Below are positions 1 to 61,933 of a stretch of DNA of 61,933 bases, in pieces. The notes beneath the pieces are model-generated. The model worked only from the letters and a program-made list of their open reading frames with translations. It had not been told where the DNA came from and ran no database searches. The stretch comes from a virus. Location of the stretch: positions 1-61,933 of the IMG/VR virus record IMGVR_UViG_3300007508_000433. One strand, written 5' to 3'. The translations under genes were made by a program, and so were the position numbers. The first letter of the stretch is position 1, and the number at the start of each line of letters is the position of its first letter.

Positions 1-606
1 TACGCCATGTGGGATGCCAGTGAAGAGAAGTTGATCCTTGAAGGGACCAACGGAGCCACCGTCTTGGACATCACTGACGGCAACGTGGTCATCGCAGACG
101 GCACTCTCACCGTTGGGTCGGATGGCGCTGGAGAGGACGTAGTTTTCTATTCAGCGACCGCGGGGGACAATCTCACATGGTCGTCCGCTTCGGAATGTCT
201 GACCATCACTGGCACCAATGGTCAAGACGCCTTAGCGGTGGCCGACGGCGACGTTTCGATCACCGACAAACTCACCGTCACCGGCCAGATTGTCACTCAT
301 CTGACTGTCGAAACCGAATCGGGTACGACCCACGCCCCGGCCCTTGGGGACGAGAACAAATACATTCTCACCACGCACGGCACCGGTATTACCGTCACGC
401 TGCCACAGGACTCTGCTCAGGCTTTTGCGATTGGTACGACTATCTACTATGAGCGCAACGGGGCGGGAACGCTTACCTTCGCGGCTGGCACCGGCGCGAC
501 CATAACGTCGAAAGACGACACCAAAACCTGTGCCGACAGGTACACGACCGTCGCTGCCGTCAAAATAGGCACCAATGCGTGGAGCCTGATCGGGAACATC
601 GGCTGA
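1..606 (+). CDS. Phage fibre/structural repeat protein, 5' end missing
   Basis: The reading frame is open from base 1, so the N-terminus lies outside the window. The visible 200 residues contain short beta-rich repeats of the type 'LEGTNGATVLDI..GNVVIADGTLTVG', seen twice (also 'ITGTNGQDALAVADGDVSI'), and end in a compact beta domain. Such repeats are known in tail-fibre and virion-surface proteins of marine phages; the precise role here is inferred. It is GC-rich, with C-ending codons unlike the genes after 2500. The stop overlaps the next start (TGATG at 604-608). Confidence 0.55.
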   Translation, partial: YAMWDASEEKLILEGTNGATVLDITDGNVVIADGTLTVGSDGAGEDVVFYSATAGDNLTWSSASECLTITGTNGQDALAVADGDVSITDKLTVTGQIVTHLTVETESGTTHAPALGDENKYILTTHGTGITVTLPQDSAQAFAIGTTIYYERNGAGTLTFAAGTGATITSKDDTKTCADRYTTVAAVKIGTNAWSLIGNIG

Positions 607-1808
607 TGTCCATGCTCCTTTCCGCAGTCGCCGGACAGGGCGGCGTCAAGGTCCCCGGCGCTCCGGGCACTCTCAGCCTGTCGGCGGGTAGCCCTGCCCA
701 TAGCGCCATCAACCTGTCATGGTCGGCACCGTCCGACACGGGCGGCGGGACGATCAGCGGCTACAAGACCCAGATCTCAACCAACGGATCGTCATGGTCC
801 GACGAGGTTGCCAACACCGGCTCGACCGCTACGACGTACAGCGACACCGGCCTGTCGGCCAGCACCACCTACTACTACCGGGTGGCGGCAATCAACGAGA
901 AGGGCGCTGGCGCCTACGGCAACGAGCCGAGCCTCGCCACTGGCGCAGACCCGGCAGTCGCTTGGTCGGCCACGGGTTCGTACACCAACGGGACCGACGG
1001 CTCCTACTCATGGGTCAGGTGGACGAGTAGCGGCACGTTCGTCATTACGTCGAACACGACCAGCAAGACGTTCGACCAGCACATCACCGCTGGCGGGGGC
1101 GGCGGTTGTGGCTATGACGGCGGCCACGGTGGAGGCGGCGGCGGCGGTTCCAAACAGTTCACCAGTCAGACGATGGCTAACGGCACACACACCATCACGA
1201 TTGGTGCCGGAGGTGCCGGTAGTAACAACGCCAACACCGGCACCGATGGCAGCGACTCTGTGTGTGGCAGTAACTCCACCGAAGGCGGGGGCGGGGGCGG
1301 TAGCGGTCCCGGTAATGACGGCGGTTCTGGTGGCGGCGGCGGCGACCAAGGCGGAGGCATCCAGTCCGGCGGCTCCGGTAATGCCGGTGAAGGCAACGAC
1401 GGCGGAAACGGACAGTCCGGGTACTACCCCATCGCGAACGGGGGCGGCGGTGGAGGCGGTGCTGGCGCTGCCGGTGGAACGGGTTCCTCCGCTGATGGCG
1501 GCATCGGGACCACGATGACGTACACCAGCAGCGACTACGAGGTCGCTGGCGGCGGCGGATCGGGTTACCGGGACTGGTGGGGCAATTGGTACACGAAGAA
1601 GGGCGGAGGCAGCGACGGGAACGGCACCGGTAACGACACGACGAACACTGCCAACCAAAAGTACGGCGCCGGAAACTTTGCCCAGACCACCAACCCGTAT
1701 GGCGGGACGAACACGGGCGGCGGTGGTGGCTGCCACGGCAGGTACAACACCAGCCTCTACGGCGGAACCGGTGGCTCCGGCGTGGTCGAACTGCGCTGGC
1801 TCACCTAG
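606..1808 (+). CDS. FN3 and glycine-rich fibre/adhesin protein
   Basis: A 400-aa protein starting at the ATG that overlaps the previous stop; the start a few codons upstream (579) would run deep into the preceding gene. Residues about 15-115 form a fibronectin type III domain (PGAPGTLSLS..., 'INLSWSAPSDTGG', 'TTYYYRVAAINEKGAG'). Residues about 130-395 are a Gly-rich region with many runs of 5-7 Gly, like polyglycine receptor-binding and minor tail proteins of phages. Role in host attachment is inferred. The region is strongly GC-rich, which also generates long spurious frames on the opposite strand. Confidence 0.7.
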   Translation: MSMLLSAVAGQGGVKVPGAPGTLSLSAGSPAHSAINLSWSAPSDTGGGTISGYKTQISTNGSSWSDEVANTGSTATTYSDTGLSASTTYYYRVAAINEKGAGAYGNEPSLATGADPAVAWSATGSYTNGTDGSYSWVRWTSSGTFVITSNTTSKTFDQHITAGGGGGCGYDGGHGGGGGGGSKQFTSQTMANGTHTITIGAGGAGSNNANTGTDGSDSVCGSNSTEGGGGGGSGPGNDGGSGGGGGDQGGGIQSGGSGNAGEGNDGGNGQSGYYPIANGGGGGGGAGAAGGTGSSADGGIGTTMTYTSSDYEVAGGGGSGYRDWWGNWYTKKGGGSDGNGTGNDTTNTANQKYGAGNFAQTTNPYGGTNTGGGGGCHGRYNTSLYGGTGGSGVVELRWLT

Positions 1809-1816
1809 GAGGACTC

Positions 1817-2335
1817 ATGGCGCACTTCGCAGAAATCGGTTCCGACAACATCGTCCTACGGGTTCTCGCTGTCCCAAACGACGAGGAACACCGTGGGCAG
1901 GAGTACCTAGCCGACGACCTCGGCCTCGGCGGCACATGGATTCAGACCTCGTACTGGACACATGGAGGCGTCCACTACGGCGAGGACGGAGAACCTGACG
2001 GCGGCAACCCGCTCCACTTGAACTTCGCAGGCATCGGTCACTCATGGGATGGCACGGGCTTCAAAGCCCCACAGCCCTACCCGTCGTGGGTTCTGAGTGA
2101 CGGCTACGAGTGGGAGCCGCCCACCCCCCGCACAAACGATGGCTACATCTGGGACGAGGACTCGACCTCATGGGTCAAGCCTGACAGTCCGTACCCGTCA
2201 TGGATCTGGAACGACGAGCATGGAATGTGGCAGCCGCCCCTTCCGTACCCCGGCGTGTTCACCGAAGACGGCCCGCAGACACCGTTCTACGAGTGGGACG
2301 AGGACACGACCTCATGGGTTGAGGTCGGAACTTGA
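1817..2335 (+). CDS. PSW/WDE repeat fibre-associated protein
   Basis: 172 aa with a good Shine-Dalgarno (aggagga) just upstream. The N-terminus (MAHFAEIGSDNIVLRVLAVP) followed by 'GTWIQTSYW..GGVHYGEDG' and then two to three copies of a motif around 'YPSW(V/I)...W.PP.P....YIWDEDSTSWV' is a pattern I know from fibre-region proteins of cyanophages and other marine phages, function unknown. The C-terminal repeat continues in the short gene directly downstream, suggesting gene duplication of the repeat. Confidence 0.6.
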   Translation: MAHFAEIGSDNIVLRVLAVPNDEEHRGQEYLADDLGLGGTWIQTSYWTHGGVHYGEDGEPDGGNPLHLNFAGIGHSWDGTGFKAPQPYPSWVLSDGYEWEPPTPRTNDGYIWDEDSTSWVKPDSPYPSWIWNDEHGMWQPPLPYPGVFTEDGPQTPFYEWDEDTTSWVEVGT

Positions 2336-2358
2336 AGAATCTAAGGTAAGGAGCAACT

Positions 2359-2497
2359 ATGGCTACTGCATACCCCGCAACCGTTCCCGTCGTGGAGTTT
2401 GAATGAAGAAAGTATGTGGGAGGCTCCCGTCCCCAATCCAGAAGATGGCAGGGTATGGGATGAACCCTCGCAGTCGTGGGTGGAGCGGACTCCCTAG
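2359..2497 (+). pseudogene. Short PSW/WDE repeat gene requiring a +1 frameshift
   Basis: A Shine-Dalgarno (aaggag, 2347-2352) precedes ATG 2359, but the frame stops after 15 codons (TGA 2404-2406). If one base is skipped after CCC at 2386-2388 (GTT CCC g TCG TGG), the frame runs on to TAG 2495-2497 and encodes 'PSWSLNEESMWEAPVP...VWDEPSQSWVE', clearly homologous to the repeat in the upstream protein. Either a programmed +1 slip from CCC to the overlapping CCG, a real inactivating mutation, or a sequencing error. The product would be about 45 aa. Confidence 0.55.
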
Positions 2498-2505
2498 GTG
2501 GTGCT

Positions 2506-3306
2506 ATGAAAAATATTATTCATGAAAAATTTGAGGGTGATTGGCTTAACGGTTGGACTGGTAAGGCCCATAATGCCTATACGACTTCGAGTTCTCATGA
2601 TGGACAAACTGGGTTGAGGATTCTTTTCCGGCAGGGTTCTCATTATGGAAGCGATTTAAGGAAGGATATTGATCCTACCCGCCACATTAAGATGGGGTAT
2701 TGGGTTAGGGTTGCTTCTAATTGGAACAGCAATTCGACTGGGAAGTTTGTGGGGTTTGCCGATTTACGCTGGAAGGATGATCAGGGCAGGTCTTATGCTC
2801 ATGGTAATCGCAAGCCGGTTGATAATGGTTTCTCGTTTCGTACATGGTTTGGTAAGACTAAGAACGGGGAGCTTCCTTTGGGTATGTATGTTTATCATGC
2901 CGGTCAGAAGAAGGCTTGGGGTGATTCTATAAAGGTGGGTTCTATTAAGGTTGGCCATCCGCACGCTTTTTTTCAGGTTGAAGCGGATTTGGATGCTGGT
3001 TTTGTCAAGTGCAGACTAGACAGCGGTGCATGGACGCAGCACGATATTTCTGTTGGTGATGAAACGGAGATTACTTTGGCTTGGTTGGATGGCTATTATG
3101 GCGGGTGGATGAAGTCTCCTTTCAATATGGCGATAGATATTGATTCATATAGATTGGATGACATGTCGGCTCCTGAGCCCCCGCCGGAACCGGTTGTTCC
3201 TGCAAGGCCTGATCCGATTGAGGATGTTAGAAACAATCCCGGCGATGAGTCGATTGCTAGCCGGTTGAGAAAGTTGGCGGATGAGGTTGAATCCCTAGAG
3301 CAATAG
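2506..3306 (+). CDS. Polysaccharide-lyase-like jelly-roll protein
   Basis: 266 aa. The ATG at 2506 has a usable Shine-Dalgarno (aggtggt); an in-frame GTG at 2476 would overlap the previous repeat gene. Residues 1-220 look like a concanavalin-A/polysaccharide lyase 14-20 type fold ('FEGDWLNGW', 'GLRILFRQGSHYGSDLRK', 'MGYWVRVASNWN', 'GFADLRW', 'ADLDAGFVKCRLD'). A Pro-rich linker (PEPPPEPVVPARP) leads to a short helical tail. Probably binds or degrades surface glycan; catalytic residues cannot be assigned with confidence. First gene of the lower-GC part. Confidence 0.5.
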   Translation: MKNIIHEKFEGDWLNGWTGKAHNAYTTSSSHDGQTGLRILFRQGSHYGSDLRKDIDPTRHIKMGYWVRVASNWNSNSTGKFVGFADLRWKDDQGRSYAHGNRKPVDNGFSFRTWFGKTKNGELPLGMYVYHAGQKKAWGDSIKVGSIKVGHPHAFFQVEADLDAGFVKCRLDSGAWTQHDISVGDETEITLAWLDGYYGGWMKSPFNMAIDIDSYRLDDMSAPEPPPEPVVPARPDPIEDVRNNPGDESIASRLRKLADEVESLEQ

Positions 3307-3315
3307 TGGTAGACT
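3307..3315 (+). promoter_or_regulatory. Extended -10 promoter candidate TGGTAGACT
   Basis: TAGACT at 3310-3315 preceded by TGG, with TTGAAT 17 bases upstream (3287-3292, inside the end of the previous gene). The same TGGTAGACT occurs at 37400-37408 and a consensus version TGGTATAAT at 5671-5679, each just ahead of a gene. Confidence 0.5.
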
Positions 3316-3339
3316 GTTCTATTGTAAGAAGGGATTCTG

Positions 3340-3672
3340 ATGGGCAGAGAGCTACCAACTGATTGCACCGATTGTGGCGGCGTTTTGTATTGGGGCGATT
3401 TTGGCCCGTTTAATGAGGGCATGCTGGGCACTATTTGTGTCTGTAACCCCAGATGGGTTAGTGTTAAAAGCAAGTTGCGGTTGCTAATTGAAATGTACAG
3501 GGATCACCATAGAGGGGTCGATATTTCTGAAAGGGATGAGGCCATCGAGGCGTTAGATTGGGTCATGAATGAGGTCTGGATGCTTCGTGCTGAGAATCGT
3601 GAGTTGCGTATTATGGGTTGGCTTCCTGTGAGAGATGTATCTGAAGAGATAGGAGATGATGGCTATGAGTGA
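3340..3672 (+). CDS. Small cysteine-rich hypothetical protein
   Basis: 110 aa, ATG preceded by agaaggga. The N-terminus holds CTDC at residues 9-12 and a later C-x-C (ICVCNP), suggesting a small zinc-ribbon; the rest is helical ('ERDEAIEALDWVMNEVWMLRAENREL'). I do not recognise a family. It overlaps the next gene by 8 bases, in an operon leading to the endolysin. Confidence 0.6.
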   Translation: MGRELPTDCTDCGGVLYWGDFGPFNEGMLGTICVCNPRWVSVKSKLRLLIEMYRDHHRGVDISERDEAIEALDWVMNEVWMLRAENRELRIMGWLPVRDVSEEIGDDGYE

Positions 3673-3817
3673 TAATTTGAATCCTACGGCAGAGGAGATC
3701 TTTGCTGAGTTGAACAACACCCCCGAGGGTAAGGTTCAGTTGGAGCTGGCTGCTTTGCGTGTTCTTGTCGCTAAGCAGCAGTTGAAGTTGGCTGAGCAGG
3801 AAGAAGAGAATGAGTGA
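3665..3817 (+). CDS. 50-aa helical hypothetical protein
   Basis: ATG 3665 with tagg-agatgatgg upstream; encodes MSDNLNPTAEEIFAELNNTP followed by a helix rich in Leu, Gln and Glu ending in EEENE. The stop (TGA 3815-3817) overlaps the ATG of the endolysin, so translation is probably coupled. Function unknown. Confidence 0.6.
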   Translation: MSDNLNPTAEEIFAELNNTPEGKVQLELAALRVLVAKQQLKLAEQEEENE

Positions 3818-4521
3818 TGATTCCTGTCACTGGTTCTAATGTTGATCTAAGCTTGTTGCATCCTCGTTTTAAGTTGCGGTTGGATGCTTTTTTTGCTGAT
3901 GCTCGCATTAAGGGACGGGTTTCTGTGGTTTCTGCCTGCAGGACGTATGCTCAGCAGAAGTGGTTTTATGACCGCTATAAGTCTGGTAGGGGGAATCTTG
4001 CTGCTAATCCTGATTGGAATCGCCCGGATGGGTTTTTTAAGGGAAGTTTCCATCAGGTGCAAGATGATGGTTTTTGTTATGCTGTGGACTTTAGGCTTAT
4101 TGGTGGCGGGTTGAAGCAGTGGGAGGTCAGCAATATAGCCAAGTCTTATGGTCTTTATCCTACTGTTGAAAGCGAGTGGTGGCACCATCAGCCTAGAGAT
4201 GGCGACGATTGGTTTGATGCTCCTTTGGTGGTTGAGGACAAGTGTGCTACTCGTGAATATAAGGTTGATTGGGCGGGGGTTTTTGAGTACCTGAATGATC
4301 TTGAAAAACAGGTTAAAGAGTCACCGATTCGCATTAAGGAACGGTCAGACCGCGTGAAGTGCCTTCAGAGCCGTTTAGGGGCCGCTGGGCACGATGCTGG
4401 CATCCCTGATGGTATCTTTGGCCGGAAAACTCGGAAGGCCGTCAGATCGCTTCAGAGGGCGTCTGGGCTGAAATCTGATGGGGTGGTTGGTCCTAATACT
4501 TGGAAGGCGCTCTGGTTGTAG
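3817..4521 (+). CDS. Endolysin: M15 D-Ala-D-Ala peptidase with PG-binding domain
   Basis: 234 aa. Residues about 15-130 are a peptidase of the M15 (VanY-like) family: the zinc site is seen as SFH at 77-79, AVD with D91, and E120-WW-H123, in the SxH...AxD...ExxH order of the family. Residues about 170-234 are a peptidoglycan-binding type 1 domain ('VKCLQSRLGAAGHDAGIPDG', 'GRKTRKAVRSLQRASGL', 'VGPNTWKALW'). It likely cleaves peptide cross-bridges of the host wall at lysis. No signal peptide. The one-TM gene that follows immediately supports a lysis role. The ATG at 3817 is preferred to the GTG at 3814 because it forms the TGATG junction. Confidence 0.88.
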   Translation: MIPVTGSNVDLSLLHPRFKLRLDAFFADARIKGRVSVVSACRTYAQQKWFYDRYKSGRGNLAANPDWNRPDGFFKGSFHQVQDDGFCYAVDFRLIGGGLKQWEVSNIAKSYGLYPTVESEWWHHQPRDGDDWFDAPLVVEDKCATREYKVDWAGVFEYLNDLEKQVKESPIRIKERSDRVKCLQSRLGAAGHDAGIPDGIFGRKTRKAVRSLQRASGLKSDGVVGPNTWKALWL

Positions 4522-4632
4522 ATGGGTGGCCGGCATTCTCTTATTCAGAGAAAGCTATTTTTGTGGAGCATCATCCCAGCCACTGTCATTATTTGTCTCT
4601 GGATTTATGATCTTGTTACTGCTATCATGTAG
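4522..4632 (+). CDS. 36-aa one-TM protein, possible holin-like
   Basis: ATG starts on the base after the endolysin stop. The product has a basic N-terminus (GGRHSLIQRK) and one strong membrane segment (LFLWSIIPATVIICLWIYDL). Position after the endolysin suggests a membrane role in lysis, but a better holin candidate exists at 25222, so this could be an accessory or antiholin. Confidence 0.55.
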   Translation: MGGRHSLIQRKLFLWSIIPATVIICLWIYDLVTAIM

Positions 4633-4647
4633 GTGTGGGGTGATTTT

Positions 4648-5394
4648 ATGAGTGATGATGAATCCCTTTCTGATGAAGAAAGAAACGCTAATGTTGCTAA
4701 GGCTGAAGCTGAAGCTAAGAAGGCTGCTGCTGAGGCCGAGAAGGCTTTGGCTGAGGCTCGTAAAGCAAATGCTGAGGCGGATCAGGCTGAGTTGAGTGTT
4801 CGTTTAGAGCACATTGAGGTTGATCAGGCTGAGAATGCTGCTGATAATCGTGCTGCTGGTGATGAGTTTCACCATATTTACCGGTTTGTTGGCGGTGTTG
4901 ATGGTGGCAGTGTTGAGAGGTGTATGAAGAAGTTGACTCAATGGTCTCGCCTCGATCCGGGGTGTGATATTGAGGTCATATTTTATTCTCCGGGTGGCGC
5001 TGTAATCTCCGGGCTTGCATTGTTCGATTATATAAGGTCTCTTGCGAATCAAGGGCATCGTATAACAACAGGTGCTACTGGTATGGCTGCGAGTATGGGC
5101 AGCATCCTTGTTCAGGCCGGTGATCATAGATGGATGTCTGCTGAGGCTTGGTATATGATTCATAGGGCCGCTTTTGGTGCGGCAGGAAAAACTTTTGAGA
5201 TCGAAGATGAAGTTGAGTGGGTTAAGAGGATCGAGAGAAGAATTATCGCTATCTTTTGTGCTAATTCTAAGCTGACTCCTCAAAAGATTAAGAGGAACTG
5301 GCATCGTAAAGATTGGTGGTTGGATGCAGACGAGTGTCTTTCTATTGGGCTGGTCGATGAGATAAGAGGCGGGTTTAGTGAAGGTATGGATTGA
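4648..5394 (+). CDS. ClpP-like serine protease with N-terminal coiled coil
   Basis: 248 aa from ATG 4648 (ggggtga upstream; GTG 4633 is an alternative). Residues 1-70 are an Ala/Glu/Lys-rich coiled coil. The rest is a ClpP fold: 'YSPGGAVISGLALFDYI' oxyanion-strand motif, nucleophile Ser in 'TGMAASMGS', His in 'YMIHRA', and a candidate Asp in 'WWLDADECLSIGLVDEI'. In phages such proteins usually act as capsid maturation proteases; here the neighbours are lysis genes and a ferredoxin, with connector genes just after. Capsid and portal are not in the window to confirm the role. Confidence 0.8.
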   Translation: MSDDESLSDEERNANVAKAEAEAKKAAAEAEKALAEARKANAEADQAELSVRLEHIEVDQAENAADNRAAGDEFHHIYRFVGGVDGGSVERCMKKLTQWSRLDPGCDIEVIFYSPGGAVISGLALFDYIRSLANQGHRITTGATGMAASMGSILVQAGDHRWMSAEAWYMIHRAAFGAAGKTFEIEDEVEWVKRIERRIIAIFCANSKLTPQKIKRNWHRKDWWLDADECLSIGLVDEIRGGFSEGMD

Positions 5395-5644
5395 TCAGGA
5401 CTTATGTACCGGCGATGGACTGTGTGAGGAGATCTGTCCTGCTATATTTCAAATGCATGATGATGGCTTGGCTTATGTGAAGGAAGCACATTGGGATACG
5501 ATATTTGGTCCAAACTATCAAACAAGGCCGGTATATCGAATGGCTGATGGACTCGCCACAGTTCCTGACGGCGAGTTGGAGAATGCTATTGACGCTGCCG
5601 ACGAGTGCCCAGGGGAATGCATTTACCTTGAGGTAGACGGCTAG
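5378..5644 (+). CDS. Single-cluster ferredoxin
   Basis: 88 aa from GTG 5378, overlapping the protease gene by 17 bases. The cluster motif is C10-x2-D13-x2-C16-x3-C20-P with distal C77-P, i.e. the CxxDxxCxxxCP arrangement known from Pyrococcus furiosus ferredoxin in which Asp replaces one Cys, compatible with a 3Fe-4S or Asp-ligated 4Fe-4S cluster. The whole sequence (KVWIDQDLCTGDGLCEEICP, 'DDGLAYVKEA', 'ADECPGECIYLE') resembles actinobacterial ferredoxins that serve oxygenases and other redox enzymes. No partner oxidoreductase is visible in the window. Acquisition from a host is inferred. Confidence 0.88.
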   Translation: MKVWIDQDLCTGDGLCEEICPAIFQMHDDGLAYVKEAHWDTIFGPNYQTRPVYRMADGLATVPDGELENAIDAADECPGECIYLEVDG

Positions 5645-5670
5645 CTCTGTTAGCTATTAGATGTCTGTAG

Positions 5671-5679
5671 TGGTATAAT
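5671..5679 (+). promoter_or_regulatory. Extended -10 promoter TGGTATAAT
   Basis: A perfect TATAAT (5674-5679) with the TGn extension lies in the 53-base gap before the connector gene, 18 bases after a weak -35 (TTAGCT). It probably starts the head-tail transcript. Confidence 0.6.
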
Positions 5680-5697
5680 CTTGTTAGAGGAAAGTCG

Positions 5698-6645
5698 ATG
5701 GATGACGTAAAGATTAATACCAGTAAGGTTGTAACGTTGTCGTTGGGTGCAGATCCAGACAGCAATACAGTCAACGCTACCTTGTACCACGAATTTGATG
5801 ACAGTAGTGTGGTGCAGGCTTCTACTGCGTGTACACGCACGGCTGCTGGTACTTATACTATTACGTATGGTGAATCTGCGACTAATTCCAACAATTACGT
5901 ATTGTCTCAAGGTGGGGTTCATAAAGTGGTTTTTTCATATTCTATTAGTTCAGTTGCGTATACAAGCGAGTCGTATATGAATGTTTACACTCCTTATATA
6001 ACATCAGCGCAGTTCTTTTCTAATAATTCTGATATGCAGGCAAACTACGGGGCCAAATTTGATGATCTGGAGAAGAAGGCCAGAAGGATCATTAACACGT
6101 TTTGCGGCCAGACTTTTGATTATTATGGAAGTAAGAGTTTCATTATTGATGGCACAGATAACCGTTATTTGAGGCTGCCTTATCCTATGGATACGTTGAC
6201 AACCGTTGTGGCTGATTCGGGGGATAGCGATGCTGAGACTATTCATGATAGTTCTGACTCTACATTGAGTAATTTAGAAAAGTTTAATTCTATGGGGAAT
6301 TTCGGCTCATCGTATTCGATCAGATTCAAGAATAAGGTTTCTGATACCAGGAAGAGCTACATTGCTAGGACCTATTCTAATAAGTTTAATAGTAAGTCTG
6401 ATTACAAGGTGACTGGCAGTTTTGGCTGGCGTTATGTCCCTAGCAACGTTTTAAATGCTGCGGAGTTGCTGATTCTGGACTTGATGAATGATGATGTGGA
6501 GTTTAGGCGTCATCGTGTTAACTATGTTGCTATGGACTCTACTCGGTATAGGTTTGATGGTGATTACTTTGGCTCTACTGGCAATGTAGACGCCGACATT
6601 CTTTTGATGGATTATACTTTATATGTAATGGATTATGTGGGGTGA
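5698..6645 (+). CDS. Head-tail connector (adaptor) protein
   Basis: 315 aa, ATG with gaggaaag upstream. The N-terminal 100 residues look like an Ig/beta-sandwich domain ('GTYTITYGESATN', 'HKVVFSYSISSVAYTSESY'). From about 105 on it has connector features: 'FFSNNSDMQANYGAKFDDLEKKARRIINTF', then 'LRLPYPMDTLTTVV', 'VTGSFGWRYVPSNVLNAAELL'. These match gp6/gp15-like siphovirus adaptors that sit under the portal. Order (connector, closure, neck, terminator, tube) supports this. Confidence 0.7.
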   Translation: MDDVKINTSKVVTLSLGADPDSNTVNATLYHEFDDSSVVQASTACTRTAAGTYTITYGESATNSNNYVLSQGGVHKVVFSYSISSVAYTSESYMNVYTPYITSAQFFSNNSDMQANYGAKFDDLEKKARRIINTFCGQTFDYYGSKSFIIDGTDNRYLRLPYPMDTLTTVVADSGDSDAETIHDSSDSTLSNLEKFNSMGNFGSSYSIRFKNKVSDTRKSYIARTYSNKFNSKSDYKVTGSFGWRYVPSNVLNAAELLILDLMNDDVEFRRHRVNYVAMDSTRYRFDGDYFGSTGNVDADILLMDYTLYVMDYVG

Positions 6646-6650
6646 GCTAA

Positions 6651-7025
6651 GTGTCTTTTCAAACCTTTATGCGTTTCCCACACATGGTAGATGTGCATTT
6701 CTATAGCGAGTCTGAGAGTGCATCCGGGCAGGTTGTTCCTGACTACTATTTCAGTAGAACGATTAATGCTCATGTAGCGCCGGTGGGTACTGTAAGAAAG
6801 ACTGCCCCTTATGTGACTGAGAATGCTGAGTATGGTGTTCACATTCCTCGGCATTTTGAAGATAAGATTACTTATGATTCGAGGTTGTATAATATCCGTG
6901 ATAGTCATGGCAATGTTTTAGAGGCTGGTCCTTTGGAAATTGTGTCTATTGTAAAAAGGCCGGGGTATTCAGGTAGATTGAATCATCTTCATGTTAAAGC
7001 ACGTGTTGTTGTGGAGTCTAAGTAA
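6651..7025 (+). CDS. Head closure protein
   Basis: 124 aa from GTG 6651, six bases after the connector stop (ggggtgagc as Shine-Dalgarno). Beta-rich small protein with 'HIPRHFEDKITYDSRLYNIRD' and 'GPLEIVSIVKRPGYSGRLNHLHVKARVVVE', resembling head-tail joining proteins of the SPP1 gp16/HK97 gp7 type. Assignment leans on size and position between connector and neck genes. Confidence 0.55.
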   Translation: MSFQTFMRFPHMVDVHFYSESESASGQVVPDYYFSRTINAHVAPVGTVRKTAPYVTENAEYGVHIPRHFEDKITYDSRLYNIRDSHGNVLEAGPLEIVSIVKRPGYSGRLNHLHVKARVVVESK

Positions 7026-7459
7026 TGGTAAAGATAGACATTAAGGGCGCTCATGCTCTGAAGAGTATGGCTAGGCGCCTCCAGGGGTCCAATATCATAG
7101 TGTATTCGGCTATAGCTGCTCACGGCGATTCTGCTGCTAAGAATGTTGAGAGTCTCATTCATGAGCATTTCCCTGAGCAGGCCAGTCATTTGTCTGTGAG
7201 CCATACTGTTGATTTAACAAGTTTACACCTTATAATTTCTGGTACAAGCCAGTATGGAGCCTATATTGTTTCTACTGCTAGCATGGATTTTGATGACAGT
7301 GGCGGCATGAGTGGCGAGATGAGTTATAATAATGTGTCTGATGGCGGTGTAAAGTCCGTTATTGATGGTATTCAGAAGATAGTGGCATCTGAGATGTCTA
7401 ATCTTGCTGAAGAGGTCTCAAAGTCCGTTACAGCGGAGGTGGCCGGTGCCAGACTATAG
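7025..7459 (+). CDS. Neck/tail-completion protein, HK97 gp10-like
   Basis: 144 aa; ATG overlaps the previous stop (TAATG). Starts 'VKIDIKGAHALKSMARRL', then 'AIAAHGDSAAKNVESLIHEHFPEQ' and a helical C-terminus. Size, order and the N-terminal helix fit HK97 gp10-type neck proteins. No catalytic function expected. Confidence 0.55.
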   Translation: MVKIDIKGAHALKSMARRLQGSNIIVYSAIAAHGDSAAKNVESLIHEHFPEQASHLSVSHTVDLTSLHLIISGTSQYGAYIVSTASMDFDDSGGMSGEMSYNNVSDGGVKSVIDGIQKIVASEMSNLAEEVSKSVTAEVAGARL

Positions 7460-7904
7460 CGATCAGATAATTGCTTACGATTTTAACGATGAGCTTAAGC
7501 GAAACTATGGGATGAAGGAAATTGCCGGTAAGACTGTCAAGATCTTTCCTATGGTGGCTCCGAATGATCAAAAGCCCCCATTTATAGTATATTACTGGCT
7601 TCCGGGCCACATAGCGTCTAGCGCCTACCTTCTAAGGGAAGATACGTTGCGCTACGTTATTTACGATTCTGATGCAGATCGATGCTTCAGGATAAGTAAT
7701 AAAATTATTAGTATGTTTGATACAGGTGGCGGGCCAAGGGGTCCTGGGACCGATACTACTGTTACATCCACGGTTAATGTAAATAACACTACTAATCGAG
7801 TTCTGGGATCTAGGCTGATAGGGTCTAGGTCTAACCAACCTCTTGAAAAGGAGGGCTGGTACTCTGTCCAATTGGACTTTTCCGTCATGTATGTAGCGGG
7901 ATAG
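7446..7904 (+). CDS. Tail terminator protein
   Basis: 152 aa from GTG 7446, with gcggaggtgg upstream and a 14-base overlap with the neck gene; the farther upstream start at 7404 has no ribosome site. Sequence 'FPMVAPNDQKPPFIVYYWLPG' followed by 'RYVIYDSDADRCFRISNKIISMFD' is typical of siphovirus tail terminators (minor tail protein U type), which cap the tail tube. Contains a Thr/Val/Asn-rich insert (TTVTSTVNVNNTTNRV). Confidence 0.6.
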   Translation: MPDYSDQIIAYDFNDELKRNYGMKEIAGKTVKIFPMVAPNDQKPPFIVYYWLPGHIASSAYLLREDTLRYVIYDSDADRCFRISNKIISMFDTGGGPRGPGTDTTVTSTVNVNNTTNRVLGSRLIGSRSNQPLEKEGWYSVQLDFSVMYVAG

Positions 7905-7918
7905 TATTCGCAATAGAA

Positions 7919-8119
7919 ATGAAAATAAGGTATACTGCTATTACATATGTGGGAAAGGCCTCTGGCTTTACTGCCCGTATTGGCGGCACTCAGTATGAGT
8001 TTGAGTGGCAAAACGCTGTAGGGGTGGGGAGTCGTAAGGACGAAGTGCTCTTAGAGCACGCACAGAAAATAGCAAAATGGAGGGACAAGCGTGGTAAGCG
8101 CATGTTCATTCTTGAATAA
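7919..8119 (+). CDS. 66-aa hypothetical protein in tail operon
   Basis: ATG 7919 with caatagaa upstream (weak). Encodes a basic, beta-rich small protein ('KASGFTARIGGTQYEFEWQN', 'KWRDKRGKRMFILE'). Lies between terminator and tube genes; a virion or assembly role is likely only from position. Confidence 0.6.
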   Translation: MKIRYTAITYVGKASGFTARIGGTQYEFEWQNAVGVGSRKDEVLLEHAQKIAKWRDKRGKRMFILE

Positions 8120-8134
8120 TTTAGGAGGAAAATA

Positions 8135-8734
8135 ATGGCAATTACAACTGCAAATATTGTCGTTGGTGAGGCTACCGTCGAGCTGGGCGAGTCGGGAACG
8201 GCTTTTAGTGCCCTAACTGACGTTGGTGCTACTATGGATGGCGTTGAGCTTTCATGGGAGCCGGACATGGTTGACGTAGAGGTTGATCAGTTTGGCGATG
8301 CCGCCAAGGTCATCCAGTCGAGGGTTAAGGTGATGGTCAAGACGACCCTTGCCGAAGCAACGCTTCAGAACCTTGCCCACGCATGGAACTATTCATCAAC
8401 GGTTGCCGCTACAGATAGCACAACTGCAGATATCGTAACCAACTTGGATACGGTTTCTGGTGCTTCTGCTACGCGGACATTTAAGTTTGGTATTGAGAAC
8501 GTTTACCCGTATGAGAAGGTACTTCAGATTACTGGTAACGCTCCCGGCACAACTGCTAACACTACGCTAAAGCGCATCTTCCAAACGAAGCGCGCTGTAT
8601 CGTATTCGGCAAGCTCTCATTCAATGAAGCGGGCTGAGGCTGTAGCGTTTCCGGTAGAATTTCGTATTCTGCCGAATAGCTCGGATACCAACTACGAGTA
8701 TGGCAAGATTATTGATGTAACAGCGAACAGCTAA
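8135..8734 (+). CDS. Major tail tube protein
   Basis: 199 aa with a strong Shine-Dalgarno (taggagg). Beta-rich, with 'TTANIVVGEATVELGESGTA', 'GVELSWEPDMVDVEVDQFG', 'KVMVKTTLAEATLQNLAHAW' and a C-terminal 'AVAFPVEFRILP'. These match siphovirus tail tube subunits, and it sits directly ahead of the tail assembly chaperones and tape measure, as is standard. Confidence 0.82.
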   Translation: MAITTANIVVGEATVELGESGTAFSALTDVGATMDGVELSWEPDMVDVEVDQFGDAAKVIQSRVKVMVKTTLAEATLQNLAHAWNYSSTVAATDSTTADIVTNLDTVSGASATRTFKFGIENVYPYEKVLQITGNAPGTTANTTLKRIFQTKRAVSYSASSHSMKRAEAVAFPVEFRILPNSSDTNYEYGKIIDVTANS

Positions 8735-8752
8735 ACAATTTGGCGGTTCGGG

Positions 8753-8781
8753 TTGATATTCCTTGGAATATCTGATAGCAT
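8753..8781 (+). promoter_or_regulatory. Promoter candidate with embedded palindrome
   Basis: TTGATA (8753-8758), 17 bases, TAGCAT (8776-8781) with TG one base upstream. The spacer holds the perfect palindrome GATATTCC-TT-GGAATATC (8755-8772). Placed between the tube gene and the chaperone gene; may be a promoter with operator, or a hairpin that tunes expression after the highly expressed tube gene. Confidence 0.5.
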
Positions 8782-8814
8782 GATGTTATCACGAATGAAA
8801 GGTGTGAAAAGTAA

Positions 8815-9138
8815 ATGGCTGCAACAAACAAAGACCTCAGGAGAGGTCAGGATGTTATTTTTGCGGATGGTGTGGAGAGGACCATTCATCCTTTGACCAT
8901 TAGGCAGTTACGGAAGTTTATGACCGTAGCTGATAAGCTTAATGTTGAAGATGATTCTGGTCTATCCGATGAGGACATTGACAATATGGTCCTCGCATCA
9001 TCTATTGCATTGCAAAAGGTAGATCCTGATTTGGCTAACGATAATGAAGCCCTTGAGGACGCTTTAGACTTGCGATGCTTTGCCGCTCTGATGGCTGCAA
9101 GCATGGGCAACGAGGTTGACGAAGCCCCAAACGAGTAG
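8815..9138 (+). CDS. Tail assembly chaperone, short (G-type) product
   Basis: 107 aa, ATG with aggtgtga upstream. 'DVIFADGVERTIHPLTIRQLRKFM' and 'DEDIDNMVLASSIALQKVDPDL' are typical of tail assembly chaperones that bind the tape measure during tail assembly. It ends at TAG 9136-9138 unless ribosomes shift at the heptamer just before the stop (see the fusion entry). Confidence 0.85.
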   Translation: MAATNKDLRRGQDVIFADGVERTIHPLTIRQLRKFMTVADKLNVEDDSGLSDEDIDNMVLASSIALQKVDPDLANDNEALEDALDLRCFAALMAASMGNEVDEAPNE

Positions 9139-9476
9139 GTGGAGAGGGAAATGATGGTACACCGTTTCAGTGGAGTACCTTCCCTCTCCACCACCTTGTT
9201 TTAGAGGCCTTTGTTACTGTCGGTGTTTGGAAAAGCATCGATGACATAGAGAACATATTAACGTTTCCAGAGCTGATTCATATTGTAGATATGATACGCA
9301 GCAAGAAGCATGCAGATTACGATCTGCTTGCTCAGGTTGTAACTGGTGAGGGTATAGGCGAGTATCAGTCTATGACTGATTTGGAAACATCATCTGGTTC
9401 TTCGTCAGATATGGCTCTGGACAGCGAGTTTACGATTTCACATCTACCCATCGGGCTTGGTTATGAAAGCCAATAG
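8815..9476 (+). CDS. Tail assembly chaperone, -1 frameshift fusion (GT-type)
   Basis: Joined reading: 8815-9132, then 9132-9476 in the -1 frame, 220 aa. The added 114 residues begin RVGGEGNDGTPFQWSTFPLH, continue 'VWKSIDDIENILTFPELIHIVDMIRSKK' and end 'ISHLPIGLGYESQ'. The second frame has no sensible start of its own near its 5' end (the first ATG, 9291, is mid-domain). This is the lambda G/GT arrangement conserved in siphoviruses; the tape measure follows at once. Confidence 0.9.
9126..9192 (+). promoter_or_regulatory. Programmed -1 frameshift signal
   Basis: Slippery heptamer C CCA AAC in the correct phase at 9126-9132. Five bases later begins a perfect 13-bp stem: GGTGGAGAGGGAA (9138-9150) with TTCCCTCTCCACC (9180-9192). 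A second inner stem GGTAC (9156-9160) with GTACC (9175-9179) stacks under it. Heptamer, spacer and stem make a textbook stimulated frameshift site. Confidence 0.93.
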
Positions 9477-9502
9477 GTGGGATAATGGTATAGGTGTGAA
9501 AT

Positions 9503-12500
9503 ATGGCAGAAACAGGCGGAGCAAATCTAGAATTTAGAGTTAATGTTGGCGGGCTGAATGAGCTGGGCCAGCTTAAGTCTCAGGTGCTTAAACTTGATAA
9601 AGGCATCGCTGTACTTGAGGATTCTGCCAAGGGTTTAACATCTCAATTCCCCAGGCTGACTGGTGCCGCTAAAGAGCTGAACAAGGCTTTTGTTGGCGAA
9701 GCACAGAGCCTGAAGATGCTGGCTAGAAACCAGAAGATCTTTAAGCGTGACATTAAGGGTCAGGTTGCTGGCATGAAGACGATGCGTGGTCAAACGCAGC
9801 GCGGCACTCAGGCGTGGCGGGCATATTCTAGAGAGATTACCAAACTGCGTTTTGATTTAAGAAAACTGCCTCTACGTAAGCTGGGCACCGATCTTAGAAA
9901 CGTATCTCGCAACGCTACATCTGCTGCTAAGAACATGCAGTGGTTGGGGCGTCAGATGATGGTCGGTGTTACTGCTCCTATTGGTATTGCGTTGCGCTTT
10001 ATGATGCAGTCGTTTGAGAGCTTTGAGCGCCAGTTTGTCAGGACTAAGAAGATTTTGGATATTTCTGGCCCATCTGCTGACGCACTTAAGGATAAAATTC
10101 TTGATCTGTCTTCCGCCCTTGGGGCGTCATCATCTATTGTTGCCGGTCTAACTTCTGACTTCGCTCAGATGGGCAAGGCCCTCCTTGGCGGCGGTACAGA
10201 AGATAAGCTGTCTGATCTTGCTGTTGAGTATGCAGGCCTTGCTCTTAAGCTTGAGAAGGTTGGTGAGGTTTCTGTCGAGGTCGGCAGGGACTTTATTGCC
10301 AACTTGGCTGGCTTGATTAAGCAGATGGATCCCCTTGGCGACAGGATTAGACAGGTATCTGGCCTGCTGGCTAAGTTTAATATGATGGAGAACACCACTG
10401 CTCTGTCGTTGAGGGATTTGGCAGAAGCGTTCCCGCAGGTTTCTCCTGCTGCTGTTGCTGCTGGTGTGGATCTTGTGTTTTTGTCTGGCGTAATGGCGAA
10501 CATGAAGGAAGTTGGTCTGGATGCCACAGAGTCGGCCCACGCTTTGAAGTTCTCTCTCCAGAGGATGATTAATCCGACAGCCAAGGTTCGTAATATGGCT
10601 GAAGATATGGGGTCTCGGTGGAGCGACTTTAATGTTGATCTTGGCATGGGTAACATGCTCCTATTTAACCTTGCTGAGAACCTGAATCTAATAAACAGGC
10701 ATGCTGGCCAAAAGGCTGCGATTACTTATTTGGGCGAGTTGGTTGGTAAGCGTCAGGCTAGCCGTATGTTTGCTGCTATGCGCGGCATGGAGGGGTTCAC
10801 GCAGTCGGTGGCCGCCATGCAGCGTCAGTTGCGCAAAGGCGGCGCCACTGGTCTTGCGGATGTCATAGGCGGTGTAGAGAATCTTGAGGAGCTTGAAGAC
10901 AGAATTAAGAATGCGTTTGCTACTGATGAGGTAATCAACAAATTCAGGCAGGATATTATCGAGTTTGATCAGGGTCTGGGTGATGCAAGTCAGGGGTTCG
11001 ATGAGAACACTACTACTGCTGGCATTATGTCTACAGCATTGCAGGATCTATCTCCACCGCTTAAATCTTTGATTATTGACTTTATGGGCGCCACTGAGGC
11101 GGGAAAGACGTTTGTAGACGAGTACAACTTGGTCATGAAGGGTCCTGCTGCTGTTATGCAGAGGATGCGTAATGATATTAAGCTTGCTATGCAAGAGTTG
11201 GGTGCTACGTTCTTCAATTCCGTTAGGGATACGCTGATTCCGGCTATTCAGAAGCTGGCTGAATGGTTGGCTGATTTAAGCCCCACTACAAAGCAGGCTA
11301 TTATGGTCTTTGCTGCATTTCTCGCTGTCTTAGGACCCGTGGCTTTCTCCATGGGTCAAGTTGGCAACATCATCGGCAGTGTTGGTCGTGTGTTTGCTAC
11401 CTTCTTGCCAAAGATGAAGGCAGTCACTATGAGTATGATTGTTGCTAAGGCTGCTGCCGGTGAGAAGCTTCCTGTATTGAGGCAGGTTGGTACTGCTTTG
11501 GTGGAAACTGGCAGGAAGGCTAAAACGGCGGCGTCTGGGCTGGGTAACTTGCGTAGTACTGCTGCTGCCACAATGTCAGCTTTAAAGCATGATCCTTCCA
11601 TTTCTATGTCTAGATATGCATCTCATATTGTGGATGTTGAGACTGTATCCAAGCAGAGCGCTAAGACTGTCTCAGCTGCCAGTGTTCAGGCTGAGGGTAG
11701 CCTGACGAGGATGTTCCGTAAGACATCCGGCCAGTTTGATAGATTCTTTGCTAGGATTAAGGCTGGTTCAATTGATGCAAAGAAGTCTTTGCGGCGTCTG
11801 GCTTCCGCTCAGGTGGGTAAGCATGCAAGACAACCTCTGTTGATGAAGAGGGACGCTGGCGGCAGGTTTACGGGCGCCAAGTTCCCGAACCCTGCTGAAA
11901 TGGCTGTTGCTTGGAGTCGCAAGATAAGCGGAGTGGCGGATCACTTTAGCGATAAGTTTGCACTATCAGCGTACGACGCTGCAGGCAAGATGGATAAGGC
12001 GTTTCGACAATTTCGGGAACATCCCTTCAAGTCTGCGTTTAAGGCTATTAGACTGGATGCAATTATTTCTGCATCGATATTTAGAATAGCGTTTATGGGG
12101 GCTATCAAGGCGGTTAAAGTTGCGATGATTTCTTCCGGCATCATGGCAATTTTCTTGATCCTCGGTAGCGTGATTGCTTATGTTGTAACCAATCTGGATA
12201 TGTTTAAAGAGGCTGGCAAGAAGTCTCTATCGACATTTACAGGGGCGCTGGCTGTGCTGAAGGATGCTTTTGTGTCTGTTGGTAAGATTTTCTTTGATAT
12301 CTTTGGTGAGATCTTTGGCGGCAAGACAGAAAAGGGATCTGCCAAGACCGCAGATAGTATGGATGTGGTCGGCAGTGCTATTCAGAAGGTTGCTGATATC
12401 TTTATGGGCTTCGCAAAGATCGTTCGATTTGTTATGCAAACCTTGCTGCCTCCCATTATTCGGTTCTTCTTGACGATTGTTAAGAAGGTTGCGGATAGGG

Positions 12501-14881
12501 TTGGTGCGGCGTTGGGGGTGCTGGGGCGAAATTGGACAAAGATCTCTAAGACAATCACAGATGTGGTTTATTGGATTGTAAAGGTCTTGGAGTTCCTGCT
12601 TGATTCCTTTATCGTGAGAACTAGAATATTGGTGACTATAGTCAAATGGATCGGTAAGGTCTTTTTCGGATTGCTTGAGCATGCTGTGGTTCCTGTCTTC
12701 AAGGGTATATGGTTTGTTATAGATGGGGTTTTGAATTTCGTTATTGGGTCCATGAGGAAGCTGGTTGAGGCTGTTTTGTGGGCTGTTAAGACTGCTCGGC
12801 CATTAATAAATAAAATCTTTAGCTGGGTGGACGACCTTGGTGGCGCCTTAGACAAGATAGGTATGGGGTGGAGTTTTGATTTCAGGATTGCTGATGATAT
12901 AAGTGGCATAGAGGCGGGGGCCGATAAGTTCTTTGATAAGGTTCAGCAAGGCCGTGATGGAATAAAGAACTTTATCAACGATGATCTTGGCAAAGTCGTG
13001 GGCGCGGTCGGTCATGGTGTTGATGTCGTATTGGATAAGATGTCTGAGGGGCTGGAGGCTATAGTTGGCTTTGACATGGCACGGAAAGTCAGAGGCGCTT
13101 TGGAGGGCATGTTCTCTAGCGGCCTCGGTCTCGGAGAAGCCGTGGCCGAAGAGGTGGACGAAAATCTGCCTGGGGCTTTGGATCTCGCCTTTGAGGACGT
13201 TAATGTCAAGCCTTTGGGCGTCCAGATTCAGGAAGAAATTTCTGAATCGATGCAGAATGCGTTTAACACTTTTGTAGGAAAGGTTAAGTCTCGATTGAAG
13301 AAGGAGCTTAGCGATCTTGTCAATTCTGGAATGAAGTCGTTTGATGCATATGTGAGTGTCTATTTGTCTGCCTACGATACTCGTATTGAGGCTATTCAGG
13401 GCGTCATTGAGGCTGAGAAGGAGCTCACTAAGACAGTTAAGTATGAGAGTGATCGCCGCGCCTTGGTAAACAAGATGGCTCTAGATACAGAGAACTTCTT
13501 GCGCAATAGGGCGTTGGCTTTGTATGAGGGGCGCGTGGAGGATGCACGCAATTTGTCTGTGAAGTTTGGTCTAACAAAGGCCAAGTCACAAGAGTCTATT
13601 TCTGGTCTGGATAAGGGGCGCGCTGCCTACTTGTTAGACAGGAAGCGTCAAGGTGTAATGGACACCATCAAGGACGAGCAGAAGCTTGAGAGGGAGCGCC
13701 TCAAGGTTGAGCGTGGAAAGCTTAAGGAAACTCTGGATGCCAAGCTTGAGGATCTTCCTGCTACTAATGAGGAATTGCAGACATGGTTGGCTGACCTCAA
13801 CACCACTGTTACTACCGGCCTAGAGACTGCTTTTGGCGAAGATGCTGCTGGCGCAACTAGCTTGAAGGAGTTTGCGACTATTATCGACACTGAGCTTGGC
13901 AGCAGGTTCCGTGAAATGTTTGCCGATATAGGGATTGTCTCTGATGGGGCCACGCTGCATTTTGTCACCACCTTCGACAATCTCAAGGGGACTATCGATG
14001 AGAAGAAGACAGAGGTATCAGCGTCGTTGACGGAGGCCACTAGCGATTGGCTGCTGAAGTTCCTTGAGTTCGATCCGCTAGAGCCGTTCCAGAGGATATT
14101 TGATCTTGTAAATGAAGAATGGAAGTCATCTATTGAGTGGGACTTGATCGCTCAGGGCTGGATGACCGGGTTCATGGATGATGCCATTCCTCACATTATT
14201 GAGCAGTTGAAGATAGCTAGGGGGATGATTGATGATGCTATGGACGAGTATACTGTAAGCAGCGCTGTCAATCCTGAAATTATATTTGCCAATAAGTGGC
14301 TGCAGGACAATCCTCAGACGTTCCTAGAATCTTCATTCAGTGAGGCTTTTCGTGCTGTGATACCACAATCTTCATTCAGAGAGGCTTTTCGTGCTGTGGA
14401 TCCATTTGCTGGCCCGGATAGTGGCGTCTATTATCAGAGGTATGGCTATGATCCTAATGATCCACGATTCTCTGGTAGGACAGATAGTGACTATAGTGAC
14501 TTTGTTGGATATGGTGAATATTATGGCTCTAGATTTAATGGTGGCGCGATCAAGGCGCAGTATGGTCGTTATCTAAATGGGTTCCGATCAGCAACGGTTC
14601 CTATTTTGGCTCATGGTGGTGAGTATGTCATGAACGCTAAGGCGGTTCAGAATGTTGGCCTATCTAACCTTGAGGCTATGAATAGTGAACGCAATTATGA
14701 GGGCGGCGGCGCTAGTGGGGTTAATATCTATGTAGATAACTTTATAGGCCAGCCTGAGTGGTTTGAGGGTATGATGAGTGATTACAATGTAAGTGTTGCT
14801 CCTAGGCATGAGCGTAGTAAGGGGCTTGATTCTAGAAGGATTAGCTCTATGGCTGACAACAACAGGAGGGGGCGTGTCTGA
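9503..14881 (+). CDS. Tail tape measure protein
   Basis: 1792 aa, ATG with aggtgtgaaa upstream. The N-terminal part (about 130-480) is a TP901-type tape measure core ('MMQSFESFERQFVRTKKIL', 'LSSALGASSSIVAGLTSDFA', 'MIRNDIKLAMQELG'-like segments). Several hydrophobic stretches occur near residues 600-620, 860-910 and 980-1080; later parts are coiled coil (1290-1430). The C-terminus has a Gly-rich segment and a 13-residue tandem duplication. At about 0.15 nm per residue it predicts a tail of roughly 270 nm. No lytic domain is evident. Confidence 0.93.
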   Translation: MAETGGANLEFRVNVGGLNELGQLKSQVLKLDKGIAVLEDSAKGLTSQFPRLTGAAKELNKAFVGEAQSLKMLARNQKIFKRDIKGQVAGMKTMRGQTQRGTQAWRAYSREITKLRFDLRKLPLRKLGTDLRNVSRNATSAAKNMQWLGRQMMVGVTAPIGIALRFMMQSFESFERQFVRTKKILDISGPSADALKDKILDLSSALGASSSIVAGLTSDFAQMGKALLGGGTEDKLSDLAVEYAGLALKLEKVGEVSVEVGRDFIANLAGLIKQMDPLGDRIRQVSGLLAKFNMMENTTALSLRDLAEAFPQVSPAAVAAGVDLVFLSGVMANMKEVGLDATESAHALKFSLQRMINPTAKVRNMAEDMGSRWSDFNVDLGMGNMLLFNLAENLNLINRHAGQKAAITYLGELVGKRQASRMFAAMRGMEGFTQSVAAMQRQLRKGGATGLADVIGGVENLEELEDRIKNAFATDEVINKFRQDIIEFDQGLGDASQGFDENTTTAGIMSTALQDLSPPLKSLIIDFMGATEAGKTFVDEYNLVMKGPAAVMQRMRNDIKLAMQELGATFFNSVRDTLIPAIQKLAEWLADLSPTTKQAIMVFAAFLAVLGPVAFSMGQVGNIIGSVGRVFATFLPKMKAVTMSMIVAKAAAGEKLPVLRQVGTALVETGRKAKTAASGLGNLRSTAAATMSALKHDPSISMSRYASHIVDVETVSKQSAKTVSAASVQAEGSLTRMFRKTSGQFDRFFARIKAGSIDAKKSLRRLASAQVGKHARQPLLMKRDAGGRFTGAKFPNPAEMAVAWSRKISGVADHFSDKFALSAYDAAGKMDKAFRQFREHPFKSAFKAIRLDAIISASIFRIAFMGAIKAVKVAMISSGIMAIFLILGSVIAYVVTNLDMFKEAGKKSLSTFTGALAVLKDAFVSVGKIFFDIFGEIFGGKTEKGSAKTADSMDVVGSAIQKVADIFMGFAKIVRFVMQTLLPPIIRFFLTIVKKVADRVGAALGVLGRNWTKISKTITDVVYWIVKVLEFLLDSFIVRTRILVTIVKWIGKVFFGLLEHAVVPVFKGIWFVIDGVLNFVIGSMRKLVEAVLWAVKTARPLINKIFSWVDDLGGALDKIGMGWSFDFRIADDISGIEAGADKFFDKVQQGRDGIKNFINDDLGKVVGAVGHGVDVVLDKMSEGLEAIVGFDMARKVRGALEGMFSSGLGLGEAVAEEVDENLPGALDLAFEDVNVKPLGVQIQEEISESMQNAFNTFVGKVKSRLKKELSDLVNSGMKSFDAYVSVYLSAYDTRIEAIQGVIEAEKELTKTVKYESDRRALVNKMALDTENFLRNRALALYEGRVEDARNLSVKFGLTKAKSQESISGLDKGRAAYLLDRKRQGVMDTIKDEQKLERERLKVERGKLKETLDAKLEDLPATNEELQTWLADLNTTVTTGLETAFGEDAAGATSLKEFATIIDTELGSRFREMFADIGIVSDGATLHFVTTFDNLKGTIDEKKTEVSASLTEATSDWLLKFLEFDPLEPFQRIFDLVNEEWKSSIEWDLIAQGWMTGFMDDAIPHIIEQLKIARGMIDDAMDEYTVSSAVNPEIIFANKWLQDNPQTFLESSFSEAFRAVIPQSSFREAFRAVDPFAGPDSGVYYQRYGYDPNDPRFSGRTDSDYSDFVGYGEYYGSRFNGGAIKAQYGRYLNGFRSATVPILAHGGEYVMNAKAVQNVGLSNLEAMNSERNYEGGGASGVNIYVDNFIGQPEWFEGMMSDYNVSVAPRHERSKGLDSRRISSMADNNRRGRV
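14328..14405 (+). repeat. 39-base tandem duplication in the tape measure gene
   Basis: Two near-identical 39-base units (14328-14366, 14367-14405) encode SSFSEAFRAV and SSFREAFRAV with flanking residues. The high identity suggests a recent in-frame duplication. Confidence 0.8.
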
Positions 14882-15381
14882 TGGCTTTAGTTGCTGCTAG
14901 TGCTTTCATACATTCTGCTGCGACTGTCGATGCTGTAGATTCCACAGACAGAGCCAGGGGTGGTGGTAAGCATGTCGCTAAGTCTCTGTTTAAAGTTAAT
15001 GGTCGTGATGTTACTGCTCATAATCGTAAGTTCGCATCTGGGTCTGACCCTATCGCAAAAAATGTTCCCCTAGCTTCCGGTTCGAGTAAGCGGTACTATA
15101 TTCGCACACCTGAGAAACATACTCTTAATTTCACATATCTCCCAGGACCAAGCAGCATGACTGTGGATGGCAAGGAGGGGCGGGACTACTTGTATTCTTT
15201 GGCTACTTTAGATAAGAACGTTCTAGTTGAGCACCTACCGAACTACACTTCAGATCAGTCAGATTTTGACTACACTAGCAAGATGTCTAGGGTTGTAAGC
15301 TATAATGAGTCTTTGCTGCGCAGGGATGAGAGCAATGGTTGCTATTATTATGATGTTTCTATCACTTTTGAGGGTCTATAA
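14881..15381 (+). CDS. Distal tail/minor tail protein, paralog 1
   Basis: 166 aa; ATG overlaps the tape measure stop. Contains 'SLFKVNGRDVTAHNRKFASG', 'TPEKHTLNFTYLPGP', 'DGKEGRDYLYSLATLDKNVL' and ends 'YYYDVSITFEGL'. The spacing of these blocks is repeated in the next gene, so the two are tandem paralogs. Position after the tape measure suggests distal-tail components. Confidence 0.65.
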   Translation: MALVAASAFIHSAATVDAVDSTDRARGGGKHVAKSLFKVNGRDVTAHNRKFASGSDPIAKNVPLASGSSKRYYIRTPEKHTLNFTYLPGPSSMTVDGKEGRDYLYSLATLDKNVLVEHLPNYTSDQSDFDYTSKMSRVVSYNESLLRRDESNGCYYYDVSITFEGL

Positions 15382-15854
15382 TGGCTGTTGTAACCGGCGA
15401 TGCTTCGATCTCTGGCACGGGGGCTGCTAGTCTTACGATTTACGGTTCATGGAGTGATAGGCCGTATATTATGATCAACGATTTTGCGGTTACTGATCAT
15501 GGACGTAAGGCTAGTCTTAGTGTGAAGCAGATTGGTGCTAAGAGTCTCAGTACTACGAGCGGATACAGTAGGCACTACTATCCACGCAATACCGCTAAAG
15601 TTGCGGTATCATTGAATTGGACTAATCTTCCAGACACCTCTGTAGACACATATGATGGGCGTAGAGGGCGTGTGGAGTTGAAGTCGCTAGCATCGAGCAA
15701 GAAGGCTTTGACGCTGTACATTAAGAAGTCTGACGGCACAGGCTATACACAGCACAGCATGTATGCAGAAAAGTATAGCGAGTCGTTGGTGATGCGCCGT
15801 AATTCTGCTGGTGGCGTGTTGTATAACGTAACTATGAATTTGGTGGAGCTATGA
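15381..15854 (+). CDS. Distal tail/minor tail protein, paralog 2
   Basis: 157 aa; ATG overlaps the previous stop (TAATG). Matching blocks to paralog 1: 'YDGRRGRVELKSLASSKKAL', 'YSESLVMRR', 'LYNVTMNLVEL'. Likely a second ring or partner subunit of the tail tip. Function beyond structure is not visible. Confidence 0.65.
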   Translation: MAVVTGDASISGTGAASLTIYGSWSDRPYIMINDFAVTDHGRKASLSVKQIGAKSLSTTSGYSRHYYPRNTAKVAVSLNWTNLPDTSVDTYDGRRGRVELKSLASSKKALTLYIKKSDGTGYTQHSMYAEKYSESLVMRRNSAGGVLYNVTMNLVEL

Positions 15855-18800
15855 TAACTACTAACACTGACGGTAGCACTCTTTCGACTGCTTTTACTGA
15901 TGCAATAGACAGCTCCGTATTGTCAACGAAGGCGAGGGTGGTGATTGACTGGTTGGATAGTCGCCACTTGGAGTATACGTCTGGCGGGGAGGTGCAATCC
16001 GTTCAGGCGACAACCAATGATGCTCACTCTAGCAGCGCTAGGGGCGGTATAGGGCATTTCTTTGACCCCGCGCAGTCGGTCAATGGCTTTGAACGTCAGT
16101 CGTACTTGTGGGGGGTGTGCGGTGCTTTGGATGTTAATGGTCAAACGATTCGTGCTGACGGCAGGTGGGCTGCTATGCCTGATGAGAATAAAGGCAGGTA
16201 TGAGTATGGATGGTGGAGCGCCAGCAGGTCTAGTGCCACAGATGGAACGTTCGCCAGCGGGTCAGAGCCACATGTTCAGCTTGTATTTGATTCTGCAAGA
16301 GTGACACACATCAGGGTGAACACTTCAGAGTTTTATGGTCAGGTCAGTAGCATTAAGGTTGAGTACAAGAAGGCTGGGGCGTCCACTTGGACTGTTCATG
16401 ATGCGTCAGCGAGTATTGCTGCTGGGTCGTATTTCTACGAGTCTGAGATTAATGCCGGTGATTATTTTGACCTTATTGGTGTGCGGGTGACTGCTTTGGC
16501 TACACGAAATAAGGATGATCATGCACGCTTCAATGAGATTTCACCGATATATAGAGAGGATGTTACACCGTATCTTACTGCTTTGAATGTCAATAAGGTT
16601 CATACGATTCATGATAGTTCTTTGCCCATCGGTGCAACAGCGGCTAACTCTGGCACGTTTAGTTTAGATAACACCTCTAGCAGGTTTAGTCCGTTCGCTA
16701 CGGCGGGTGTCGGTAAGTATGTTAGGAAGGATCTGCGGATTGTGGTCGATATGGGTGTGCTGGTTGATGAGGATACTGAAACTTATGAGTATGTGCCATA
16801 TGGCACTTTCTGGGTTGACAATTGGAACATTTCTGCCGGTATGCATATACAGGGGCAGTTTAGAGATTATACAAAGTTTCTTTCTGAGTTGCTGATTGAT
16901 GATGGGTTTTTGATTGAGGATGTGCTGGCCGGTCGGGCTGTGACTGATCTAGCCTTGAAGTCTAATTTCCCTAAGGCCGATGTTGATTATCTTAAGCGGT
17001 TTGAAGATGAGGTTGTCGATAAGGGCGGCGTTGTTCACTTGAGGTTTACAGATAGCAATCCGTTTAATGAAACAATTGTTTCAAATACTGCAGATGATGG
17101 GGTGTGGGCGAATTGGTGGAATAAGGAGCAGGATCGTTGGAAGCCTATTGCAGATATTGATATTGAGTATAACGCTTTACGTGATACTGTGAAACAGATT
17201 AACTTTGCTGCCTCGCCTAATACTAGAGAGGTGGTGAGTTCGTCAACTAACGCTCTAACAATCAATGGTCTTAATAATGGCTCCTCGAATGTTTTTACTT
17301 CTGGGCAGACTTCTGGTGGTTATCCTTATTACATTAATGCACGGTTTAATACGTTTTATATTTCTCCGTCTTCTGGCAATGTTAGGTTTAGATTCACTAT
17401 TCAAAATGGCGGTATTAGGGTTAAAATGAACGATGTAATGATTGTTGATGAATATTCTAATGTAGATACGCCTTATAATACTGATAGTGTGTATGATGTA
17501 GATGTTGGCACGCTGCGTCAGAATGCGCCCTATCAGATAGAAATCGACTATTATCATTGGTATGGAACGCAAAAGTTGGTGTGGCAGTATTCTACTAACG
17601 GTGGAACTTCTTGGAGCAATGTGCCGACATCTGATACGTCACTTGTGGCGGCTAGGGATAATATCGGCGTGAGGGAGACGTACGGTACAGCGTATGACAA
17701 TGATCACTATAATCATGGTGTGTATCTTAACTCTTCTTCTTCTGTGCGTTTGGGGGAGGCGGGCGGCGTGGTTTCCGACTCCAGCAATGAGTCTGTTATA
17801 TTCAACAATACAAGCAACGCCAACTACCAGCATGTCAAGATCCCCTACGATGTTTCATACAATCTGGCATCTTCAACGTCTGCTAATTATACGGGCGCAT
17901 ACTCTATAGAGGCGCTAGCTCAGTTTGATGCCGCCATTGGAGGCAAGGGGGTTTATGCGGGCAACATAGATGATGCTAATAGTGCCACCAAGGGTGTAGG
18001 GCTTTTCTACACGACTGCTGGTAACGGGGTGTACCTGAGAGATGGTTCGCAAACGTTGTCTGTGTCCATTACAGATAGCAGTGCCTTTGCTCAGACGAAA
18101 TGGACTCATGTCGTTGCCACGTATGATGGAACGACGCTGAGTTATTATGTTAATGGCGTGTTGAAGGGGACCGATACTGGCAGCGGGCATGCGTCTTGGG
18201 CGAGTCAGGATTTCTTGGTTGGCAAGTCTTCTGATACTTCTTCTGGCTCATCTGCTGATTATTATTTTGATGGCAAGTTTGACCAGATGGCTGTCTATAA
18301 TCAGGCATTGACTGCGGCGGAGGTTTTGGAGAGCTACTATGTGATTAGTATGGTCGAATTGATCAAGTATGACTACTTGTGGGGCAACGATACTGATGCC
18401 TTCAATCTCATGCAGGAGATAGCTACGGCCGATTTGGGGATGTTTTATTTTGATGAGAATAACAAGTTTAACTATCATCATTACAACCGGCTCTATGAAT
18501 CTTTCATTGATAGACACAGCACGGTGCAGAAGACCATCTCTGATGATTCTTTCATTGTGGGCGGGAGTACGCCAATTGACCTGCAGGCGAATAAGGTGAC
18601 TGTGACAGTTAACAATCCCACGATTGAGGCGGCGGGCCGTCAGGGCATTTGGAGGCCGCCCAGCCCCACTACGATGGTTGTGGCGGGCCTCTCAGCGAAT
18701 ATGACCTCCTCTCAGACGAGCATGTCTGTTACGACGACTCAGGGCGAGTTCCCTTGGTATGATTCTGGATATTTACGGGTTGATGATGAAATTATGCAGT

Positions 18801-19498
18801 ATAATAGTAGAACTCTTTATTCTTTTGAGGGGATTACTAGGGGGATGTTTGGCACTACTGCTGCTGCGCATACTGCTGTGGTGGACGGGGAGACGACGAA
18901 GGTACGTGAAACCAAGGTGTTTGATGTGAAGTATAGTCAAACTCCTGCGGTTGATATCAGATATCCTCTTATCGCTTTGATTGATTTTGAGGACACTCCG
19001 CTGGCTACGATTGATCTGTGGGAGCCGACGCCGTTTGGTGCTCAGCTGGTGATTAGCGCTAGTGATGATGTAGGCATTGGTGATTTGTTATACTTGGAGG
19101 GGAGTAATGCTGTGACCAAGTTGGGTTATTTTACTTCTATTGCTGGCGTGCCGATCAATGTCAAGTCTCAGTCACAGCAGGTGGTGGAACAGTCTGCTTC
19201 TAATCATCCCAGCATCAGAAAGTATGGACTTAAGGCTATTGAGATAGTGAATAAGTTTATTACTTCTGCTTCGTGGGCTGAAATTATTGCCAGCTTTGTG
19301 CGGGACAAGTTCCAAGATGTGGTGATGGTGCTGTCTATTGATGCGGCGGGTGTGCCTCAATTGCAGTTGGGTGATAGGATAAAGATAGAGACGTTTGATA
19401 ATTTGAGCATCTCTAATAAAGAGTATTGGGTGATTGAAATAGGTATGAAGTATGATGGCGGGTTGACGCAGAGACTGGTTTTGAGGGAGGCGGCTTAG
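15851..19498 (+). CDS. Large minor tail protein with LamG domain
   Basis: 1215 aa; ATG overlaps the previous stop (ATGATAA). The N-terminal third is baseplate-hub-like beta structure ('FSLDNTSSRFSPFATAGVGK', 'YVPYGTFWVDNWNIS', 'FRDYTKFLSELLIDDGF'). A LamG/concanavalin-type glycan-binding domain spans about residues 683-826 ('YSIEALAQFDA', 'TKWTHVVATYDGTTLSYYVN', 'FDGKFDQMAVYNQALTAAEV'). The C-terminus resumes tail-protein character ('LQLGDRIKIETFDNLSI'). Probably the tail-tip hub carrying a carbohydrate-binding insertion. Confidence 0.75.
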   Translation: MITTNTDGSTLSTAFTDAIDSSVLSTKARVVIDWLDSRHLEYTSGGEVQSVQATTNDAHSSSARGGIGHFFDPAQSVNGFERQSYLWGVCGALDVNGQTIRADGRWAAMPDENKGRYEYGWWSASRSSATDGTFASGSEPHVQLVFDSARVTHIRVNTSEFYGQVSSIKVEYKKAGASTWTVHDASASIAAGSYFYESEINAGDYFDLIGVRVTALATRNKDDHARFNEISPIYREDVTPYLTALNVNKVHTIHDSSLPIGATAANSGTFSLDNTSSRFSPFATAGVGKYVRKDLRIVVDMGVLVDEDTETYEYVPYGTFWVDNWNISAGMHIQGQFRDYTKFLSELLIDDGFLIEDVLAGRAVTDLALKSNFPKADVDYLKRFEDEVVDKGGVVHLRFTDSNPFNETIVSNTADDGVWANWWNKEQDRWKPIADIDIEYNALRDTVKQINFAASPNTREVVSSSTNALTINGLNNGSSNVFTSGQTSGGYPYYINARFNTFYISPSSGNVRFRFTIQNGGIRVKMNDVMIVDEYSNVDTPYNTDSVYDVDVGTLRQNAPYQIEIDYYHWYGTQKLVWQYSTNGGTSWSNVPTSDTSLVAARDNIGVRETYGTAYDNDHYNHGVYLNSSSSVRLGEAGGVVSDSSNESVIFNNTSNANYQHVKIPYDVSYNLASSTSANYTGAYSIEALAQFDAAIGGKGVYAGNIDDANSATKGVGLFYTTAGNGVYLRDGSQTLSVSITDSSAFAQTKWTHVVATYDGTTLSYYVNGVLKGTDTGSGHASWASQDFLVGKSSDTSSGSSADYYFDGKFDQMAVYNQALTAAEVLESYYVISMVELIKYDYLWGNDTDAFNLMQEIATADLGMFYFDENNKFNYHHYNRLYESFIDRHSTVQKTISDDSFIVGGSTPIDLQANKVTVTVNNPTIEAAGRQGIWRPPSPTTMVVAGLSANMTSSQTSMSVTTTQGEFPWYDSGYLRVDDEIMQYNSRTLYSFEGITRGMFGTTAAAHTAVVDGETTKVRETKVFDVKYSQTPAVDIRYPLIALIDFEDTPLATIDLWEPTPFGAQLVISASDDVGIGDLLYLEGSNAVTKLGYFTSIAGVPINVKSQSQQVVEQSASNHPSIRKYGLKAIEIVNKFITSASWAEIIASFVRDKFQDVVMVLSIDAAGVPQLQLGDRIKIETFDNLSISNKEYWVIEIGMKYDGGLTQRLVLREAA

Positions 19499-19499
19499 C

Positions 19500-22400
19500 A
19501 TGGCGTTGGAAGACGGCGAGGGCATTGCAGAAAATAGAGTAACCTTTTATCGCATGGCTGGTCATAGTCATGATGGAGATAACTCGTCTAAGATTGATTT
19601 TAGTGCATACGATATCTATGACATTATTGATGGCGAACAACTGCAGGCTCTTATAGGCTCCGTTGTTCAGAACGGGGCCTTGCGTACCACTCATTTAACA
19701 GTGGGGGATGGCAGTTCTGCTATTGTGATTGATGGCTCTATTCCTGCCGCCGTGAGCAACCTCAATGTTTCTTCGTCGGTGTCTACTACATCTGATGGCA
19801 ATGTCTTTATGGACGTTTCGTGGACTATTGATTCAGATAGTGACTATAAGCATTTTTTGGTTGAGCTGTATAAGAGCGAATCGGGCGTTAATGGCACGTA
19901 TCTGATCATGCAGTCTGTGGAGACTACTGCTTTGTCTGCACGGTTTGAGTGGATTGATAATAATTCTGGCGATGGCGGCCAGTTGTATTATAAGGCTAAG
20001 GTCTATGTGATTAGCCCTATAGGTATTCGTGGCGTGTCTTCTTCTTCGTCTGGTGTTGTGCCTGCTGTGGATACGACTGCTCCTTCTAGTCCTACTTTTA
20101 ATGATGATTTTAGTAATTTTGATGAGGGCGTTAAGCCTGCGTTTAAGGGGATTTTTGTATATCTTGATGAGAATACTGAGTATGATGTTAAGGAGATGCG
20201 TGGTAGGTATGAATATCAAGTATCTATAAGCAATACTGCTGCTTCGTTTGATAGTGCTAGCAATTTGAAAGCGGCGGGCCTATCTAAGAGTAATTATTTC
20301 CTTGTGAACAATCTTGATGTGCGCTCTAGTGCTGGCGGGGCTAAGATTGATTATTATCTGCGCATCAGGGCGGTCGATAGTTCTGGCAACTATTCTTCGT
20401 GGGTCTATTATCAGGACACGGCCGATGGCGGGTCTGGTGGTGCTGGAACCACTACAGACTCGTCTGCGTCTGCTATTAATGTTCTTGAGATTGATGCCGG
20501 TGTTGATGTTCAGGCTAATACGATTACAGCTAATGAGATCTTTGCCGGCACTATAACAGCAACTGAGATTGCTTCTAATACTATTACTGCTGATGAGTTG
20601 TCTTCGTTGACCATCACTGTTGGTAAGCATATCCAGAGTAGTAATTATTCTTCTGGTGGTACACCGGCCGGGTGGAAGATTGATGGTAGTGGTAATGGGT
20701 ATATGAATAATATTGTAGCTAGGGGCACTATTCATGCAACAAGTGGTACTATTGGTGGGGAGACCACTGGCTGGACGATTGCCTCTAACGTTATTCAGCA
20801 TGGAGCAGGATCCGGTACTGTCATTTTTAGCACTAATGGTGCTGGTACTCCGTTTATTCGTTTGGGTTCTAAGACTTCGTTCACTAGTACCAGCAGCGGG
20901 TATTGGCTTGATACTGCTAATGGTATGGCTTTGGGTTCTAATGCTTGGCATGTTGATGTTAGTGGCAATATGTGGTGGGGGAACCACTCCTCTTATTCTG
21001 CTGCTAACTACAAGGTGGCGTCTTGGGGCGGTGCATATTTGCTGTATGCACGTATAGGTGGTGCCGTCTCTGGTAGCGATACTACGACTGGGAAGTCTTG
21101 GGAGATCAATGATGGAAATATTACTAATGTTTCTACTGTCAACAGTATCATATCTACAGACTATAATGCTGTTGGTCTGAATAGTGTATCGGGAATTATC
21201 AATACTGCTGGCCGTAAGGTGATTCTTCGTGGTTATAGCGGCGGCGACATCCGCGTCGGGATAGCTCAGACTACTGCCGACCAGCCTTCATACAATGTGG
21301 CTGATGATATTGCAATGTTTTGGGACGCCAGTGCCAGTAAAATGTATTTTTCTGTAGAGCAGGCTTTTCTTGTTGCTGATGGTGATGTAACTATCAATAA
21401 TAAGCCCACTATTGATGCTGGTTTGACGCTAACTGGCACGCCCACAAACACTGCCGGTAATTATATGTTGTCTAGGAATGCTGGCGGCGATCTGGTCTGG
21501 AATGGTTCTACTGTTGGTGGCACCACATACACATTCAACTCTCCTCTGTCGGAGTCAAGCGGTACAGTCAGTTTGGACGCTCTGATAGTTGCAGATTTTT
21601 CTGGCGCTGCGATTCAGACTGGCACTGAGTCGTTTGTAGATAGCGATACTGTGCTTATGACTGCAGCAGCGGTTCAGGATAAGATTCTTTCTTATGGTTA
21701 TGGAGATATAACCGGAGTGTGGGGGACTGGCTCTGGTCTGACTGGCGGCGGATCTAGTGGTTCTGTGAGTATAAGTCACGCAGATACTAGCACTCAGGCC
21801 AGTGTAAACAATTCTGGCCAAACATTCATACAGGATATTACTCTGGATAACTTTGGGCACATCACTGCAATGTCTAGCGCCACAGCCACAGGGGGCTCGT
21901 CTGATCACGGAGTATTGACGGGTCTTGGTGATGATGATCATACACAATATCTGCTAACGAGTGGCTCTAGAGCGATGTCTGGCTCGCTGCTGGGTGCTGC
22001 TGGAAGTCGGTCTGCGCCGGGGTATGCGTTCTCTGTAGATACTAATACTGGTATGTATCGTAGCGGCGCTGATGAGATATCGTTTAGCTTGGGCAATAGT
22101 TCGCGTGTGACTATGAATCAGAACTATACGAAGTTCTTTAAGCCAGTGTATGGCGTTAATGGCAGCGCGACAGCCCCGTCGTATTCGTTCACAGCCGACA
22201 CTGATACTGGCATGTATGGTGCTGTAAATACGCTGAGTTTTGCGACAGGTGGAATTCAGAGGGTCACTATAAGCAGCGCTGGCGGTGTCGGCATAGGATA
22301 CAGTTCGCCTAGTTATAGGTTGTCCGTCAATGGGACTCTTTATATAAACAGCACTGCGTATTTTGGTTATAATTCTTTCACGAACGGCGCTGTATTGCCA

Positions 22401-22853
22401 TGGTTCAGCAACTCTTCTGATTTGGGTTCATCAAGTTATTATTGGGATGATTTCTATCATTCGGGCAGCACTTTCACATCAGATATTAATCTTAAGGATA
22501 ATATCGAGGATGCAACGTATGGTCTTGATTTTGTTAATACTCTAAGGCCGGTTACATACACAAAAAGGGAGGGCGGCACTGGCCGCAACGGTCCCCGCAC
22601 GCACCACGGTTTTATTGCTCAGGAGATTGAGACTCTGCTTGGAGATGATGCTGACCATATAGCACTGTGGGCTGATGGTTATCATCCTGAGGTTTTACCT
22701 GAAGATGATCCCTCTGGTGAGGGGCAGGCTGAGGGGTATGTCTATGGCTTGCGTTACACTGAGTTTATTCCTATTTTGACTAAAGGAATTCAAGAATTGT
22801 CGGCTAAGCTTGATGCGGCTGAGGCTAGGATTGCTGAGTTGGAAGCGGTTTAA
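19500..22853 (+). CDS. Tail fibre with FN3 and S74 self-cleaving chaperone domain
   Basis: 1117 aa, ATG one base after the previous stop. An FN3-like domain lies near residues 85-190. The middle is fibre repeat ('NTITANEIFAGTITATEIAS'). Two copies of an 'S.P.Y.F..DT.TGMY' repeat precede the C-terminus. The last 120 residues are a peptidase S74 intramolecular chaperone: 'FTSDINLKDNIEDATYGLDF' with the catalytic Ser, then 'LRPVTYTKREG' and 'HHGFIAQEIE', and a terminal coiled coil. The chaperone trimerises the fibre and then cleaves itself off. This is the likely receptor-binding fibre of the lower-GC part. Confidence 0.88.
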   Translation: MALEDGEGIAENRVTFYRMAGHSHDGDNSSKIDFSAYDIYDIIDGEQLQALIGSVVQNGALRTTHLTVGDGSSAIVIDGSIPAAVSNLNVSSSVSTTSDGNVFMDVSWTIDSDSDYKHFLVELYKSESGVNGTYLIMQSVETTALSARFEWIDNNSGDGGQLYYKAKVYVISPIGIRGVSSSSSGVVPAVDTTAPSSPTFNDDFSNFDEGVKPAFKGIFVYLDENTEYDVKEMRGRYEYQVSISNTAASFDSASNLKAAGLSKSNYFLVNNLDVRSSAGGAKIDYYLRIRAVDSSGNYSSWVYYQDTADGGSGGAGTTTDSSASAINVLEIDAGVDVQANTITANEIFAGTITATEIASNTITADELSSLTITVGKHIQSSNYSSGGTPAGWKIDGSGNGYMNNIVARGTIHATSGTIGGETTGWTIASNVIQHGAGSGTVIFSTNGAGTPFIRLGSKTSFTSTSSGYWLDTANGMALGSNAWHVDVSGNMWWGNHSSYSAANYKVASWGGAYLLYARIGGAVSGSDTTTGKSWEINDGNITNVSTVNSIISTDYNAVGLNSVSGIINTAGRKVILRGYSGGDIRVGIAQTTADQPSYNVADDIAMFWDASASKMYFSVEQAFLVADGDVTINNKPTIDAGLTLTGTPTNTAGNYMLSRNAGGDLVWNGSTVGGTTYTFNSPLSESSGTVSLDALIVADFSGAAIQTGTESFVDSDTVLMTAAAVQDKILSYGYGDITGVWGTGSGLTGGGSSGSVSISHADTSTQASVNNSGQTFIQDITLDNFGHITAMSSATATGGSSDHGVLTGLGDDDHTQYLLTSGSRAMSGSLLGAAGSRSAPGYAFSVDTNTGMYRSGADEISFSLGNSSRVTMNQNYTKFFKPVYGVNGSATAPSYSFTADTDTGMYGAVNTLSFATGGIQRVTISSAGGVGIGYSSPSYRLSVNGTLYINSTAYFGYNSFTNGAVLPWFSNSSDLGSSSYYWDDFYHSGSTFTSDINLKDNIEDATYGLDFVNTLRPVTYTKREGGTGRNGPRTHHGFIAQEIETLLGDDADHIALWADGYHPEVLPEDDPSGEGQAEGYVYGLRYTEFIPILTKGIQELSAKLDAAEARIAELEAV

Positions 22854-22876
22854 TGGTGGAATTTTAACCCCCAATA

Positions 22877-22889
22877 GGGTATAATGGAT
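22877..22889 (+). promoter_or_regulatory. TATAAT promoter giving a leaderless mRNA
   Basis: GGGTATAATGGAT with TATAAT at 22880-22885. Transcription would begin about 6-8 bases later, practically at ATG 22894, and no Shine-Dalgarno is present. The same 13-mer recurs at 40218-40230 before another gene. Confidence 0.6.
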
Positions 22890-22893
22890 ACAC

Positions 22894-23517
22894 ATGGCTG
22901 ATTATCAAAACTACGATGCAATTAGTTGGTCTCTGGGAACACCGATCACTCACGGTCGGCTGCAACAGATGTCTACCAACATTTCAGAGGTGAAGACTGC
23001 TTCCGGCAAGCACGCCAAGGGCGTGATTGTCTTGAATCAGTTTACGTCACAAATCTCTACTACAACGAATACCGTGCTTCACACTGGTTTAGCTGGAAGC
23101 ACCTACACTATTTCTACTCTGAATAGTGCGTCTGGTAGCGGCAGTACCGATCAGCGCATTACGCTTGAGGCGGCTCGGTACTATAAGGTGGCGTTGTCGT
23201 TGCCTAACATCTATCTTGGCGGCGGACATGCGGGCAGTCATTTTGTCTTAAGTCTGGTGAAGACTGTTTCTTCTGTTGACACCACTCTTGGAACTTTTAA
23301 TATAATGAGAACGAATGCACCCGGTGCGGCATATTTTGGTGGCGGGGTGTATCAGGTGATGATTGACACTGGTGCTGGCAGCACCACTCCGCATGAGATT
23401 AAGGCCACCTTGTCGCAAACGAACAGGGCTGGAACCGATTCAGATACTTATTCTGTGTCTATTTCTACCACTGCGCCGCTGCAACTTTGGGTTGAGGATG
23501 CCGGAGCCTCGGCGTAA
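22894..23517 (+). CDS. Minor tail protein, probably leaderless
   Basis: 207 aa. Starts 'MADYQNYDAISWSLGTPITH', followed by a beta-rich body ('ITLEAARYYKVALSLPNIYL', 'VYQVMIDTGAGSTTPHEIKA'), like small fibre-associated or baseplate proteins that close actinophage tail operons. No ribosome site precedes the ATG, while a perfect -10 box does, so leaderless translation is likely. Confidence 0.6.
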   Translation: MADYQNYDAISWSLGTPITHGRLQQMSTNISEVKTASGKHAKGVIVLNQFTSQISTTTNTVLHTGLAGSTYTISTLNSASGSGSTDQRITLEAARYYKVALSLPNIYLGGGHAGSHFVLSLVKTVSSVDTTLGTFNIMRTNAPGAAYFGGGVYQVMIDTGAGSTTPHEIKATLSQTNRAGTDSDTYSVSISTTAPLQLWVEDAGASA

Positions 23518-23947
23518 AACTTTAGCCTCTCGTCGTAAGGACCTTAAGTGGGGAAACGACGCTCGTAGGGGAAAGGGTAATAGCAACTGGTCTGGCGGTA
23601 AATACGTGGATGACAAGGGGTATATCAGAGTTAGAGTCACAGAGCACCCGTATCAGGTCCATGGCTATGTTTACGAACACAGGCTGGTGATCGAAAGGCT
23701 GTTCGGTAGATACCTTGAGACTTGGGAGTCTGTCCATCATATTAATGAAATTAAAGAGGATAACAGGCCTTCTAACTTGTATCTGTGCACAGTCCCTGAA
23801 CACAGCGCCATCCACAGAGAGGGCTCTACTCACACTATGGCTTATAAGGACCACATGCGTAAAAAGATGAAAGAGCGTAAGTCTAGGCCCGTTAAGCGAG
23901 ATTTTAAAAATTCAAGAAAAAACGGTGCGGGGTCCGCTCAGGACTGA
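23498..23947 (+). CDS. HNH endonuclease
   Basis: 149 aa from ATG 23498 (ttgagg upstream), overlapping the tail gene by 20 bases. A basic N-terminus precedes an HNH core: 'YVYEHRLVIERLFGRYL', then 'SVHHINEIKEDNRPSNLYLC', the HHxN pattern of phage homing-type nucleases. The C-terminus is Lys/Arg-rich. Likely a selfish free-standing nuclease inserted between modules, or one aiding packaging; the former seems more likely away from the terminase. Confidence 0.85.
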   Translation: MPEPRRKTLASRRKDLKWGNDARRGKGNSNWSGGKYVDDKGYIRVRVTEHPYQVHGYVYEHRLVIERLFGRYLETWESVHHINEIKEDNRPSNLYLCTVPEHSAIHREGSTHTMAYKDHMRKKMKERKSRPVKRDFKNSRKNGAGSAQD

Positions 23948-23978
23948 TATGATGTATGGAACCAACATTGGAGATGAC

Positions 23979-25160
23979 ATGAATGACGGCGTAAAAGAGT
24001 GCGAAGGGGACGGGTGTGGCGTCTGCTTCACTCCGAATTCGCATAACCAGAAGTATGCAGATCCGCGATGCAGAAAAGAGCAGGAGTACAATATTGTTTG
24101 CTCGTATAGACGGGAGCAGAACGATTTTGGCGTTCCGGCAGACCCTATGGATGATTTAGATATAACTAATGAGGTGGAGTTGAAGCTGGCTTATACTAAG
24201 CTGGTTAAGGAATACGGAAAGCTCAAGACAAAGAAGGATGATCTGTCTGCGTCTGTGTATCGTGCAGTTGCAGACAATGCTGAGAATTATGTTGTTCCAC
24301 CCACAGCGCCACCTAAGTCTGATAGGCGCTCTAAGGGTGAAGAGGTTGCTGTGGCTGTGCTGGCTGATTGGCAACTTGCGAAGGTTACGCAGGATTACGA
24401 TTCCGCAGCCTGCGAGTCTCGCATCGAGAGGTATGCCGACAAGGTTATTTCTCTTACAGATGTTCAGCGTGCAGATCATCCGGTTAAGGATATCCATGTG
24501 TGGATGTTGGGTGACATTGTTGAGGGGGAGCTGATATTCCCCGGCCAGTCGTTCTTGATTGATGGCGGTCTGTATCGTCAGATAACTGTTGATGGTCCAA
24601 GGATAATGACTAGGTTTTTCAAGAAGATGCTTGAAAACTTCCGGCATGTATATGTGACTGGTGTCATTGGCAATCATGGTGCTATTGGCGGCAGGCAGAG
24701 GCGTGATCACGATCCTGAGACTAATGCTGATCGTATGCTGTATCGCATTATGGATCTCATTTTTGCGGATGAGGATAGGATTACTTTTGATATTCCTGAT
24801 GGCAGGGGTGAGGGTAGCTGGTATGCCATTGATGAGATAGGCAACTATAGCTCACTGCTGTGTCACGGAGATCAGTTCAATTCTTTGTCATCGTTTTACC
24901 AGTTTCAGAAGAAAATATATGGCTGGCGTATAGGTGCTATTCAGCAGCACTTTGACGATATTTATATTGGGCATTTTCATACGCCCACTAAGATGACGTT
25001 TAACACGATTCAATGCAGGATTTCCGGTAGTCCTGAGAGCAGCAACGATTATGCTGCCGAGAAGTTGGCTGCGGTTGGGAGACCGTCACAGCCGCTGATG
25101 TTTGTTCATCCAGAGAGAGGTATTGTTACCTCTGAATACTGTGTCTGGTTGGACGATTAA
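23979..25160 (+). CDS. Calcineurin-like metallophosphoesterase with Zn-finger N-terminus
   Basis: 393 aa from ATG 23979 (ggaga upstream; the longer 23925 frame overlaps the HNH gene). Residues 1-30 carry a Cys cluster (C-x4-C-x2-C ... C) like that of the protein at 36472. The phosphoesterase motifs are in order: 'VLADWQLAK', 'MLGDIVEGE', 'VIGNHG', 'LLCHGDQ', 'IYIGHFHTP'. Family members hydrolyse phosphomono- or diesters, including DNA ends; the substrate here is unknown. Confidence 0.85.
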   Translation: MNDGVKECEGDGCGVCFTPNSHNQKYADPRCRKEQEYNIVCSYRREQNDFGVPADPMDDLDITNEVELKLAYTKLVKEYGKLKTKKDDLSASVYRAVADNAENYVVPPTAPPKSDRRSKGEEVAVAVLADWQLAKVTQDYDSAACESRIERYADKVISLTDVQRADHPVKDIHVWMLGDIVEGELIFPGQSFLIDGGLYRQITVDGPRIMTRFFKKMLENFRHVYVTGVIGNHGAIGGRQRRDHDPETNADRMLYRIMDLIFADEDRITFDIPDGRGEGSWYAIDEIGNYSSLLCHGDQFNSLSSFYQFQKKIYGWRIGAIQQHFDDIYIGHFHTPTKMTFNTIQCRISGSPESSNDYAAEKLAAVGRPSQPLMFVHPERGIVTSEYCVWLDD

Positions 25161-25184
25161 AGAACTATGAGGCCGCTCTGTCTG

Positions 25185-25205
25185 TATAGACTGGCGGGGT
25201 CTATA
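25185..25205 (+). repeat. 7-bp inverted repeat before the holin gene
   Basis: TATAGAC (25185-25191) and GTCTATA (25199-25205) around a 7-base GC-rich loop in the 61-base gap. Could be an operator or an RNA hairpin; no T-run follows, so not a terminator. Confidence 0.45.
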
Positions 25206-25221
25206 GTAAATAGGAGGAAAT

Positions 25222-25416
25222 ATGAATTTATATAGAGATATTATCGAAAGGGCGATCTGGACGGCAGTTCAGGCTTTCTTGGCTGTATTTACAGTTACGG
25301 ACCTGTCTTCGTCTAAGGCCGCTGCTGTTGCTGGAGCCGGTGCTTTGATCTCCGCACTTAAGAGTGTGGCTGCTTCAAAGGTCGGAGATCCAAGCAACGG
25401 TTCCATTCTTAAGTGA
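25222..25416 (+). CDS. Holin, r1t-type
   Basis: 64 aa with a strong Shine-Dalgarno (taggagga). Pattern 'RDIIERAIWTAVQAFLAVFT', short break, then 'AAAVAGAGALISALKSVAAS' and a polar tail 'KVGDPSNGS' is that of r1t-family holins common in actinophages: two membrane segments, ERA/GD motifs. It would time the membrane lesion that releases the endolysin at 3817, although the two genes are 21 kb apart. Confidence 0.8.
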   Translation: MNLYRDIIERAIWTAVQAFLAVFTVTDLSSSKAAAVAGAGALISALKSVAASKVGDPSNGSILK

Positions 25417-25610
25417 GCTATGACAGGAAAATTGGGGTGTGTGTTAAATGTCCTCAATGTTCTGGTAAAGTTATGGAAGGAGCAACGTTTAAGAGTACCA
25501 TTGAGCTGTCTTGTTTGACTTGCGGTTGGCGTGTTGAACCTGATATAGCACTTTGGGAGGGGGAGAAGGATAGACTCTATAAGCGTTTACTAAGTGAACG
25601 AGTTAGATAG
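25413..25610 (+). CDS. Zinc-ribbon protein
   Basis: 65 aa from GTG 25413 (GTGA overlap with the holin). Two CxxC pairs (CPQC at about 13-16, CLTC at about 34-37) form a classic zinc ribbon, 'GVCVKCPQCSGKVMEG' and 'IELSCLTCGWRVEPD'. Unknown partner; the next gene is a DNA-binding protein. Confidence 0.75.
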   Translation: MSYDRKIGVCVKCPQCSGKVMEGATFKSTIELSCLTCGWRVEPDIALWEGEKDRLYKRLLSERVR

Positions 25611-26040
25611 TTTAGCTAATAGGATTGATGCTCAAGTAAAAGGGTTGTATCTTGATGATGGTGTTGTTGTGAAAGCAATTAAATACATTCGTAAAGAGAA
25701 CAAGGTCATTTTCAGGCGGATGGACACAGGCGAGGAGTATTTTGACGAATATAAAGGGTCAGCTTTATTCCGTAAGCGTGTGTTTACTATTAGCGAGGTT
25801 GCTAGGATGGTCGGCAGGGCAGTAGGCACTATACGGGACTATGAACGTTCCGGCCTACTCCCTGCCGCCAGCCGTTTTCCGCATAAGAGCACTCAGTGCC
25901 GCTACTACACTCTTGGTGATGTGCGGGAGGTTGAGTCATTTTTTAATTCCCGCAGGGTTGGAAGGCCGTCGAAGAAGCCGCTATACTCCAGAAGGGAACT
26001 GAGAGAAAAAATTCGCAATGCGAAGAAAGGGATATCATGA
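25594..26040 (+). CDS. MerR-like HTH DNA-binding protein
   Basis: 148 aa from GTG 25594, overlapping the previous gene by 17 bases. A small N-terminal domain (about 1-60) is followed by a winged helix-turn-helix of MerR type: 'FTISEVARMVGRAVGTIRDYERSGLLP', then 'RYYTLGDVREVESFF'. The tail is basic ('GRPSKKPLYSRRELREKIRN'). Probably a transcription regulator or a DNA-organising factor of the replication module. Confidence 0.75.
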   Translation: MNELDSLANRIDAQVKGLYLDDGVVVKAIKYIRKENKVIFRRMDTGEEYFDEYKGSALFRKRVFTISEVARMVGRAVGTIRDYERSGLLPAASRFPHKSTQCRYYTLGDVREVESFFNSRRVGRPSKKPLYSRRELREKIRNAKKGIS

Positions 26041-26237
26041 AGATTGACGATGGTAATCATGTTTGGGTGTCTATTGGTGTAACTAAGAATCTGGGCAACT
26101 ATGAGTCGATGCGTTTGGATGCTGGCGCTAAGTTGTCAGGCGATCCTAGCGACGATAAGCTGTGGGACAGGTTGTGGGACACTGTAGATAGTCAGATTGA
26201 AGCCAAGTTGGCTGAGATTGATAAGGGAAGTGGATAG
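26037..26237 (+). CDS. 66-aa hypothetical protein
   Basis: ATG overlaps the previous stop. 'HVWVSIGVTKNLGNYESMRLDAG' with an acidic C-terminus. Small phage proteins with this opening occur near replication genes; role unknown. Confidence 0.65.
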   Translation: MKIDDGNHVWVSIGVTKNLGNYESMRLDAGAKLSGDPSDDKLWDRLWDTVDSQIEAKLAEIDKGSG

Positions 26238-26526
26238 CCATGATTGGTCGCAAGGTGCGTTGTGCTTTAGCGATGAGCGTGGGCACTATTGGACTAGTTA
26301 TGATTACGATGAGACGAAATATGCGAAGACTATTTGCAATGATTGTAAGGTGAAGTTGCCATGTTTAATTGCTGCTACGAGCGATCCCTTTTTTGTCGGC
26401 GTGAGTGCAGGTCTGTCAAAGTACGATATGCTTATGGCTTCATGGAGGAGGATTGAGGATGTCTCAGAGTCAAACTGGAGCGGACCTGATTCTATTATTG
26501 AAAAAGCTCTCCAGCGAGGAGAGTAA
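26230..26526 (+). CDS. WhiB-like iron-sulfur regulator, divergent
   Basis: 98 aa from GTG 26230 (TTG 26218 or 26197 are alternatives). The four cluster cysteines are seen: Cys in 'GALCFSD', then 'TICNDCKVKLPCLIAA', giving C..CxxCx5C. The GxWGG turn that contacts sigma factor in WhiB proteins is degenerate ('VGVSAGLSKYD'). Phage WhiB proteins in mycobacteriophages alter host transcription; the missing turn suggests altered binding. Confidence 0.75.
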   Translation: MDSHDWSQGALCFSDERGHYWTSYDYDETKYAKTICNDCKVKLPCLIAATSDPFFVGVSAGLSKYDMLMASWRRIEDVSESNWSGPDSIIEKALQRGE

Positions 26527-26773
26527 ATTCTTTCTTCCTGATATTGGAAGAGAGGAGGCTGTAGCAAATAGCCTTATTGATGCCTACGGGTATGAGGATG
26601 TTGCTACTACTGCTGAGGCGTATGTTAAGAAGGCGTCTAGTCCTATCATGGTTTTTAGCTTTGCTATGGATGCTCCTTCTATTATTGGTAAGGCTGTGGC
26701 TGAACGTAAGTCTAGGGAAAGGTTCTTGGAGATCGTGGAGCAAACACGCGAGAGAATGGACAAGCGCAAGTGA
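26459..26773 (+). CDS. Hypothetical protein ahead of helicase, possible loader
   Basis: 104 aa from ATG 26459 (gaggaggattgagg upstream), overlapping the WhiB-like gene by 68 bases. Almost all helical ('ADLILLLKKLSSEESKFFLP', 'EAVANSLIDAYGYEDVATTA', 'RERFLEIVEQTRERMDKRK'). It overlaps the start of the DnaB-type helicase gene by 4 bases. A helicase-loader role is plausible from position but no AAA motif is present. Confidence 0.6.
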   Translation: MSQSQTGADLILLLKKLSSEESKFFLPDIGREEAVANSLIDAYGYEDVATTAEAYVKKASSPIMVFSFAMDAPSIIGKAVAERKSRERFLEIVEQTRERMDKRK

Positions 26774-27987
26774 ATTATGAGGTTAAACTGCTTAACGCCG
26801 TACTTGAATCGGGCGACTATATTGAGTGTCAGAACGAGGGGGTTGGTAATGTCTTCATCAACTATCAGGATGTCTGGACATTTATAACGAGTCATTATGA
26901 GCAGCATAAGAAGATTCCCGCCAAGCAGGAAGTAAAGTCTCACTTTCCTGACTTTGAGTATCTTACTACTACTGAGCCTTTGAGGTATTATATCGATAAT
27001 GCCCGTCAGGAGTCGATGTCTGCAAACACTCGTTCTCTTATAGCTAGCACGCATGAGTTGTTGAAGACTGGTGGCCCTAAGACTGCTCTTAACTATTTGT
27101 TGTCTAATGCTAACAAATTGGTTAAAGAGGCGACTAGTCTTAAGGATACTGACCTTGTTGGTGAGTGGAGGGACAGGGCTAAGGACCTTGCTGATCGTGT
27201 GAAGTATGGGGATAAGGAGACTCTTGGTATCCCTACCAATATTAGCGTTATCGACTCTGAGTTTGGTGGGTGGATGCCGGGTGACTTTGTTGTATTGTTA
27301 GGCTGGACTGGCGTGGGGAAGAGCTTCATAACTAGGTTGTTTGCTGTTAATGCTTGGCTTGCTGGCTATAGACCTATGATTATCTCTTTGGAGATGAACA
27401 AGCAACAAGAGGCTCAACGTATTGATACAATATTGAACAATGGTAGAGGTTTTTTTACACACTCTGACCTTGTGCGCCCTAACGATGAGGTTGTTGACTC
27501 ATATAAGAAGTGGGCTGAGGATACGTTTGAAGATATGCATCCGTTTTATCTGATTACGTCGGAGGGTTTGGACGTATGCGATCAGAACTTGGTTCAGGCT
27601 AAGATAGATCAGTATAACCCGGATTTGGTTATTCTTGATTATCATGGATTGTTCGATGACGCAAGTGGGGCCAAGTCTGAAACTGAGAAGGCTAAGAATC
27701 TTTCTAAGGCTTTTAAGCGTATGGCTGTGAAGAACAATGTTGCCATCATTGATGTCGCTGCTGTAACAATGCAGGATGGACATTCTGAACGCCCTCCAGA
27801 GTTGGAGGAGGTGGCATGGAGCAAGCAGTTGGCTTATGATGCCGATCTGGTCCTATCTCTTCATAGAGAGGTTGATTCAAACATTTTTCAGGTGGTTAGC
27901 AGGAAGGTCCGCAGGTGCGCCCAGTTTGGGTTCTATCTAAATTGGGATTTGGATACTGGTGAGTGGCGGGAGGAATGGGGTGTCTGA
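26770..27987 (+). CDS. Replicative DNA helicase, DnaB-type
   Basis: 405 aa from GTG 26770. N-terminal helical domain, then a RecA-like core: Walker A GWTGVGKS at 178-185, 'PMIISLEMNKQQEAQRID', Walker B 'PDLVILDYHGLFDD', and 'EEVAWSKQLAYDADLVLSL'. Shorter than bacterial DnaB because the N-terminal domain is reduced. It should unwind DNA at the phage fork together with the primase at 28155. Confidence 0.88.
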   Translation: MNYEVKLLNAVLESGDYIECQNEGVGNVFINYQDVWTFITSHYEQHKKIPAKQEVKSHFPDFEYLTTTEPLRYYIDNARQESMSANTRSLIASTHELLKTGGPKTALNYLLSNANKLVKEATSLKDTDLVGEWRDRAKDLADRVKYGDKETLGIPTNISVIDSEFGGWMPGDFVVLLGWTGVGKSFITRLFAVNAWLAGYRPMIISLEMNKQQEAQRIDTILNNGRGFFTHSDLVRPNDEVVDSYKKWAEDTFEDMHPFYLITSEGLDVCDQNLVQAKIDQYNPDLVILDYHGLFDDASGAKSETEKAKNLSKAFKRMAVKNNVAIIDVAAVTMQDGHSERPPELEEVAWSKQLAYDADLVLSLHREVDSNIFQVVSRKVRRCAQFGFYLNWDLDTGEWREEWGV

Positions 27988-28174
27988 TGTGATTAGAGAG
28001 TACGACGGTAGAGCCAAGGATGTTGAGACGATACTCAGGTTAAAGACTTGGGTGTCTGACTATATTATTGAGGAGCTTAGTCAAGAGGGCTTGACAGTTT
28101 CTGATTGCAAGTTTGAATGGTACTACGATCCCGAAAGCGAGATGTTTGATTACCGTGTCTTCGCAATCGCTTGA
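27980..28174 (+). CDS. 64-aa hypothetical protein
   Basis: GTG 27980 with cgggaggaat upstream. 'VIREYDGRAKDVETILRLKT' and 'DCKFEWYYDPESEMFDYRVF'. Overlaps both helicase and primase genes. No family recognised. Confidence 0.6.
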   Translation: MSDVIREYDGRAKDVETILRLKTWVSDYIIEELSQEGLTVSDCKFEWYYDPESEMFDYRVFAIA

Positions 28175-29072
28175 GGCTTCTATACGTGATATACTACATA
28201 GAGGCGCTGTTTCGATAGTTAATGAGGTTGGTGATGAGCTTGTAACTTATTGCCCGTTTCATAGCAATATGAATACTCCGTCATTTTCTATCAATAGGCA
28301 CACTGGGTTGTGGCAATGTTTTAACCCTGATTGCGAGAAGCGGGGAGGCGTAAGGCTCCTCCAGAAACTGCTCCTGAATGAAGATTCACGTATTGATACT
28401 TCATCAATGAGTGAAGACTATCTTGATAAGCTGTTGAAGGGGTTAGATGAGAATGACGATGTAGATGATTTGGAGCGCCTACTTCAACAATGCTCGATAG
28501 ATTACACATCTGACGATGTGGAGTTTCTTAGCCCAATGGTTGATCGAGGCTTTGAACTAGATACTCTGAAAGATTTTGAGGTAGGGTTTTCCAGAGTGAA
28601 GAGGAGAGTTGTTATTCCAGTCAGGGATCAGTTCTTTAACCTGATTGGCCTCATTGGCAGGGGGACTCTCTCTGAACAGCTTCCAAAGTATCTTTATAGC
28701 TCAGGTTTTCCGAGGCGTAAGACCCTGTTTAACCTGAACAAAGCTAAGACACATGAGGAGGTTATCATTGTAGAGGGGAGTCTGGATGCGATGAAAGTCC
28801 ATCAGGCAGGCTTCCCGAATGTCGTGGCTACACTTGGTGCTGTCATCACAGAGGAACAGATACAACTGCTCAATAAGCATTTTGATCAAATTGTGATAAT
28901 TCCTGACGTTGATGCCGCCGGTTTCGCCATGAGGGATGCTATAATAGCATCTACCCGCCGAAAGGAGGTTTTCGTGGCCGAATGCCCCGATGGACTCAAG
29001 GATGCGGGGGATATGAATACTTATCAAATAATCAAGATGATTGCCGATAAGAAAACAACTTTATTTAACTAG
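28155..29072 (+). CDS. DNA primase, DnaG-type
   Basis: About 305 aa; GTG 28155 chosen (TTG 28146 possible; the ribosome site is weak in either case). A CHC2 zinc finger is clear: 'YCPFHSNMNTPSFSINRHTG' then 'LWQCFNPDC'. A TOPRIM fold follows: 'EVIIVEGSLDAMKVHQAG', 'VVATLGAVITEEQIQLL', 'IVIIPDVDAAGFAMRDA' with the E and DxD metal ligands. C-terminal helicase-binding domain is short. Makes primers for the DnaE-type polymerase. Confidence 0.88.
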   Translation: MSSQSLEASIRDILHRGAVSIVNEVGDELVTYCPFHSNMNTPSFSINRHTGLWQCFNPDCEKRGGVRLLQKLLLNEDSRIDTSSMSEDYLDKLLKGLDENDDVDDLERLLQQCSIDYTSDDVEFLSPMVDRGFELDTLKDFEVGFSRVKRRVVIPVRDQFFNLIGLIGRGTLSEQLPKYLYSSGFPRRKTLFNLNKAKTHEEVIIVEGSLDAMKVHQAGFPNVVATLGAVITEEQIQLLNKHFDQIVIIPDVDAAGFAMRDAIIASTRRKEVFVAECPDGLKDAGDMNTYQIIKMIADKKTTLFN

Positions 29073-29081
29073 GAGAAAAAT

Positions 29082-29735
29082 ATGAAAAGCTTTAGCACAC
29101 TTGCAGATATGAAGAAAACAGTAGGAGATGAAGCCGCCAAGTCCTCTGGAGGGGGCGGTAAGAGGTTCCTCTTTTTGAGGGACGGAGACAGCTTTAAGAT
29201 CAGGTTCCGTCAGGAGCTTGCTGAGGATGGCGCTAATTTTGACGATGAACGCGGTACGGCGCTGGTTGTGCCAGTTGTTACATCGCCAATCAATTGGAAG
29301 TATAAGGCCATGTGTACCGCTGGCTTGGAGGAGACCAACTATAAGTGTTGGGCTCAAGAGCAGTCAATTGTGGATCCTAAGTGGAATCCACGACAGAATA
29401 TGCTCATCAATGTTGCGGTTGAGATTGAGCCGGGAAAGTGGGAGCCTCGTATTATTGAGACTACTCTCACCAATCCCCGCCATGTTGGTCAGACAATCAT
29501 TGAGTATGCTCAGACATACGGCACTATTACTGACCGGTATTACAAGTATAGCCGTACTGGTAGTGGCCCGCAGGACACGGCATATAATTTGATCCCTCTT
29601 GAGAGTGGTGATGAGACTGATGAGGTGGCCGCTATGCCCCTTCATGAGTTGGACAGGGTTTACAAGGTGATTCCCTACGATCAGCAGGAGTCGTTTTATT
29701 CGACTGGCGAGACTGCTGGAAGCGGTGCTTGGTAG
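29082..29735 (+). CDS. Putative single-stranded DNA-binding protein
   Basis: 217 aa, strong Shine-Dalgarno (taggagaaa). 'GGGGKRFLFLRDGDSFKIRF' then a mid-region with conserved C and W ('YKAMCTAGLEETNYKCWAQE'), 'NMLINVAVEIEPGKWEPRII' and an acidic stretch (ESGDETDEVAAMPL). Position between primase and polymerase and this layout fit the gp32/actinophage SSB-like group, but no classical OB signature is certain. Confidence 0.5.
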   Translation: MKSFSTLADMKKTVGDEAAKSSGGGGKRFLFLRDGDSFKIRFRQELAEDGANFDDERGTALVVPVVTSPINWKYKAMCTAGLEETNYKCWAQEQSIVDPKWNPRQNMLINVAVEIEPGKWEPRIIETTLTNPRHVGQTIIEYAQTYGTITDRYYKYSRTGSGPQDTAYNLIPLESGDETDEVAAMPLHELDRVYKVIPYDQQESFYSTGETAGSGAW

Positions 29736-29750
29736 AAGGTAGTGGACACG

Positions 29751-29770
29751 GGGGGGGCTTCGGCCCTCCC
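29751..29770 (+). terminator. UUCG-tetraloop hairpin after the SSB-like gene
   Basis: Stem of 8 pairs (29751-29758 with 29763-29770, one G-T) closed by the extra-stable c(TTCG)g loop. No T-run follows, so it may be a 3' end stabiliser or pause/attenuator rather than a full terminator. Confidence 0.65.
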
Positions 29771-29793
29771 TATTCCGCTGGGAAGGAGACATC

Positions 29794-30384
29794 GTGCTTC
29801 TGTGTTTGGACATTGATGGTGTTGTTGCAGACATCACTTATGAGTTGGACTTTATTGCTTTGCGTGACGGCCACGATCAGTACGACTTTAGTAAGTCGTT
29901 TGACAGTAAGCATTGGCGTGATGTCGAGTGGGTGTACGATGCGATGCAGGACGAAGTGTTTTGGCGCAATCTGAGACCTTATGAGGATGCTTGGCATTTT
30001 GTTAATGAGCATTTCATGTCTGGTGTTGATGTTGTGTTTGTAACTAGTCGCAACCCTAAATGGCGTGAGGTCACAGAGAAGTGGTTGGACGAGTGGGACA
30101 TTGCGTATCATGAAGTCTTGTTTACAGATGCTGGCAGAAAGTCTGAGTTGATGAAGACGCTTCAGGGCGAGGTTCCTTGGGGCGAGGCAGCGCTGCTGAT
30201 TGAAGACAATCCTTTAGAGGTGGAGGCTGTTAATGACGCCAATATGCTCGGTGTGTTGATGAATCGTGACTATAATGTAGATTTTGAATTAAGCGATCCT
30301 TGGTGGTCCAGCGATCATGACGATATTCGTGTAGACTCTTTTGGTGATGTTGAGAAGCTGATAGATAAACTAGGTTTGGAGTAG
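29794..30384 (+). CDS. HAD-superfamily 5'-nucleotidase-like protein
   Basis: 196 aa from GTG 29794 (ggaaggaga upstream). HAD motif I is 'LCLDIDGVVAD', motif II Thr/Ser in 'VVFVTSRN', motif IV acidic pair in 'ALLIEDNP', with Lys 'GRKSELMK'. Similar to NT5C-type deoxynucleotidases. Next to dCMP deaminase, a role in nucleotide pool remodelling is likely. Confidence 0.75.
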   Translation: MLLCLDIDGVVADITYELDFIALRDGHDQYDFSKSFDSKHWRDVEWVYDAMQDEVFWRNLRPYEDAWHFVNEHFMSGVDVVFVTSRNPKWREVTEKWLDEWDIAYHEVLFTDAGRKSELMKTLQGEVPWGEAALLIEDNPLEVEAVNDANMLGVLMNRDYNVDFELSDPWWSSDHDDIRVDSFGDVEKLIDKLGLE

Positions 30385-30387
30385 AGG

Positions 30388-30876
30388 GTGAGTATTAACG
30401 TGAGTGATAATGATAGGCCAGATTGGGATTCATACTTTTTTAGGATGGCTACGCTGGTTGCTACACGGGCAACATGTCCGTCTAGATCAGTTGGGTGCAT
30501 AATCGTAAACCCTGAGACTAACCATGTATTGGCTACGGGGTATAATGGAGCCCCGAGGGGGACTGGACATTGCGGTGAGAGTTGTTCTAACCGCAGGTCT
30601 GGCGACAGCTTTGAGAGATGCAGGGCTGTGCATGCTGAACTTAATGCGATTTTGCATGCAGCGAAGAGTGGCGTGAGTACGAATGGGTGTCGTATGTATT
30701 TAACTACTACGCCGTGTGTGTTCTGCTCTAGAACGATTATCAATGCCGGTGTCAAGGAAGTTTACGCCATGAGCAAGTATGCTCATGAAGATGCTATCGA
30801 GTTGTTGCAAGAGGGCGGGGTTGAGGTTAGAGTGATTTCACCCGTTGAGCTTACAGACCTTGTGCGCTTCTCATGA
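30388..30876 (+). CDS. dCMP deaminase
   Basis: 162 aa from GTG 30388. Zinc-deaminase motifs: 'AVHAELNAILHAA' (HAE) and 'TTPCVFCSRTI' (PCxxC). The N-terminus 'FFRMATLVATRATCPSRSVG' and 'ATGYNGAPRGTGHC' are typical of deoxycytidylate deaminase, giving dUMP for dTMP synthesis. A thymidylate synthase is not seen in the window. Confidence 0.9.
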   Translation: MSINVSDNDRPDWDSYFFRMATLVATRATCPSRSVGCIIVNPETNHVLATGYNGAPRGTGHCGESCSNRRSGDSFERCRAVHAELNAILHAAKSGVSTNGCRMYLTTTPCVFCSRTIINAGVKEVYAMSKYAHEDAIELLQEGGVEVRVISPVELTDLVRFS

Positions 30877-33800
30877 CAGATTTTGTTCATCTACATGTGC
30901 ATAGCGAATATTCTCTGCTGGACGGCATGTCTACTCCAGAGGAGATGGCAGCGGCGGCATCAACGCATGGTCAAACTTCTCTAGCTATTACGGATCATGG
31001 CAGCATGGCGGGGGTCCTTAAGTTTCAGGACGCTTGTTCTAAGCAGAACATAAAGCCTATATTCGGGATCGAGGCTTACTTTACTCCTGACATGGCAGAC
31101 GATACTGTGGATGCCAAGACTGAGCGATTTCATCTTATCCTTCTTGCCAAAAATAATGAGGGGCTGTCGAATCTGTTCAGGTTGAACAATGAAGCGTGGA
31201 TGAATGGATTCTACTATAAGCCTCGCATGGACTTCCCAATGCTGGAGCAGATGGTTAATAATGACATTATAGCTCTATCGGGCTGCAGGGGTAGCTCTAT
31301 TGCTAAGGCTATTGAGTCTGGTGACTGGAGCAGGGCTGAGCGCCTGTCTGAGAAGTTTATTGACATCTTTGGCGATGACTTCTATTTCGAGATTCAGTCT
31401 TGGAACCCCCCGGAAATCAATAACGGTCTTATAATGCTTGCAGACTCTTACGAGAAAAAGATAGTTCCTACGCTGGATTGCCACTATCCAAGCCATGACG
31501 ATGCGGGCGTAGAAGAGGTTTTACTGTCGGTAGCTCAGTTCCCATCTATGAAGGCTGCCGATAAACGCTACGCTGTGGAGCATAGTGGATGTGCCCAGAA
31601 GCATGGCATGGATATAGTTAGCAAGATTAACACTATGTATCCAGATAGGAGGCTGCGCTTCGATGATATCCAGCCTTACATCATGGGTGCTTCTGAGGTT
31701 AGGGATTTGTTCCTTGACAAGGGTCTTGGCGACCATCTAGAAAACACTCTAGAAGTCGCTGACAAGTGTAATGCAGAGATGGTCAAGAAGCGTTACTTGC
31801 TGCCGAAGTATGATGACAAGTTTGACTCTGCATGGTATTTGCGTGAGATTGCCAATATGGCTATGTCTAGCAAGGGGCATGCGGATGACGCTGTGTACGT
31901 GGACCGGCTGGACGAGGAGATGGAGGCCATTAAGAAAACTGGATTTGCTGATTACTTCTTGGTTATTTGGGATCTTGTCAATTGGGCTAGGAATAATGAT
32001 ATAGGCGTAGGCCCTGGCCGTGGTTCTGTGGGCGGCTCTCTGCTGGCTTACTTGATGGACATAACTATTGTTGATCCCTTAAAGTACGATCTGTTGTTTG
32101 CTAGGTTTATCAATATAGATCGCAATGACTATCCTGATATTGATCTTGATTTTGAGGACAAGAGGAGGGGTGAGGTAAAAGAGTACCTGAAGGAGCGTTG
32201 GGGGGAGGAGAACGTGGCTTCAATCTCTGCGTTTGGTGTGTTTAAGGCCAAGTCTGCAGTCAAAGATGTGGCTAGAGTCTTTGGGGTGGAGTTCAGAGAG
32301 ATTAATGGCATCACACAGTTGTTTGATTCTTTAGATGATATGGGGCGTAACGCCAAGGTGCGTGAGTTTTGTGATAAGTATGTAGATGTCAAGCCTGTGG
32401 CTGAGAGGCTTGAGGGGCGTATTCGCACTGCTGGGATGCATGCAGCGGGTGTGGTGGTGTCTTCTAAGCCTTTGTGGGAGGTTTGCCCGGTGGAGTCACG
32501 CAAGGATCCCTCAGGTGACGGCAGGACAGTTGTGACGGCTTTTGACATGGATGATGCTGAGTCTGTTGGTCTTATTAAGATTGATATTCTTGGCTTGAAG
32601 ACCGTCTCTGTGGTTAAAGATTGTCTACGTCAGGTTGTGGAGCGTCGTGGTGTTGATGTTGAGTCTGAGTCTCTAGGGTTGGACGACCCTGCTGTGTTTG
32701 AGCAGTTTAATGCCGCTGAGACCACGGGGGTGTTTCAGGCCGATGCTGGTGCGTACCGTAGTCTGTTGGAGCGCATGCCTTGTGAGAGTTTCACGGATCT
32801 GGTTATCTCTAATGCCCTAGTGCGGCCCGGCGCTTTGCTGACTCAGGGGGATAAGTTCGTCAAGCGCCGTTCAGGGCAGCGCAGGGTGAAGTATCAGCAT
32901 CCCTTGCTGAAGCCCATCTTGGAGGAAACGTATGGTACTTTTATTTTTCAGGAGCAGTTAATGCACGCTGTGGTGGCTTTGGCGGGCTTTAGTTGGTCAG
33001 ATGCAGACAGGTTGCGCAAGATAATCGGTAAAAAGCGCGATGTACATGAGTTTGAGAAGTATCGTAGGCAGTTTGTCGATAACAATGTCATGGATGCAGA
33101 GGCTTCTGAAAAGATGTGGGATGATTTTGAAGTCTCTGCATTGTATATGTTTAATAAGTCTCATGCTGTGGCGTATTCGATGCTTTCATATCAGACTATG
33201 TGGTTGAAGATTCATTACCCTCTGGAGTTCTGTTGGGCGCTGCTGACTAATGAAAGCAGCAGAGAGAAGGTTACTGCCTATCTGCTTGAGGCGAAGCGTC
33301 TTGGTGTGGAAATTAAACCGCCAGATGTAAATCACTCTGATGAGTTCTTTTCTGTGGATTACGTTGGTGAGGGGTCGATCAGGTTTGGCCTCTCTAACAT
33401 TGATGGTGTTGGTCAAACGGCTATTAAGGAGATTATTCAGAAGCGTCCTTTTGCGTCTTATGATGAGCTTGTTGGAAGGTGCGCTAAGCGCTATTTGAAG
33501 AGCAATATCCTTGAGAGCCTGGACAAGGTTGGTTCTTTGGAGTCTTTGGGCCACGTGTCTGAGTATGACCATGATAAATACTACATGCCTTTGCTTGGAT
33601 TTCCGATTTCTCAAGAGATTCACGATGTCCATGAGGACTTGTTGGCACCGGCTTCTTATGTTCACGAGGATGAGACATCCATGTCTTTTGTTAAGGCAGT
33701 GGTGAGATCGGTGAAGCGATCTCCGACTTATATGAGGATTGAGTTTGAAGATCCCACTGGCTCCTTCACTGTGTTTAGCAATCTTGATACTGACCTTAAA

Positions 33801-34253
33801 AAGCGTGACTATGTGTATGCGCTGATTGGTGACCGCACGCTGCAATGTTTCAATGATGTAGAGGATGAGGGGGGCGAGGCTGTTAAGCTGATGCAGTTGA
33901 TAAGGTCTGAGCGTGATCATGATCATGCGTGGTTGTATGGCCATGGACTCGGCTCTATGGACGATTCTAAGGCTTTGGTGTACGTCGTCAATGTACGCCA
34001 GTTCAAGACCTCCAAGGGGAAGCAGATGGCGAGTGTGTATGTGTGGGACGGGATGCAATTTGCCAAGATCGTAATTTTCCCTCATATGTACGGGCGCTAC
34101 GCTCAAAAACTTGGTAGAATAGAGGGAACGTGGGTGGCTGTCAAGCCCACCCCGATATCTAACGATGATCCGGGATTTAAAGTTGACGGCACAGACGATA
34201 TTATTGATATTGATGATTTTTGTAGGAGGATGAAAATTAATGTTAGTAGTTGA
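30873..34253 (+). CDS. dnaE: DNA polymerase III alpha subunit (DnaE-type)
   Basis: 1126 aa, ATGA overlap with the deaminase. The N-terminal PHP domain is intact in look ('FVHLHVHSEYSLLDGMS', 'AITDHGSMAG'). The C-family polymerase core shows 'GVGPGRGSVGGSLLAYLM' and the catalytic 'YPDIDLDFEDKRR', later 'AGMHAAGVVVS', 'NKSHAVAYSMLSYQTMWLK'. Helix-hairpin region and a C-terminal OB domain ('RIEFEDPTGSFTVF') follow. Replicates the phage genome; some actinophages use DnaE rather than family A polymerases. Confidence 0.95.
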   Translation: MTDFVHLHVHSEYSLLDGMSTPEEMAAAASTHGQTSLAITDHGSMAGVLKFQDACSKQNIKPIFGIEAYFTPDMADDTVDAKTERFHLILLAKNNEGLSNLFRLNNEAWMNGFYYKPRMDFPMLEQMVNNDIIALSGCRGSSIAKAIESGDWSRAERLSEKFIDIFGDDFYFEIQSWNPPEINNGLIMLADSYEKKIVPTLDCHYPSHDDAGVEEVLLSVAQFPSMKAADKRYAVEHSGCAQKHGMDIVSKINTMYPDRRLRFDDIQPYIMGASEVRDLFLDKGLGDHLENTLEVADKCNAEMVKKRYLLPKYDDKFDSAWYLREIANMAMSSKGHADDAVYVDRLDEEMEAIKKTGFADYFLVIWDLVNWARNNDIGVGPGRGSVGGSLLAYLMDITIVDPLKYDLLFARFINIDRNDYPDIDLDFEDKRRGEVKEYLKERWGEENVASISAFGVFKAKSAVKDVARVFGVEFREINGITQLFDSLDDMGRNAKVREFCDKYVDVKPVAERLEGRIRTAGMHAAGVVVSSKPLWEVCPVESRKDPSGDGRTVVTAFDMDDAESVGLIKIDILGLKTVSVVKDCLRQVVERRGVDVESESLGLDDPAVFEQFNAAETTGVFQADAGAYRSLLERMPCESFTDLVISNALVRPGALLTQGDKFVKRRSGQRRVKYQHPLLKPILEETYGTFIFQEQLMHAVVALAGFSWSDADRLRKIIGKKRDVHEFEKYRRQFVDNNVMDAEASEKMWDDFEVSALYMFNKSHAVAYSMLSYQTMWLKIHYPLEFCWALLTNESSREKVTAYLLEAKRLGVEIKPPDVNHSDEFFSVDYVGEGSIRFGLSNIDGVGQTAIKEIIQKRPFASYDELVGRCAKRYLKSNILESLDKVGSLESLGHVSEYDHDKYYMPLLGFPISQEIHDVHEDLLAPASYVHEDETSMSFVKAVVRSVKRSPTYMRIEFEDPTGSFTVFSNLDTDLKKRDYVYALIGDRTLQCFNDVEDEGGEAVKLMQLIRSERDHDHAWLYGHGLGSMDDSKALVYVVNVRQFKTSKGKQMASVYVWDGMQFAKIVIFPHMYGRYAQKLGRIEGTWVAVKPTPISNDDPGFKVDGTDDIIDIDDFCRRMKINVSS

Positions 34254-35157
34254 TAAACGTAGCGGCGACAAAATGCCGGAGTATGAGATTATACCTACGC
34301 CTTCAATTGGTCTGAATAGGGCTTTGGGCGGAGGCTTGTATACAGGGATGACACATTTGCTGTGGGGGACACCTTCAGCGGGTAAGACGACTTTGTGTTA
34401 TCACATTTTAGCGCAGGCTCAGAGGATGGGGTATAGACCTGTCGTTATTGATTCTGAGTTTTCGTATAAGGAGGAGTATGCCGAGCAGTGCGGGGTGGAT
34501 ATCAGTGACCCCATTATAGTTCAGGGCACTGTGGTGGAGGACATATTGAAGGCCATCATGCCTATGTTGGAGAGTACAGATGAGAAGCACATCTTTCTTG
34601 TTGATTCTCTTTCTAATTTAATGAAAGATGAGTTTTATGGGAAGCCAGATGGCGGTAAGGCTATGGGTTTGGCCGCTCGTTCTCAGGGGTACTTCATACA
34701 GAAGTTGGTGAACTATCTTAATAAGGAACGCAACATCATGTTGTTTATTTCTCACCAGATGGTGGATCTGAGTGGCATGTATGCGGTGTTGCGTGGTAAG
34801 TATGGCAATACTGTTCACCACAATATGCATAACATAGTTAGGCTGTTCTTGTCGATGTCTCAAAGCGAGATGGAGCGGGATAATGCAAAGATGATCACTT
34901 CTCAGAAGGTGGCTTGGTCTATTGATAAGACGAAGCAGCGGGCGAGTATAGGCACTACAGGTCAGTATTATATTCTACCTCAGCGTGGTGGTATTGATAC
35001 TATTCGCGAGTTGATTGATATAGCTGTTGAGATGGATGTCATTGAGAGGCGTGGAGCTTGGTTCTACTATGGCGATGATAAGTGGAATGGTGCAGGCAAT
35101 ATTAACCTTTCTGATGTGCAGCATTCCGAGATTGTAGAGAAAGTTCTTGTAGGATGA
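34240..35157 (+). CDS. RecA-like recombinase/ATPase
   Basis: 305 aa, ATG with aggagg upstream, 14-base overlap with dnaE. Walker A 'WGTPSAGKTTLCYHIL', 'RPVVIDSEFSYKEEYAEQCG', Walker B 'HIFLVDSLSNLM', 'NIMLFISHQMVD'. Shorter and more RadA/UvsX-like than bacterial RecA. Expected to pair strands during repair and recombination-dependent replication, with the resolvases nearby. Confidence 0.85.
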   Translation: MLVVDKRSGDKMPEYEIIPTPSIGLNRALGGGLYTGMTHLLWGTPSAGKTTLCYHILAQAQRMGYRPVVIDSEFSYKEEYAEQCGVDISDPIIVQGTVVEDILKAIMPMLESTDEKHIFLVDSLSNLMKDEFYGKPDGGKAMGLAARSQGYFIQKLVNYLNKERNIMLFISHQMVDLSGMYAVLRGKYGNTVHHNMHNIVRLFLSMSQSEMERDNAKMITSQKVAWSIDKTKQRASIGTTGQYYILPQRGGIDTIRELIDIAVEMDVIERRGAWFYYGDDKWNGAGNINLSDVQHSEIVEKVLVG

Positions 35158-35453
35158 AGCGCACTGAGAGGCAGGAGATTAAGAAAGATGGCGCTAAGGC
35201 TGTCAAGAATTCTGGTCGTGGTCTAAAGAAGGGCGACGCTCAGTTGTTCAATTTTCTAGTAGACTATAAGCATTGCGGTAAGTCGTTTACTCTTTCTTTA
35301 AAAAATTGGCAGAAGCATGCGAAGGATTCTTGGAACGATAATTATCGCCACCCTTGTTTGAGCGTGGTTCTTGGTGAGGATAGTGAGCGTAAGCTTGCGG
35401 TGATAGAGTGGTCCGTGTTTAAAGAACTAGTGGAAGGAAGCGACTATGAGTAG
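35154..35453 (+). CDS. PD-(D/E)XK resolvase-like nuclease
   Basis: 99 aa, ATGA overlap with the RecA-like gene. The core reads 'NSGRGLKKGDAQLFNFLVDYK', i.e. the GD...(D)-x-K metal-binding pattern of small Holliday-junction resolvase-like nucleases, followed by 'SFTLSLKNWQKHAKD' and 'LAVIEWSVFKELVEG'. Small proteins of this build occur in actinophage replication modules. Activity is inferred. Confidence 0.55.
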   Translation: MKRTERQEIKKDGAKAVKNSGRGLKKGDAQLFNFLVDYKHCGKSFTLSLKNWQKHAKDSWNDNYRHPCLSVVLGEDSERKLAVIEWSVFKELVEGSDYE

Positions 35454-35766
35454 AGACATCATCGTGTCTGTTGAGAGCCTACAGACGGCTATGGGCGATA
35501 AGGCTGAGGAGTTTATCGCTGTGATGAGGATTGTGGAGGATATTATTGCTAATCCTAATCATTATCACGGCATTCAGGCTGCTAAAACTGCGGCTACTTT
35601 GGCGGCGTATAGAACAAAGGTAATTATTATGGCTCAAGCTTATAAAAGAAATTCCACAATTATGTCCAATAATGACAAGATTTCTAAAGACATATGGTAT
35701 ACTCTACATGAAGCACTTGAGGAGAATATTAATACCCTCAAGCTTCTGGCTAGGAGTAGTTCGTGA
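35446..35766 (+). CDS. Helical hypothetical protein
   Basis: 106 aa, ATG overlapping the previous gene by 8 bases. Fully helical ('DKAEEFIAVMRIVEDIIANP', 'GIQAAKTAATLAAYRTKVII', 'TLHEALEENINTLKLLARS'). It lies between two nuclease genes and may be an accessory subunit; no family recognised. Confidence 0.65.
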   Translation: MSRDIIVSVESLQTAMGDKAEEFIAVMRIVEDIIANPNHYHGIQAAKTAATLAAYRTKVIIMAQAYKRNSTIMSNNDKISKDIWYTLHEALEENINTLKLLARSSS

Positions 35767-36494
35767 AGTCCCTTAATATGCTCAAGAGTGTGGAAGAGCC
35801 TGTTGGGGAGGTAGCGGTTTCTCTTGAGGAGGGTTTTTCAAAGGCAGTAGATGAGCATCTCAGGGTCAAGAATGAACGTGACTTTAAACGAGTGGATGGG
35901 TTTCATCCAAGTTATACAAATCAGTGTTCTCGATATTGGGTGTATTTGTTTCGTGGTGTACCTGTAGTTCCCACGTTTACTGGTCACACTTATCGTATAT
36001 TTGATAATGGTCATGCTGTGCATGATCGTTTGTATGGGTATTTTAGAGATATGGGTATTCTTGTTGCTGAGGAGATTTCTGTCCAGCATGATGATCCCCC
36101 GATTGTTGGCACCGCTGATGGTGTTATGAATTGGGAGGGTGAGAAGCTAATAGAGCTGAAGTCTATTTCGCAGGAGGGCTTTCATTATAGGCAGGTGCAT
36201 AATAAGCCTAAGGATGATCATTATCGTCAGGCTCAGGTCTATATGAGATGTTTGGGGTTTAATGAGGGTTTGGTCATCTATGAGAACAAGAATAACCAGA
36301 GATTGCTGCCTTTGTTGATTCAGCGGGATGATAAGTTTGTTGATAGGGTTTTCAAGAAGTGGCGTAAGTGGCATCAAGCTTTCTTGGATGATGTGTTGCC
36401 TGTGAGACCTTACAAGATTACTTCTCCAAAATGCCAGAATTGCGATGTTAAATCTTTTTGTTGGAGTGACGATGACGAAGGAGTCAAACTGTAA
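35763..36494 (+). CDS. Cas4/RecB-like Fe-S exonuclease
   Basis: 243 aa from GTG 35763. PD-(D/E)XK core: 'VGTADGVMNWEGEKLIELKS' (D...E-x-K) and 'HYRQAQVYMRCLGF'. One upstream Cys ('YTNQCSRYW') plus three near the C-terminus ('KCQNCDVKSFCW') give the four-Cys Fe-S site typical of Cas4-family nucleases. Phage relatives process DNA ends for recombination; no CRISPR genes are nearby. Confidence 0.8.
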   Translation: MKSLNMLKSVEEPVGEVAVSLEEGFSKAVDEHLRVKNERDFKRVDGFHPSYTNQCSRYWVYLFRGVPVVPTFTGHTYRIFDNGHAVHDRLYGYFRDMGILVAEEISVQHDDPPIVGTADGVMNWEGEKLIELKSISQEGFHYRQVHNKPKDDHYRQAQVYMRCLGFNEGLVIYENKNNQRLLPLLIQRDDKFVDRVFKKWRKWHQAFLDDVLPVRPYKITSPKCQNCDVKSFCWSDDDEGVKL

Positions 36495-36786
36495 GTCTTG
36501 TGCCAACCCGGATTGTGGTAAGTCGTTTGTACCTAAGGTGTATAATGCTATTTATTGCGGTGCCGAGTGTCGTAAGGTTATTACAAACAAAAAAGTACTG
36601 CAGAGGTACTATGAAAAGAAGGAAAGACGTAATTCACGCAGGGTGTGTCTCACCAAGAAGTGTGGCACTGTCTTGTCTCGATACAATGAGGAAGATATTT
36701 GTGAACAATGCAAGCGTGAGCGCTTTATTCAGAGGCTGGTCGGCTGGGGCTGGAGTGAGTACAAACTGCGTCGTGAGTGTGAATGA
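36472..36786 (+). CDS. Zinc-finger protein
   Basis: 104 aa from ATG 36472 (ttggag upstream), overlapping the nuclease by 23 bases. Two Cys clusters: 'CKSCANPDCGKSF...YCGAEC' and 'CLTKKCGTVL...ICEQC', a double zinc-ribbon. The helical end is basic. The N-terminal finger resembles that of the metallophosphoesterase at 23979. Likely DNA- or protein-binding. Confidence 0.7.
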   Translation: MTKESNCKSCANPDCGKSFVPKVYNAIYCGAECRKVITNKKVLQRYYEKKERRNSRRVCLTKKCGTVLSRYNEEDICEQCKRERFIQRLVGWGWSEYKLRRECE

Positions 36787-37385
36787 GAGCGCTGGCTGCT
36801 TTGAAGAGTGTTAAAATTCTTGGGATAGATCCTTCTACTCGTTCGTTGGCTTGGGCGGTGTGTACGCTTGACGGCTCTGGTGATGTGATCCTTGGTGAGA
36901 CTGGCAAGATTGATTTGCCTCACAAGCAGGGCATGGAGTTGAAGGTCAATGCGGTGGTTGATAACCTGCCGGGTGTGATTGAGTCCATTAAGCCAGATTT
37001 TGTATATATCGAACAGACTGTCTATATACAGAACTATCAGACAAGTCGCGATCTGTCTTATGTGGTTGGCGCTTCTATGGCAACCTCAGCGCTTAGCGGT
37101 GTGCATGTTCGTGAGGCTAGTCCTCTGGTGTGGAAGGTCGGCATTGGATACAAGAAGGTTATGAAGGCAGATATCGCCAAGTGGGCTGCTGAGACTTCAG
37201 AGAAGGAGGCGAAGAAGCGGGCAATGCATGAGCGCAAGCACCGTGTCAGGGAAATTCTATCGGACCAGTTTTCCGGCGACCTTTTGGATGATGAGAGGTA
37301 TGACCACGATGTCATTGACGCTATCGGTATCGCATTGTGGGGCTGCCAGAAACAGGATGAGCGAAATCGCGATGGGATTGAGTAA
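36783..37385 (+). CDS. RuvC-like Holliday junction resolvase
   Basis: 200 aa, ATGA overlap. RNase H-fold acidic residues: 'KILGIDPSTRSLAWAV' (D), 'PDFVYIEQTVY' (E), 'DHDVIDAIGIALW' (H/D/D). The lysine-rich insert 'KKRAMHERKHRVREIL' is unusual. Resolves branched intermediates before packaging. Confidence 0.85.
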   Translation: MRALAALKSVKILGIDPSTRSLAWAVCTLDGSGDVILGETGKIDLPHKQGMELKVNAVVDNLPGVIESIKPDFVYIEQTVYIQNYQTSRDLSYVVGASMATSALSGVHVREASPLVWKVGIGYKKVMKADIAKWAAETSEKEAKKRAMHERKHRVREILSDQFSGDLLDDERYDHDVIDAIGIALWGCQKQDERNRDGIE

Positions 37386-37399
37386 TTCGCCAATGATCG

Positions 37400-37408
37400 T
37401 GGTAGACT
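37400..37408 (+). promoter_or_regulatory. Extended -10 promoter candidate TGGTAGACT
   Basis: Same nine bases as at 3307-3315, placed 20 bases before ATG 37428, with aggagga between. TTGAGT lies 19 bases upstream of TAGACT. Only one of a few gaps in this operon. Confidence 0.5.
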
Positions 37409-37427
37409 CCCATAGGAGGATTTTCTG

Positions 37428-37727
37428 ATGGCTAGCATGGTTCCATATAAGGATAAGCAGTGGCTTTATGAGCATTATGTCAAAAAGCGCATGAAGCTGA
37501 CTGACATCTGTAAGTTGTTGAAGCAGTCACACAATATTGATGTGACACCTCAGGCCCTGTACAACTGGGCTAAGAAGTATGATCTGTTAAGGTTTAGGGG
37601 CAAGGGGCGCACATTGAAGGGCGTGTCTCAGAGGAGGCCGAAGAGTCCGATGCAGGATCGGGTGGAGAAGATGAAGAGGGTGCGTGCAAAAGAGATGAGA
37701 GCACGCAAGAAGGGCAGAAAGAGATGA
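37428..37727 (+). CDS. HTH DNA-binding protein, basic
   Basis: 99 aa, taggagga upstream. A helix-turn-helix of resolvase/transposase type: 'KLTDICKLLKQSHNIDVTPQ', 'ALYNWAKKYDLL'. The C-terminal half is extremely basic (runs of Arg and Lys, 'KEMRARKKGRKR'). A small regulator or nucleoid-like protein. Confidence 0.7.
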   Translation: MASMVPYKDKQWLYEHYVKKRMKLTDICKLLKQSHNIDVTPQALYNWAKKYDLLRFRGKGRTLKGVSQRRPKSPMQDRVEKMKRVRAKEMRARKKGRKR

Positions 37728-38509
37728 AGAGAAGGGAGATTCATTCTAAGGATCTTGGCACGTTTGTTAGTTTGGATATGGTGTATAACAAGGTCCGCAT
37801 CTTTCAGTCTCGCCATAATGAGACTGAGTTTGGTTGTGTGAATTCAGGCAAGTGCTGTAAGGTGGGTTTGAAGATTCATATGACTGAGGCGGCGTATATC
37901 GCTTTCCGTATGCGTCAGGAGTATTATCTAATCATGGAGGATCGTGGTGAGGATGCTGCAACTGAGTGGATGAATGGCAAGATTGATCAACTGCTTGGTG
38001 CCATGTATGATTCTTCTTGGAATTGGGATGAGCAGACTGTTGATGGTTACTGTGCTTTTTGGGATGACGGGTGTACGATTTACGGTTATCGTCCTTTGGT
38101 CTGTCGTGCTTATGGCACTCTAACGGAGGTTGACGAGTTTTGTCCAAGGAAGCGGAATGACTATAATACGATTGAGCATTTTGCCGGTGAGGGTGTTGAG
38201 AGAGTCGTTCAGGAGTTCCAACTGCTTCTAAAGAAGTACGGCGAGGATAATGGGTCCAACATTGAGTATGATGCTGTGGTGTATATGCCTTTGGGGGTTT
38301 TGAGTTTCATTCTTGATGAGACAGAGCTTGAGGAGTTGTATCAGCAAACTAGCGAGAAGATGTGGGAGGGCTTTGAGGGCTGGTTCAACTATCAGTCTCG
38401 TTTTACTCGTCTGCATGGGCTGCATGAGGATTTTATTATGCAGGAGGCTAAGTTGCGTGGTGCGGTTGATAGTGATGGAAGCATACTAGAAAGGATTAGT
38501 GATGAGTAG
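37724..38509 (+). CDS. YkgJ-like CxxCxxCC-family protein
   Basis: 261 aa, ATGA overlap. Cys motifs 'GCVNSGKCCKVGL' and 'GYCAFWDDGCTIYGYRPLVC', then 'DEFCPRK', match the YkgJ family of putative zinc or iron-sulfur cluster proteins. Their biochemistry is unsettled; some neighbours of the family act in oxidative or Fe-S modification. Long helical C-terminus. Confidence 0.75.
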   Translation: MKRREIHSKDLGTFVSLDMVYNKVRIFQSRHNETEFGCVNSGKCCKVGLKIHMTEAAYIAFRMRQEYYLIMEDRGEDAATEWMNGKIDQLLGAMYDSSWNWDEQTVDGYCAFWDDGCTIYGYRPLVCRAYGTLTEVDEFCPRKRNDYNTIEHFAGEGVERVVQEFQLLLKKYGEDNGSNIEYDAVVYMPLGVLSFILDETELEELYQQTSEKMWEGFEGWFNYQSRFTRLHGLHEDFIMQEAKLRGAVDSDGSILERISDE

Positions 38510-38810
38510 ACATAACGGACACCCAATGTTTTTGAAGATCCTAAAGGATATGTCGGATCTTCATAAGAAGAAGGGTGCTGACTATGGTGTTGATGAGGAC
38601 ATATTTTTAAACATTAGGCAGTCTGCTGAGTGGGGCGTGCAGCCTTGGGTTGGCGCTATGGTTCGTGCTGGCGATAAGGTGGTGCGTTTGAAGTCTGCTG
38701 CTGCTGGTAATCATTTGGAGAATGAGTCTGTTGAGGATTCGTTCATGGATTTGGCTTGCTATGCTATTATAGGTTTGGTCCTATACAGGGAGGGCTTAAT
38801 CAATGATTGA
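38502..38810 (+). CDS. DUF1599-like protein (nucleotide-modification associated)
   Basis: 102 aa from ATG 38502, overlapping the previous stop. 'DLHKKKGADYGVDED', 'RAGDKVVRLKS' and 'NESVEDSFMDLACYAIIGLV' follow the pattern of DUF1599, a family with all-alpha NTP-pyrophosphohydrolase-like features found in phages. Might hydrolyse or bind a nucleotide. Confidence 0.6.
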   Translation: MSRHNGHPMFLKILKDMSDLHKKKGADYGVDEDIFLNIRQSAEWGVQPWVGAMVRAGDKVVRLKSAAAGNHLENESVEDSFMDLACYAIIGLVLYREGLIND

Positions 38811-38976
38811 TGATTGTCCACGTTGTAGCGATGAGGGTATCATTGTGTACCTTGAAGGAGCGGAGGAGGAGTCGTATAGGATAGTCGTTCCTTGGACTCT
38901 CATTGAGGAGACTATCTCCACGTTCGTCAGGGAGGCCGTAGAGGGCGCGAGTGAAGGTCCCTCCGATGAGTCGTGA
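38803..38976 (+). CDS. 57-aa CPRC protein
   Basis: ATG 38803 overlaps the previous gene by 8 bases. Starts 'MIDDCPRCSDEGIIVYLEGA' with one CxxC, acidic throughout. It overlaps the IMPDH-like gene by 26 bases. Function unknown. Confidence 0.55.
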   Translation: MIDDCPRCSDEGIIVYLEGAEEESYRIVVPWTLIEETISTFVREAVEGASEGPSDES

Positions 38977-39976
38977 GTATCTTAGTTTTGATGATGTCTT
39001 AATTGAGCCTCAGCATTCTGCTGTGCGTAGCCGGAGTGATGTTAGCCTTAAGACAAAACTGTATGATGGGTTTGAGTTGGATCTCCCCATTATTGCTTCT
39101 AATATGGATACTGTGTGTGAGTTGGATATGGCGATTGCGATGTCTGAGCTTGGCGGCTTGGGTGTGATTCATCGCAACTTGATTCATGCCACGCGTATTC
39201 ATTGTATACGCCAGTTAACGAGCATGGGTTTGGCTTCTGCTGTGGCTATGGGTGTTAACGAATTGCGTCTTTCTCCTGTGAGGCGGTATATTGAGGAGGG
39301 TGTCCGGTACATTGTGTTGGATATTGCTCATGGAGATTCTGTTCATGCTTTAAAGGCTGTGGAACAATTGAGGAGCATGTCTGATAAGCACGGCGGGGCT
39401 GTTTGTATCATTGGTGGCAATGTGGCTACTCCTGATGCTGTTGGCCGTATGGCTGATGCTGGTGCTCATTGTGTCAAGGTGGGGATCGGCCCGGGCGCAG
39501 CATGCTTGACGAGGATTAACACAGGGGTGGGTATACCTCAGCTGTCTGCCATTCTTGAGTGTTCTCATGCCGCAGATTTGCATGGCGTGGGGTGTATTGC
39601 TGATGGTGGTATGAAGACTCCGGGTGATATTGCTAAGGCTTTGGCTGCTGGTGCCGATGCTGTAATGCTTGGTGGAATGTTGGCTGGCACGTTTGAGTCT
39701 CCGGGTGATGTTGTGGATATTGATGGCGAAAAGTTTAAAACTTACCGAGGAATGGCATCGAATGGTGCGGGATCCATGTATATTGAGGGTGCTGAGGGTT
39801 TTGTTAAGTATAGCGGCAAGGCTGGGGATGTAGTAAACGATATTTCTGACGGTTTGCGTAGCGCTTTTTCATATGTTGGGGCTAGTGACATGGCCGAGTA
39901 CCACTCAAAAGCCCTTTTTGTGCGCATTTCTACGGCATCTATCCTCGAAAACGGCGCTCACGGTACTATTACATGA
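38951..39976 (+). CDS. IMP dehydrogenase/GMP reductase-like enzyme
   Basis: 341 aa from GTG 38951 (ATG 38966 also possible). TIM-barrel with '[20 protein letters not shown]', '[12 protein letters not shown]', active-site loop '[20 protein letters not shown]', phosphate site '[20 protein letters not shown]', 'VMLGGMLAG' and 'YRGMAS'. CBS domains are absent and the length is that of GMP reductases, but features of both branches occur. Either would shift purine supply for phage DNA synthesis. Confidence 0.85.
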
Positions 39977-40258
39977 TTGCGCTAAAACACCCCCTTTCTG
40001 AATTGCTCTCAGACCGCCGTAGAGCCCGTCTGAGGGCCTCTGGGGGCGTTTGTGTATAGTCCCCCACAAGCACCCTGTGAGGCCCGTAGAGAGGCTCCTA
40101 GGGGCCTTAGAGAGCAATCTAGAGAGGCTACCCCTGTCCCCGAGAAGGGTGGCGGTCTGGATGTGGAAAGAAAAAAATAAAAATATCCCCAAATGTAGCA
40201 TGATGGGGCGCTAAATGGGGTATAATGGATGCCAAGAGAAGCCTAAGGAGGCATTGAC
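39977..40258 (+). ncRNA. Structured intergenic region, ncRNA candidate
   Basis: A 282-base gap without a credible gene. 39990-40160 is GC-rich and full of inverted repeats: ATTGCTCTC (40002-40010) with GAGAGCAAT (40110-40118), CAGACCGCC (40010-40018) with GGCGGTCTG (40151-40159), TGGGGG (40041-40046) with CCCCCA (40061-40066), and direct TAGAGAGGCT copies near 40087 and 40120. The first two pairings interlock, giving a pseudoknot or two alternative folds. It ends in an A-rich tract and a TATAAT box. Could be an ncRNA, origin or packaging site. Confidence 0.5.
40218..40230 (+). promoter_or_regulatory. TATAAT promoter box before 40259
   Basis: GGGTATAATGGAT identical to 22877-22889; TATAAT at 40221-40226, no good -35. 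Would give a short leader with aaggagg before ATG 40259. Confidence 0.55.
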
Positions 40259-41284
40259 ATGACAGGTTGGGAATTTCCAACAGCAACAATTGAACTTGAT
40301 CAGCTTATGGGTGACCTTGGAAGCATTTCTAAGAACACTAAGCATCTTGAGTTTGAACTTGGCCGGTCTAAGTACCATGCCAAGACGAATACTATTACAA
40401 CACCAAATGATGAGAGCATTACGTTAACAGGCAGTAGTTTTACACAACTGTGCAATCTTATCGACGTTCCTGCTAGCTATGCGGGAAGGATGCCGGACAC
40501 TTTGACCGATTTTACAGTTAATTACTTACTGACAGAGGGGCCTAGGCGCCCATACAACGCACTTGTGGACGATAAGGGGGTCGCTAGGTCTCTTATGCGC
40601 CCAGATTTGCCATATGTGCCACATGATGCTCTCTTGGGGGCAATTGTGGACTCGTTTGATGGTGAAGCACCCTTTGTTCACCGTTGGGGAGTCAATGATG
40701 GCAAATTTAACATCCAATTGCGCTCCCCTGAGTTGACATTTGAAGATCCCGGCGGTTCTGTGCTGTTTGGTGGTGTATCTGCCACATATGATGACAGTTG
40801 GAAGACAGCGCCAGTGTTTAAGACGTTCCTAAACCGGCTGGTTTGCGATAATGGAGCATCTGTAAACATTGATGGACGTAAATTTAGAGTAAATGGCTAT
40901 AGTTCTGATGGAGTTCTTGCTCAGGCGAGCGAATTCTCGTCCTTGGCCCTAGATCAGGTCAAGCAGATGGTAGATGGACTCATGGCTATGCAGCAAGACA
41001 AGATTCGTAACGCTGAATCTGCTGTTCGCAATATGTGTGTTCAGTACAGGCTGCCTAATAAGATTAGGGACTTGCTGATACGCTACTTGACAGATGAAGG
41101 CTATTTGGCTACTGTCTCTGATGGTATACCGTCTACAATGTATGATATTGTTAACCTTTTCACATATGTTGGCACTCACGACTTTACAATTTCTGCAGAG
41201 TACCGTGATCTGCTGTGTGAGATTGGTGGCGGTGCAATGTTTGCCCACGATGCAACATGCGAGTCGTGCGGTAGTAGAGTCTAA
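40259..41284 (+). CDS. DUF932-like phage protein
   Basis: 341 aa with aaggagg upstream. 'SITLTGSSFTQLCNLIDVPASY', 'RPYNALVDDKGVARSLM', 'SVLFGGVSATYDDSWKTAPV', 'RLVCDNGASV' are in the order seen in DUF932 (phage/plasmid TIGR03299-like) proteins, which are abundant in phages and plasmids and of unknown function. The end carries CESCG. It is alone with its own promoter. Confidence 0.6.
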   Translation: MTGWEFPTATIELDQLMGDLGSISKNTKHLEFELGRSKYHAKTNTITTPNDESITLTGSSFTQLCNLIDVPASYAGRMPDTLTDFTVNYLLTEGPRRPYNALVDDKGVARSLMRPDLPYVPHDALLGAIVDSFDGEAPFVHRWGVNDGKFNIQLRSPELTFEDPGGSVLFGGVSATYDDSWKTAPVFKTFLNRLVCDNGASVNIDGRKFRVNGYSSDGVLAQASEFSSLALDQVKQMVDGLMAMQQDKIRNAESAVRNMCVQYRLPNKIRDLLIRYLTDEGYLATVSDGIPSTMYDIVNLFTYVGTHDFTISAEYRDLLCEIGGGAMFAHDATCESCGSRV

Positions 41285-41285
41285 T

Positions 41286-41341
41286 AAAAGGAGGCGCTGT
41301 GTGCTGGCCTGAACGAGTCAGCACACAGCAACGTTTTAATG
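41286..41341 (+). promoter_or_regulatory. Shine-Dalgarno separated from ATG by a perfect hairpin
   Basis: AAAAGGAGG (41286-41294) is followed by a perfect 11-bp stem, GCTGTGTGCTG (41296-41306) with CAGCACACAGC (41319-41329), loop 12 bases, then nine bases to ATG 41339. Folding places the Shine-Dalgarno ten bases from the ATG, as known for T4 gene 38. No other ribosome site is near this ATG. It could also act as a weak terminator (TTTT follows). Confidence 0.65.
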
Positions 41342-41980
41342 TCTGAGGAGATAGAAACTACTAGTAGCCAGCATACTATCGTTGATGAGTTAAACGATAT
41401 CGAAGAAGCCGGTCTGTTATCGGTTAAGGGCTACAAGGTGTCTGAGATAGCCACTGTGATGGACATCTCGCCACAGCGTGTAAGAAAACACGTTAATGAT
41501 TACAAGAGTCTTATCGACAAGAGGGCTCAAGATGATCCTTATTTTCTAGAGAAGGTGCAGTACAACACACTGCGTGCTCTAGAGGAGTTTGAACAGGTCT
41601 CTAAGGAGGCTTGGGAGACTGTGACCATAGCTACCGATCATGGTATGATCTCTGCGAGAGTTCAGGCATTAAAACTGGCTTCTGATGTTGCCTCTAAGAA
41701 GGCACAATTACATCATTTGCTTGGTGGGAACAACGCTGATGTAGAATATGTTGCAAGAATGCAGCGGGCGGAGTCTGTCAATCAGATTCTGTCTAAGATC
41801 TTGCGCGATACGGTGTCTCAATTCCCTGAGATAGCTTCTCAGGTGAGAGGTGAGCTTGCATTGGCCTTTGAGCTAATGGAGGCAAGCGAGGAGTTTGAAG
41901 ACGCTATGGATGATCCTAACACCATTGATGCTGATATAGTGGAAGATGATGAAGATGAGGAGGAACCGGAAGGCTTGTAG
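41339..41980 (+). CDS. Probable small terminase subunit
   Basis: 213 aa. Helix-turn-helix near residues 30-60 ('GYKVSEIATVMDISPQRVRK'), long central helices (75-170: 'LRALEEFEQVSKEAWETV', 'RMQRAESVNQILSKILRD') and a very acidic tail ('DADIVEDDEDEEEPEG'). This build and its place directly before the large terminase indicate the DNA-recognition subunit. See the unusual translation start upstream. Confidence 0.7.
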   Translation: MSEEIETTSSQHTIVDELNDIEEAGLLSVKGYKVSEIATVMDISPQRVRKHVNDYKSLIDKRAQDDPYFLEKVQYNTLRALEEFEQVSKEAWETVTIATDHGMISARVQALKLASDVASKKAQLHHLLGGNNADVEYVARMQRAESVNQILSKILRDTVSQFPEIASQVRGELALAFELMEASEEFEDAMDDPNTIDADIVEDDEDEEEPEGL

Positions 41981-41995
41981 GGAACTACATGCGCC

Positions 41996-42053
41996 CTATA
42001 TAATGTCCTTTTTCTATTAAAGTCGTGGGGAAAGAAATCGACTCTATATAATG
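41996..42053 (+). promoter_or_regulatory. Tandem CTATATAATG boxes before the large terminase
   Basis: The ten bases CTATATAATG occur at 41996-42005 and again at 42044-42053, both containing TATAAT. They lie in the 91-base gap before TerL. Two start points or duplicated regulator sites are possible; -35 elements are poor. Confidence 0.5.
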
Positions 42054-42071
42054 GTCAAAACCGGATAAAAG

Positions 42072-43802
42072 ATGAGTGAATTCTATGGTCTAAACGTTGA
42101 GTTTGATGATCTTGATAAACTTTTAAGCCATGAGGAACTTGACATGGAGCCTGTTCCTCTTGACGTATTTGTAAGTGATCGTAAATACCTTGGTCTACCG
42201 CCATTGTCTGACATCCAAACTGAGATTGTTAAGATGAGTACGCAGGTATTTAATGTGGAAACGTTGAAGAAGCTTCATGGCGATAAGGAAGGGCAGCGTA
42301 TATATGATACATACACTCAAAACGAGGTAATCTGCCAACTTGGCAAGGGTTCTGGCAAGGACCATTGTGCTAGGATAACAATGGCCTACACCATCTATCT
42401 TATGCATTGTCTACGAGATCCTCTTGGGTACTATGGTAAAGCAACTGGTGTGTATATTGATCTCCTGAACCTAGCTGTGAACGCACAGCAGGCTCAGAGG
42501 GTATTTTTTGAACCATTTAAGAACCTCCTTCTCTCGTCTCCGTGGTTCAACGAACAGGGCTTCGAACCAAGGGTATCAGAAATTTTCTTCTTTTCACGCC
42601 CCGTGCGCTGTTTTTCTGGTCACTCTGAGTCAGAGGGGTGGGAGGGGTATGAGGTAATGACTATCATCTTGGATGAGATCTCAGCCTTTAAGACAGACTC
42701 TGAGCTGAAAGGTGATGTCAGATCTAAGGGCTCTGCGTCTGCCATTTACAACATGAGTAAGTTGTCTGTGATGTCTCGCTTCCCTGAGGTCGGTAAAACT
42801 ATCCTGTTGTCCTTCCCCCGTTATCGAGGAGACTTTATTCAACAGAGGTATGATTCTTCTATAGCTTTAGATGAGCCTAAGACATGGGCTATCAAGGCTG
42901 CTACTTGGGAGGTTAATCCCACGATTGAGCGCGAGCAGTTGGAGTCAGAATATATCCGCAATCCAATTGAGGCTAGAGCAAGGTTTGAATGTGAGCCTCC
43001 ACATATGGAGGATGCATTCTTTAGGGATGCGGATTTGGTTAGGAATGCTTTCAACTTTGCTGAGGACCCCATAGAAGAAGATGGCTCATTCAAGTCTTGG
43101 TTTAATGGCAGTGATGATTTTACTAGGTTCATTCATGTCGATCTAGCTGTCAAGCGTGATCGTGCTGCATTGTCTATGGTGCACTGTCCCGGCATGAAGA
43201 GTATTAACACTGGCCTTGGAACTGAGCAACTTCCGGTGCTTAATGTAGACTTGGTTTATTCATGGCAAGCACAGCCGGGTGCAGAGATTAACTTTAGTCA
43301 GATCAGAGCGATGATAGTGGACTTGTGTAGGAGATTCTCTGTCGCCATTGTAAGCTTTGATCAATGGCAGTCGGTAGAGATGATTCAGTCCCTGCGCGCA
43401 ATGGGTATTAATGCAGACTTTCATAGCGTCAAAAAGACAGACTACGATACGCTGATGACGGCTATCTATGATAAGAGATTGCGGGGGTATTGGAATGAGA
43501 TCCTAGTTGAGGATGAACTATTGAAGCTTAAACTGCTCCGTGGTAACAAGATTGATCACCCTTCATCTGGTTCTAAAGATCTTGCTGATGCTGTTGCCGG
43601 GGCCGTGTTTCAGTCTGTGCAACACATGCAGATAGATCAAGAGGTTGAGATTGAGTTTGAGACATTCTCTCATGAGCTGTACGAAGATGAAGAAGATTCT
43701 GCGGAACATAGGGTTAAGAAGAACCTAACCGAGGATAGAAGCGAGTCTGAGATAGACGCTGGGATGCCAGATGAGATCCAATCTTGGCTTGACCTTGTTT
43801 AA
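42072..43802 (+). CDS. terL: Terminase large subunit
   Basis: 576 aa. ATPase with Walker A-like GKGSGKDH at 91-98 and Walker B 'MTIILDEIS'. The C-terminal nuclease has RNase H-type acids in 'RFIHVDLAVKRDRAALSM', 'AIVSFDQWQS' and 'SSGSKDLADAVAGAV'. It pumps DNA into the procapsid and cuts it. It is far from the head-tail genes (42 kb vs 5 kb), so gene order departs from the usual terminase-portal-capsid run. Confidence 0.92.
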   Translation: MSEFYGLNVEFDDLDKLLSHEELDMEPVPLDVFVSDRKYLGLPPLSDIQTEIVKMSTQVFNVETLKKLHGDKEGQRIYDTYTQNEVICQLGKGSGKDHCARITMAYTIYLMHCLRDPLGYYGKATGVYIDLLNLAVNAQQAQRVFFEPFKNLLLSSPWFNEQGFEPRVSEIFFFSRPVRCFSGHSESEGWEGYEVMTIILDEISAFKTDSELKGDVRSKGSASAIYNMSKLSVMSRFPEVGKTILLSFPRYRGDFIQQRYDSSIALDEPKTWAIKAATWEVNPTIEREQLESEYIRNPIEARARFECEPPHMEDAFFRDADLVRNAFNFAEDPIEEDGSFKSWFNGSDDFTRFIHVDLAVKRDRAALSMVHCPGMKSINTGLGTEQLPVLNVDLVYSWQAQPGAEINFSQIRAMIVDLCRRFSVAIVSFDQWQSVEMIQSLRAMGINADFHSVKKTDYDTLMTAIYDKRLRGYWNEILVEDELLKLKLLRGNKIDHPSSGSKDLADAVAGAVFQSVQHMQIDQEVEIEFETFSHELYEDEEDSAEHRVKKNLTEDRSESEIDAGMPDEIQSWLDLV

Positions 43803-44063
43803 CGTACTAAAAATTCACTCAATTTGTTAACGATTTAGCTGGCCGTTTGTGGCCGAGAGTCTCTTGTGATACTTTGGTCGAGAGTATTTATCGACTGTAT
43901 GTTTGCCGATGTGTTTGGAGGATCAGCGACTGCCTCCTTGCCTGATACGTTAACGGCCAAAAAACATACCGTATAAGAGGTTAGGGTCCACTTTGGTGGC
44001 TTCTCACCCCGCTATACTGGGGCGTGCCACTACCGGCATACCTATTTACAGGAGATAATAAAA
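43803..44063 (+). other. Intergenic region after terminase
   Basis: 261 bases with no gene. Holds two GTTAACG words (about 43826 and 43970), two GG(C/T)CGAGAGT words 27 bases apart (about 43852-43890), the palindrome CCACTTTGGTGG, and a likely -10 TATACT (44013-44018) before the gene at 44064, which has acaggagata upstream. Repeats beside the terminase could include the packaging site. Confidence 0.45.
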
Positions 44064-44375
44064 ATGGTTAGTATCAGTAAGATTGATGATTTTCCTGCAG
44101 TAACCCGTGCGGGTCGCAGTACGGAAGAGGTGGTTATGGTTAGAGATGCTTTGAAGGAATCTCTTGAGAATGATCATAGCCCATTCGAGCTTAAGGGTGT
44201 TACTAAGGATGCTTATGGCTCATGGCAGCAGCGGATTCGCACTCAGGCTTACAAGCTTGGTGTAAATGTAGAGATTCGCTTTAGTGCTGACGAAGAGACA
44301 TTGGCTTTCCGCACTAAGGAGCTGAAGGCAAAGGATGAGGCTTCTGGTAAGGCTTCTGGTAAGGCTTCAAAGTAG
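44064..44375 (+). CDS. Monocistronic basic hypothetical protein
   Basis: 103 aa, caggagat upstream, own promoter and own terminator, suggesting high and separate expression. 'PAVTRAGRSTEEVVMVRDAL', 'SYGSWQQRIRTQAYKLG'-like middle, ends in an Ala-Ser-Gly-Lys repeat (ASGKASGKASK). It could be an abundant DNA-binding or regulatory protein; no family recognised. Confidence 0.7.
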   Translation: MVSISKIDDFPAVTRAGRSTEEVVMVRDALKESLENDHSPFELKGVTKDAYGSWQQRIRTQAYKLGVNVEIRFSADEETLAFRTKELKAKDEASGKASGKASK

Positions 44376-44402
44376 CATTACTTACCTCGTCTGTTAGAGA
44401 CC

Positions 44403-44439
44403 AAAAACCCCCGTGGCTTAAACGCTGCGGGGGTTTTTT
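44403..44439 (+). terminator. Rho-independent terminator
   Basis: AAAAACCCCCG (44403-44413) pairs perfectly with CGGGGGTTTTT (44428-44438) around a 14-base loop and is followed by T. The A-run makes it work in both directions. It closes the 44064 transcript. Confidence 0.93.
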
Positions 44440-44916
44440 GTTCTCTATTTTTATGCCGGGTTAAGAGTATCTATTGTGGACCCATATAAGGGGTATATAA
44501 AGCCCCTATATAAAGGGCGCACACTGCTCAGAGCTATCCTATCACTAAAAGTTGTTGATGCTTCTAACGTGTAATGATAATGATTCCATGTCAAAAATGT
44601 ATACTCAACTTGATGAAAGGGTAAGACTAATGGCCCGGTTGCTCTTATTATTAAGCCTTCTCCGTAGGGAAATATATACTCAATATAAGTATTGCCTATA
44701 ACATATTGCCGTGTTGCTCCCTTATTTTACTTTTATCTTTTGACTCCACTCAAGGAAGATATGTTTACTCAAATCACAACAGAGAGACATCAAGTCCGGC
44801 GCCCGCCATTATTTTTAACTTATACCCCTATGTCGGCACTGAGCAAATATGTCAACGCCCAGGACCAGGAATCTGCCATTACTTTTATCCTTTCACGTAT
44901 TGGCCGAACATTTGCA

Positions 44917-44968
44917 GCCAACTTCTGGCGCCAACTTCTGGCGCCAACTTCTGGCGTTCACTTCTGGC
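44917..44968 (+). repeat. 13-bp iteron array A
   Basis: GCCAACTTCTGGC repeats exactly at 44917, 44930 and 44943, with a fourth degenerate copy at 44956 (GTTCACTTCTGGC). Each unit has an internal dyad GCCA/TGGC. Confidence 0.92.
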
Positions 44969-45024
44969 CTCGGCTGCTAGCTGCGGGAATGGGTGCAATG
45001 GTTATCGTTAGCAGTTGCAGCAAG

Positions 45025-45063
45025 CCGTTGTCGTTGACCGTTGTCGCTAACCGTTGTGGCCAG
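45025..45063 (+). repeat. 13-bp iteron array B
   Basis: CCGTTGTCGTTGA, CCGTTGTCGCTAA and CCGTTGTGGCCAG follow head to tail (45025, 45038, 45051). Same period as array A but different sequence. Confidence 0.88.
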
Positions 45064-45117
45064 CACAAACTCTCTCAAACTTCTCTCGACAGATTCTAAT
45101 GATCGAACTCGAAATAC

Positions 45118-45146
45118 TTGACTCGACCGCTCAAATATGATAGTCT
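45118..45146 (+). promoter_or_regulatory. Near-consensus early promoter
   Basis: TTGACT (45118-45123), 17 bases, TAGTCT (45141-45146) with TG before the -10. Best sigma-70 type promoter in the window; drives the long operon that begins at 45194. Confidence 0.82.
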
Positions 45147-45193
45147 CTCCTTTATCGGTAGTCGAAAGCTTTAGCAGAAAGGGAGAAGAAATA

Positions 45194-45631
45194 ATGACAA
45201 CCGAAGCAGATAACTATAAGTTTAATAATAAAGTATCAAAGGCAAACTTTGATGCTGTTTCTTCGCGTGCTATTACTGATAAGCGTAATCGTGTAAGGGC
45301 GCGTAAACTTATCGGTAAGATTATTCGTAAAAATGGTACTGATTATGGCCGCATTGTTGCCATCCACACTTTGGATAAAGATGGCGACAAGAGGCTAATA
45401 GTTATTACTGATAAGGACATCAAGATTGACGCTTTGTCTATCTTTAGGGTCCTAGATAGCGATAAGACTAGCGGCTTTATGTACCCTGATGGTACGGCGT
45501 ATTCTAAGAGAATAATGCGTGCGCCTAAAAGCAGGGGTGGTGGTCATGCAGTAACTGGTCGGCGTGAGATTGATGATAGGTCGGCACGTTACTATGAAAA
45601 TAACTACAAGGATGGAGGTCAGCCCAAATGA
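45194..45631 (+). CDS. First gene of early operon, unknown function
   Basis: 145 aa from ATG 45194 (gggagaag upstream; a longer frame from 45137 would start inside the -10 region). Basic N-terminus and a beta-rich centre ('RKLIGKIIRKNGTDYGRIVA', 'GDKRLIVITDKDIKIDALSI'), ending in a Gly/Arg-rich tail. First-expressed phage genes often target the host; no family recognised. Confidence 0.7.
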   Translation: MTTEADNYKFNNKVSKANFDAVSSRAITDKRNRVRARKLIGKIIRKNGTDYGRIVAIHTLDKDGDKRLIVITDKDIKIDALSIFRVLDSDKTSGFMYPDGTAYSKRIMRAPKSRGGGHAVTGRREIDDRSARYYENNYKDGGQPK

Positions 45632-45999
45632 CTATATTTGGTGACATTATTGATGTTGACGACATCGTAGCTTCTATAGATGACTGTGATAATGAGGTTA
45701 TCTGTGACGACAACGGTTCATTTGGTGATATAATCGACATCCATCAAATGGTGACTTATCGTGGCAGTAAGTGCAAGCGCAGCGGTAAGAACCGGGGTAG
45801 AGTGTATTCCCTGCTTGAGAGAGAACAGGCTGAGCATATCTTTAATCGTTTTCGTAGCGATGAAGATAAGACTGAGTTTGAGATTTCTGATGATCTTCGT
45901 GATACGATTGATAAGTGCAATGCTGTTTCTGACGCTGAATGGGCGGATGAACAACGACGTTTGATGAATCGCATCGAGCGTAACAAATACTACGCATAA
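45628..45999 (+). CDS. FGDII-motif hypothetical protein
   Basis: 123 aa, ATGA overlap. The acidic N-terminus holds 'IFGDIIDVDDIVASI' and a second copy 'SFGDIIDIHQMVTYRGSK'. The same motif opens the protein at 58672 ('AFGDIIEMKDIARYRS'). C-terminal half is helical and charged. Unknown function. Confidence 0.65.
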   Translation: MTIFGDIIDVDDIVASIDDCDNEVICDDNGSFGDIIDIHQMVTYRGSKCKRSGKNRGRVYSLLEREQAEHIFNRFRSDEDKTEFEISDDLRDTIDKCNAVSDAEWADEQRRLMNRIERNKYYA

Positions 46000-46010
46000 A
46001 GGAAAATACT

Positions 46011-46355
46011 ATGTATGATTCAATATATATTGGAGACACCGCTCCTTTCGGTGAAAGCTGTGTCCAGGTTGGTAATGCTAACTATGCCAGACTTGCTAGT
46101 GCAGAAGCTCATATGTTTATTGAGCAGATCATTGAACATTATGGTGAAGAACCAGGGTCGGGTCATTTGCATATAGTAGGCACTCCCCATGACTTTGGCT
46201 CGTATCTTTCAGTTGAGTACAAGTTTCGTAGCGATGATGATGAGGCTATGGAATATGGATTCGATGTCGAGGGTGATGTAAAGAATGCCCTAGAGTACTG
46301 GGATGAAGATAAAAAGTCAGCAGCTAGTAAGATCATCAATGGGGAGATGGCATGA
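46011..46355 (+). CDS. Acidic hypothetical protein
   Basis: 114 aa with aaaggaaa upstream. 'ANYARLASAEAHMFIEQIIE', 'GTPHDFGSYLSVEYKFRSDD' and many Asp/Glu. Resembles small phage proteins of unknown role; no family named. Confidence 0.65.
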   Translation: MYDSIYIGDTAPFGESCVQVGNANYARLASAEAHMFIEQIIEHYGEEPGSGHLHIVGTPHDFGSYLSVEYKFRSDDDEAMEYGFDVEGDVKNALEYWDEDKKSAASKIINGEMA

Positions 46356-46435
46356 GCACCAAGCGCAAGACTAATCGAAACAAGAGGGTTCGGCGTAACA
46401 GCAGGTACACGCCTAAAGGGGTTTCTAATGGCTGA
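46352..46435 (+). CDS. 27-aa highly basic peptide
   Basis: ATG overlaps the previous stop and the frame ends 8 bases inside the next gene. Ten Lys/Arg and no acidic residue (MSTKRKTNRNKRVRRNSRYT). Clean operon fit favours a real gene; a nucleic-acid-binding peptide or just a coupling leader. Confidence 0.5.
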   Translation: MSTKRKTNRNKRVRRNSRYTPKGVSNG

Positions 46436-46613
46436 GATCGGTTTCGATGAACAGATTGCCATATCTGTTAATTACATTGTTGAGGGCGGCGATAGATATC
46501 ACAGCCCTTCATTTAAATCAGAGCTTCGTCATTTACGTTCAATATTGAAGACTGTTCTGATATACGAAGTAGAGAGAGCAGCAGACTTGAAAAGAGGAGA
46601 GTCAAATGGCTAA
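46428..46613 (+). CDS. 61-aa hypothetical protein
   Basis: Starts 'MAEIGFDEQIAISVNYIVEG' and is helical after residue 30. aaaggggttt upstream; overlaps genes on both sides. No family recognised. Confidence 0.6.
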   Translation: MAEIGFDEQIAISVNYIVEGGDRYHSPSFKSELRHLRSILKTVLIYEVERAADLKRGESNG

Positions 46614-47157
46614 CACTATAATACTAAGCGATATGCAAGCGAATGTCTATGATGGCGAAGTTGTGTATACGTCGCAGGACCAGAGTGTTTTCTTAAATGA
46701 GGAGCAGCGTTTTGTTTCTCTGGTAATACAATCCATAAGGGATGGCAATATGGTTGACGAGAGTCGGCCGGAATGTTGTGTTGCTGTCATTGATAATACA
46801 GTCATACCGCTAAAGCCTGCAATATGCGAAAGGTGCCGTGGTAAGGGCACTCATGCAAATCCTGTTTTTGATGGAACTTCTGCTGAATGGTGGGAGGAGA
46901 GGTATGGTGCAGATGTTTATGATGAGCTTGATGAGTATATGCACGGCTCCGCTTATGATGTTAGTTGTGAGTATTCTTGCAATGGTGGCTGGTTCTGGAG
47001 TGTCGATTGGTCACACTTTGTTAATAGTGCTGATTACGGCATCGGTGCTGAACTTGAGCAAGAGATAAACGATCAGGCAAAGAGTTTGAAGTCCATGATA
47101 GATGACTACTATTCCAGCGAGGCAGAGCGTCGCATGGAAGAAAGGTACGGTTGCTAA
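46606..47157 (+). CDS. CxxC-GxG hypothetical protein
   Basis: 183 aa, agaggag upstream. 'PAICERCRGKGTHANPVFDG' followed by a Trp/Tyr-rich acidic stretch and 'DVSCEYSCNGGW' is a pattern I know in actinophage and cyanophage early proteins: a zinc-knuckle domain of unknown function. Helical C-terminus. Confidence 0.65.
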   Translation: MANTIILSDMQANVYDGEVVYTSQDQSVFLNEEQRFVSLVIQSIRDGNMVDESRPECCVAVIDNTVIPLKPAICERCRGKGTHANPVFDGTSAEWWEERYGADVYDELDEYMHGSAYDVSCEYSCNGGWFWSVDWSHFVNSADYGIGAELEQEINDQAKSLKSMIDDYYSSEAERRMEERYGC

Positions 47158-47158
47158 T

Positions 47159-47332
47159 ATGAGTTGGTCACAAAAGGTGATAGTCCAGGATATCGTTTTT
47201 AATGATTCTGGGTCTGCGTTTTACCTGTATCATTGCATTGATTGTAATGAGCGTAGGCATACTAAGCTTGATGTTTATCCTCGTTGTGCTCCTTGCCATG
47301 AAGTCCACAACAACACAATAAGGGAGAAGTAA
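47159..47332 (+). CDS. Zinc-ribbon protein
   Basis: 57 aa from ATG 47159. Two CxxC pairs ('YHCIDCNERR' and 'YPRCAPCHEVH'). Stop overlaps the next ATG. Confidence 0.6.
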   Translation: MSWSQKVIVQDIVFNDSGSAFYLYHCIDCNERRHTKLDVYPRCAPCHEVHNNTIREK

Positions 47333-47556
47333 TGACAGCACTATTGACATTCAATGAGTTTGCTGAAGGTGTTTCAAAGCAGACTTTTGACTTTGGTTAC
47401 GATGTGAGCGATTGGCGTCAAGGCCAATATTTTTTCAACGTTCTTTGCTCGTTGAACAATGATGTAGCAGAGAAGTTGCGTGGAGCAGGACTCGATCCTT
47501 TTCATAGGGATAAAGTTTCAATGGAAACATGGCAGTTCGTAGAAACGAACTGGTAA
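47332..47556 (+). CDS. 74-aa hypothetical protein
   Basis: TAATG junction. 'FDFGYDVSDWRQGQYFFNVL' and 'DPFHRDKVSMETWQFVETNW' are typical of a short phage family that reads like 'W R x GQ x xFN xL'; function unknown. Confidence 0.65.
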   Translation: MTALLTFNEFAEGVSKQTFDFGYDVSDWRQGQYFFNVLCSLNNDVAEKLRGAGLDPFHRDKVSMETWQFVETNW

Positions 47557-47578
47557 TCTAGACAAAGGACTGATAGAT

Positions 47579-47848
47579 ATGAATAACGAAGCCATTAGGG
47601 TTTGTGCTGAGATAGCATATTCTACTGAGAGTGGCGCTGTCCATTCCGACGTTTGTCCACCCGGACATTTGTTTGAGAATATCGACAGCGAGGAGCGTAA
47701 GCTGTTGCATCAGTTTTTGGATGAATGGCTGAACGAATCTGGCGGCACTGGTTGTTTCTTTGTGGGTGATAGTGACTACTATCGCTTTATTCCTGATCAG
47801 AGCATTATTCCTGCGTTGGCGAAACTAATAGATCGGAGTAGATGGTGA
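47579..47848 (+). CDS. 89-aa hypothetical protein
   Basis: ATG 47579 with aaaggactga upstream. 'RVCAEIAYSTESGAVHSDVC', 'DSEERKLLHQFLDEWLNES'. It overlaps the next gene by 7 bases. Similar short proteins occur in actinophages; role unknown. Confidence 0.6.
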   Translation: MNNEAIRVCAEIAYSTESGAVHSDVCPPGHLFENIDSEERKLLHQFLDEWLNESGGTGCFFVGDSDYYRFIPDQSIIPALAKLIDRSRW

Positions 47849-49389
47849 GTTATATTAAGATAACTAACACTACATCAAGCGTGCCCAGATTGTATCTGGA
47901 GATTCTTGGTGTATCGACCAAGCGTGACAGCGACATTACTATCGGCCAGTTTGGTTCTGGTACAAAGTTTGCTCCTATTTACGCTTTGCGTGAGGGGTTG
48001 GAGTGGATTAATACTGGCTTTGATAGTCATGGTGGTTACACTATGTCGTATCAGGTTTCTGATGATAATGATGAAGGCCTGGATCTGGTCGAGTTTGTCT
48101 ATGAAGATATGGACGGACATATAACAAAAAAGCCTTCATCTTATTCTTTGGGTGCTGGCGAACTTGGATGGAATCATCCCTTCCAGATATTCCGTGAGGC
48201 TTTTGCTAACGCTCTGGATGCTCACTATGAGTTTGACGAAGGCTATTCTATTGACAGGGTTGATGAGATTGAACCTCCTGTTGAGGGTGAGTTTTCTGTT
48301 TACCTTACTGCTTCTGATGGTCTTATTGAAGTTGTTGATAACTTTGATAAGTATTTCTCCTTGGAGCGCACTCCTCTCTTTGAGGATAGCAGGGGGAACA
48401 AGGTTTATGAAAAGCTAATGTCTGTGCCTTATGATGGTGTTAGAATCTACCATAAGGGTGTTCTTGTTTATGGTGGAGAGCTTGAGCATGACGATACCCC
48501 TTCATTGTTTGATTATGATTTGAAGGAAGTTAGCCTTAATGAGGAGCGTCGTTTGAGTGATGTTTCTGCTAACGAGATATATACCATTGCTAAGATTATC
48601 GGTGAGAATGAGCATTACACTAACAGCACTGGAATAAGGCCGGTTGTTGATAGTATCATTGACAACTGCAATGAAAGTGAGAGCGGTAAGCCTGACGGCG
48701 TGTGGGAGTACAACTTTTCTTACGCTTTCAGGATGCAGCATTGGTATGATGTTCAGCCTCAAGATAGCGATTCATTCGGTAATCAGTTTGTGGCTGCGAT
48801 GACAGCCAAGTATTGTGATGAGACATATAGCGATATTGCATTTGTTAGCGATAGAGCTGCGGCATTCTATGAGATTGAGATTAATTTGAATGAGCGTGGG
48901 CGTAAAGCTATACCAGTTTCTGACTCTATGTATGAACTTCTAAACACTACTGGTGCTAAGGAGTGGATGGATAAAAACATACTTGGCGAAGAGTATGACA
49001 CTCCCTTTGTTGAGTTGGATGGTATTGATCTTGAGGTGTTTAACTTTGCATATGAGAGTGTCGCTGAATATGACACTGACATATTGAACATCCCCGTAAA
49101 GATTATGCAAAGCACAGCTTACAATACCGGTATTCAGGGTAAGGCTATGAATGTGCATGACGACAGCAAAAGAACTGTTATTGCTTTGAGTCAGGCATTG
49201 ATTGAAGGTCGGAATATGCAGCAAATTATTGCTACTATGCTACATGAACTTGATCATGCTGTTACTGGTGCTGCAGATAACACTAGGGCTTTCCGCGACG
49301 CTGCAGATAATCGCCTAGGTGATCTAATCATCAGGCACTACTGTAGCAAGGTGGATTTGGCTAAACTAGTTAACAAGACGGAGGTGTAA
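47842..49389 (+). CDS. Bergerat-type ATPase motifs with C-terminal HExxH zincin domain
   Basis: 515 aa, the largest early gene. Residues 34-44 (IGQFGSGTKFA) look like the glycine-rich G2 lid of GHKL ATPases (IGxFGxG), and 119-127 (EAFANALDA) like the N-box (ExxxNxxDA), followed by 'IEVVDNFDKY'. The order is lid then N-box, the reverse of HSP90/MutL/gyrase, suggesting a permuted fold. At 468-472 HELDH (in 'TMLHELDHAVTG') is a zinc-metallopeptidase motif. An ATP-dependent protease or anti-host factor is possible; activity is not proven. Confidence 0.65.
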   Translation: MVSYIKITNTTSSVPRLYLEILGVSTKRDSDITIGQFGSGTKFAPIYALREGLEWINTGFDSHGGYTMSYQVSDDNDEGLDLVEFVYEDMDGHITKKPSSYSLGAGELGWNHPFQIFREAFANALDAHYEFDEGYSIDRVDEIEPPVEGEFSVYLTASDGLIEVVDNFDKYFSLERTPLFEDSRGNKVYEKLMSVPYDGVRIYHKGVLVYGGELEHDDTPSLFDYDLKEVSLNEERRLSDVSANEIYTIAKIIGENEHYTNSTGIRPVVDSIIDNCNESESGKPDGVWEYNFSYAFRMQHWYDVQPQDSDSFGNQFVAAMTAKYCDETYSDIAFVSDRAAAFYEIEINLNERGRKAIPVSDSMYELLNTTGAKEWMDKNILGEEYDTPFVELDGIDLEVFNFAYESVAEYDTDILNIPVKIMQSTAYNTGIQGKAMNVHDDSKRTVIALSQALIEGRNMQQIIATMLHELDHAVTGAADNTRAFRDAADNRLGDLIIRHYCSKVDLAKLVNKTEV

Positions 49390-49394
49390 CTGCT

Positions 49395-49610
49395 ATGACA
49401 GATATGTCGTTTCAAGCAACGTATATTGTTTCTGATGAAATTGTTGATCAGATACGCTTATCGTTAGAGCACATATGGTGGGCTGCTCCAGAAGATATCC
49501 CTGAGGATAATGAGAAGGCCGTACAGTTCTGGGTTGATGTGGTCTTGGATTCAACTATTGACAATGAACATGAAGTCCTACTAGATATGGATGAGGTGGA
49601 CTATGAATGA
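49395..49610 (+). CDS. 71-aa acidic hypothetical protein
   Basis: ATG 49395. 'IVDQIRLSLEHIWWAAPEDI' and an acidic C-terminus. Overlaps the next gene by 8 bases. No family recognised. Confidence 0.6.
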   Translation: MTDMSFQATYIVSDEIVDQIRLSLEHIWWAAPEDIPEDNEKAVQFWVDVVLDSTIDNEHEVLLDMDEVDYE

Positions 49611-50049
49611 AGTAGTGTTTGATTCTGATACCAACTATTTTTGTGATCGTTGTGGTAAAATAACTAAGAGTATGTTCCCAGAACTTGGGCATAGTGCCCG
49701 GACTCAGATTAAGGCCGGGTTGCACATCGAGGTCATTGGTTATTATGGTGGCTTCTATGACACTTATCTGGATGATGGACCTGATGTTATTCACTTCTGC
49801 CACGATTGTTCTCTATGGTTTGCTAGAGAGGTTGGCGCCATTTCTGAAAGAAGCAAGGGCGGTCATCCTTGCGACAGCGAGTCGGAGCGGTGTTGCGAGT
49901 ATGCGTGGTCTCCAGAAGAAGAGACTATGGAGATACTTAGCGATCCTGAATGGATGAAGTCCTTGGCCGAGGCTCAGGAGGATGTTGATTCTGGTAATCT
50001 GGTAGATTTCAAAGATATTGAAACATCGACAATGAACCGGGAGGTTTGA
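49603..50049 (+). CDS. Cysteine-rich hypothetical protein
   Basis: 148 aa from ATG 49603 (gaggtgga upstream). 'NYFCDRCGKI' and 'VIHFCHDCSLWFAREVG' form a zinc-binding pair, with a further Cys group 'HPCDSESERCCEY'. Found in form in many actinophage early regions; function unknown. Confidence 0.65.
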   Translation: MNEVVFDSDTNYFCDRCGKITKSMFPELGHSARTQIKAGLHIEVIGYYGGFYDTYLDDGPDVIHFCHDCSLWFAREVGAISERSKGGHPCDSESERCCEYAWSPEEETMEILSDPEWMKSLAEAQEDVDSGNLVDFKDIETSTMNREV

Positions 50050-50051
50050 TT

Positions 50052-50246
50052 ATGGCTAAGGCTAGAAAGAAAAGGCGCGTTGTTCCTAAGTCTAAGCAGC
50101 GCTATCAGGTAGAGACAAGTGGTAAGGATTATGTGATTGTCGATACTGGCGCCACAACTAAGAGATATCGTAATATCGAGACTTTGAAGAAAAGTAGCGA
50201 TGCTATTCGTAAATGCCGTGAGTTTAACCGTTACCTTGAGGGGTGA
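50052..50246 (+). CDS. 64-aa basic hypothetical protein
   Basis: ATG 50052 with gggaggt upstream (TTG 50046 alternative). Lys/Arg-rich start 'AKARKKRRVVPKSKQRYQVE' and 'KKSSDAIRKCREFNRYLEG'. Possibly nucleic-acid binding. Confidence 0.6.
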   Translation: MAKARKKRRVVPKSKQRYQVETSGKDYVIVDTGATTKRYRNIETLKKSSDAIRKCREFNRYLEG

Positions 50247-50251
50247 AGTAA

Positions 50252-50632
50252 ATGACTGATACTGCAGAAGTAACGAGTGATCAGGATGCCAATGATCATT
50301 ATAGTAGCTATACCGAATTGGTGGGTGATTATCTTGAAGTTATCAATGACAATGTTGATGATGATGACGCCCTTGAGGAAAATCTTCACTATCTAGAGTG
50401 CATGATGCTTGCAAGAGATGAGCATAGGGTTATTGATGTTTGTCTTGCTACAGGTGGGCCAGCGGTTCATGTCTTATACCACATTAAAGACAAAGAGATA
50501 ATAAACATTGTATTCAAGTTCGTAGACTGGTTCTACGTAAAAGAGTTTAAGGTCAGCCCTGGCTCTAAAGAGTGGGCTATCTGGGAAGATGCAGCGCAGT
50601 ACTTTATCATAGATATTCTTGAGGAGTGGTGA
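50252..50632 (+). CDS. 126-aa acidic hypothetical protein
   Basis: ATG 50252 with ggggtgaag upstream. 'VGDYLEVINDNVDDDDALEE', 'VLYHIKDKEIINIVFKFVDW'. No family recognised. Its stop overlaps the next short frame. Confidence 0.65.
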   Translation: MTDTAEVTSDQDANDHYSSYTELVGDYLEVINDNVDDDDALEENLHYLECMMLARDEHRVIDVCLATGGPAVHVLYHIKDKEIINIVFKFVDWFYVKEFKVSPGSKEWAIWEDAAQYFIIDILEEW

Positions 50633-50727
50633 TGAATAACGAGCTGGCTTTGTTGAAGAGAAGCCCGCAGAGGATTATCCCACAGAGAGGCCACATTACG
50701 AATAGCTCTAACGGTTTGTCGGGCTAA
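50632..50727 (+). CDS. 31-aa short open frame
   Basis: ATG overlaps the previous stop (TGATG) with gaggagtgg upstream. Encodes MNNELALLKRSPQRIIPQRG and eleven more residues. Signals fit, but coding character is weak; it is the last frame before a regulatory gap. Confidence 0.4.
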   Translation: MNNELALLKRSPQRIIPQRGHITNSSNGLSG

Positions 50728-50870
50728 GTCTGGTAATCCTTAATCCAGATTAAGGACAGCCTGCATGTCATTTGATCGTTTACGGTCAGTGACTTGTTAA
50801 CGAGTTTTCGTCATCGTGTCCCAAAGGTTGTCCGCCCGACTGTTCTATACTAATAGTGATTGGAGATCAC
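50728..50870 (+). promoter_or_regulatory. Gap with alternative hairpins and promoter-like box
   Basis: CCTTAAT (50738-50744) and ATTAAGG (50749-50755) form a hairpin. TCTGG (50729-50733) can instead pair with CCAGA (50745-50749), which is mutually exclusive with it. Downstream, TATACT near 50846 and ggagatcac precede ATG 50871. An attenuator-like switch followed by a second promoter is possible. Confidence 0.45.
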
Positions 50871-51014
50871 ATGGAAGATGATGAGAGTTTTATTATACTG
50901 GATGAAGAGAGGTGGGATGAGTTGATGGCCATGCTTGATGCTCCCCCTAAACGTCTCCCAGGTCTATTAAAGCTAATGCGGTCAAAGATGCCGTGGAGTG
51001 ATGATGGAAAATAA
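50871..51014 (+). CDS. Stand-alone toxin-neutralising half of a DUF1778/TacA antitoxin
   Basis: 47 aa, tggaga upstream. 'FIILDEERWDELMAMLDAPP' then 'KRLPGLLKLMRSKMPW' follows the C-terminal half of DUF1778 (TacA) antitoxins, the part that wraps the GNAT toxin. The N-terminal ribbon-helix-helix DNA-binding half is absent, and no GNAT acetyltransferase lies nearby. It may therefore be a phage-made antidote to host TacT-like toxins. Family match from memory; function inferred. Confidence 0.65.
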   Translation: MEDDESFIILDEERWDELMAMLDAPPKRLPGLLKLMRSKMPWSDDGK

Positions 51015-51138
51015 GCATACACATCCCCCGATAAAGGGGTGCTTGGTGCCAGATGAGTACATGGCTGATTGGCTTAATTGTCATGTTTGTCATGACGACC
51101 TTGATGCATACATGGAGGAAGATAATGAATCTATATGA
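51001..51138 (+). CDS. 45-aa CHVC protein
   Basis: ATG 51001 (ATG 51004 also), overlapping both neighbours by 14 bases. Ends 'ADWLNCHVCHDDLDAYMEED'. One CxxC pair plus upstream Cys and His suggest metal binding. Confidence 0.5.
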   Translation: MMENKHTHPPIKGCLVPDEYMADWLNCHVCHDDLDAYMEEDNESI

Positions 51139-51307
51139 TGATATTGCACAGGAAGAACACTGGGACTTTTTACGATCTCTTGGTGATGCCGTGAGAGATG
51201 TTGAGCTTAATATTAGGCTTATACATGAGCCCCCACCTCCTCCTTCCGAGGAAGAATGGGCTGCTATTATTGCAAGTTATGAGGCGGATTCTTATGATGG
51301 TCGGTAA
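51125..51307 (+). CDS. 60-aa hypothetical protein
   Basis: ATG 51125 has a strong Shine-Dalgarno (ggaggaag). Helical start 'NLYDDIAQEEHWDFLRSLGD', a five-proline run, and 'SEEEWAAIIASYEADS'. An upstream in-frame ATG (51053) would add a hydrophobic segment that overlaps the CHVC gene; I prefer 51125. Confidence 0.6.
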   Translation: MNLYDDIAQEEHWDFLRSLGDAVRDVELNIRLIHEPPPPPSEEEWAAIIASYEADSYDGR

Positions 51308-51506
51308 GAAACTATATGTATATGATCCTATAGGTCATGACTTGTATGACGGTAGAACGTCATGTATTGCTGGCACTGTTGTTGTTAAGGTGCAGCCTCC
51401 GGGGTGTCCTGTGAATGGAACAATGAAGCATTGCTATATTGCAGACGCTGAAACTGGGGGTTTCTATGGCCTAGTTTTGGAGAATAGCTTGGTGCCTTGT
51501 GAGTAG
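51294..51506 (+). CDS. 70-aa hypothetical protein
   Basis: ATG 51294 or 51297, gaggcgg upstream. 'GKKLYVYDPIGHDLYDGRTS' and 'VQPPGCPVNGTMKHCYIADA' suggest a small beta-barrel. Overlaps the next gene by 8 bases. Confidence 0.6.
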   Translation: MMVGKKLYVYDPIGHDLYDGRTSCIAGTVVVKVQPPGCPVNGTMKHCYIADAETGGFYGLVLENSLVPCE

Positions 51507-51954
51507 TAATGATAGCGCACCAGAAGGTATGGTGGATGTGCAGGATGCAGTAACGTCCTTGCATCTAATATCTACTATGATCGGCAGTCATCGTCATAAG
51601 GGGTTCAATAGTATCCTTAGGAGTTTGCGCTCTATTGGGTTTTCTGATGAGACATCATATTACATGATGTGCTATGTGTTGTGTGTTGTCTATCACGAGT
51701 TTGAATCTTCTGTAAATGATTCGATGGACTTGCTGGAGCGGGTGGACTTCCAGTTGGAGCAACTGTTTCAGTTAAATGAGTTCGAGCCATTTGTTGAGGC
51801 TGTAAGAAATATCTATCATGTTGATGATGAGACTCCGTTTGGGGCTATGAGGCCTGCTTGGAAGGAGCATTTTAAGTCAAGATACAACAAGTATTGGAGG
51901 AAGTATTTGAACGGGCATCCCAAGTCAATACCTTACTATGATAAGGAGAAGTAG
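51499..51954 (+). CDS. 151-aa hypothetical protein
   Basis: GTG 51499. Helical with a hydrophobic stretch 'YYMMCYVLCVVYHEF' and a charged tail 'HFKSRYNKYWRKYLNGHPKS'. No family recognised. Confidence 0.6.
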   Translation: MSSNDSAPEGMVDVQDAVTSLHLISTMIGSHRHKGFNSILRSLRSIGFSDETSYYMMCYVLCVVYHEFESSVNDSMDLLERVDFQLEQLFQLNEFEPFVEAVRNIYHVDDETPFGAMRPAWKEHFKSRYNKYWRKYLNGHPKSIPYYDKEK

Positions 51955-52079
51955 TGCTATTCTTATCAATAAGGTTTTGGATAATGATCTCCTTTACTGG
52001 AGTGATAGTTTTGGCTATTTTGCCGATATTTCTTCTAATAGGACTTCTAATAATAGTGCCATTGATTTTAGCAACTTAG
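51954..52079 (+). CDS. 41-aa membrane protein
   Basis: GTG 51954 overlaps the previous stop and has aaggagaag upstream. Only one charged residue in 41; two back-to-back membrane stretches ('FWIMISFTGVIVLAILPIFL', 'LIGLLIIVPLILAT'). Could be a superinfection-exclusion or lysis-control protein. Confidence 0.6.
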   Translation: MLFLSIRFWIMISFTGVIVLAILPIFLLIGLLIIVPLILAT

Positions 52080-52088
52080 GAGGATGCA

Positions 52089-52265
52089 ATGAATGCACCA
52101 TATGGTTGGGCGGAAGAAGATGGGTTTGAAGAGGAAACACATTTTGATAAGTTGGTTGATAGAGTGTGTGAAGCTATAGATGGCGTAGTCTTTTATCGTT
52201 GCGTGTATACATTTACTGCTTTTTTTATCGGTTATATGCTGTGGCAAGCGATGAGGGTTATCTAA
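52089..52265 (+). CDS. 58-aa C-terminal-anchored membrane protein
   Basis: ATG 52089 with taggagga upstream. Acidic cytoplasmic part 'GWAEEDGFEEETHFDKLVD' and a C-terminal TM ('VYTFTAFFIGYMLWQAMRV'). Stop overlaps the next ATG. Adjacent to another tiny membrane protein. Confidence 0.65.
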   Translation: MNAPYGWAEEDGFEEETHFDKLVDRVCEAIDGVVFYRCVYTFTAFFIGYMLWQAMRVI

Positions 52266-52567
52266 TGGGAGCGTTTGAGGACTATTATATTGTGGAGTAT
52301 AGATATGCAGTCAAGGTCCCTATTACTAAGGCTAATAGAAGCTCTGTGCCTGCTGCTGTTTCTACTGCTAATAGTATTTGCGAAAGGATACACGGCTTCA
52401 GGCCGTCAAATTGGTTTGCAAGAATCTTTAAATATTCAACAAAGGATGGTGTGATTGGAGTAGACGAAGAATTTTTCTATAACCCTCATGGTGCTACTGT
52501 GAGGACTGTTGATGCTAACTGGATAAACCATGAAGAAATGCTAAAGGAGCAAAAAAATGACAATTAA
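52265..52567 (+). CDS. 100-aa hypothetical protein
   Basis: ATG overlaps the previous stop (TAATG). 'YYIVEYRYAVKVPITKANRS', 'NSICERIHGFRPSNWFARIF', looks like a small alpha/beta domain. No family recognised. Confidence 0.65.
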   Translation: MGAFEDYYIVEYRYAVKVPITKANRSSVPAAVSTANSICERIHGFRPSNWFARIFKYSTKDGVIGVDEEFFYNPHGATVRTVDANWINHEEMLKEQKNDN

Positions 52568-53036
52568 TGTAACACAAACGGATGCAGCATTTGATGTAGA
52601 TATAAATTATGATGATCTTGCGAGCGATCTTGTACCGCATTTCATTGACTATATCGATGATGCTATATTGACTGCAGTTGATGATTCTTTGGTTGATGCG
52701 ATTGATAGATATATCCAAAGTGGTCTAGCTGCAGATATTGATATTGAGGAAAAAATAGGCGACTTGCTTGATGGCGTTGGAACGGGAGATCTTTGCTATC
52801 TTGGCGAGAAGTTTAGAAGTGCCATCGAGGTCATACTGGAGCAGCATCTTGATCTTGGTGCGATATTTGGGCGCAATCTTGCATATGCTGGCAAGAGGCT
52901 TGCTATTAATGTAGAAGTTGTTGATATTGAACAGCCTACGATGGTTGATCCTACGCCTGATGTTGATCTTACCACTGCCACGGTTGTAAGTACAACGCCA
53001 AGTGCAACAGCAGATGTTTCAGCATCTATTATCTAG
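52557..53036 (+). CDS. Highly acidic hypothetical protein
   Basis: 159 aa, aaaggagc upstream. Rich in Asp and Ile ('NYDDLASDLVPHFIDYIDDA', 'AADIDIEEKIGDLLDGVG'), with a Thr/Val/Ser/Pro-rich tail. Strong negative charge resembles DNA-mimic anti-restriction proteins, but that is speculation. Confidence 0.65.
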   Translation: MTINVTQTDAAFDVDINYDDLASDLVPHFIDYIDDAILTAVDDSLVDAIDRYIQSGLAADIDIEEKIGDLLDGVGTGDLCYLGEKFRSAIEVILEQHLDLGAIFGRNLAYAGKRLAINVEVVDIEQPTMVDPTPDVDLTTATVVSTTPSATADVSASII

Positions 53037-53041
53037 AAGGG

Positions 53042-53368
53042 ATGATTGTGTATACAAAAGAGCAAATTAAGAAAGCTATTGATGATGAGATCATTTATGG
53101 CGATGGGCACACCATCATGGCCCCAGAGTACTATGAGGGGTTCGATGTGTCCAGTTTGATCCAGACTTATGAATCTGATTTGAGCAGTGGTAAGTCTACA
53201 ATATTTAAAGATGGTGAAGTTGTAAATGAGGTTGAAGGCGTTTACAATCTCACATTCCTTTACCATATTGCTGGGAACGTGGGTGTCCAGTATCGTAGTT
53301 GTATGGGTAGAGGCAGTCAAGCAAGAGCTATTGTTGATTCGCTAAAGGAGTGGGTTGATAGTGAGTAG
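53042..53368 (+). CDS. 108-aa hypothetical protein
   Basis: ATG 53042, agaaggga upstream. 'TKEQIKKAIDDEIIYGDGHT', 'NVGVQYRSCMGRGSQARAIV'. Overlaps the next gene by 8 bases. Unknown. Confidence 0.6.
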   Translation: MIVYTKEQIKKAIDDEIIYGDGHTIMAPEYYEGFDVSSLIQTYESDLSSGKSTIFKDGEVVNEVEGVYNLTFLYHIAGNVGVQYRSCMGRGSQARAIVDSLKEWVDSE

Positions 53369-53519
53369 CATTCAGGAAAATAACCTCTCTCATCACATAG
53401 AGATGATGAGAAGGACCGCAGACAAGCTTCGGAGTGGAACCGATGAGTGGTCCTACATAAACGGATTGATGGTTGACTTAAAGATAGAGCTTAAGGAGCT
53501 GACTTTAAATGCTGAATAG
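53361..53519 (+). CDS. 52-aa helical hypothetical protein
   Basis: GTG 53361 with aaaggagtgggttg upstream. 'LSHHIEMMRRTADKLRSGTD' and 'MVDLKIELKELTLNAE', two helices. Fits between genes with small overlaps. Confidence 0.55.
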   Translation: MSSIQENNLSHHIEMMRRTADKLRSGTDEWSYINGLMVDLKIELKELTLNAE

Positions 53520-53715
53520 AGAGATGGCAGGAACCAGGGTTAAGCTTATTATGACAACTGATCCCTATACCAGGCTTATCGGTGGCGATACTGGCACTGT
53601 TCAATACGAAGATGATGCGGGAACTATGATTGTAGCTTGGGATAATGGCTCCGCTATGGGGTTAATCCCGGGAACTGACATATGGGAAGTTATTGAGGAT
53701 GATGACAATGATTGA
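53509..53715 (+). CDS. DUF4314 protein
   Basis: 68 aa, ATG 53509 (aaggagctg upstream). 'GTRVKLIMTTDPYTRLIGGD', 'GTVQYEDDAGTMIVAWDNGS', 'LIPGTDIWEVIEDD' match DUF4314, a small SH3-like barrel common in phages and firmicute/actinobacterial mobile elements. Function unknown. Confidence 0.8.
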   Translation: MLNREMAGTRVKLIMTTDPYTRLIGGDTGTVQYEDDAGTMIVAWDNGSAMGLIPGTDIWEVIEDDDND

Positions 53716-53881
53716 GGCTGTGAGTGGTAAGGATCTTGTTGTCATCGTTATGAACCGTGTTGTAGCAGAGTCTTTGTCGTCAGCGTTGACTGTATTTGCT
53801 GGCACTGCAGAACATGATGAGCTAAGAGACTATGAGCGCTGGGACATTGGCAACATTGTTTCGGCCATCGATGGATGTTAG
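53708..53881 (+). CDS. 57-aa hypothetical protein
   Basis: ATG 53708 chosen for spacing from tgagga; 53702 and 53699 are possible. 'SGKDLVVIVMNRVVAESLSS', 'DYERWDIGNIVSAIDGC'. Overlaps neighbours. Confidence 0.5.
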   Translation: MIEAVSGKDLVVIVMNRVVAESLSSALTVFAGTAEHDELRDYERWDIGNIVSAIDGC

Positions 53882-54170
53882 GAGCATTGTGGAGCAAATA
53901 GGCAATTGGAAGATCATTGATGATGATGGAAACACGCTTGTAAAGGTTATTAGTTTCCCGGCAGGCAACTCTGGCTTTGCAGGTGAATCAATGTGGGTAG
54001 AGGTGGTTGATGGTAATGAGAATAGCGGTAGCGGCTATTTGAGAAACACGCCAGCGTTCTGTGATATTGAATACGGAGCGTTGGTTCGTTTTGATGGTGG
54101 CACTGATGACATCAAGCCACATTTTACCGGTATAGTCAATATAGACAATGAGGAGGTCGGCAATGTCTGA
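53871..54170 (+). CDS. 99-aa hypothetical protein
   Basis: ATG 53871 inside the end of the previous gene. Beta-rich: 'IGNWKIIDDDGNTLVKVISF', 'SMWVEVVDGNENSGSGYLRN', 'FCDIEYGALVRFDGGTDD'. Similar to a small actinophage family of unknown function. Confidence 0.6.
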   Translation: MDVRSIVEQIGNWKIIDDDGNTLVKVISFPAGNSGFAGESMWVEVVDGNENSGSGYLRNTPAFCDIEYGALVRFDGGTDDIKPHFTGIVNIDNEEVGNV

Positions 54171-54798
54171 TTGGACAGATTCAACTATAAGCGATTCTAC
54201 TAATAATGGCTGGGATAGTGAGATTGCTGCTTTGATTGACAATGAGGCAGATAAGGCTGCATTCTTAAAAGCCGGGGAGGGGTTGTTAGATATGACAAAA
54301 AGTTTTCTTTTTGATGAATATGTCGATGAGGACGGCAATCATGATAGTCAATATAGACAATTTAGTGAATTTGAAGCTTTGTGTGAATCAATGGACGGAG
54401 ATCTTTTTCCCGCCTATTTGGTCTACATGATGGCGTCCTTTTTAAAGGGTGCAGCAGAGATTGCTGTTCCTTTGTGTAAGATTATGGACGAGACTCATCA
54501 AAGAGGTCTCGCTCGACAGAAGGAGTGTCTTACTGATAAAAGCAGGCTGCCATCTGAGGCTGAGATTCAAGAATCGTTTATGGAGAGAATGCCTGCTGTT
54601 GGGACAGATGCATATTATGATTACATGAATGAGGAGCTGATAGGTCTCCAGAAGGAGGTCAGCCTCTTTAGGAGTGTTTTTGTAGATACAGAGGATGAGC
54701 CGCCAGAGTGGTTGATAGGCCATATGAACGGTGTGATGAGCAAGATTGATTATATTGAAATGTCACTTGAAACTACTAGCGAACATGGAGATGAATAA
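54163..54798 (+). CDS. 211-aa hypothetical protein
   Basis: ATG 54163 with gaggaggtc upstream. Mostly helical ('ALIDNEADKAAFLKAGEGLL', 'AYLVYMMASFLKGAAEIAVP'), acidic ends. Stop overlaps the next ATG. No family recognised. Confidence 0.65.
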   Translation: MSDWTDSTISDSTNNGWDSEIAALIDNEADKAAFLKAGEGLLDMTKSFLFDEYVDEDGNHDSQYRQFSEFEALCESMDGDLFPAYLVYMMASFLKGAAEIAVPLCKIMDETHQRGLARQKECLTDKSRLPSEAEIQESFMERMPAVGTDAYYDYMNEELIGLQKEVSLFRSVFVDTEDEPPEWLIGHMNGVMSKIDYIEMSLETTSEHGDE

Positions 54799-55373
54799 TG
54801 CCAAACCATTGCAATAACACATTGACGGTTGTTGGACCATATGACGATATTGATGAGTTCATCGGTGCTATCGAAAACGAAGATGGCACTGTGGGGATAC
54901 TTGATAATCTATATCCAATCCCAGAGGCTTTGACTAAAGTTAAGGCAACTATCGGTAGTGGAGATGATGTTAACGAGCGGGCTAAAAAGTCCAATATGGA
55001 TGAGTATGGATATAGTGATTGGTATGATTGGTGCAATGCTAAGTGGGGAACTAAGTGGGGCGACTATGATGCTCGCATCGTGCAGAGTCATAGCGACTCT
55101 GAGGGTGTGGATGATCGTATGGGTAAAGCCATGATAGAATTTGATAGCGCATGGTCACCGCCAGAGGCTGGAATTGAGCATATCAGCACACTGTTTCCTA
55201 AAGTTCTATTTGACTTGAGATATGAGGAGCCGGGGATGTGTTTTACCGGTGTCTTTCAGGTTCAGAATGGCACAATCCTTGCTGAACGTTGTGTTGAGTA
55301 TATTGAGCCAAGCACAATATTTTACATGTTTGCTGATGAGAACTATGATCATCTCAATATCATCTCAATATAG
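54798..55373 (+). CDS. Api92-like ferredoxin-fold protein
   Basis: 191 aa, TAATG junction, tggagatga upstream. 'MPNHCNNTLTVVGPYDDIDE', 'LYPIPEAL', 'WYDWCNAKWGTKWGDYDARI', 'FDSAWSPPEAGIEHIS', 'LRYEEPGMCFTGVFQ' are characteristic of the DUF1281/Api92-like family, widespread in phages. Contains no Fe-S cluster despite the fold name. Function unknown. Confidence 0.8.
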   Translation: MPNHCNNTLTVVGPYDDIDEFIGAIENEDGTVGILDNLYPIPEALTKVKATIGSGDDVNERAKKSNMDEYGYSDWYDWCNAKWGTKWGDYDARIVQSHSDSEGVDDRMGKAMIEFDSAWSPPEAGIEHISTLFPKVLFDLRYEEPGMCFTGVFQVQNGTILAERCVEYIEPSTIFYMFADENYDHLNIISI

Positions 55374-55380
55374 ACGGTGT

Positions 55381-55482
55381 ATGATGGATTATTCTAGAGA
55401 GTTTGGTCGAGAGTTTAATATCGACTTAGATGAGTGTCGTAATCTCACGATTGTTATTACTACAGAATGGGAGAAGATTTGA
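55381..55482 (+). CDS. 33-aa short open frame
   Basis: ATG 55381/55384, no clear Shine-Dalgarno. Encodes 'MMDYSREFGREFNIDLDECR' and a short hydrophobic end. Its stop overlaps the next ATG, which supports coupling. Confidence 0.4.
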   Translation: MMDYSREFGREFNIDLDECRNLTIVITTEWEKI

Positions 55483-55736
55483 TGGCTGAGGTAATTAGTG
55501 GTTCTGATTTGACGGAGGTAGATATGAATAAAGGTGCCGATACGTTGTGCCATGTGGTTACAATTGAGGCCGCAATAATTGGTGATGATGCTTTACGTAT
55601 TGATCCTGTGACTATGGAGCCATGGGATGGTTATACAATTGACGATTCTGCAGCTTTTGTGCAGGATATATTGGATTATCTAAATGAGGTGTATCCTATA
55701 CATTTTAATATTGTTGATGTCAAGGAGGTTGGTTGA
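55482..55736 (+). CDS. 84-aa hypothetical protein
   Basis: ATG 55482 (ggagaagat upstream; 55467 alternative). 'NKGADTLCHVVTIEAAIIGD', 'DDSAAFVQDILDYLNEVYPI'. Acidic. No family recognised. Confidence 0.6.
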   Translation: MAEVISGSDLTEVDMNKGADTLCHVVTIEAAIIGDDALRIDPVTMEPWDGYTIDDSAAFVQDILDYLNEVYPIHFNIVDVKEVG

Positions 55737-55738
55737 TT

Positions 55739-56140
55739 ATGGGAAGACATAAATGGCCACCGCCATCTAAAAGGGATGGTGAATATGTTGTGTGGGTTGG
55801 TGAGTTTCGTAATGGATTTGTCTCTTATGGCCCTTTTGATTGCTTGAGTGACGCTATTGAATGGTACTCTGATCCATTCGGGGAGAAATATAGAGAGCAC
55901 AGATTCATTGTTCCATTGAGGCGGCATAATGCTAACATCAGTGAGCCAGGTGAATTTGATGATAAATATATCGCCTGTGTTGGCGATTTGTCTTGCGGGT
56001 GGAAAGTGTTCGGCCCCTTTGATTCATTCGATAATGCTTATCTGTGGTATTCGTGTGATTCTGAGTATAGTGAGATTCTTATGACTATGGATTGTTGGAT
56101 TGCATCATTGCATTCACCGTTTGCAGAGGAGAGAGTATAG
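55739..56140 (+). CDS. Hypothetical protein with internal duplication
   Basis: 133 aa, caaggaggt upstream. Two copies of one domain: 'EYVVWVGEFRNGFVSYGPFD' plus 'DAIEWYSDP', and 'KYIACVGDLSCGWKVFGPFD' plus 'NAYLWYSCD'. Unknown function. Confidence 0.65.
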   Translation: MGRHKWPPPSKRDGEYVVWVGEFRNGFVSYGPFDCLSDAIEWYSDPFGEKYREHRFIVPLRRHNANISEPGEFDDKYIACVGDLSCGWKVFGPFDSFDNAYLWYSCDSEYSEILMTMDCWIASLHSPFAEERV

Positions 56141-56142
56141 CT

Positions 56143-56388
56143 ATGGCTACGATATTTAATGAAACAGAAGAAATTTCAATTCACAGGTTTGCATTCTTAA
56201 TGGATGACTTGGAAGAGTTTCAAGGTGCTGAGTTGCTAGATGTTAGCTTTGGACCTATTGGGGTTGTGATTGATGCATCGAGAAGCAATATTACCAATAC
56301 TGAAGATCTCGCTGTAGGGTCAGCGAGTTTTACTTGGAGAGATATCTTCAACTTGCTAGAGGGAAAGAAGGAGGAGGAAGTGCTATGA
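56143..56388 (+). CDS. 81-aa hypothetical protein
   Basis: ATG 56143, gaggagaga upstream. 'ISIHRFAFLMDDLEEFQGAE', 'FTWRDIFNLLEGKKEEEVL'. ATGA overlap with the next gene. Confidence 0.6.
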   Translation: MATIFNETEEISIHRFAFLMDDLEEFQGAELLDVSFGPIGVVIDASRSNITNTEDLAVGSASFTWRDIFNLLEGKKEEEVL

Positions 56389-56642
56389 CTAATTTTGGAT
56401 GGAACTATCCGCCGGGAGTTACTGGTAGAGAATATGCTATATTGGGTGCTGATGAAGAATGGGAGGAGGAAGTAGAATGTAGGCTGTGTGAGGAAGACAC
56501 GTTGCATCGTTGCGAGATGTATCAAAAAGTTATTACAACTTCTTGTGATGAGTGTGGACATGTTGATGAATACGATTCTGATTGGTGGTTTGGTGTAGGC
56601 GACATGGCCTATGATCGTATGAAAGATGAGGAAAAGATATGA
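56385..56642 (+). CDS. Zinc-ribbon protein, YPPGVTG family
   Basis: 85 aa. Begins 'MTNFGWNYPPGVTGREYAIL', a start seen in many actinophage early proteins, then 'ECRLCEEDTLHRC' and 'SCDECGH' metal-binding pairs. aaggaggagg upstream. Unknown function. Confidence 0.65.
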   Translation: MTNFGWNYPPGVTGREYAILGADEEWEEEVECRLCEEDTLHRCEMYQKVITTSCDECGHVDEYDSDWWFGVGDMAYDRMKDEEKI

Positions 56643-56881
56643 GAACCCTAGAGTGTAATGTTGAGGATAGTAGCACTATTAAGCGTATCTCTGTTGATGT
56701 TAAGCCGGGAGTTGGTTCATCGTCACTCTACGTGAGTTTTATTTCTGGTGCTGAGTACTATTACCCTTCTGTGGATAACAGTCTTGTAGTGTCTGTCATT
56801 TGGGCGGAATCTATAGGTGGGGCGTTTAGTAGGCTGATAAGCAAGGATCCTAATATTGCATATAGTAGATTGGATGGGTGA
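56639..56881 (+). CDS. KTSC-domain-like protein
   Basis: 80 aa, ATGA overlap. 'SSSLYVSFISGAEYYYPSVD', 'AESIGGAFSRLISKD' follow the KTSC pattern (beta hairpin plus helix). KTSC is found beside RNA-ligase and phage replication genes; role unclear. Confidence 0.6.
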   Translation: MRTLECNVEDSSTIKRISVDVKPGVGSSSLYVSFISGAEYYYPSVDNSLVVSVIWAESIGGAFSRLISKDPNIAYSRLDG

Positions 56882-56887
56882 GCGAGA

Positions 56888-57310
56888 ATGTCTGTCAAGA
56901 AAAGAATGGGGCGTGAGAGGCGCTTCATAAGTCCCCAGTTAAAGGACAAGGTTAGAGAGAGAGATCAGTGGACATGCAGGATGTGTTTAACGAGTGTTGA
57001 TGATTTAGATACGCAGCTTGAAGTCCATCATATTAGGCCCGTTAATATGGGCGGAAGGGATAGGTTCAATAACTTAATATCTCTGTGCAGTTCGTGCCAT
57101 TCGGGGGTTCATTATGATGAGGATTGTGTGAAGTTCTGGATTCAACCATTGCGCAAATATGTGCAACTGCTGAAGGAGACTGGTGTGCATATGGCATTGA
57201 TAGAAGTGGTTAACACAATCAAACAAGAGGAGAATGAAAGTAATGAGCCCCGACAAGAACGAAGTAACGCCTCAGGAGGCTGCGAAGCTTCTAGAAGCAT
57301 CTATGCGTGA
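56888..57310 (+). CDS. HNH endonuclease
   Basis: 140 aa. McrA-type HNH: 'VRERDQWTCRMCLTSVDDLD', 'LEVHHIRPVNMGGRDRFNNL', 'ISLCSSCHSGVH'. Unlike the one at 23498 it carries two zinc-binding CxxC pairs. The tail extends 68 bases over the next gene. Free-standing nuclease, possibly homing. Confidence 0.85.
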   Translation: MSVKKRMGRERRFISPQLKDKVRERDQWTCRMCLTSVDDLDTQLEVHHIRPVNMGGRDRFNNLISLCSSCHSGVHYDEDCVKFWIQPLRKYVQLLKETGVHMALIEVVNTIKQEENESNEPRQERSNASGGCEASRSIYA

Positions 57311-57632
57311 ATCATATTTCAAGTCATTGGAAATGATTGTGGCTTTCTCTTTTGGCGATATGAAAGCTGTGGAGGATGCTCAGCCGTATCCAAACAAAGA
57401 GTTGCTCGTAGGCGCCTTGCTTAGTCATTGTAGATATATTTTTGAATATATGGGAGATTTGCAGGGGCTTGAGCCATCGGAGGTGTGTCAGGGGTATTCC
57501 TATCACTTCTATGGCAATGTTCTCCCGGATATGGAAGCAATGTTTAAGTCTGTGGATGTGGATCAACTACAAGGTAAGATCAGAGAGATAGATGAGCGAT
57601 ATGGAGATGATAATGATGACAAAGCTAGCTGA
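57243..57632 (+). CDS. 129-aa hypothetical protein
   Basis: ATG 57243 (gaggaga at good spacing; 57234 too close). 'EAAKLLEASMRESYFKSLEM', 'LLSHCRYIFEYMGDLQGLEP'. Helical. No family recognised. Confidence 0.6.
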   Translation: MSPDKNEVTPQEAAKLLEASMRESYFKSLEMIVAFSFGDMKAVEDAQPYPNKELLVGALLSHCRYIFEYMGDLQGLEPSEVCQGYSYHFYGNVLPDMEAMFKSVDVDQLQGKIREIDERYGDDNDDKAS

Positions 57633-58326
57633 TACAATGATAGATCATGAAGAGTTGCTTAGTTATGCTAGACAGTCTATGTCAAAACCAGAGGATTTCG
57701 GATACTGGGGGTCTGACGATATGTTTGAGTCGTGGGGCTTCGCGGGTATTGATGTAACTCCCGGTAGTGGCATTGCAGAAAGATCTAATTTTAGATCCTT
57801 TCATGATAATATTGTTAGAATATACCCGGATGACTTTAGAGTAGAAAACTATAGCCATTGGGCGGTGGGTAGTATTGATCGTACCGTGGTTCGTGTCCTC
57901 AAGGATCCAGATAATGGCTTGGATGTTGATAATATCACCGAGGCCTTTATTGAGACATGTGAAACCTTAGAGGCGCTTATGAGTTATCCGATACTTGATG
58001 AGTCAGATTATTCCGATCTTGAGTATACGGAAATCATGCAAGACATAGAAGAGAATGCGCCGGAAATGGTTGCTCAGGATGAGTTTGATTGGTCTGGGAG
58101 GATATATGAAGCAATGGTAGATGCAGGGGTAGAGATTTGCCCTGATGCTGAAGCATATCCTTCACATCAAGACATTAAGGAGGCTGCTTATCATTTGGGC
58201 TTTCTTAGCAAAGACCACAAGCATGAGTGGGTTGAGTTTTGCGATAAAGAGGGGCTGAGCATCCCTGACATATTTAGGAAGAACGGTATCCAGATCGAGG
58301 GCCAGCAAGTGTTGGAGGTTGAGTGA
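57613..58326 (+). CDS. 237-aa hypothetical protein
   Basis: ATG 57613 or 57616 (ggagatgat upstream). 'FGYWGSDDMFESWGFAGIDV', 'RIYPDDFRVENYSHWAVGSI', 'AYHLGFLSKDHKHEWVEFCD'. A family like this occurs in actinophage early regions; function unknown. Stop overlaps the next ATG. Confidence 0.65.
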   Translation: MMTKLADTMIDHEELLSYARQSMSKPEDFGYWGSDDMFESWGFAGIDVTPGSGIAERSNFRSFHDNIVRIYPDDFRVENYSHWAVGSIDRTVVRVLKDPDNGLDVDNITEAFIETCETLEALMSYPILDESDYSDLEYTEIMQDIEENAPEMVAQDEFDWSGRIYEAMVDAGVEICPDAEAYPSHQDIKEAAYHLGFLSKDHKHEWVEFCDKEGLSIPDIFRKNGIQIEGQQVLEVE

Positions 58327-58457
58327 TGTCTGATCCTTTGATGATAAATATAGACAGTGCGCCTACTTATGAGGAAGTCATTAAAGCCAGGGGTAAGGAT
58401 GAAACTGAGGTTAAGAAGACCAAGCCCCGTGAGTTGAAAGGATATAGCGTAGCATGA
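58326..58457 (+). CDS. 43-aa hypothetical protein
   Basis: ATG overlaps the previous stop (TGATG), ATGA overlap at its end. 'NIDSAPTYEEVIKARGKDET' and a Lys-rich tail. Operon fit favours a real gene. Confidence 0.5.
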   Translation: MSDPLMINIDSAPTYEEVIKARGKDETEVKKTKPRELKGYSVA

Positions 58458-58672
58458 CTATCACCAGAAATGCTGTACAGTGCAATAACTGCAATGAGGT
58501 GATTGAGTCTGTCCATAGGCATGACTTTGTTGTGTGCAAGTGTGAGGACGAAAACCTTCAGGTTTTTGTTGATGGAGGGCATGCATATTTTCGTATGATG
58601 TTTGGCAAGCATGCTAGTTGGACAGATCTAAGTGAAACAACAGACAACGAAGAAAGAATCGAGGAAAAATAA
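58454..58672 (+). CDS. Zinc-ribbon protein (DUF7695-like)
   Basis: 72 aa. 'TRNAVQCNNCNEVIESVHRH', 'FVVCKCEDENLQVFVDGGHA': CxxC and CxC pairs around an HRHDF motif, common in bacteria and phages. TAATG junction with the next gene. Confidence 0.75.
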   Translation: MTITRNAVQCNNCNEVIESVHRHDFVVCKCEDENLQVFVDGGHAYFRMMFGKHASWTDLSETTDNEERIEEK

Positions 58673-58908
58673 TGAGTAGTGCATTCGGTGACATTATTGA
58701 GATGAAGGATATCGCCAGATATCGCTCTATAGATACGCCGGGAAGCTTTAGAAAGTTTAAAGCAATATTCCTGGCTCTGCGTAATCAGTGCCCAAAGTGT
58801 GGTCATGCTAAGATGAGTTATGCTGAGGTTGCAGATTATTTGAATCGCACCCTTGATATTGGTGTGAGCAGTAAAACTGTTGGCCGGTATTGCAGGGAAG
58901 GGAGATAG
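58672..58908 (+). CDS. FGDII-motif HTH protein
   Basis: 78 aa. Starts 'SSAFGDIIEMKDIARYRSID', shared with the protein at 45628. Then 'RNQCPKCGHAKMSYAEVADY' and 'SSKTVGRYCREG', which looks like a helix-turn-helix with a CxxC. A small regulator is likely. Confidence 0.65.
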   Translation: MSSAFGDIIEMKDIARYRSIDTPGSFRKFKAIFLALRNQCPKCGHAKMSYAEVADYLNRTLDIGVSSKTVGRYCREGR

Positions 58909-58913
58909 CTGTT

Positions 58914-59402
58914 ATGGGTTTGGATAATATGCCTGTTGAATATCCATGCGAGGCTGATCATGGTGTAATCTTTGCCGATTCACCTGAGGGCTCGCATTGT
59001 TCTAACATGCAAGCGTGCGGCAAGTGCCCTTGGTATGATGCTTTGGGTAATGAGCCGGGTGCCGTATATGGAATGTTTGGTTTGAATTGTTGGTACCGTG
59101 GAAAGATGGGTAACTATTTGATAGAGGTGGTTAATAATTCTGGTGAAGATCTAACTACTGGCATTCATGGCCATCTTGTTGACTTCTATGGCAATGGTAT
59201 TAACAATCAGACTGAAGGTATTAGTCCTGGTGATTGCTCGGAGTTGGCTACTTGGCTATCAGAGAGACGCGAACAGTTTATGGTTGGTATTGCTAAGGAA
59301 GAACCAGATGCAGACCCGGAGGATGCTGCTAATATGTATATGTATGCAATTAAGTGGCTAAGATTCGTTTCTAATTATGGCGGATCTGCGATATGGTACT
59401 AG
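58914..59402 (+). CDS. 162-aa cysteine-rich hypothetical protein
   Basis: ATG 58914, gggagatag upstream. 'PEGSHCSNMQACGKCPWYDA', 'GMFGLNCWYRGKMGNYLI', 'SPGDCSELATWLSERREQFM'. The first Cys group may bind metal. Family seen in actinophages, function unknown. Confidence 0.65.
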   Translation: MGLDNMPVEYPCEADHGVIFADSPEGSHCSNMQACGKCPWYDALGNEPGAVYGMFGLNCWYRGKMGNYLIEVVNNSGEDLTTGIHGHLVDFYGNGINNQTEGISPGDCSELATWLSERREQFMVGIAKEEPDADPEDAANMYMYAIKWLRFVSNYGGSAIWY

Positions 59403-59410
59403 GAGAAAAT

Positions 59411-59611
59411 ATGTCGATTCACGTATCACATAGAGATTTGTCTGCTATGGAGGATGAAATAGTGGCCAAGATGGATGATGTAATGAATCTTCCCGGCAGC
59501 AAGTATCAGTACGTTATGCATAAGTATGGTGGATGCATTAGTTGCTGGGAGCAAATTAATGACGCTCTAGACAATATCTATGCAAAGATAAGGGGCAATC
59601 ATGGAAAATGA
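59411..59611 (+). CDS. 66-aa hypothetical protein
   Basis: ATG 59411 with taggagaaa upstream. 'SHRDLSAMEDEIVAKMDDVM', 'QYVMHKYGGCISCWEQINDA' with one CxxC. Overlaps the WhiB gene by 11 bases. Confidence 0.6.
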   Translation: MSIHVSHRDLSAMEDEIVAKMDDVMNLPGSKYQYVMHKYGGCISCWEQINDALDNIYAKIRGNHGK

Positions 59612-59984
59612 TATGGAGATAGGTGTTTTTGTTGAAGTTGGCATGGACATGGAGTGGCGAAGGCGTGCTTCCTGTAGGGGTTTGGATACGGATGCTTTCT
59701 TTCCCGGCAGAGGAGAGTCTCTTGCTGCTTTGAAGAGTTATTGCAAGTTTTGCCCTGTTGTTAAGCCATGTCTTGAGTATGCATTTCGCTCTATGGAGAA
59801 GTTTGGTATTTGGGGTGGGACTTCTGAAAAGGAGCGGCGCAAGGTGAGAAGTCTTATGCAGCGCAATAGGGAGTCAGGAAGAAAGATGTCTTTGACAGAA
59901 ATGTTGCGCACCTTGGGTGTCAACTATACACACATAGATGATGACAAGCTTGAATCTTTTACCGGAGAAGCCCCCTACTGTTAG
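59601..59984 (+). CDS. WhiB-family transcription regulator
   Basis: 127 aa, ataagggg upstream. Canonical: 'RRRASCRGLDTDAFFPGRGE', 'KSYCKFCPVVKPCLEYAF' (C..CxxCx5C), then 'FGIWGGTSEKERRKVRSLMQ' (G[IV]WGG turn and basic tail). Binds a 4Fe-4S cluster and the host sigma factor region 4. Phage WhiB proteins (as in TM4) can shut off host genes and block superinfection. Confirms an actinobacterial host. Confidence 0.93.
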   Translation: MENDMEIGVFVEVGMDMEWRRRASCRGLDTDAFFPGRGESLAALKSYCKFCPVVKPCLEYAFRSMEKFGIWGGTSEKERRKVRSLMQRNRESGRKMSLTEMLRTLGVNYTHIDDDKLESFTGEAPYC

Positions 59985-59993
59985 GATTGGTTA

Positions 59994-60695
59994 ATGTTCA
60001 GAATTATGAGAAGATTTCTGGTGGCCCTGTCTTGTGCGCTTGTTGCGTCCATCTTTATTGGTCAGTCTGTAAATAGCACAGACGTAAAGATGGTCGCTCC
60101 GGTTGAGCAAGAAGTGGTGGCTACATCGGTTGCCACTAATGTTGTTGCTAATACCACTACTACTAGTGTGGTGCCAGCTACTACGAGTATAGCAACGACT
60201 ACGACTACCCATGTCGTTGTAACTACAGTGCCGCCTGTTGTGACTACAACGGTTCCTGTTGTGACTACAACAATAGTAAGGGTTCCGGCAACGATTACAT
60301 ATGTTGAAACTGACTATGATAGGTGGGCGGATGAGAATAAGAATGCGATATGCCAGCCTGATGAGGTTTGCGAGTCTATATATGTTATGCCCACTCTGCG
60401 AGAACTGGTGATAGAGTATTTTGGGGTGGAAGACTGGGGGTGGGCTATTGATATAGCGTTTTGTGAGTCTAGCGGCCAGCCTGATGATAGATGGAGCGAA
60501 GCTGTTAATAAAACTACGAATGCTAGCGGTTGGTTTCAGCATCTACCTAAGTATTGGGAGGAAAGGTCAGCTAAGGCAGGGTTTTCTGGTTTTCATATCA
60601 TGGACCCTAGAGGTAATGTTGGAGTTGCGGCATGGCTGTTTTATCATGGCGGTGGAGAGAAGCATTGGGAGTGCGCGAAGCATGAACATAACTAA
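59994..60695 (+). CDS. Secreted lysozyme/transglycosylase-like protein
   Basis: 233 aa, aggattgg upstream. Signal peptide or anchor at 1-27 ('MRRFLVALSCALVASIFIGQ'), then a Thr/Val-rich linker (about 35-100), then a lytic transglycosylase/Rpf-like domain: 'WAIDIAFCESSGQPDD' with the catalytic Glu, 'NASGWFQHLPKYWEERSAKA', 'DPRGNVGVAAWLFYHGGG'. Exported wall hydrolase, likely for lysis or wall remodelling; unusual placement in an early-gene region. Confidence 0.85.
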   Translation: MFRIMRRFLVALSCALVASIFIGQSVNSTDVKMVAPVEQEVVATSVATNVVANTTTTSVVPATTSIATTTTTHVVVTTVPPVVTTTVPVVTTTIVRVPATITYVETDYDRWADENKNAICQPDEVCESIYVMPTLRELVIEYFGVEDWGWAIDIAFCESSGQPDDRWSEAVNKTTNASGWFQHLPKYWEERSAKAGFSGFHIMDPRGNVGVAAWLFYHGGGEKHWECAKHEHN

Positions 60696-60714
60696 ACGAG
60701 AGAAAGGATAGTCA

Positions 60715-60822
60715 ATGCTGGAGTACAATTGCGAGTGCCCTGAATGTCATCGTGTGTTTAATTTGCTAGATGAAGCAGACGCTGAGGAGTGGGCGTATGG
60801 TCACGATTGTGAGGTTGAATGA
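60715..60822 (+). CDS. 35-aa zinc-ribbon peptide
   Basis: ATG 60715 with gaaaggata upstream. 'MLEYNCECPECHRVFNLLDE' and a last Cys near the C-terminus. Short but well supported by signals. Confidence 0.6.
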   Translation: MLEYNCECPECHRVFNLLDEADAEEWAYGHDCEVE

Positions 60823-60823
60823 G

Positions 60824-60853
60824 TAGGCTAAACATTCGTAGGTTAAATATTTA
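60824..60853 (+). repeat. 15-base direct repeat
   Basis: Two copies of GTAGG(C/T)TAAA plus five more similar bases (60824 and 60839) in the 67-base gap before 60890, an AT-rich stretch. Confidence 0.55.
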
Positions 60854-60889
60854 ATTATCGTAACGAAAATATTATTTGGAGGTTATGTT

Positions 60890-61318
60890 ATGGGTTATTA
60901 TATTACATTAGAAGAGAGCACTTGGTTCTTGCCTGCAATACACTACGATCAGGCATTGGGGGTATTGAAGGGGCTTAACGACTATGACCATTTGAAGGGT
61001 GGTGGTTCTTCTGATGGAGAGAAGTGGTTCTCTTGGATGCCGTCTGATTATGATAAAACAGTTGAGAGTGTAGAGGAAGTCTTTGAACTTCTTGGCTTTG
61101 AGTGTAGTGAAGACGAGGGTGTTGGGCTGCGCTTGGAGGACTATTATACGAAGAGCGGTGATGAAGAGATTTTCCTTCGTGCTGTATGTCATTTTGCAAC
61201 GGGGCATTTGATATGGCGTGGTGAAGATGGTGTAAGGTGGAAGGTTGACTACACTGGCATAACTCCTAAACTTTACAAAGCAGAACAGACATGGGTAAGG
61301 GAGCCGTACGGGTCATGA
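60890..61318 (+). CDS. 142-aa conserved phage protein of unknown function
   Basis: ATG 60890 with tttggaggt upstream. 'MGYYITLEESTWFLPAIHYD', 'GEKWFSWMPSDYDKTVESVE', 'DEEIFLRAVCHFATGHLIWR', 'GVRWKVDYTG'. A family with the MGYYI start is widespread in phages and bacteria. Function unknown. Confidence 0.7.
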   Translation: MGYYITLEESTWFLPAIHYDQALGVLKGLNDYDHLKGGGSSDGEKWFSWMPSDYDKTVESVEEVFELLGFECSEDEGVGLRLEDYYTKSGDEEIFLRAVCHFATGHLIWRGEDGVRWKVDYTGITPKLYKAEQTWVREPYGS

Positions 61319-61572
61319 GTCATCCTAGAGATAAAGAGTATTTGCAGGCAGAGCTTGATACCTTGAAGGGTATGGTCATTGTTGATGCGTATGTTGATGA
61401 AGATACTGTGAGTGGGTACACAGAGTTGTGGCCCGTTCTCGTTTTTGATATAGCGCAGAACTCTAATGATCACAAGCATCTTATTGCAATGGCTGTTAGC
61501 CAAGATATGGAGGGTAACGGGCCGGGGTATTTGATGCGCCTTAATCCTTCTACTGATGATATACACCAATAG
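61315..61572 (+). CDS. 85-aa hypothetical protein
   Basis: ATG 61315 (ATGA overlap; ATG 61291 alternative). 'HPRDKEYLQAELDTLKGMVI', 'ELWPVLVFDIAQNSNDHKHL'. No family recognised. Confidence 0.6.
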   Translation: MSHPRDKEYLQAELDTLKGMVIVDAYVDEDTVSGYTELWPVLVFDIAQNSNDHKHLIAMAVSQDMEGNGPGYLMRLNPSTDDIHQ

Positions 61573-61585
61573 AAAGGTTGATACA

Positions 61586-61804
61586 ATGAATGAGTGTCCA
61601 CGTTGCGGTGACTATGAAATGATGGTCCCCGAGGAGATTAACGCTTTAAGCCGGACCACTAGGGAAGAATGGCAGGATGCTATCTATGTTTGCTCTGCTT
61701 GCGGTAGAGATGAAGCAATGCAAGAGTTTCATAAGGGTGTAGCTACCAGCCCCACTAAATGGCCGGTGGCTAAAAGAGAGTATGATTATCTAGTATTCGG
61801 TTAA
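61586..61804 (+). CDS. Zinc-ribbon protein
   Basis: 72 aa from ATG 61586 (agaaaggt upstream). 'NECPRCGDYEMMVPEEINAL', 'DAIYVCSACGRDEAMQEF': two CxxC pairs. A family common in actinophages. Confidence 0.7.
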   Translation: MNECPRCGDYEMMVPEEINALSRTTREEWQDAIYVCSACGRDEAMQEFHKGVATSPTKWPVAKREYDYLVFG

Positions 61805-61933
61805 GTCCTTATTAGCTAAGAGAAAGGAGGTTCCCTCTGGTTTATCTGTCGGAATAAAAGGGAAAGCATATCACGCTACGTCGAAAGGCGTGGTTCATTA
61901 TATTAAGGCCCACTCTCCAGAAATGGGGGGTGG
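61805..61933 (+). other. Window end: perfect Shine-Dalgarno without a clear start
   Basis: AGAAAGGAGGT (61819-61829 region) is a full Shine-Dalgarno, but no ATG/GTG/TTG lies at the right distance. A frame open to the window end reads 'GLSVGIKGKAYHATSKGVVH' and more; its only start is a GTG near 61891 without a ribosome site. The gene, if any, continues outside. Confidence 0.35.

Follow-up and report, generated by a model that had tools for sequence, protein, structure and literature searches.

A phage-encoded 47-residue protein corresponding to the toxin-binding half of TacA antitoxins

The window analysed here, a virus record of 61,933 bases that is classed as linear and is possibly a fragment, encodes a stand-alone 47-aa protein at 50871..51014 (+). 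Its ORF, a Pfam match, relatives in bacteria and our own HMM strongly support its identification as the toxin-binding half of a TacA (TacA1/DUF1778) antitoxin that has lost the ribbon-helix-helix (RHH) domain, and no partner toxin was found. In TacA antitoxins, the C-terminal part grips a translation-blocking toxin and the RHH domain is the DNA-binding part. Because the phage protein is the toxin-gripping part of TacA and comes with neither the DNA-binding part nor a toxin gene, the phage would probably be able to disarm a host toxin.

A gene for the C-terminal segment of TacA

The 47-aa ORF, whose product is MEDDESFIILDEERWDELMAMLDAPPKRLPGLLKLMRSKMPWSDDGK, lies on the plus strand exactly where the preliminary description had placed it, with an ATG at 50871 and a TAA ending at 51014. 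A Shine-Dalgarno-like GGAG site was read from the sequence 5 nt before the ATG (50862..50865, +). The codon score of the 47-aa frame is +0.15 bits per codon, like that of the phage's own genes, and the remaining five frames over the ORF are not coding-like (-0.34 to -1.43 bits per codon). The ORF is preceded by a non-coding gap of about 237 nt between two genes (50633..50870, +). Translations of these 237 nt showed no RHH remnant in any of the three forward frames, and the codon scores are negative in all three, so a frameshifted upstream RHH domain was rejected as the origin of the short ORF. Given the codon usage, the HMM rank described below and the lack of an upstream RHH remnant, the ORF very probably represents a real gene, with no support for truncation by a frameshift. 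The next ORF (51001..51138, +) encodes a CxxC-type protein of 45 aa without a Pfam match, and its 14-nt overlap with the 47-aa ORF suggests co-translation in one operon. Matches to C-box/D-box snoRNA over the gene were sub-threshold and were disregarded.

Pfam assigned the protein to a single family, PF08681 (TacA1/DUF1778), with E=1.4e-7 and 31.8 bits, above the curated cut-off of 21 bits. Residues 4-37 of the protein (50880..50981, +) align only with positions 43-76 of the 80-position profile, indicating that the N-terminal RHH part is absent. The protein therefore has the family score and the C-terminal toxin-binding segment, and lacks both the RHH domain and an adjacent GNAT toxin gene; since the RHH domain was checked for and is absent, it falls short of a full TacA antitoxin. 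The confined match and the lack of an upstream remnant bear out the earlier claim that only the C-terminal half of DUF1778 is present.

An HMM of bacterial TacA C-termini was constructed with the phage sequence left out and run against 15,617 six-frame ORFs from the window and the fetched phage loci. The 47-aa ORF ranked first (46 bits, E=2.5e-12), and the ORF ranked second is a known full-length phage TacA. Alignment of the phage protein with five TacA antitoxins gave 17 invariant columns, a count that takes in the phage row itself, including AMLDAPPK and a near-terminal W. The shortness of the ORF would allow a random sequence to resemble TacA by chance, but the Pfam and HMM E values (1.4e-7 and 2.5e-12), the coding signal and tblastn matches to annotated plasmid DUF1778 genes, down to 1e-4, make this explanation extremely improbable.

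Among PDB entries, the protein matched TacA/DUF1778 chains. The entries 7ak8, 9ilr and 6gtq each contain a GNAT chain together with a separate TacA/DUF1778 chain, of 39, 42 and 46 residues, respectively, and the extent of the phage protein approximates that of these isolated antitoxin chains. An AlphaFold2 model predicts helices at residues 12-23 and 30-37 with a mean pLDDT of 72. Foldseek returned no match for this model, as expected for two short helices, and neither NCBIfam nor PADLOC matched the 47-aa peptide.

Genomic setting

The genes of the window include those for a tape-measure protein, a helicase, a DnaE-type polymerase and a terminase. The polymerase and terminase are 38-39% identical to those of Streptomyces phages, and the phage backbone is distantly akin to Streptomyces and Gordonia phages; IMG/VR holds 74 relatives of the terminase. 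The preliminary description saw no GNAT toxin gene beside the ORF, and searches with PF00583 and PF13508 came back empty across the whole 61.9-kb record, while both profiles gave matches in 14 of 14 control genomes. If the record is a fragment, which is possible, a GNAT gene could lie elsewhere in the phage. The ORFs adjoining the mini-antitoxin gene had no Pfam match above cut-off, and none of them stood out as a candidate partner.

Two conserved phage genes flank the region: upstream, a gene for 126 aa (50252..50632, +) with homologues in the related records L020, L023, L032 and L033, and downstream, a gene for 151 aa (51499..51954, +) with a homologue in L020. In the syntenic relative L020 both flanking genes are kept, with different small ORFs and no TacA between them, and in L023 the homologue of the upstream gene is followed by other genes. 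PF08681 was found in none of the 54 distinct related records, most of which are fragments. From these comparisons, the mini-antitoxin gene sits in variable accessory content, and it is known from one phage only. A phage antitoxin mimic is expected to be encoded in an accessory region without a toxin, as was found here with the two GNAT families and the L020 comparison.

Within the gap before the gene, a 124-nt stretch at 50717..50840 (+) is a leader candidate with a strong, multi-branched predicted fold (-49.4 kcal/mol, z -5.95 against shuffles) and a GUCGGGC/GCCCGAC closing helix; it had no Rfam match and no homologue in the fetched loci. A coarse fold scan also gave z near -5 to -7.6 at about 44331-44516, 45323-45446, 9115-9238, 54003-54126 and 47431-47554 (+), and the phage may thus carry several structured RNAs or terminators. 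Since several stretches score as well or better in that scan, the fold at 50717-50840 is not unique and is at most a candidate for a link to the mini-antitoxin gene. Other features of the window were also observed. A 515-aa protein (47842-49389, +), about 54% conserved in relatives, looks GHKL-ATPase-like by eye in its N-terminal half (GQFGSGTKFAP, EAFANALDAHYE) and has a zincin-like HExxH motif (MLHELDH) in its C-terminal part, where SprT-like and WLM matches are sub-threshold; this combination is unusual. An enzyme of the IMP dehydrogenase/GMP reductase family is encoded at 38951-39976 (+) (E 2.4e-94). Positions 1-2000 have a G+C content of 63% compared to 42-50% elsewhere; this part covers a protein that is rich in glycine and contains an fn3 domain.

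Relatives in bacteria, plasmids and other phages

Scanning 84,980 bacterial and archaeal species genomes with the peptide yielded six confirmed relatives with 43-53% identity, from Propionivibrio, Nitrosospira, two Stenotrophomonas, a gammaproteobacterium and an acidobacterium. Five of the six are C-termini of full-length TacA proteins with a GNAT gene directly downstream; at one locus (L005) the GNAT ORF is given from an internal ATG. On plasmids, tblastn matched 26 records; most of the matches are annotated as DUF1778, and in many cases they overlap a gene annotated as GNAT. The preliminary description had likened the peptide to actinobacterial DUF1778 antitoxins, but the closest sequences found are beta- and gammaproteobacterial plus one acidobacterial, and an actinobacterial origin is supported by neither the genome scan nor the plasmid search. 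Compared to the type II GNAT antitoxins TacA, AtaR and KacA (DUF1778, PF08681), the phage protein shares the C-terminal toxin-binding segment at the above identity, with the same invariant residues, but it is phage-encoded and has no RHH DNA-binding domain and no adjoining toxin gene.

Tail-only TacA proteins also occur in bacteria. A set of 432 genomes, sampled from the class and the phylum of two relatives, gave 102 PF08681 matches, of which six cover the profile only from position 35 or later; these six include the acidobacterial genome that was itself fetched with the phage peptide. Also among the six is an acidobacterial genome (L098, L099) with two tail-only TacA ORFs, each directly preceded by a gene that carries a Fic-like motif (HPFLDGNGRMGR), and no GNAT-like ORF was recognised near them in the listed stretches; the TacA tail may possibly have been recruited there by another toxin type. 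At a further bacterial locus (L095, 3947-4267, +), a 106-aa ORF combines a TacA-tail-like segment with a part that by eye resembles the C-terminus of a VapB/AbrB-type antitoxin.

Two other phage records encode tail-only proteins whose PF08681 scores are just above the cut-off. The protein of GX15bay has 63 aa (profile positions 43-77, 22.6 bits), and that of IMGVR_UViG_3300025174_000969 (L121; 6536-6832, -) has 99 aa (positions 46-75, 22.1 bits), with the TacA tail in its N-terminal part followed by an unrelated C-terminal part. Like the 47-aa protein, both have the tail segment only and no RHH domain, and no GNAT gene was recognised beside them; unlike it, they are divergent in sequence, score more weakly and, in L121, carry the extra C-terminal part. 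L121 was found through a degenerate DNA pattern for WDxLxxxLDxPP, as was L117, which encodes a full-length TacA; the other matches to the pattern were mostly unrelated proteins. The phages Dfl-JY45 and Cyrano encode complete TacA-GNAT pairs. IMG/VR was also scanned, by single protein and by alignment, using the phage peptide, TacA C-termini and P0001 as queries. No relatives were confirmed, within the limits that such a short query sets, and a consensus TacA tail had no match in phage records. Matches in Klebsiella phage (H2/H3) were rejected as TacA because they are YqeY-like.

Proposed role and its significance

We consider it fairly probable that the phage carries in this protein a TacA antitoxin freed of DNA binding, which acts as an antidote by binding and blocking a host GNAT toxin during infection. 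An antidote to host TacT-like toxins is the most economical reading, and it gains weight from the similar extent of the antitoxin peptides in PDB entries with GNAT toxins, the accessory location and the two further phage cases. For toxin binding, inhibition, timing and host, we infer the following course. During infection, the 47-aa protein would bind a host GNAT toxin of the TacT/AtaT/KacT type through its two-helix C-terminal TacA segment, and the bound toxin would be blocked from acetylating aminoacyl-tRNA, so that phage translation could go on if the host TacA were lost or the module triggered. Having no RHH domain, the protein would not bind the tacAT operator, and its supply would therefore be free of the limits of toxin-antitoxin autoregulation, making it a pure antidote; the action without autorepression envisaged in the preliminary description would likewise follow from the missing domain. 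TacA-TacT pairs are often specific and cross-neutralisation is exceptional; an auxiliary interface at helix 4 of TacT has been held responsible for the specificity (PMC9431474), so a broad activity of the 47-aa protein is unlikely. AtaRT forms a multimeric complex, in which the antitoxin tails touch two sites on the toxin (PMC10135005). By analogy, a monomer without RHH may bind the toxin more weakly, the loss of the RHH dimer costing affinity.

Toxin binding might also benefit the phage in ways other than countering host defence, by titrating the toxin from the host TacA-TacT repressor complex or by guarding against a TacAT system of a competing phage or plasmid. Complete TacA-GNAT pairs do occur on phages (Dfl-JY45 and Cyrano) and on plasmids, and AtaRT regulates itself according to the stoichiometry of toxin and antitoxin (PMC10135005), but nothing within the window points to a co-resident element, and we regard this explanation as unlikely. 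That the gene is a functionless, decaying remnant of a full-length tacA captured by the phage appears quite unlikely. The RHH domain is lost, a single copy is known, the adjoining 237-nt non-coding gap is unusual in a dense genome and partial PF08681 matches from position 35 or later occur in bacteria too (6 of 102); against decay, the ATG, GGAG site and stop are all intact, codon usage is coding-like, consensus-like residues are preserved across the whole toxin-binding segment, no frame upstream holds RHH debris and the next gene overlaps.

The TacA-type tail might instead have been recruited to bind some protein of the phage or host that is not a GNAT toxin. This would agree with the two tail-only ORFs located after Fic-like genes in an acidobacterial genome, where the listed stretches showed no recognisable GNAT-like ORF, and with the 99-aa protein of L121, which begins with the tail and has a different C-terminal part. 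However, the phage protein is closest to antitoxins with a GNAT neighbour and none of the genes beside it was recognised as a candidate partner, and we judge such recruitment very unlikely.

Phage antitoxin mimics are known, including Dmd of T4 and the pseudo-ToxI of phiTE (PMC10286901). In both, a phage product stands in for the antitoxin and keeps a host toxin off, the role proposed here for the 47-aa protein; unlike that protein, neither is a trimmed TacA, the target of Dmd being RnlA/LsoA and the phiTE product an RNA (PMC10286901). Closer to the present case, the lytic cyanophage S-CREM1 encodes a solo TacA that was proposed to counter a host toxin, and the table of that paper shows no TacA-TacT system in its host (PMC9964418). 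The suggested role is the same as for the phage protein described here, whereas the parts of the paper bearing on the S-CREM1 gene speak of TacA and describe no truncation (PMC9964418). No description of a TacA without RHH in a phage was found in the open-licence papers searched. Thus, solo phage TacA and antitoxin mimics were already known, and a phage TacA without its RHH half would, as far as those papers go, be a new form of them.

The 47-aa, GX15bay and L121 proteins raise the idea, which we hold tentatively and with some doubt, that unrelated phages have repeatedly cut TacA to its bare toxin-grip. The resulting proteins would make up a class of minimal inhibitors that are directed at tRNA-acetylating toxins and act without DNA binding. 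To our knowledge, anti-phage activity is less well established for GNAT (TacT-type) toxins than for other toxin-antitoxin systems. A phage keeping the toxin-binding part of TacA alone would be natural evidence that GNAT toxins hurt phages, and if the repeated reduction is true, these toxins would exert anti-phage pressure in nature. The phage protein would also offer a ready-made inhibitor of 47 residues and, if it works, short phage TacA tails, which ordinary annotation misses, would be worth cataloguing as anti-defence genes.
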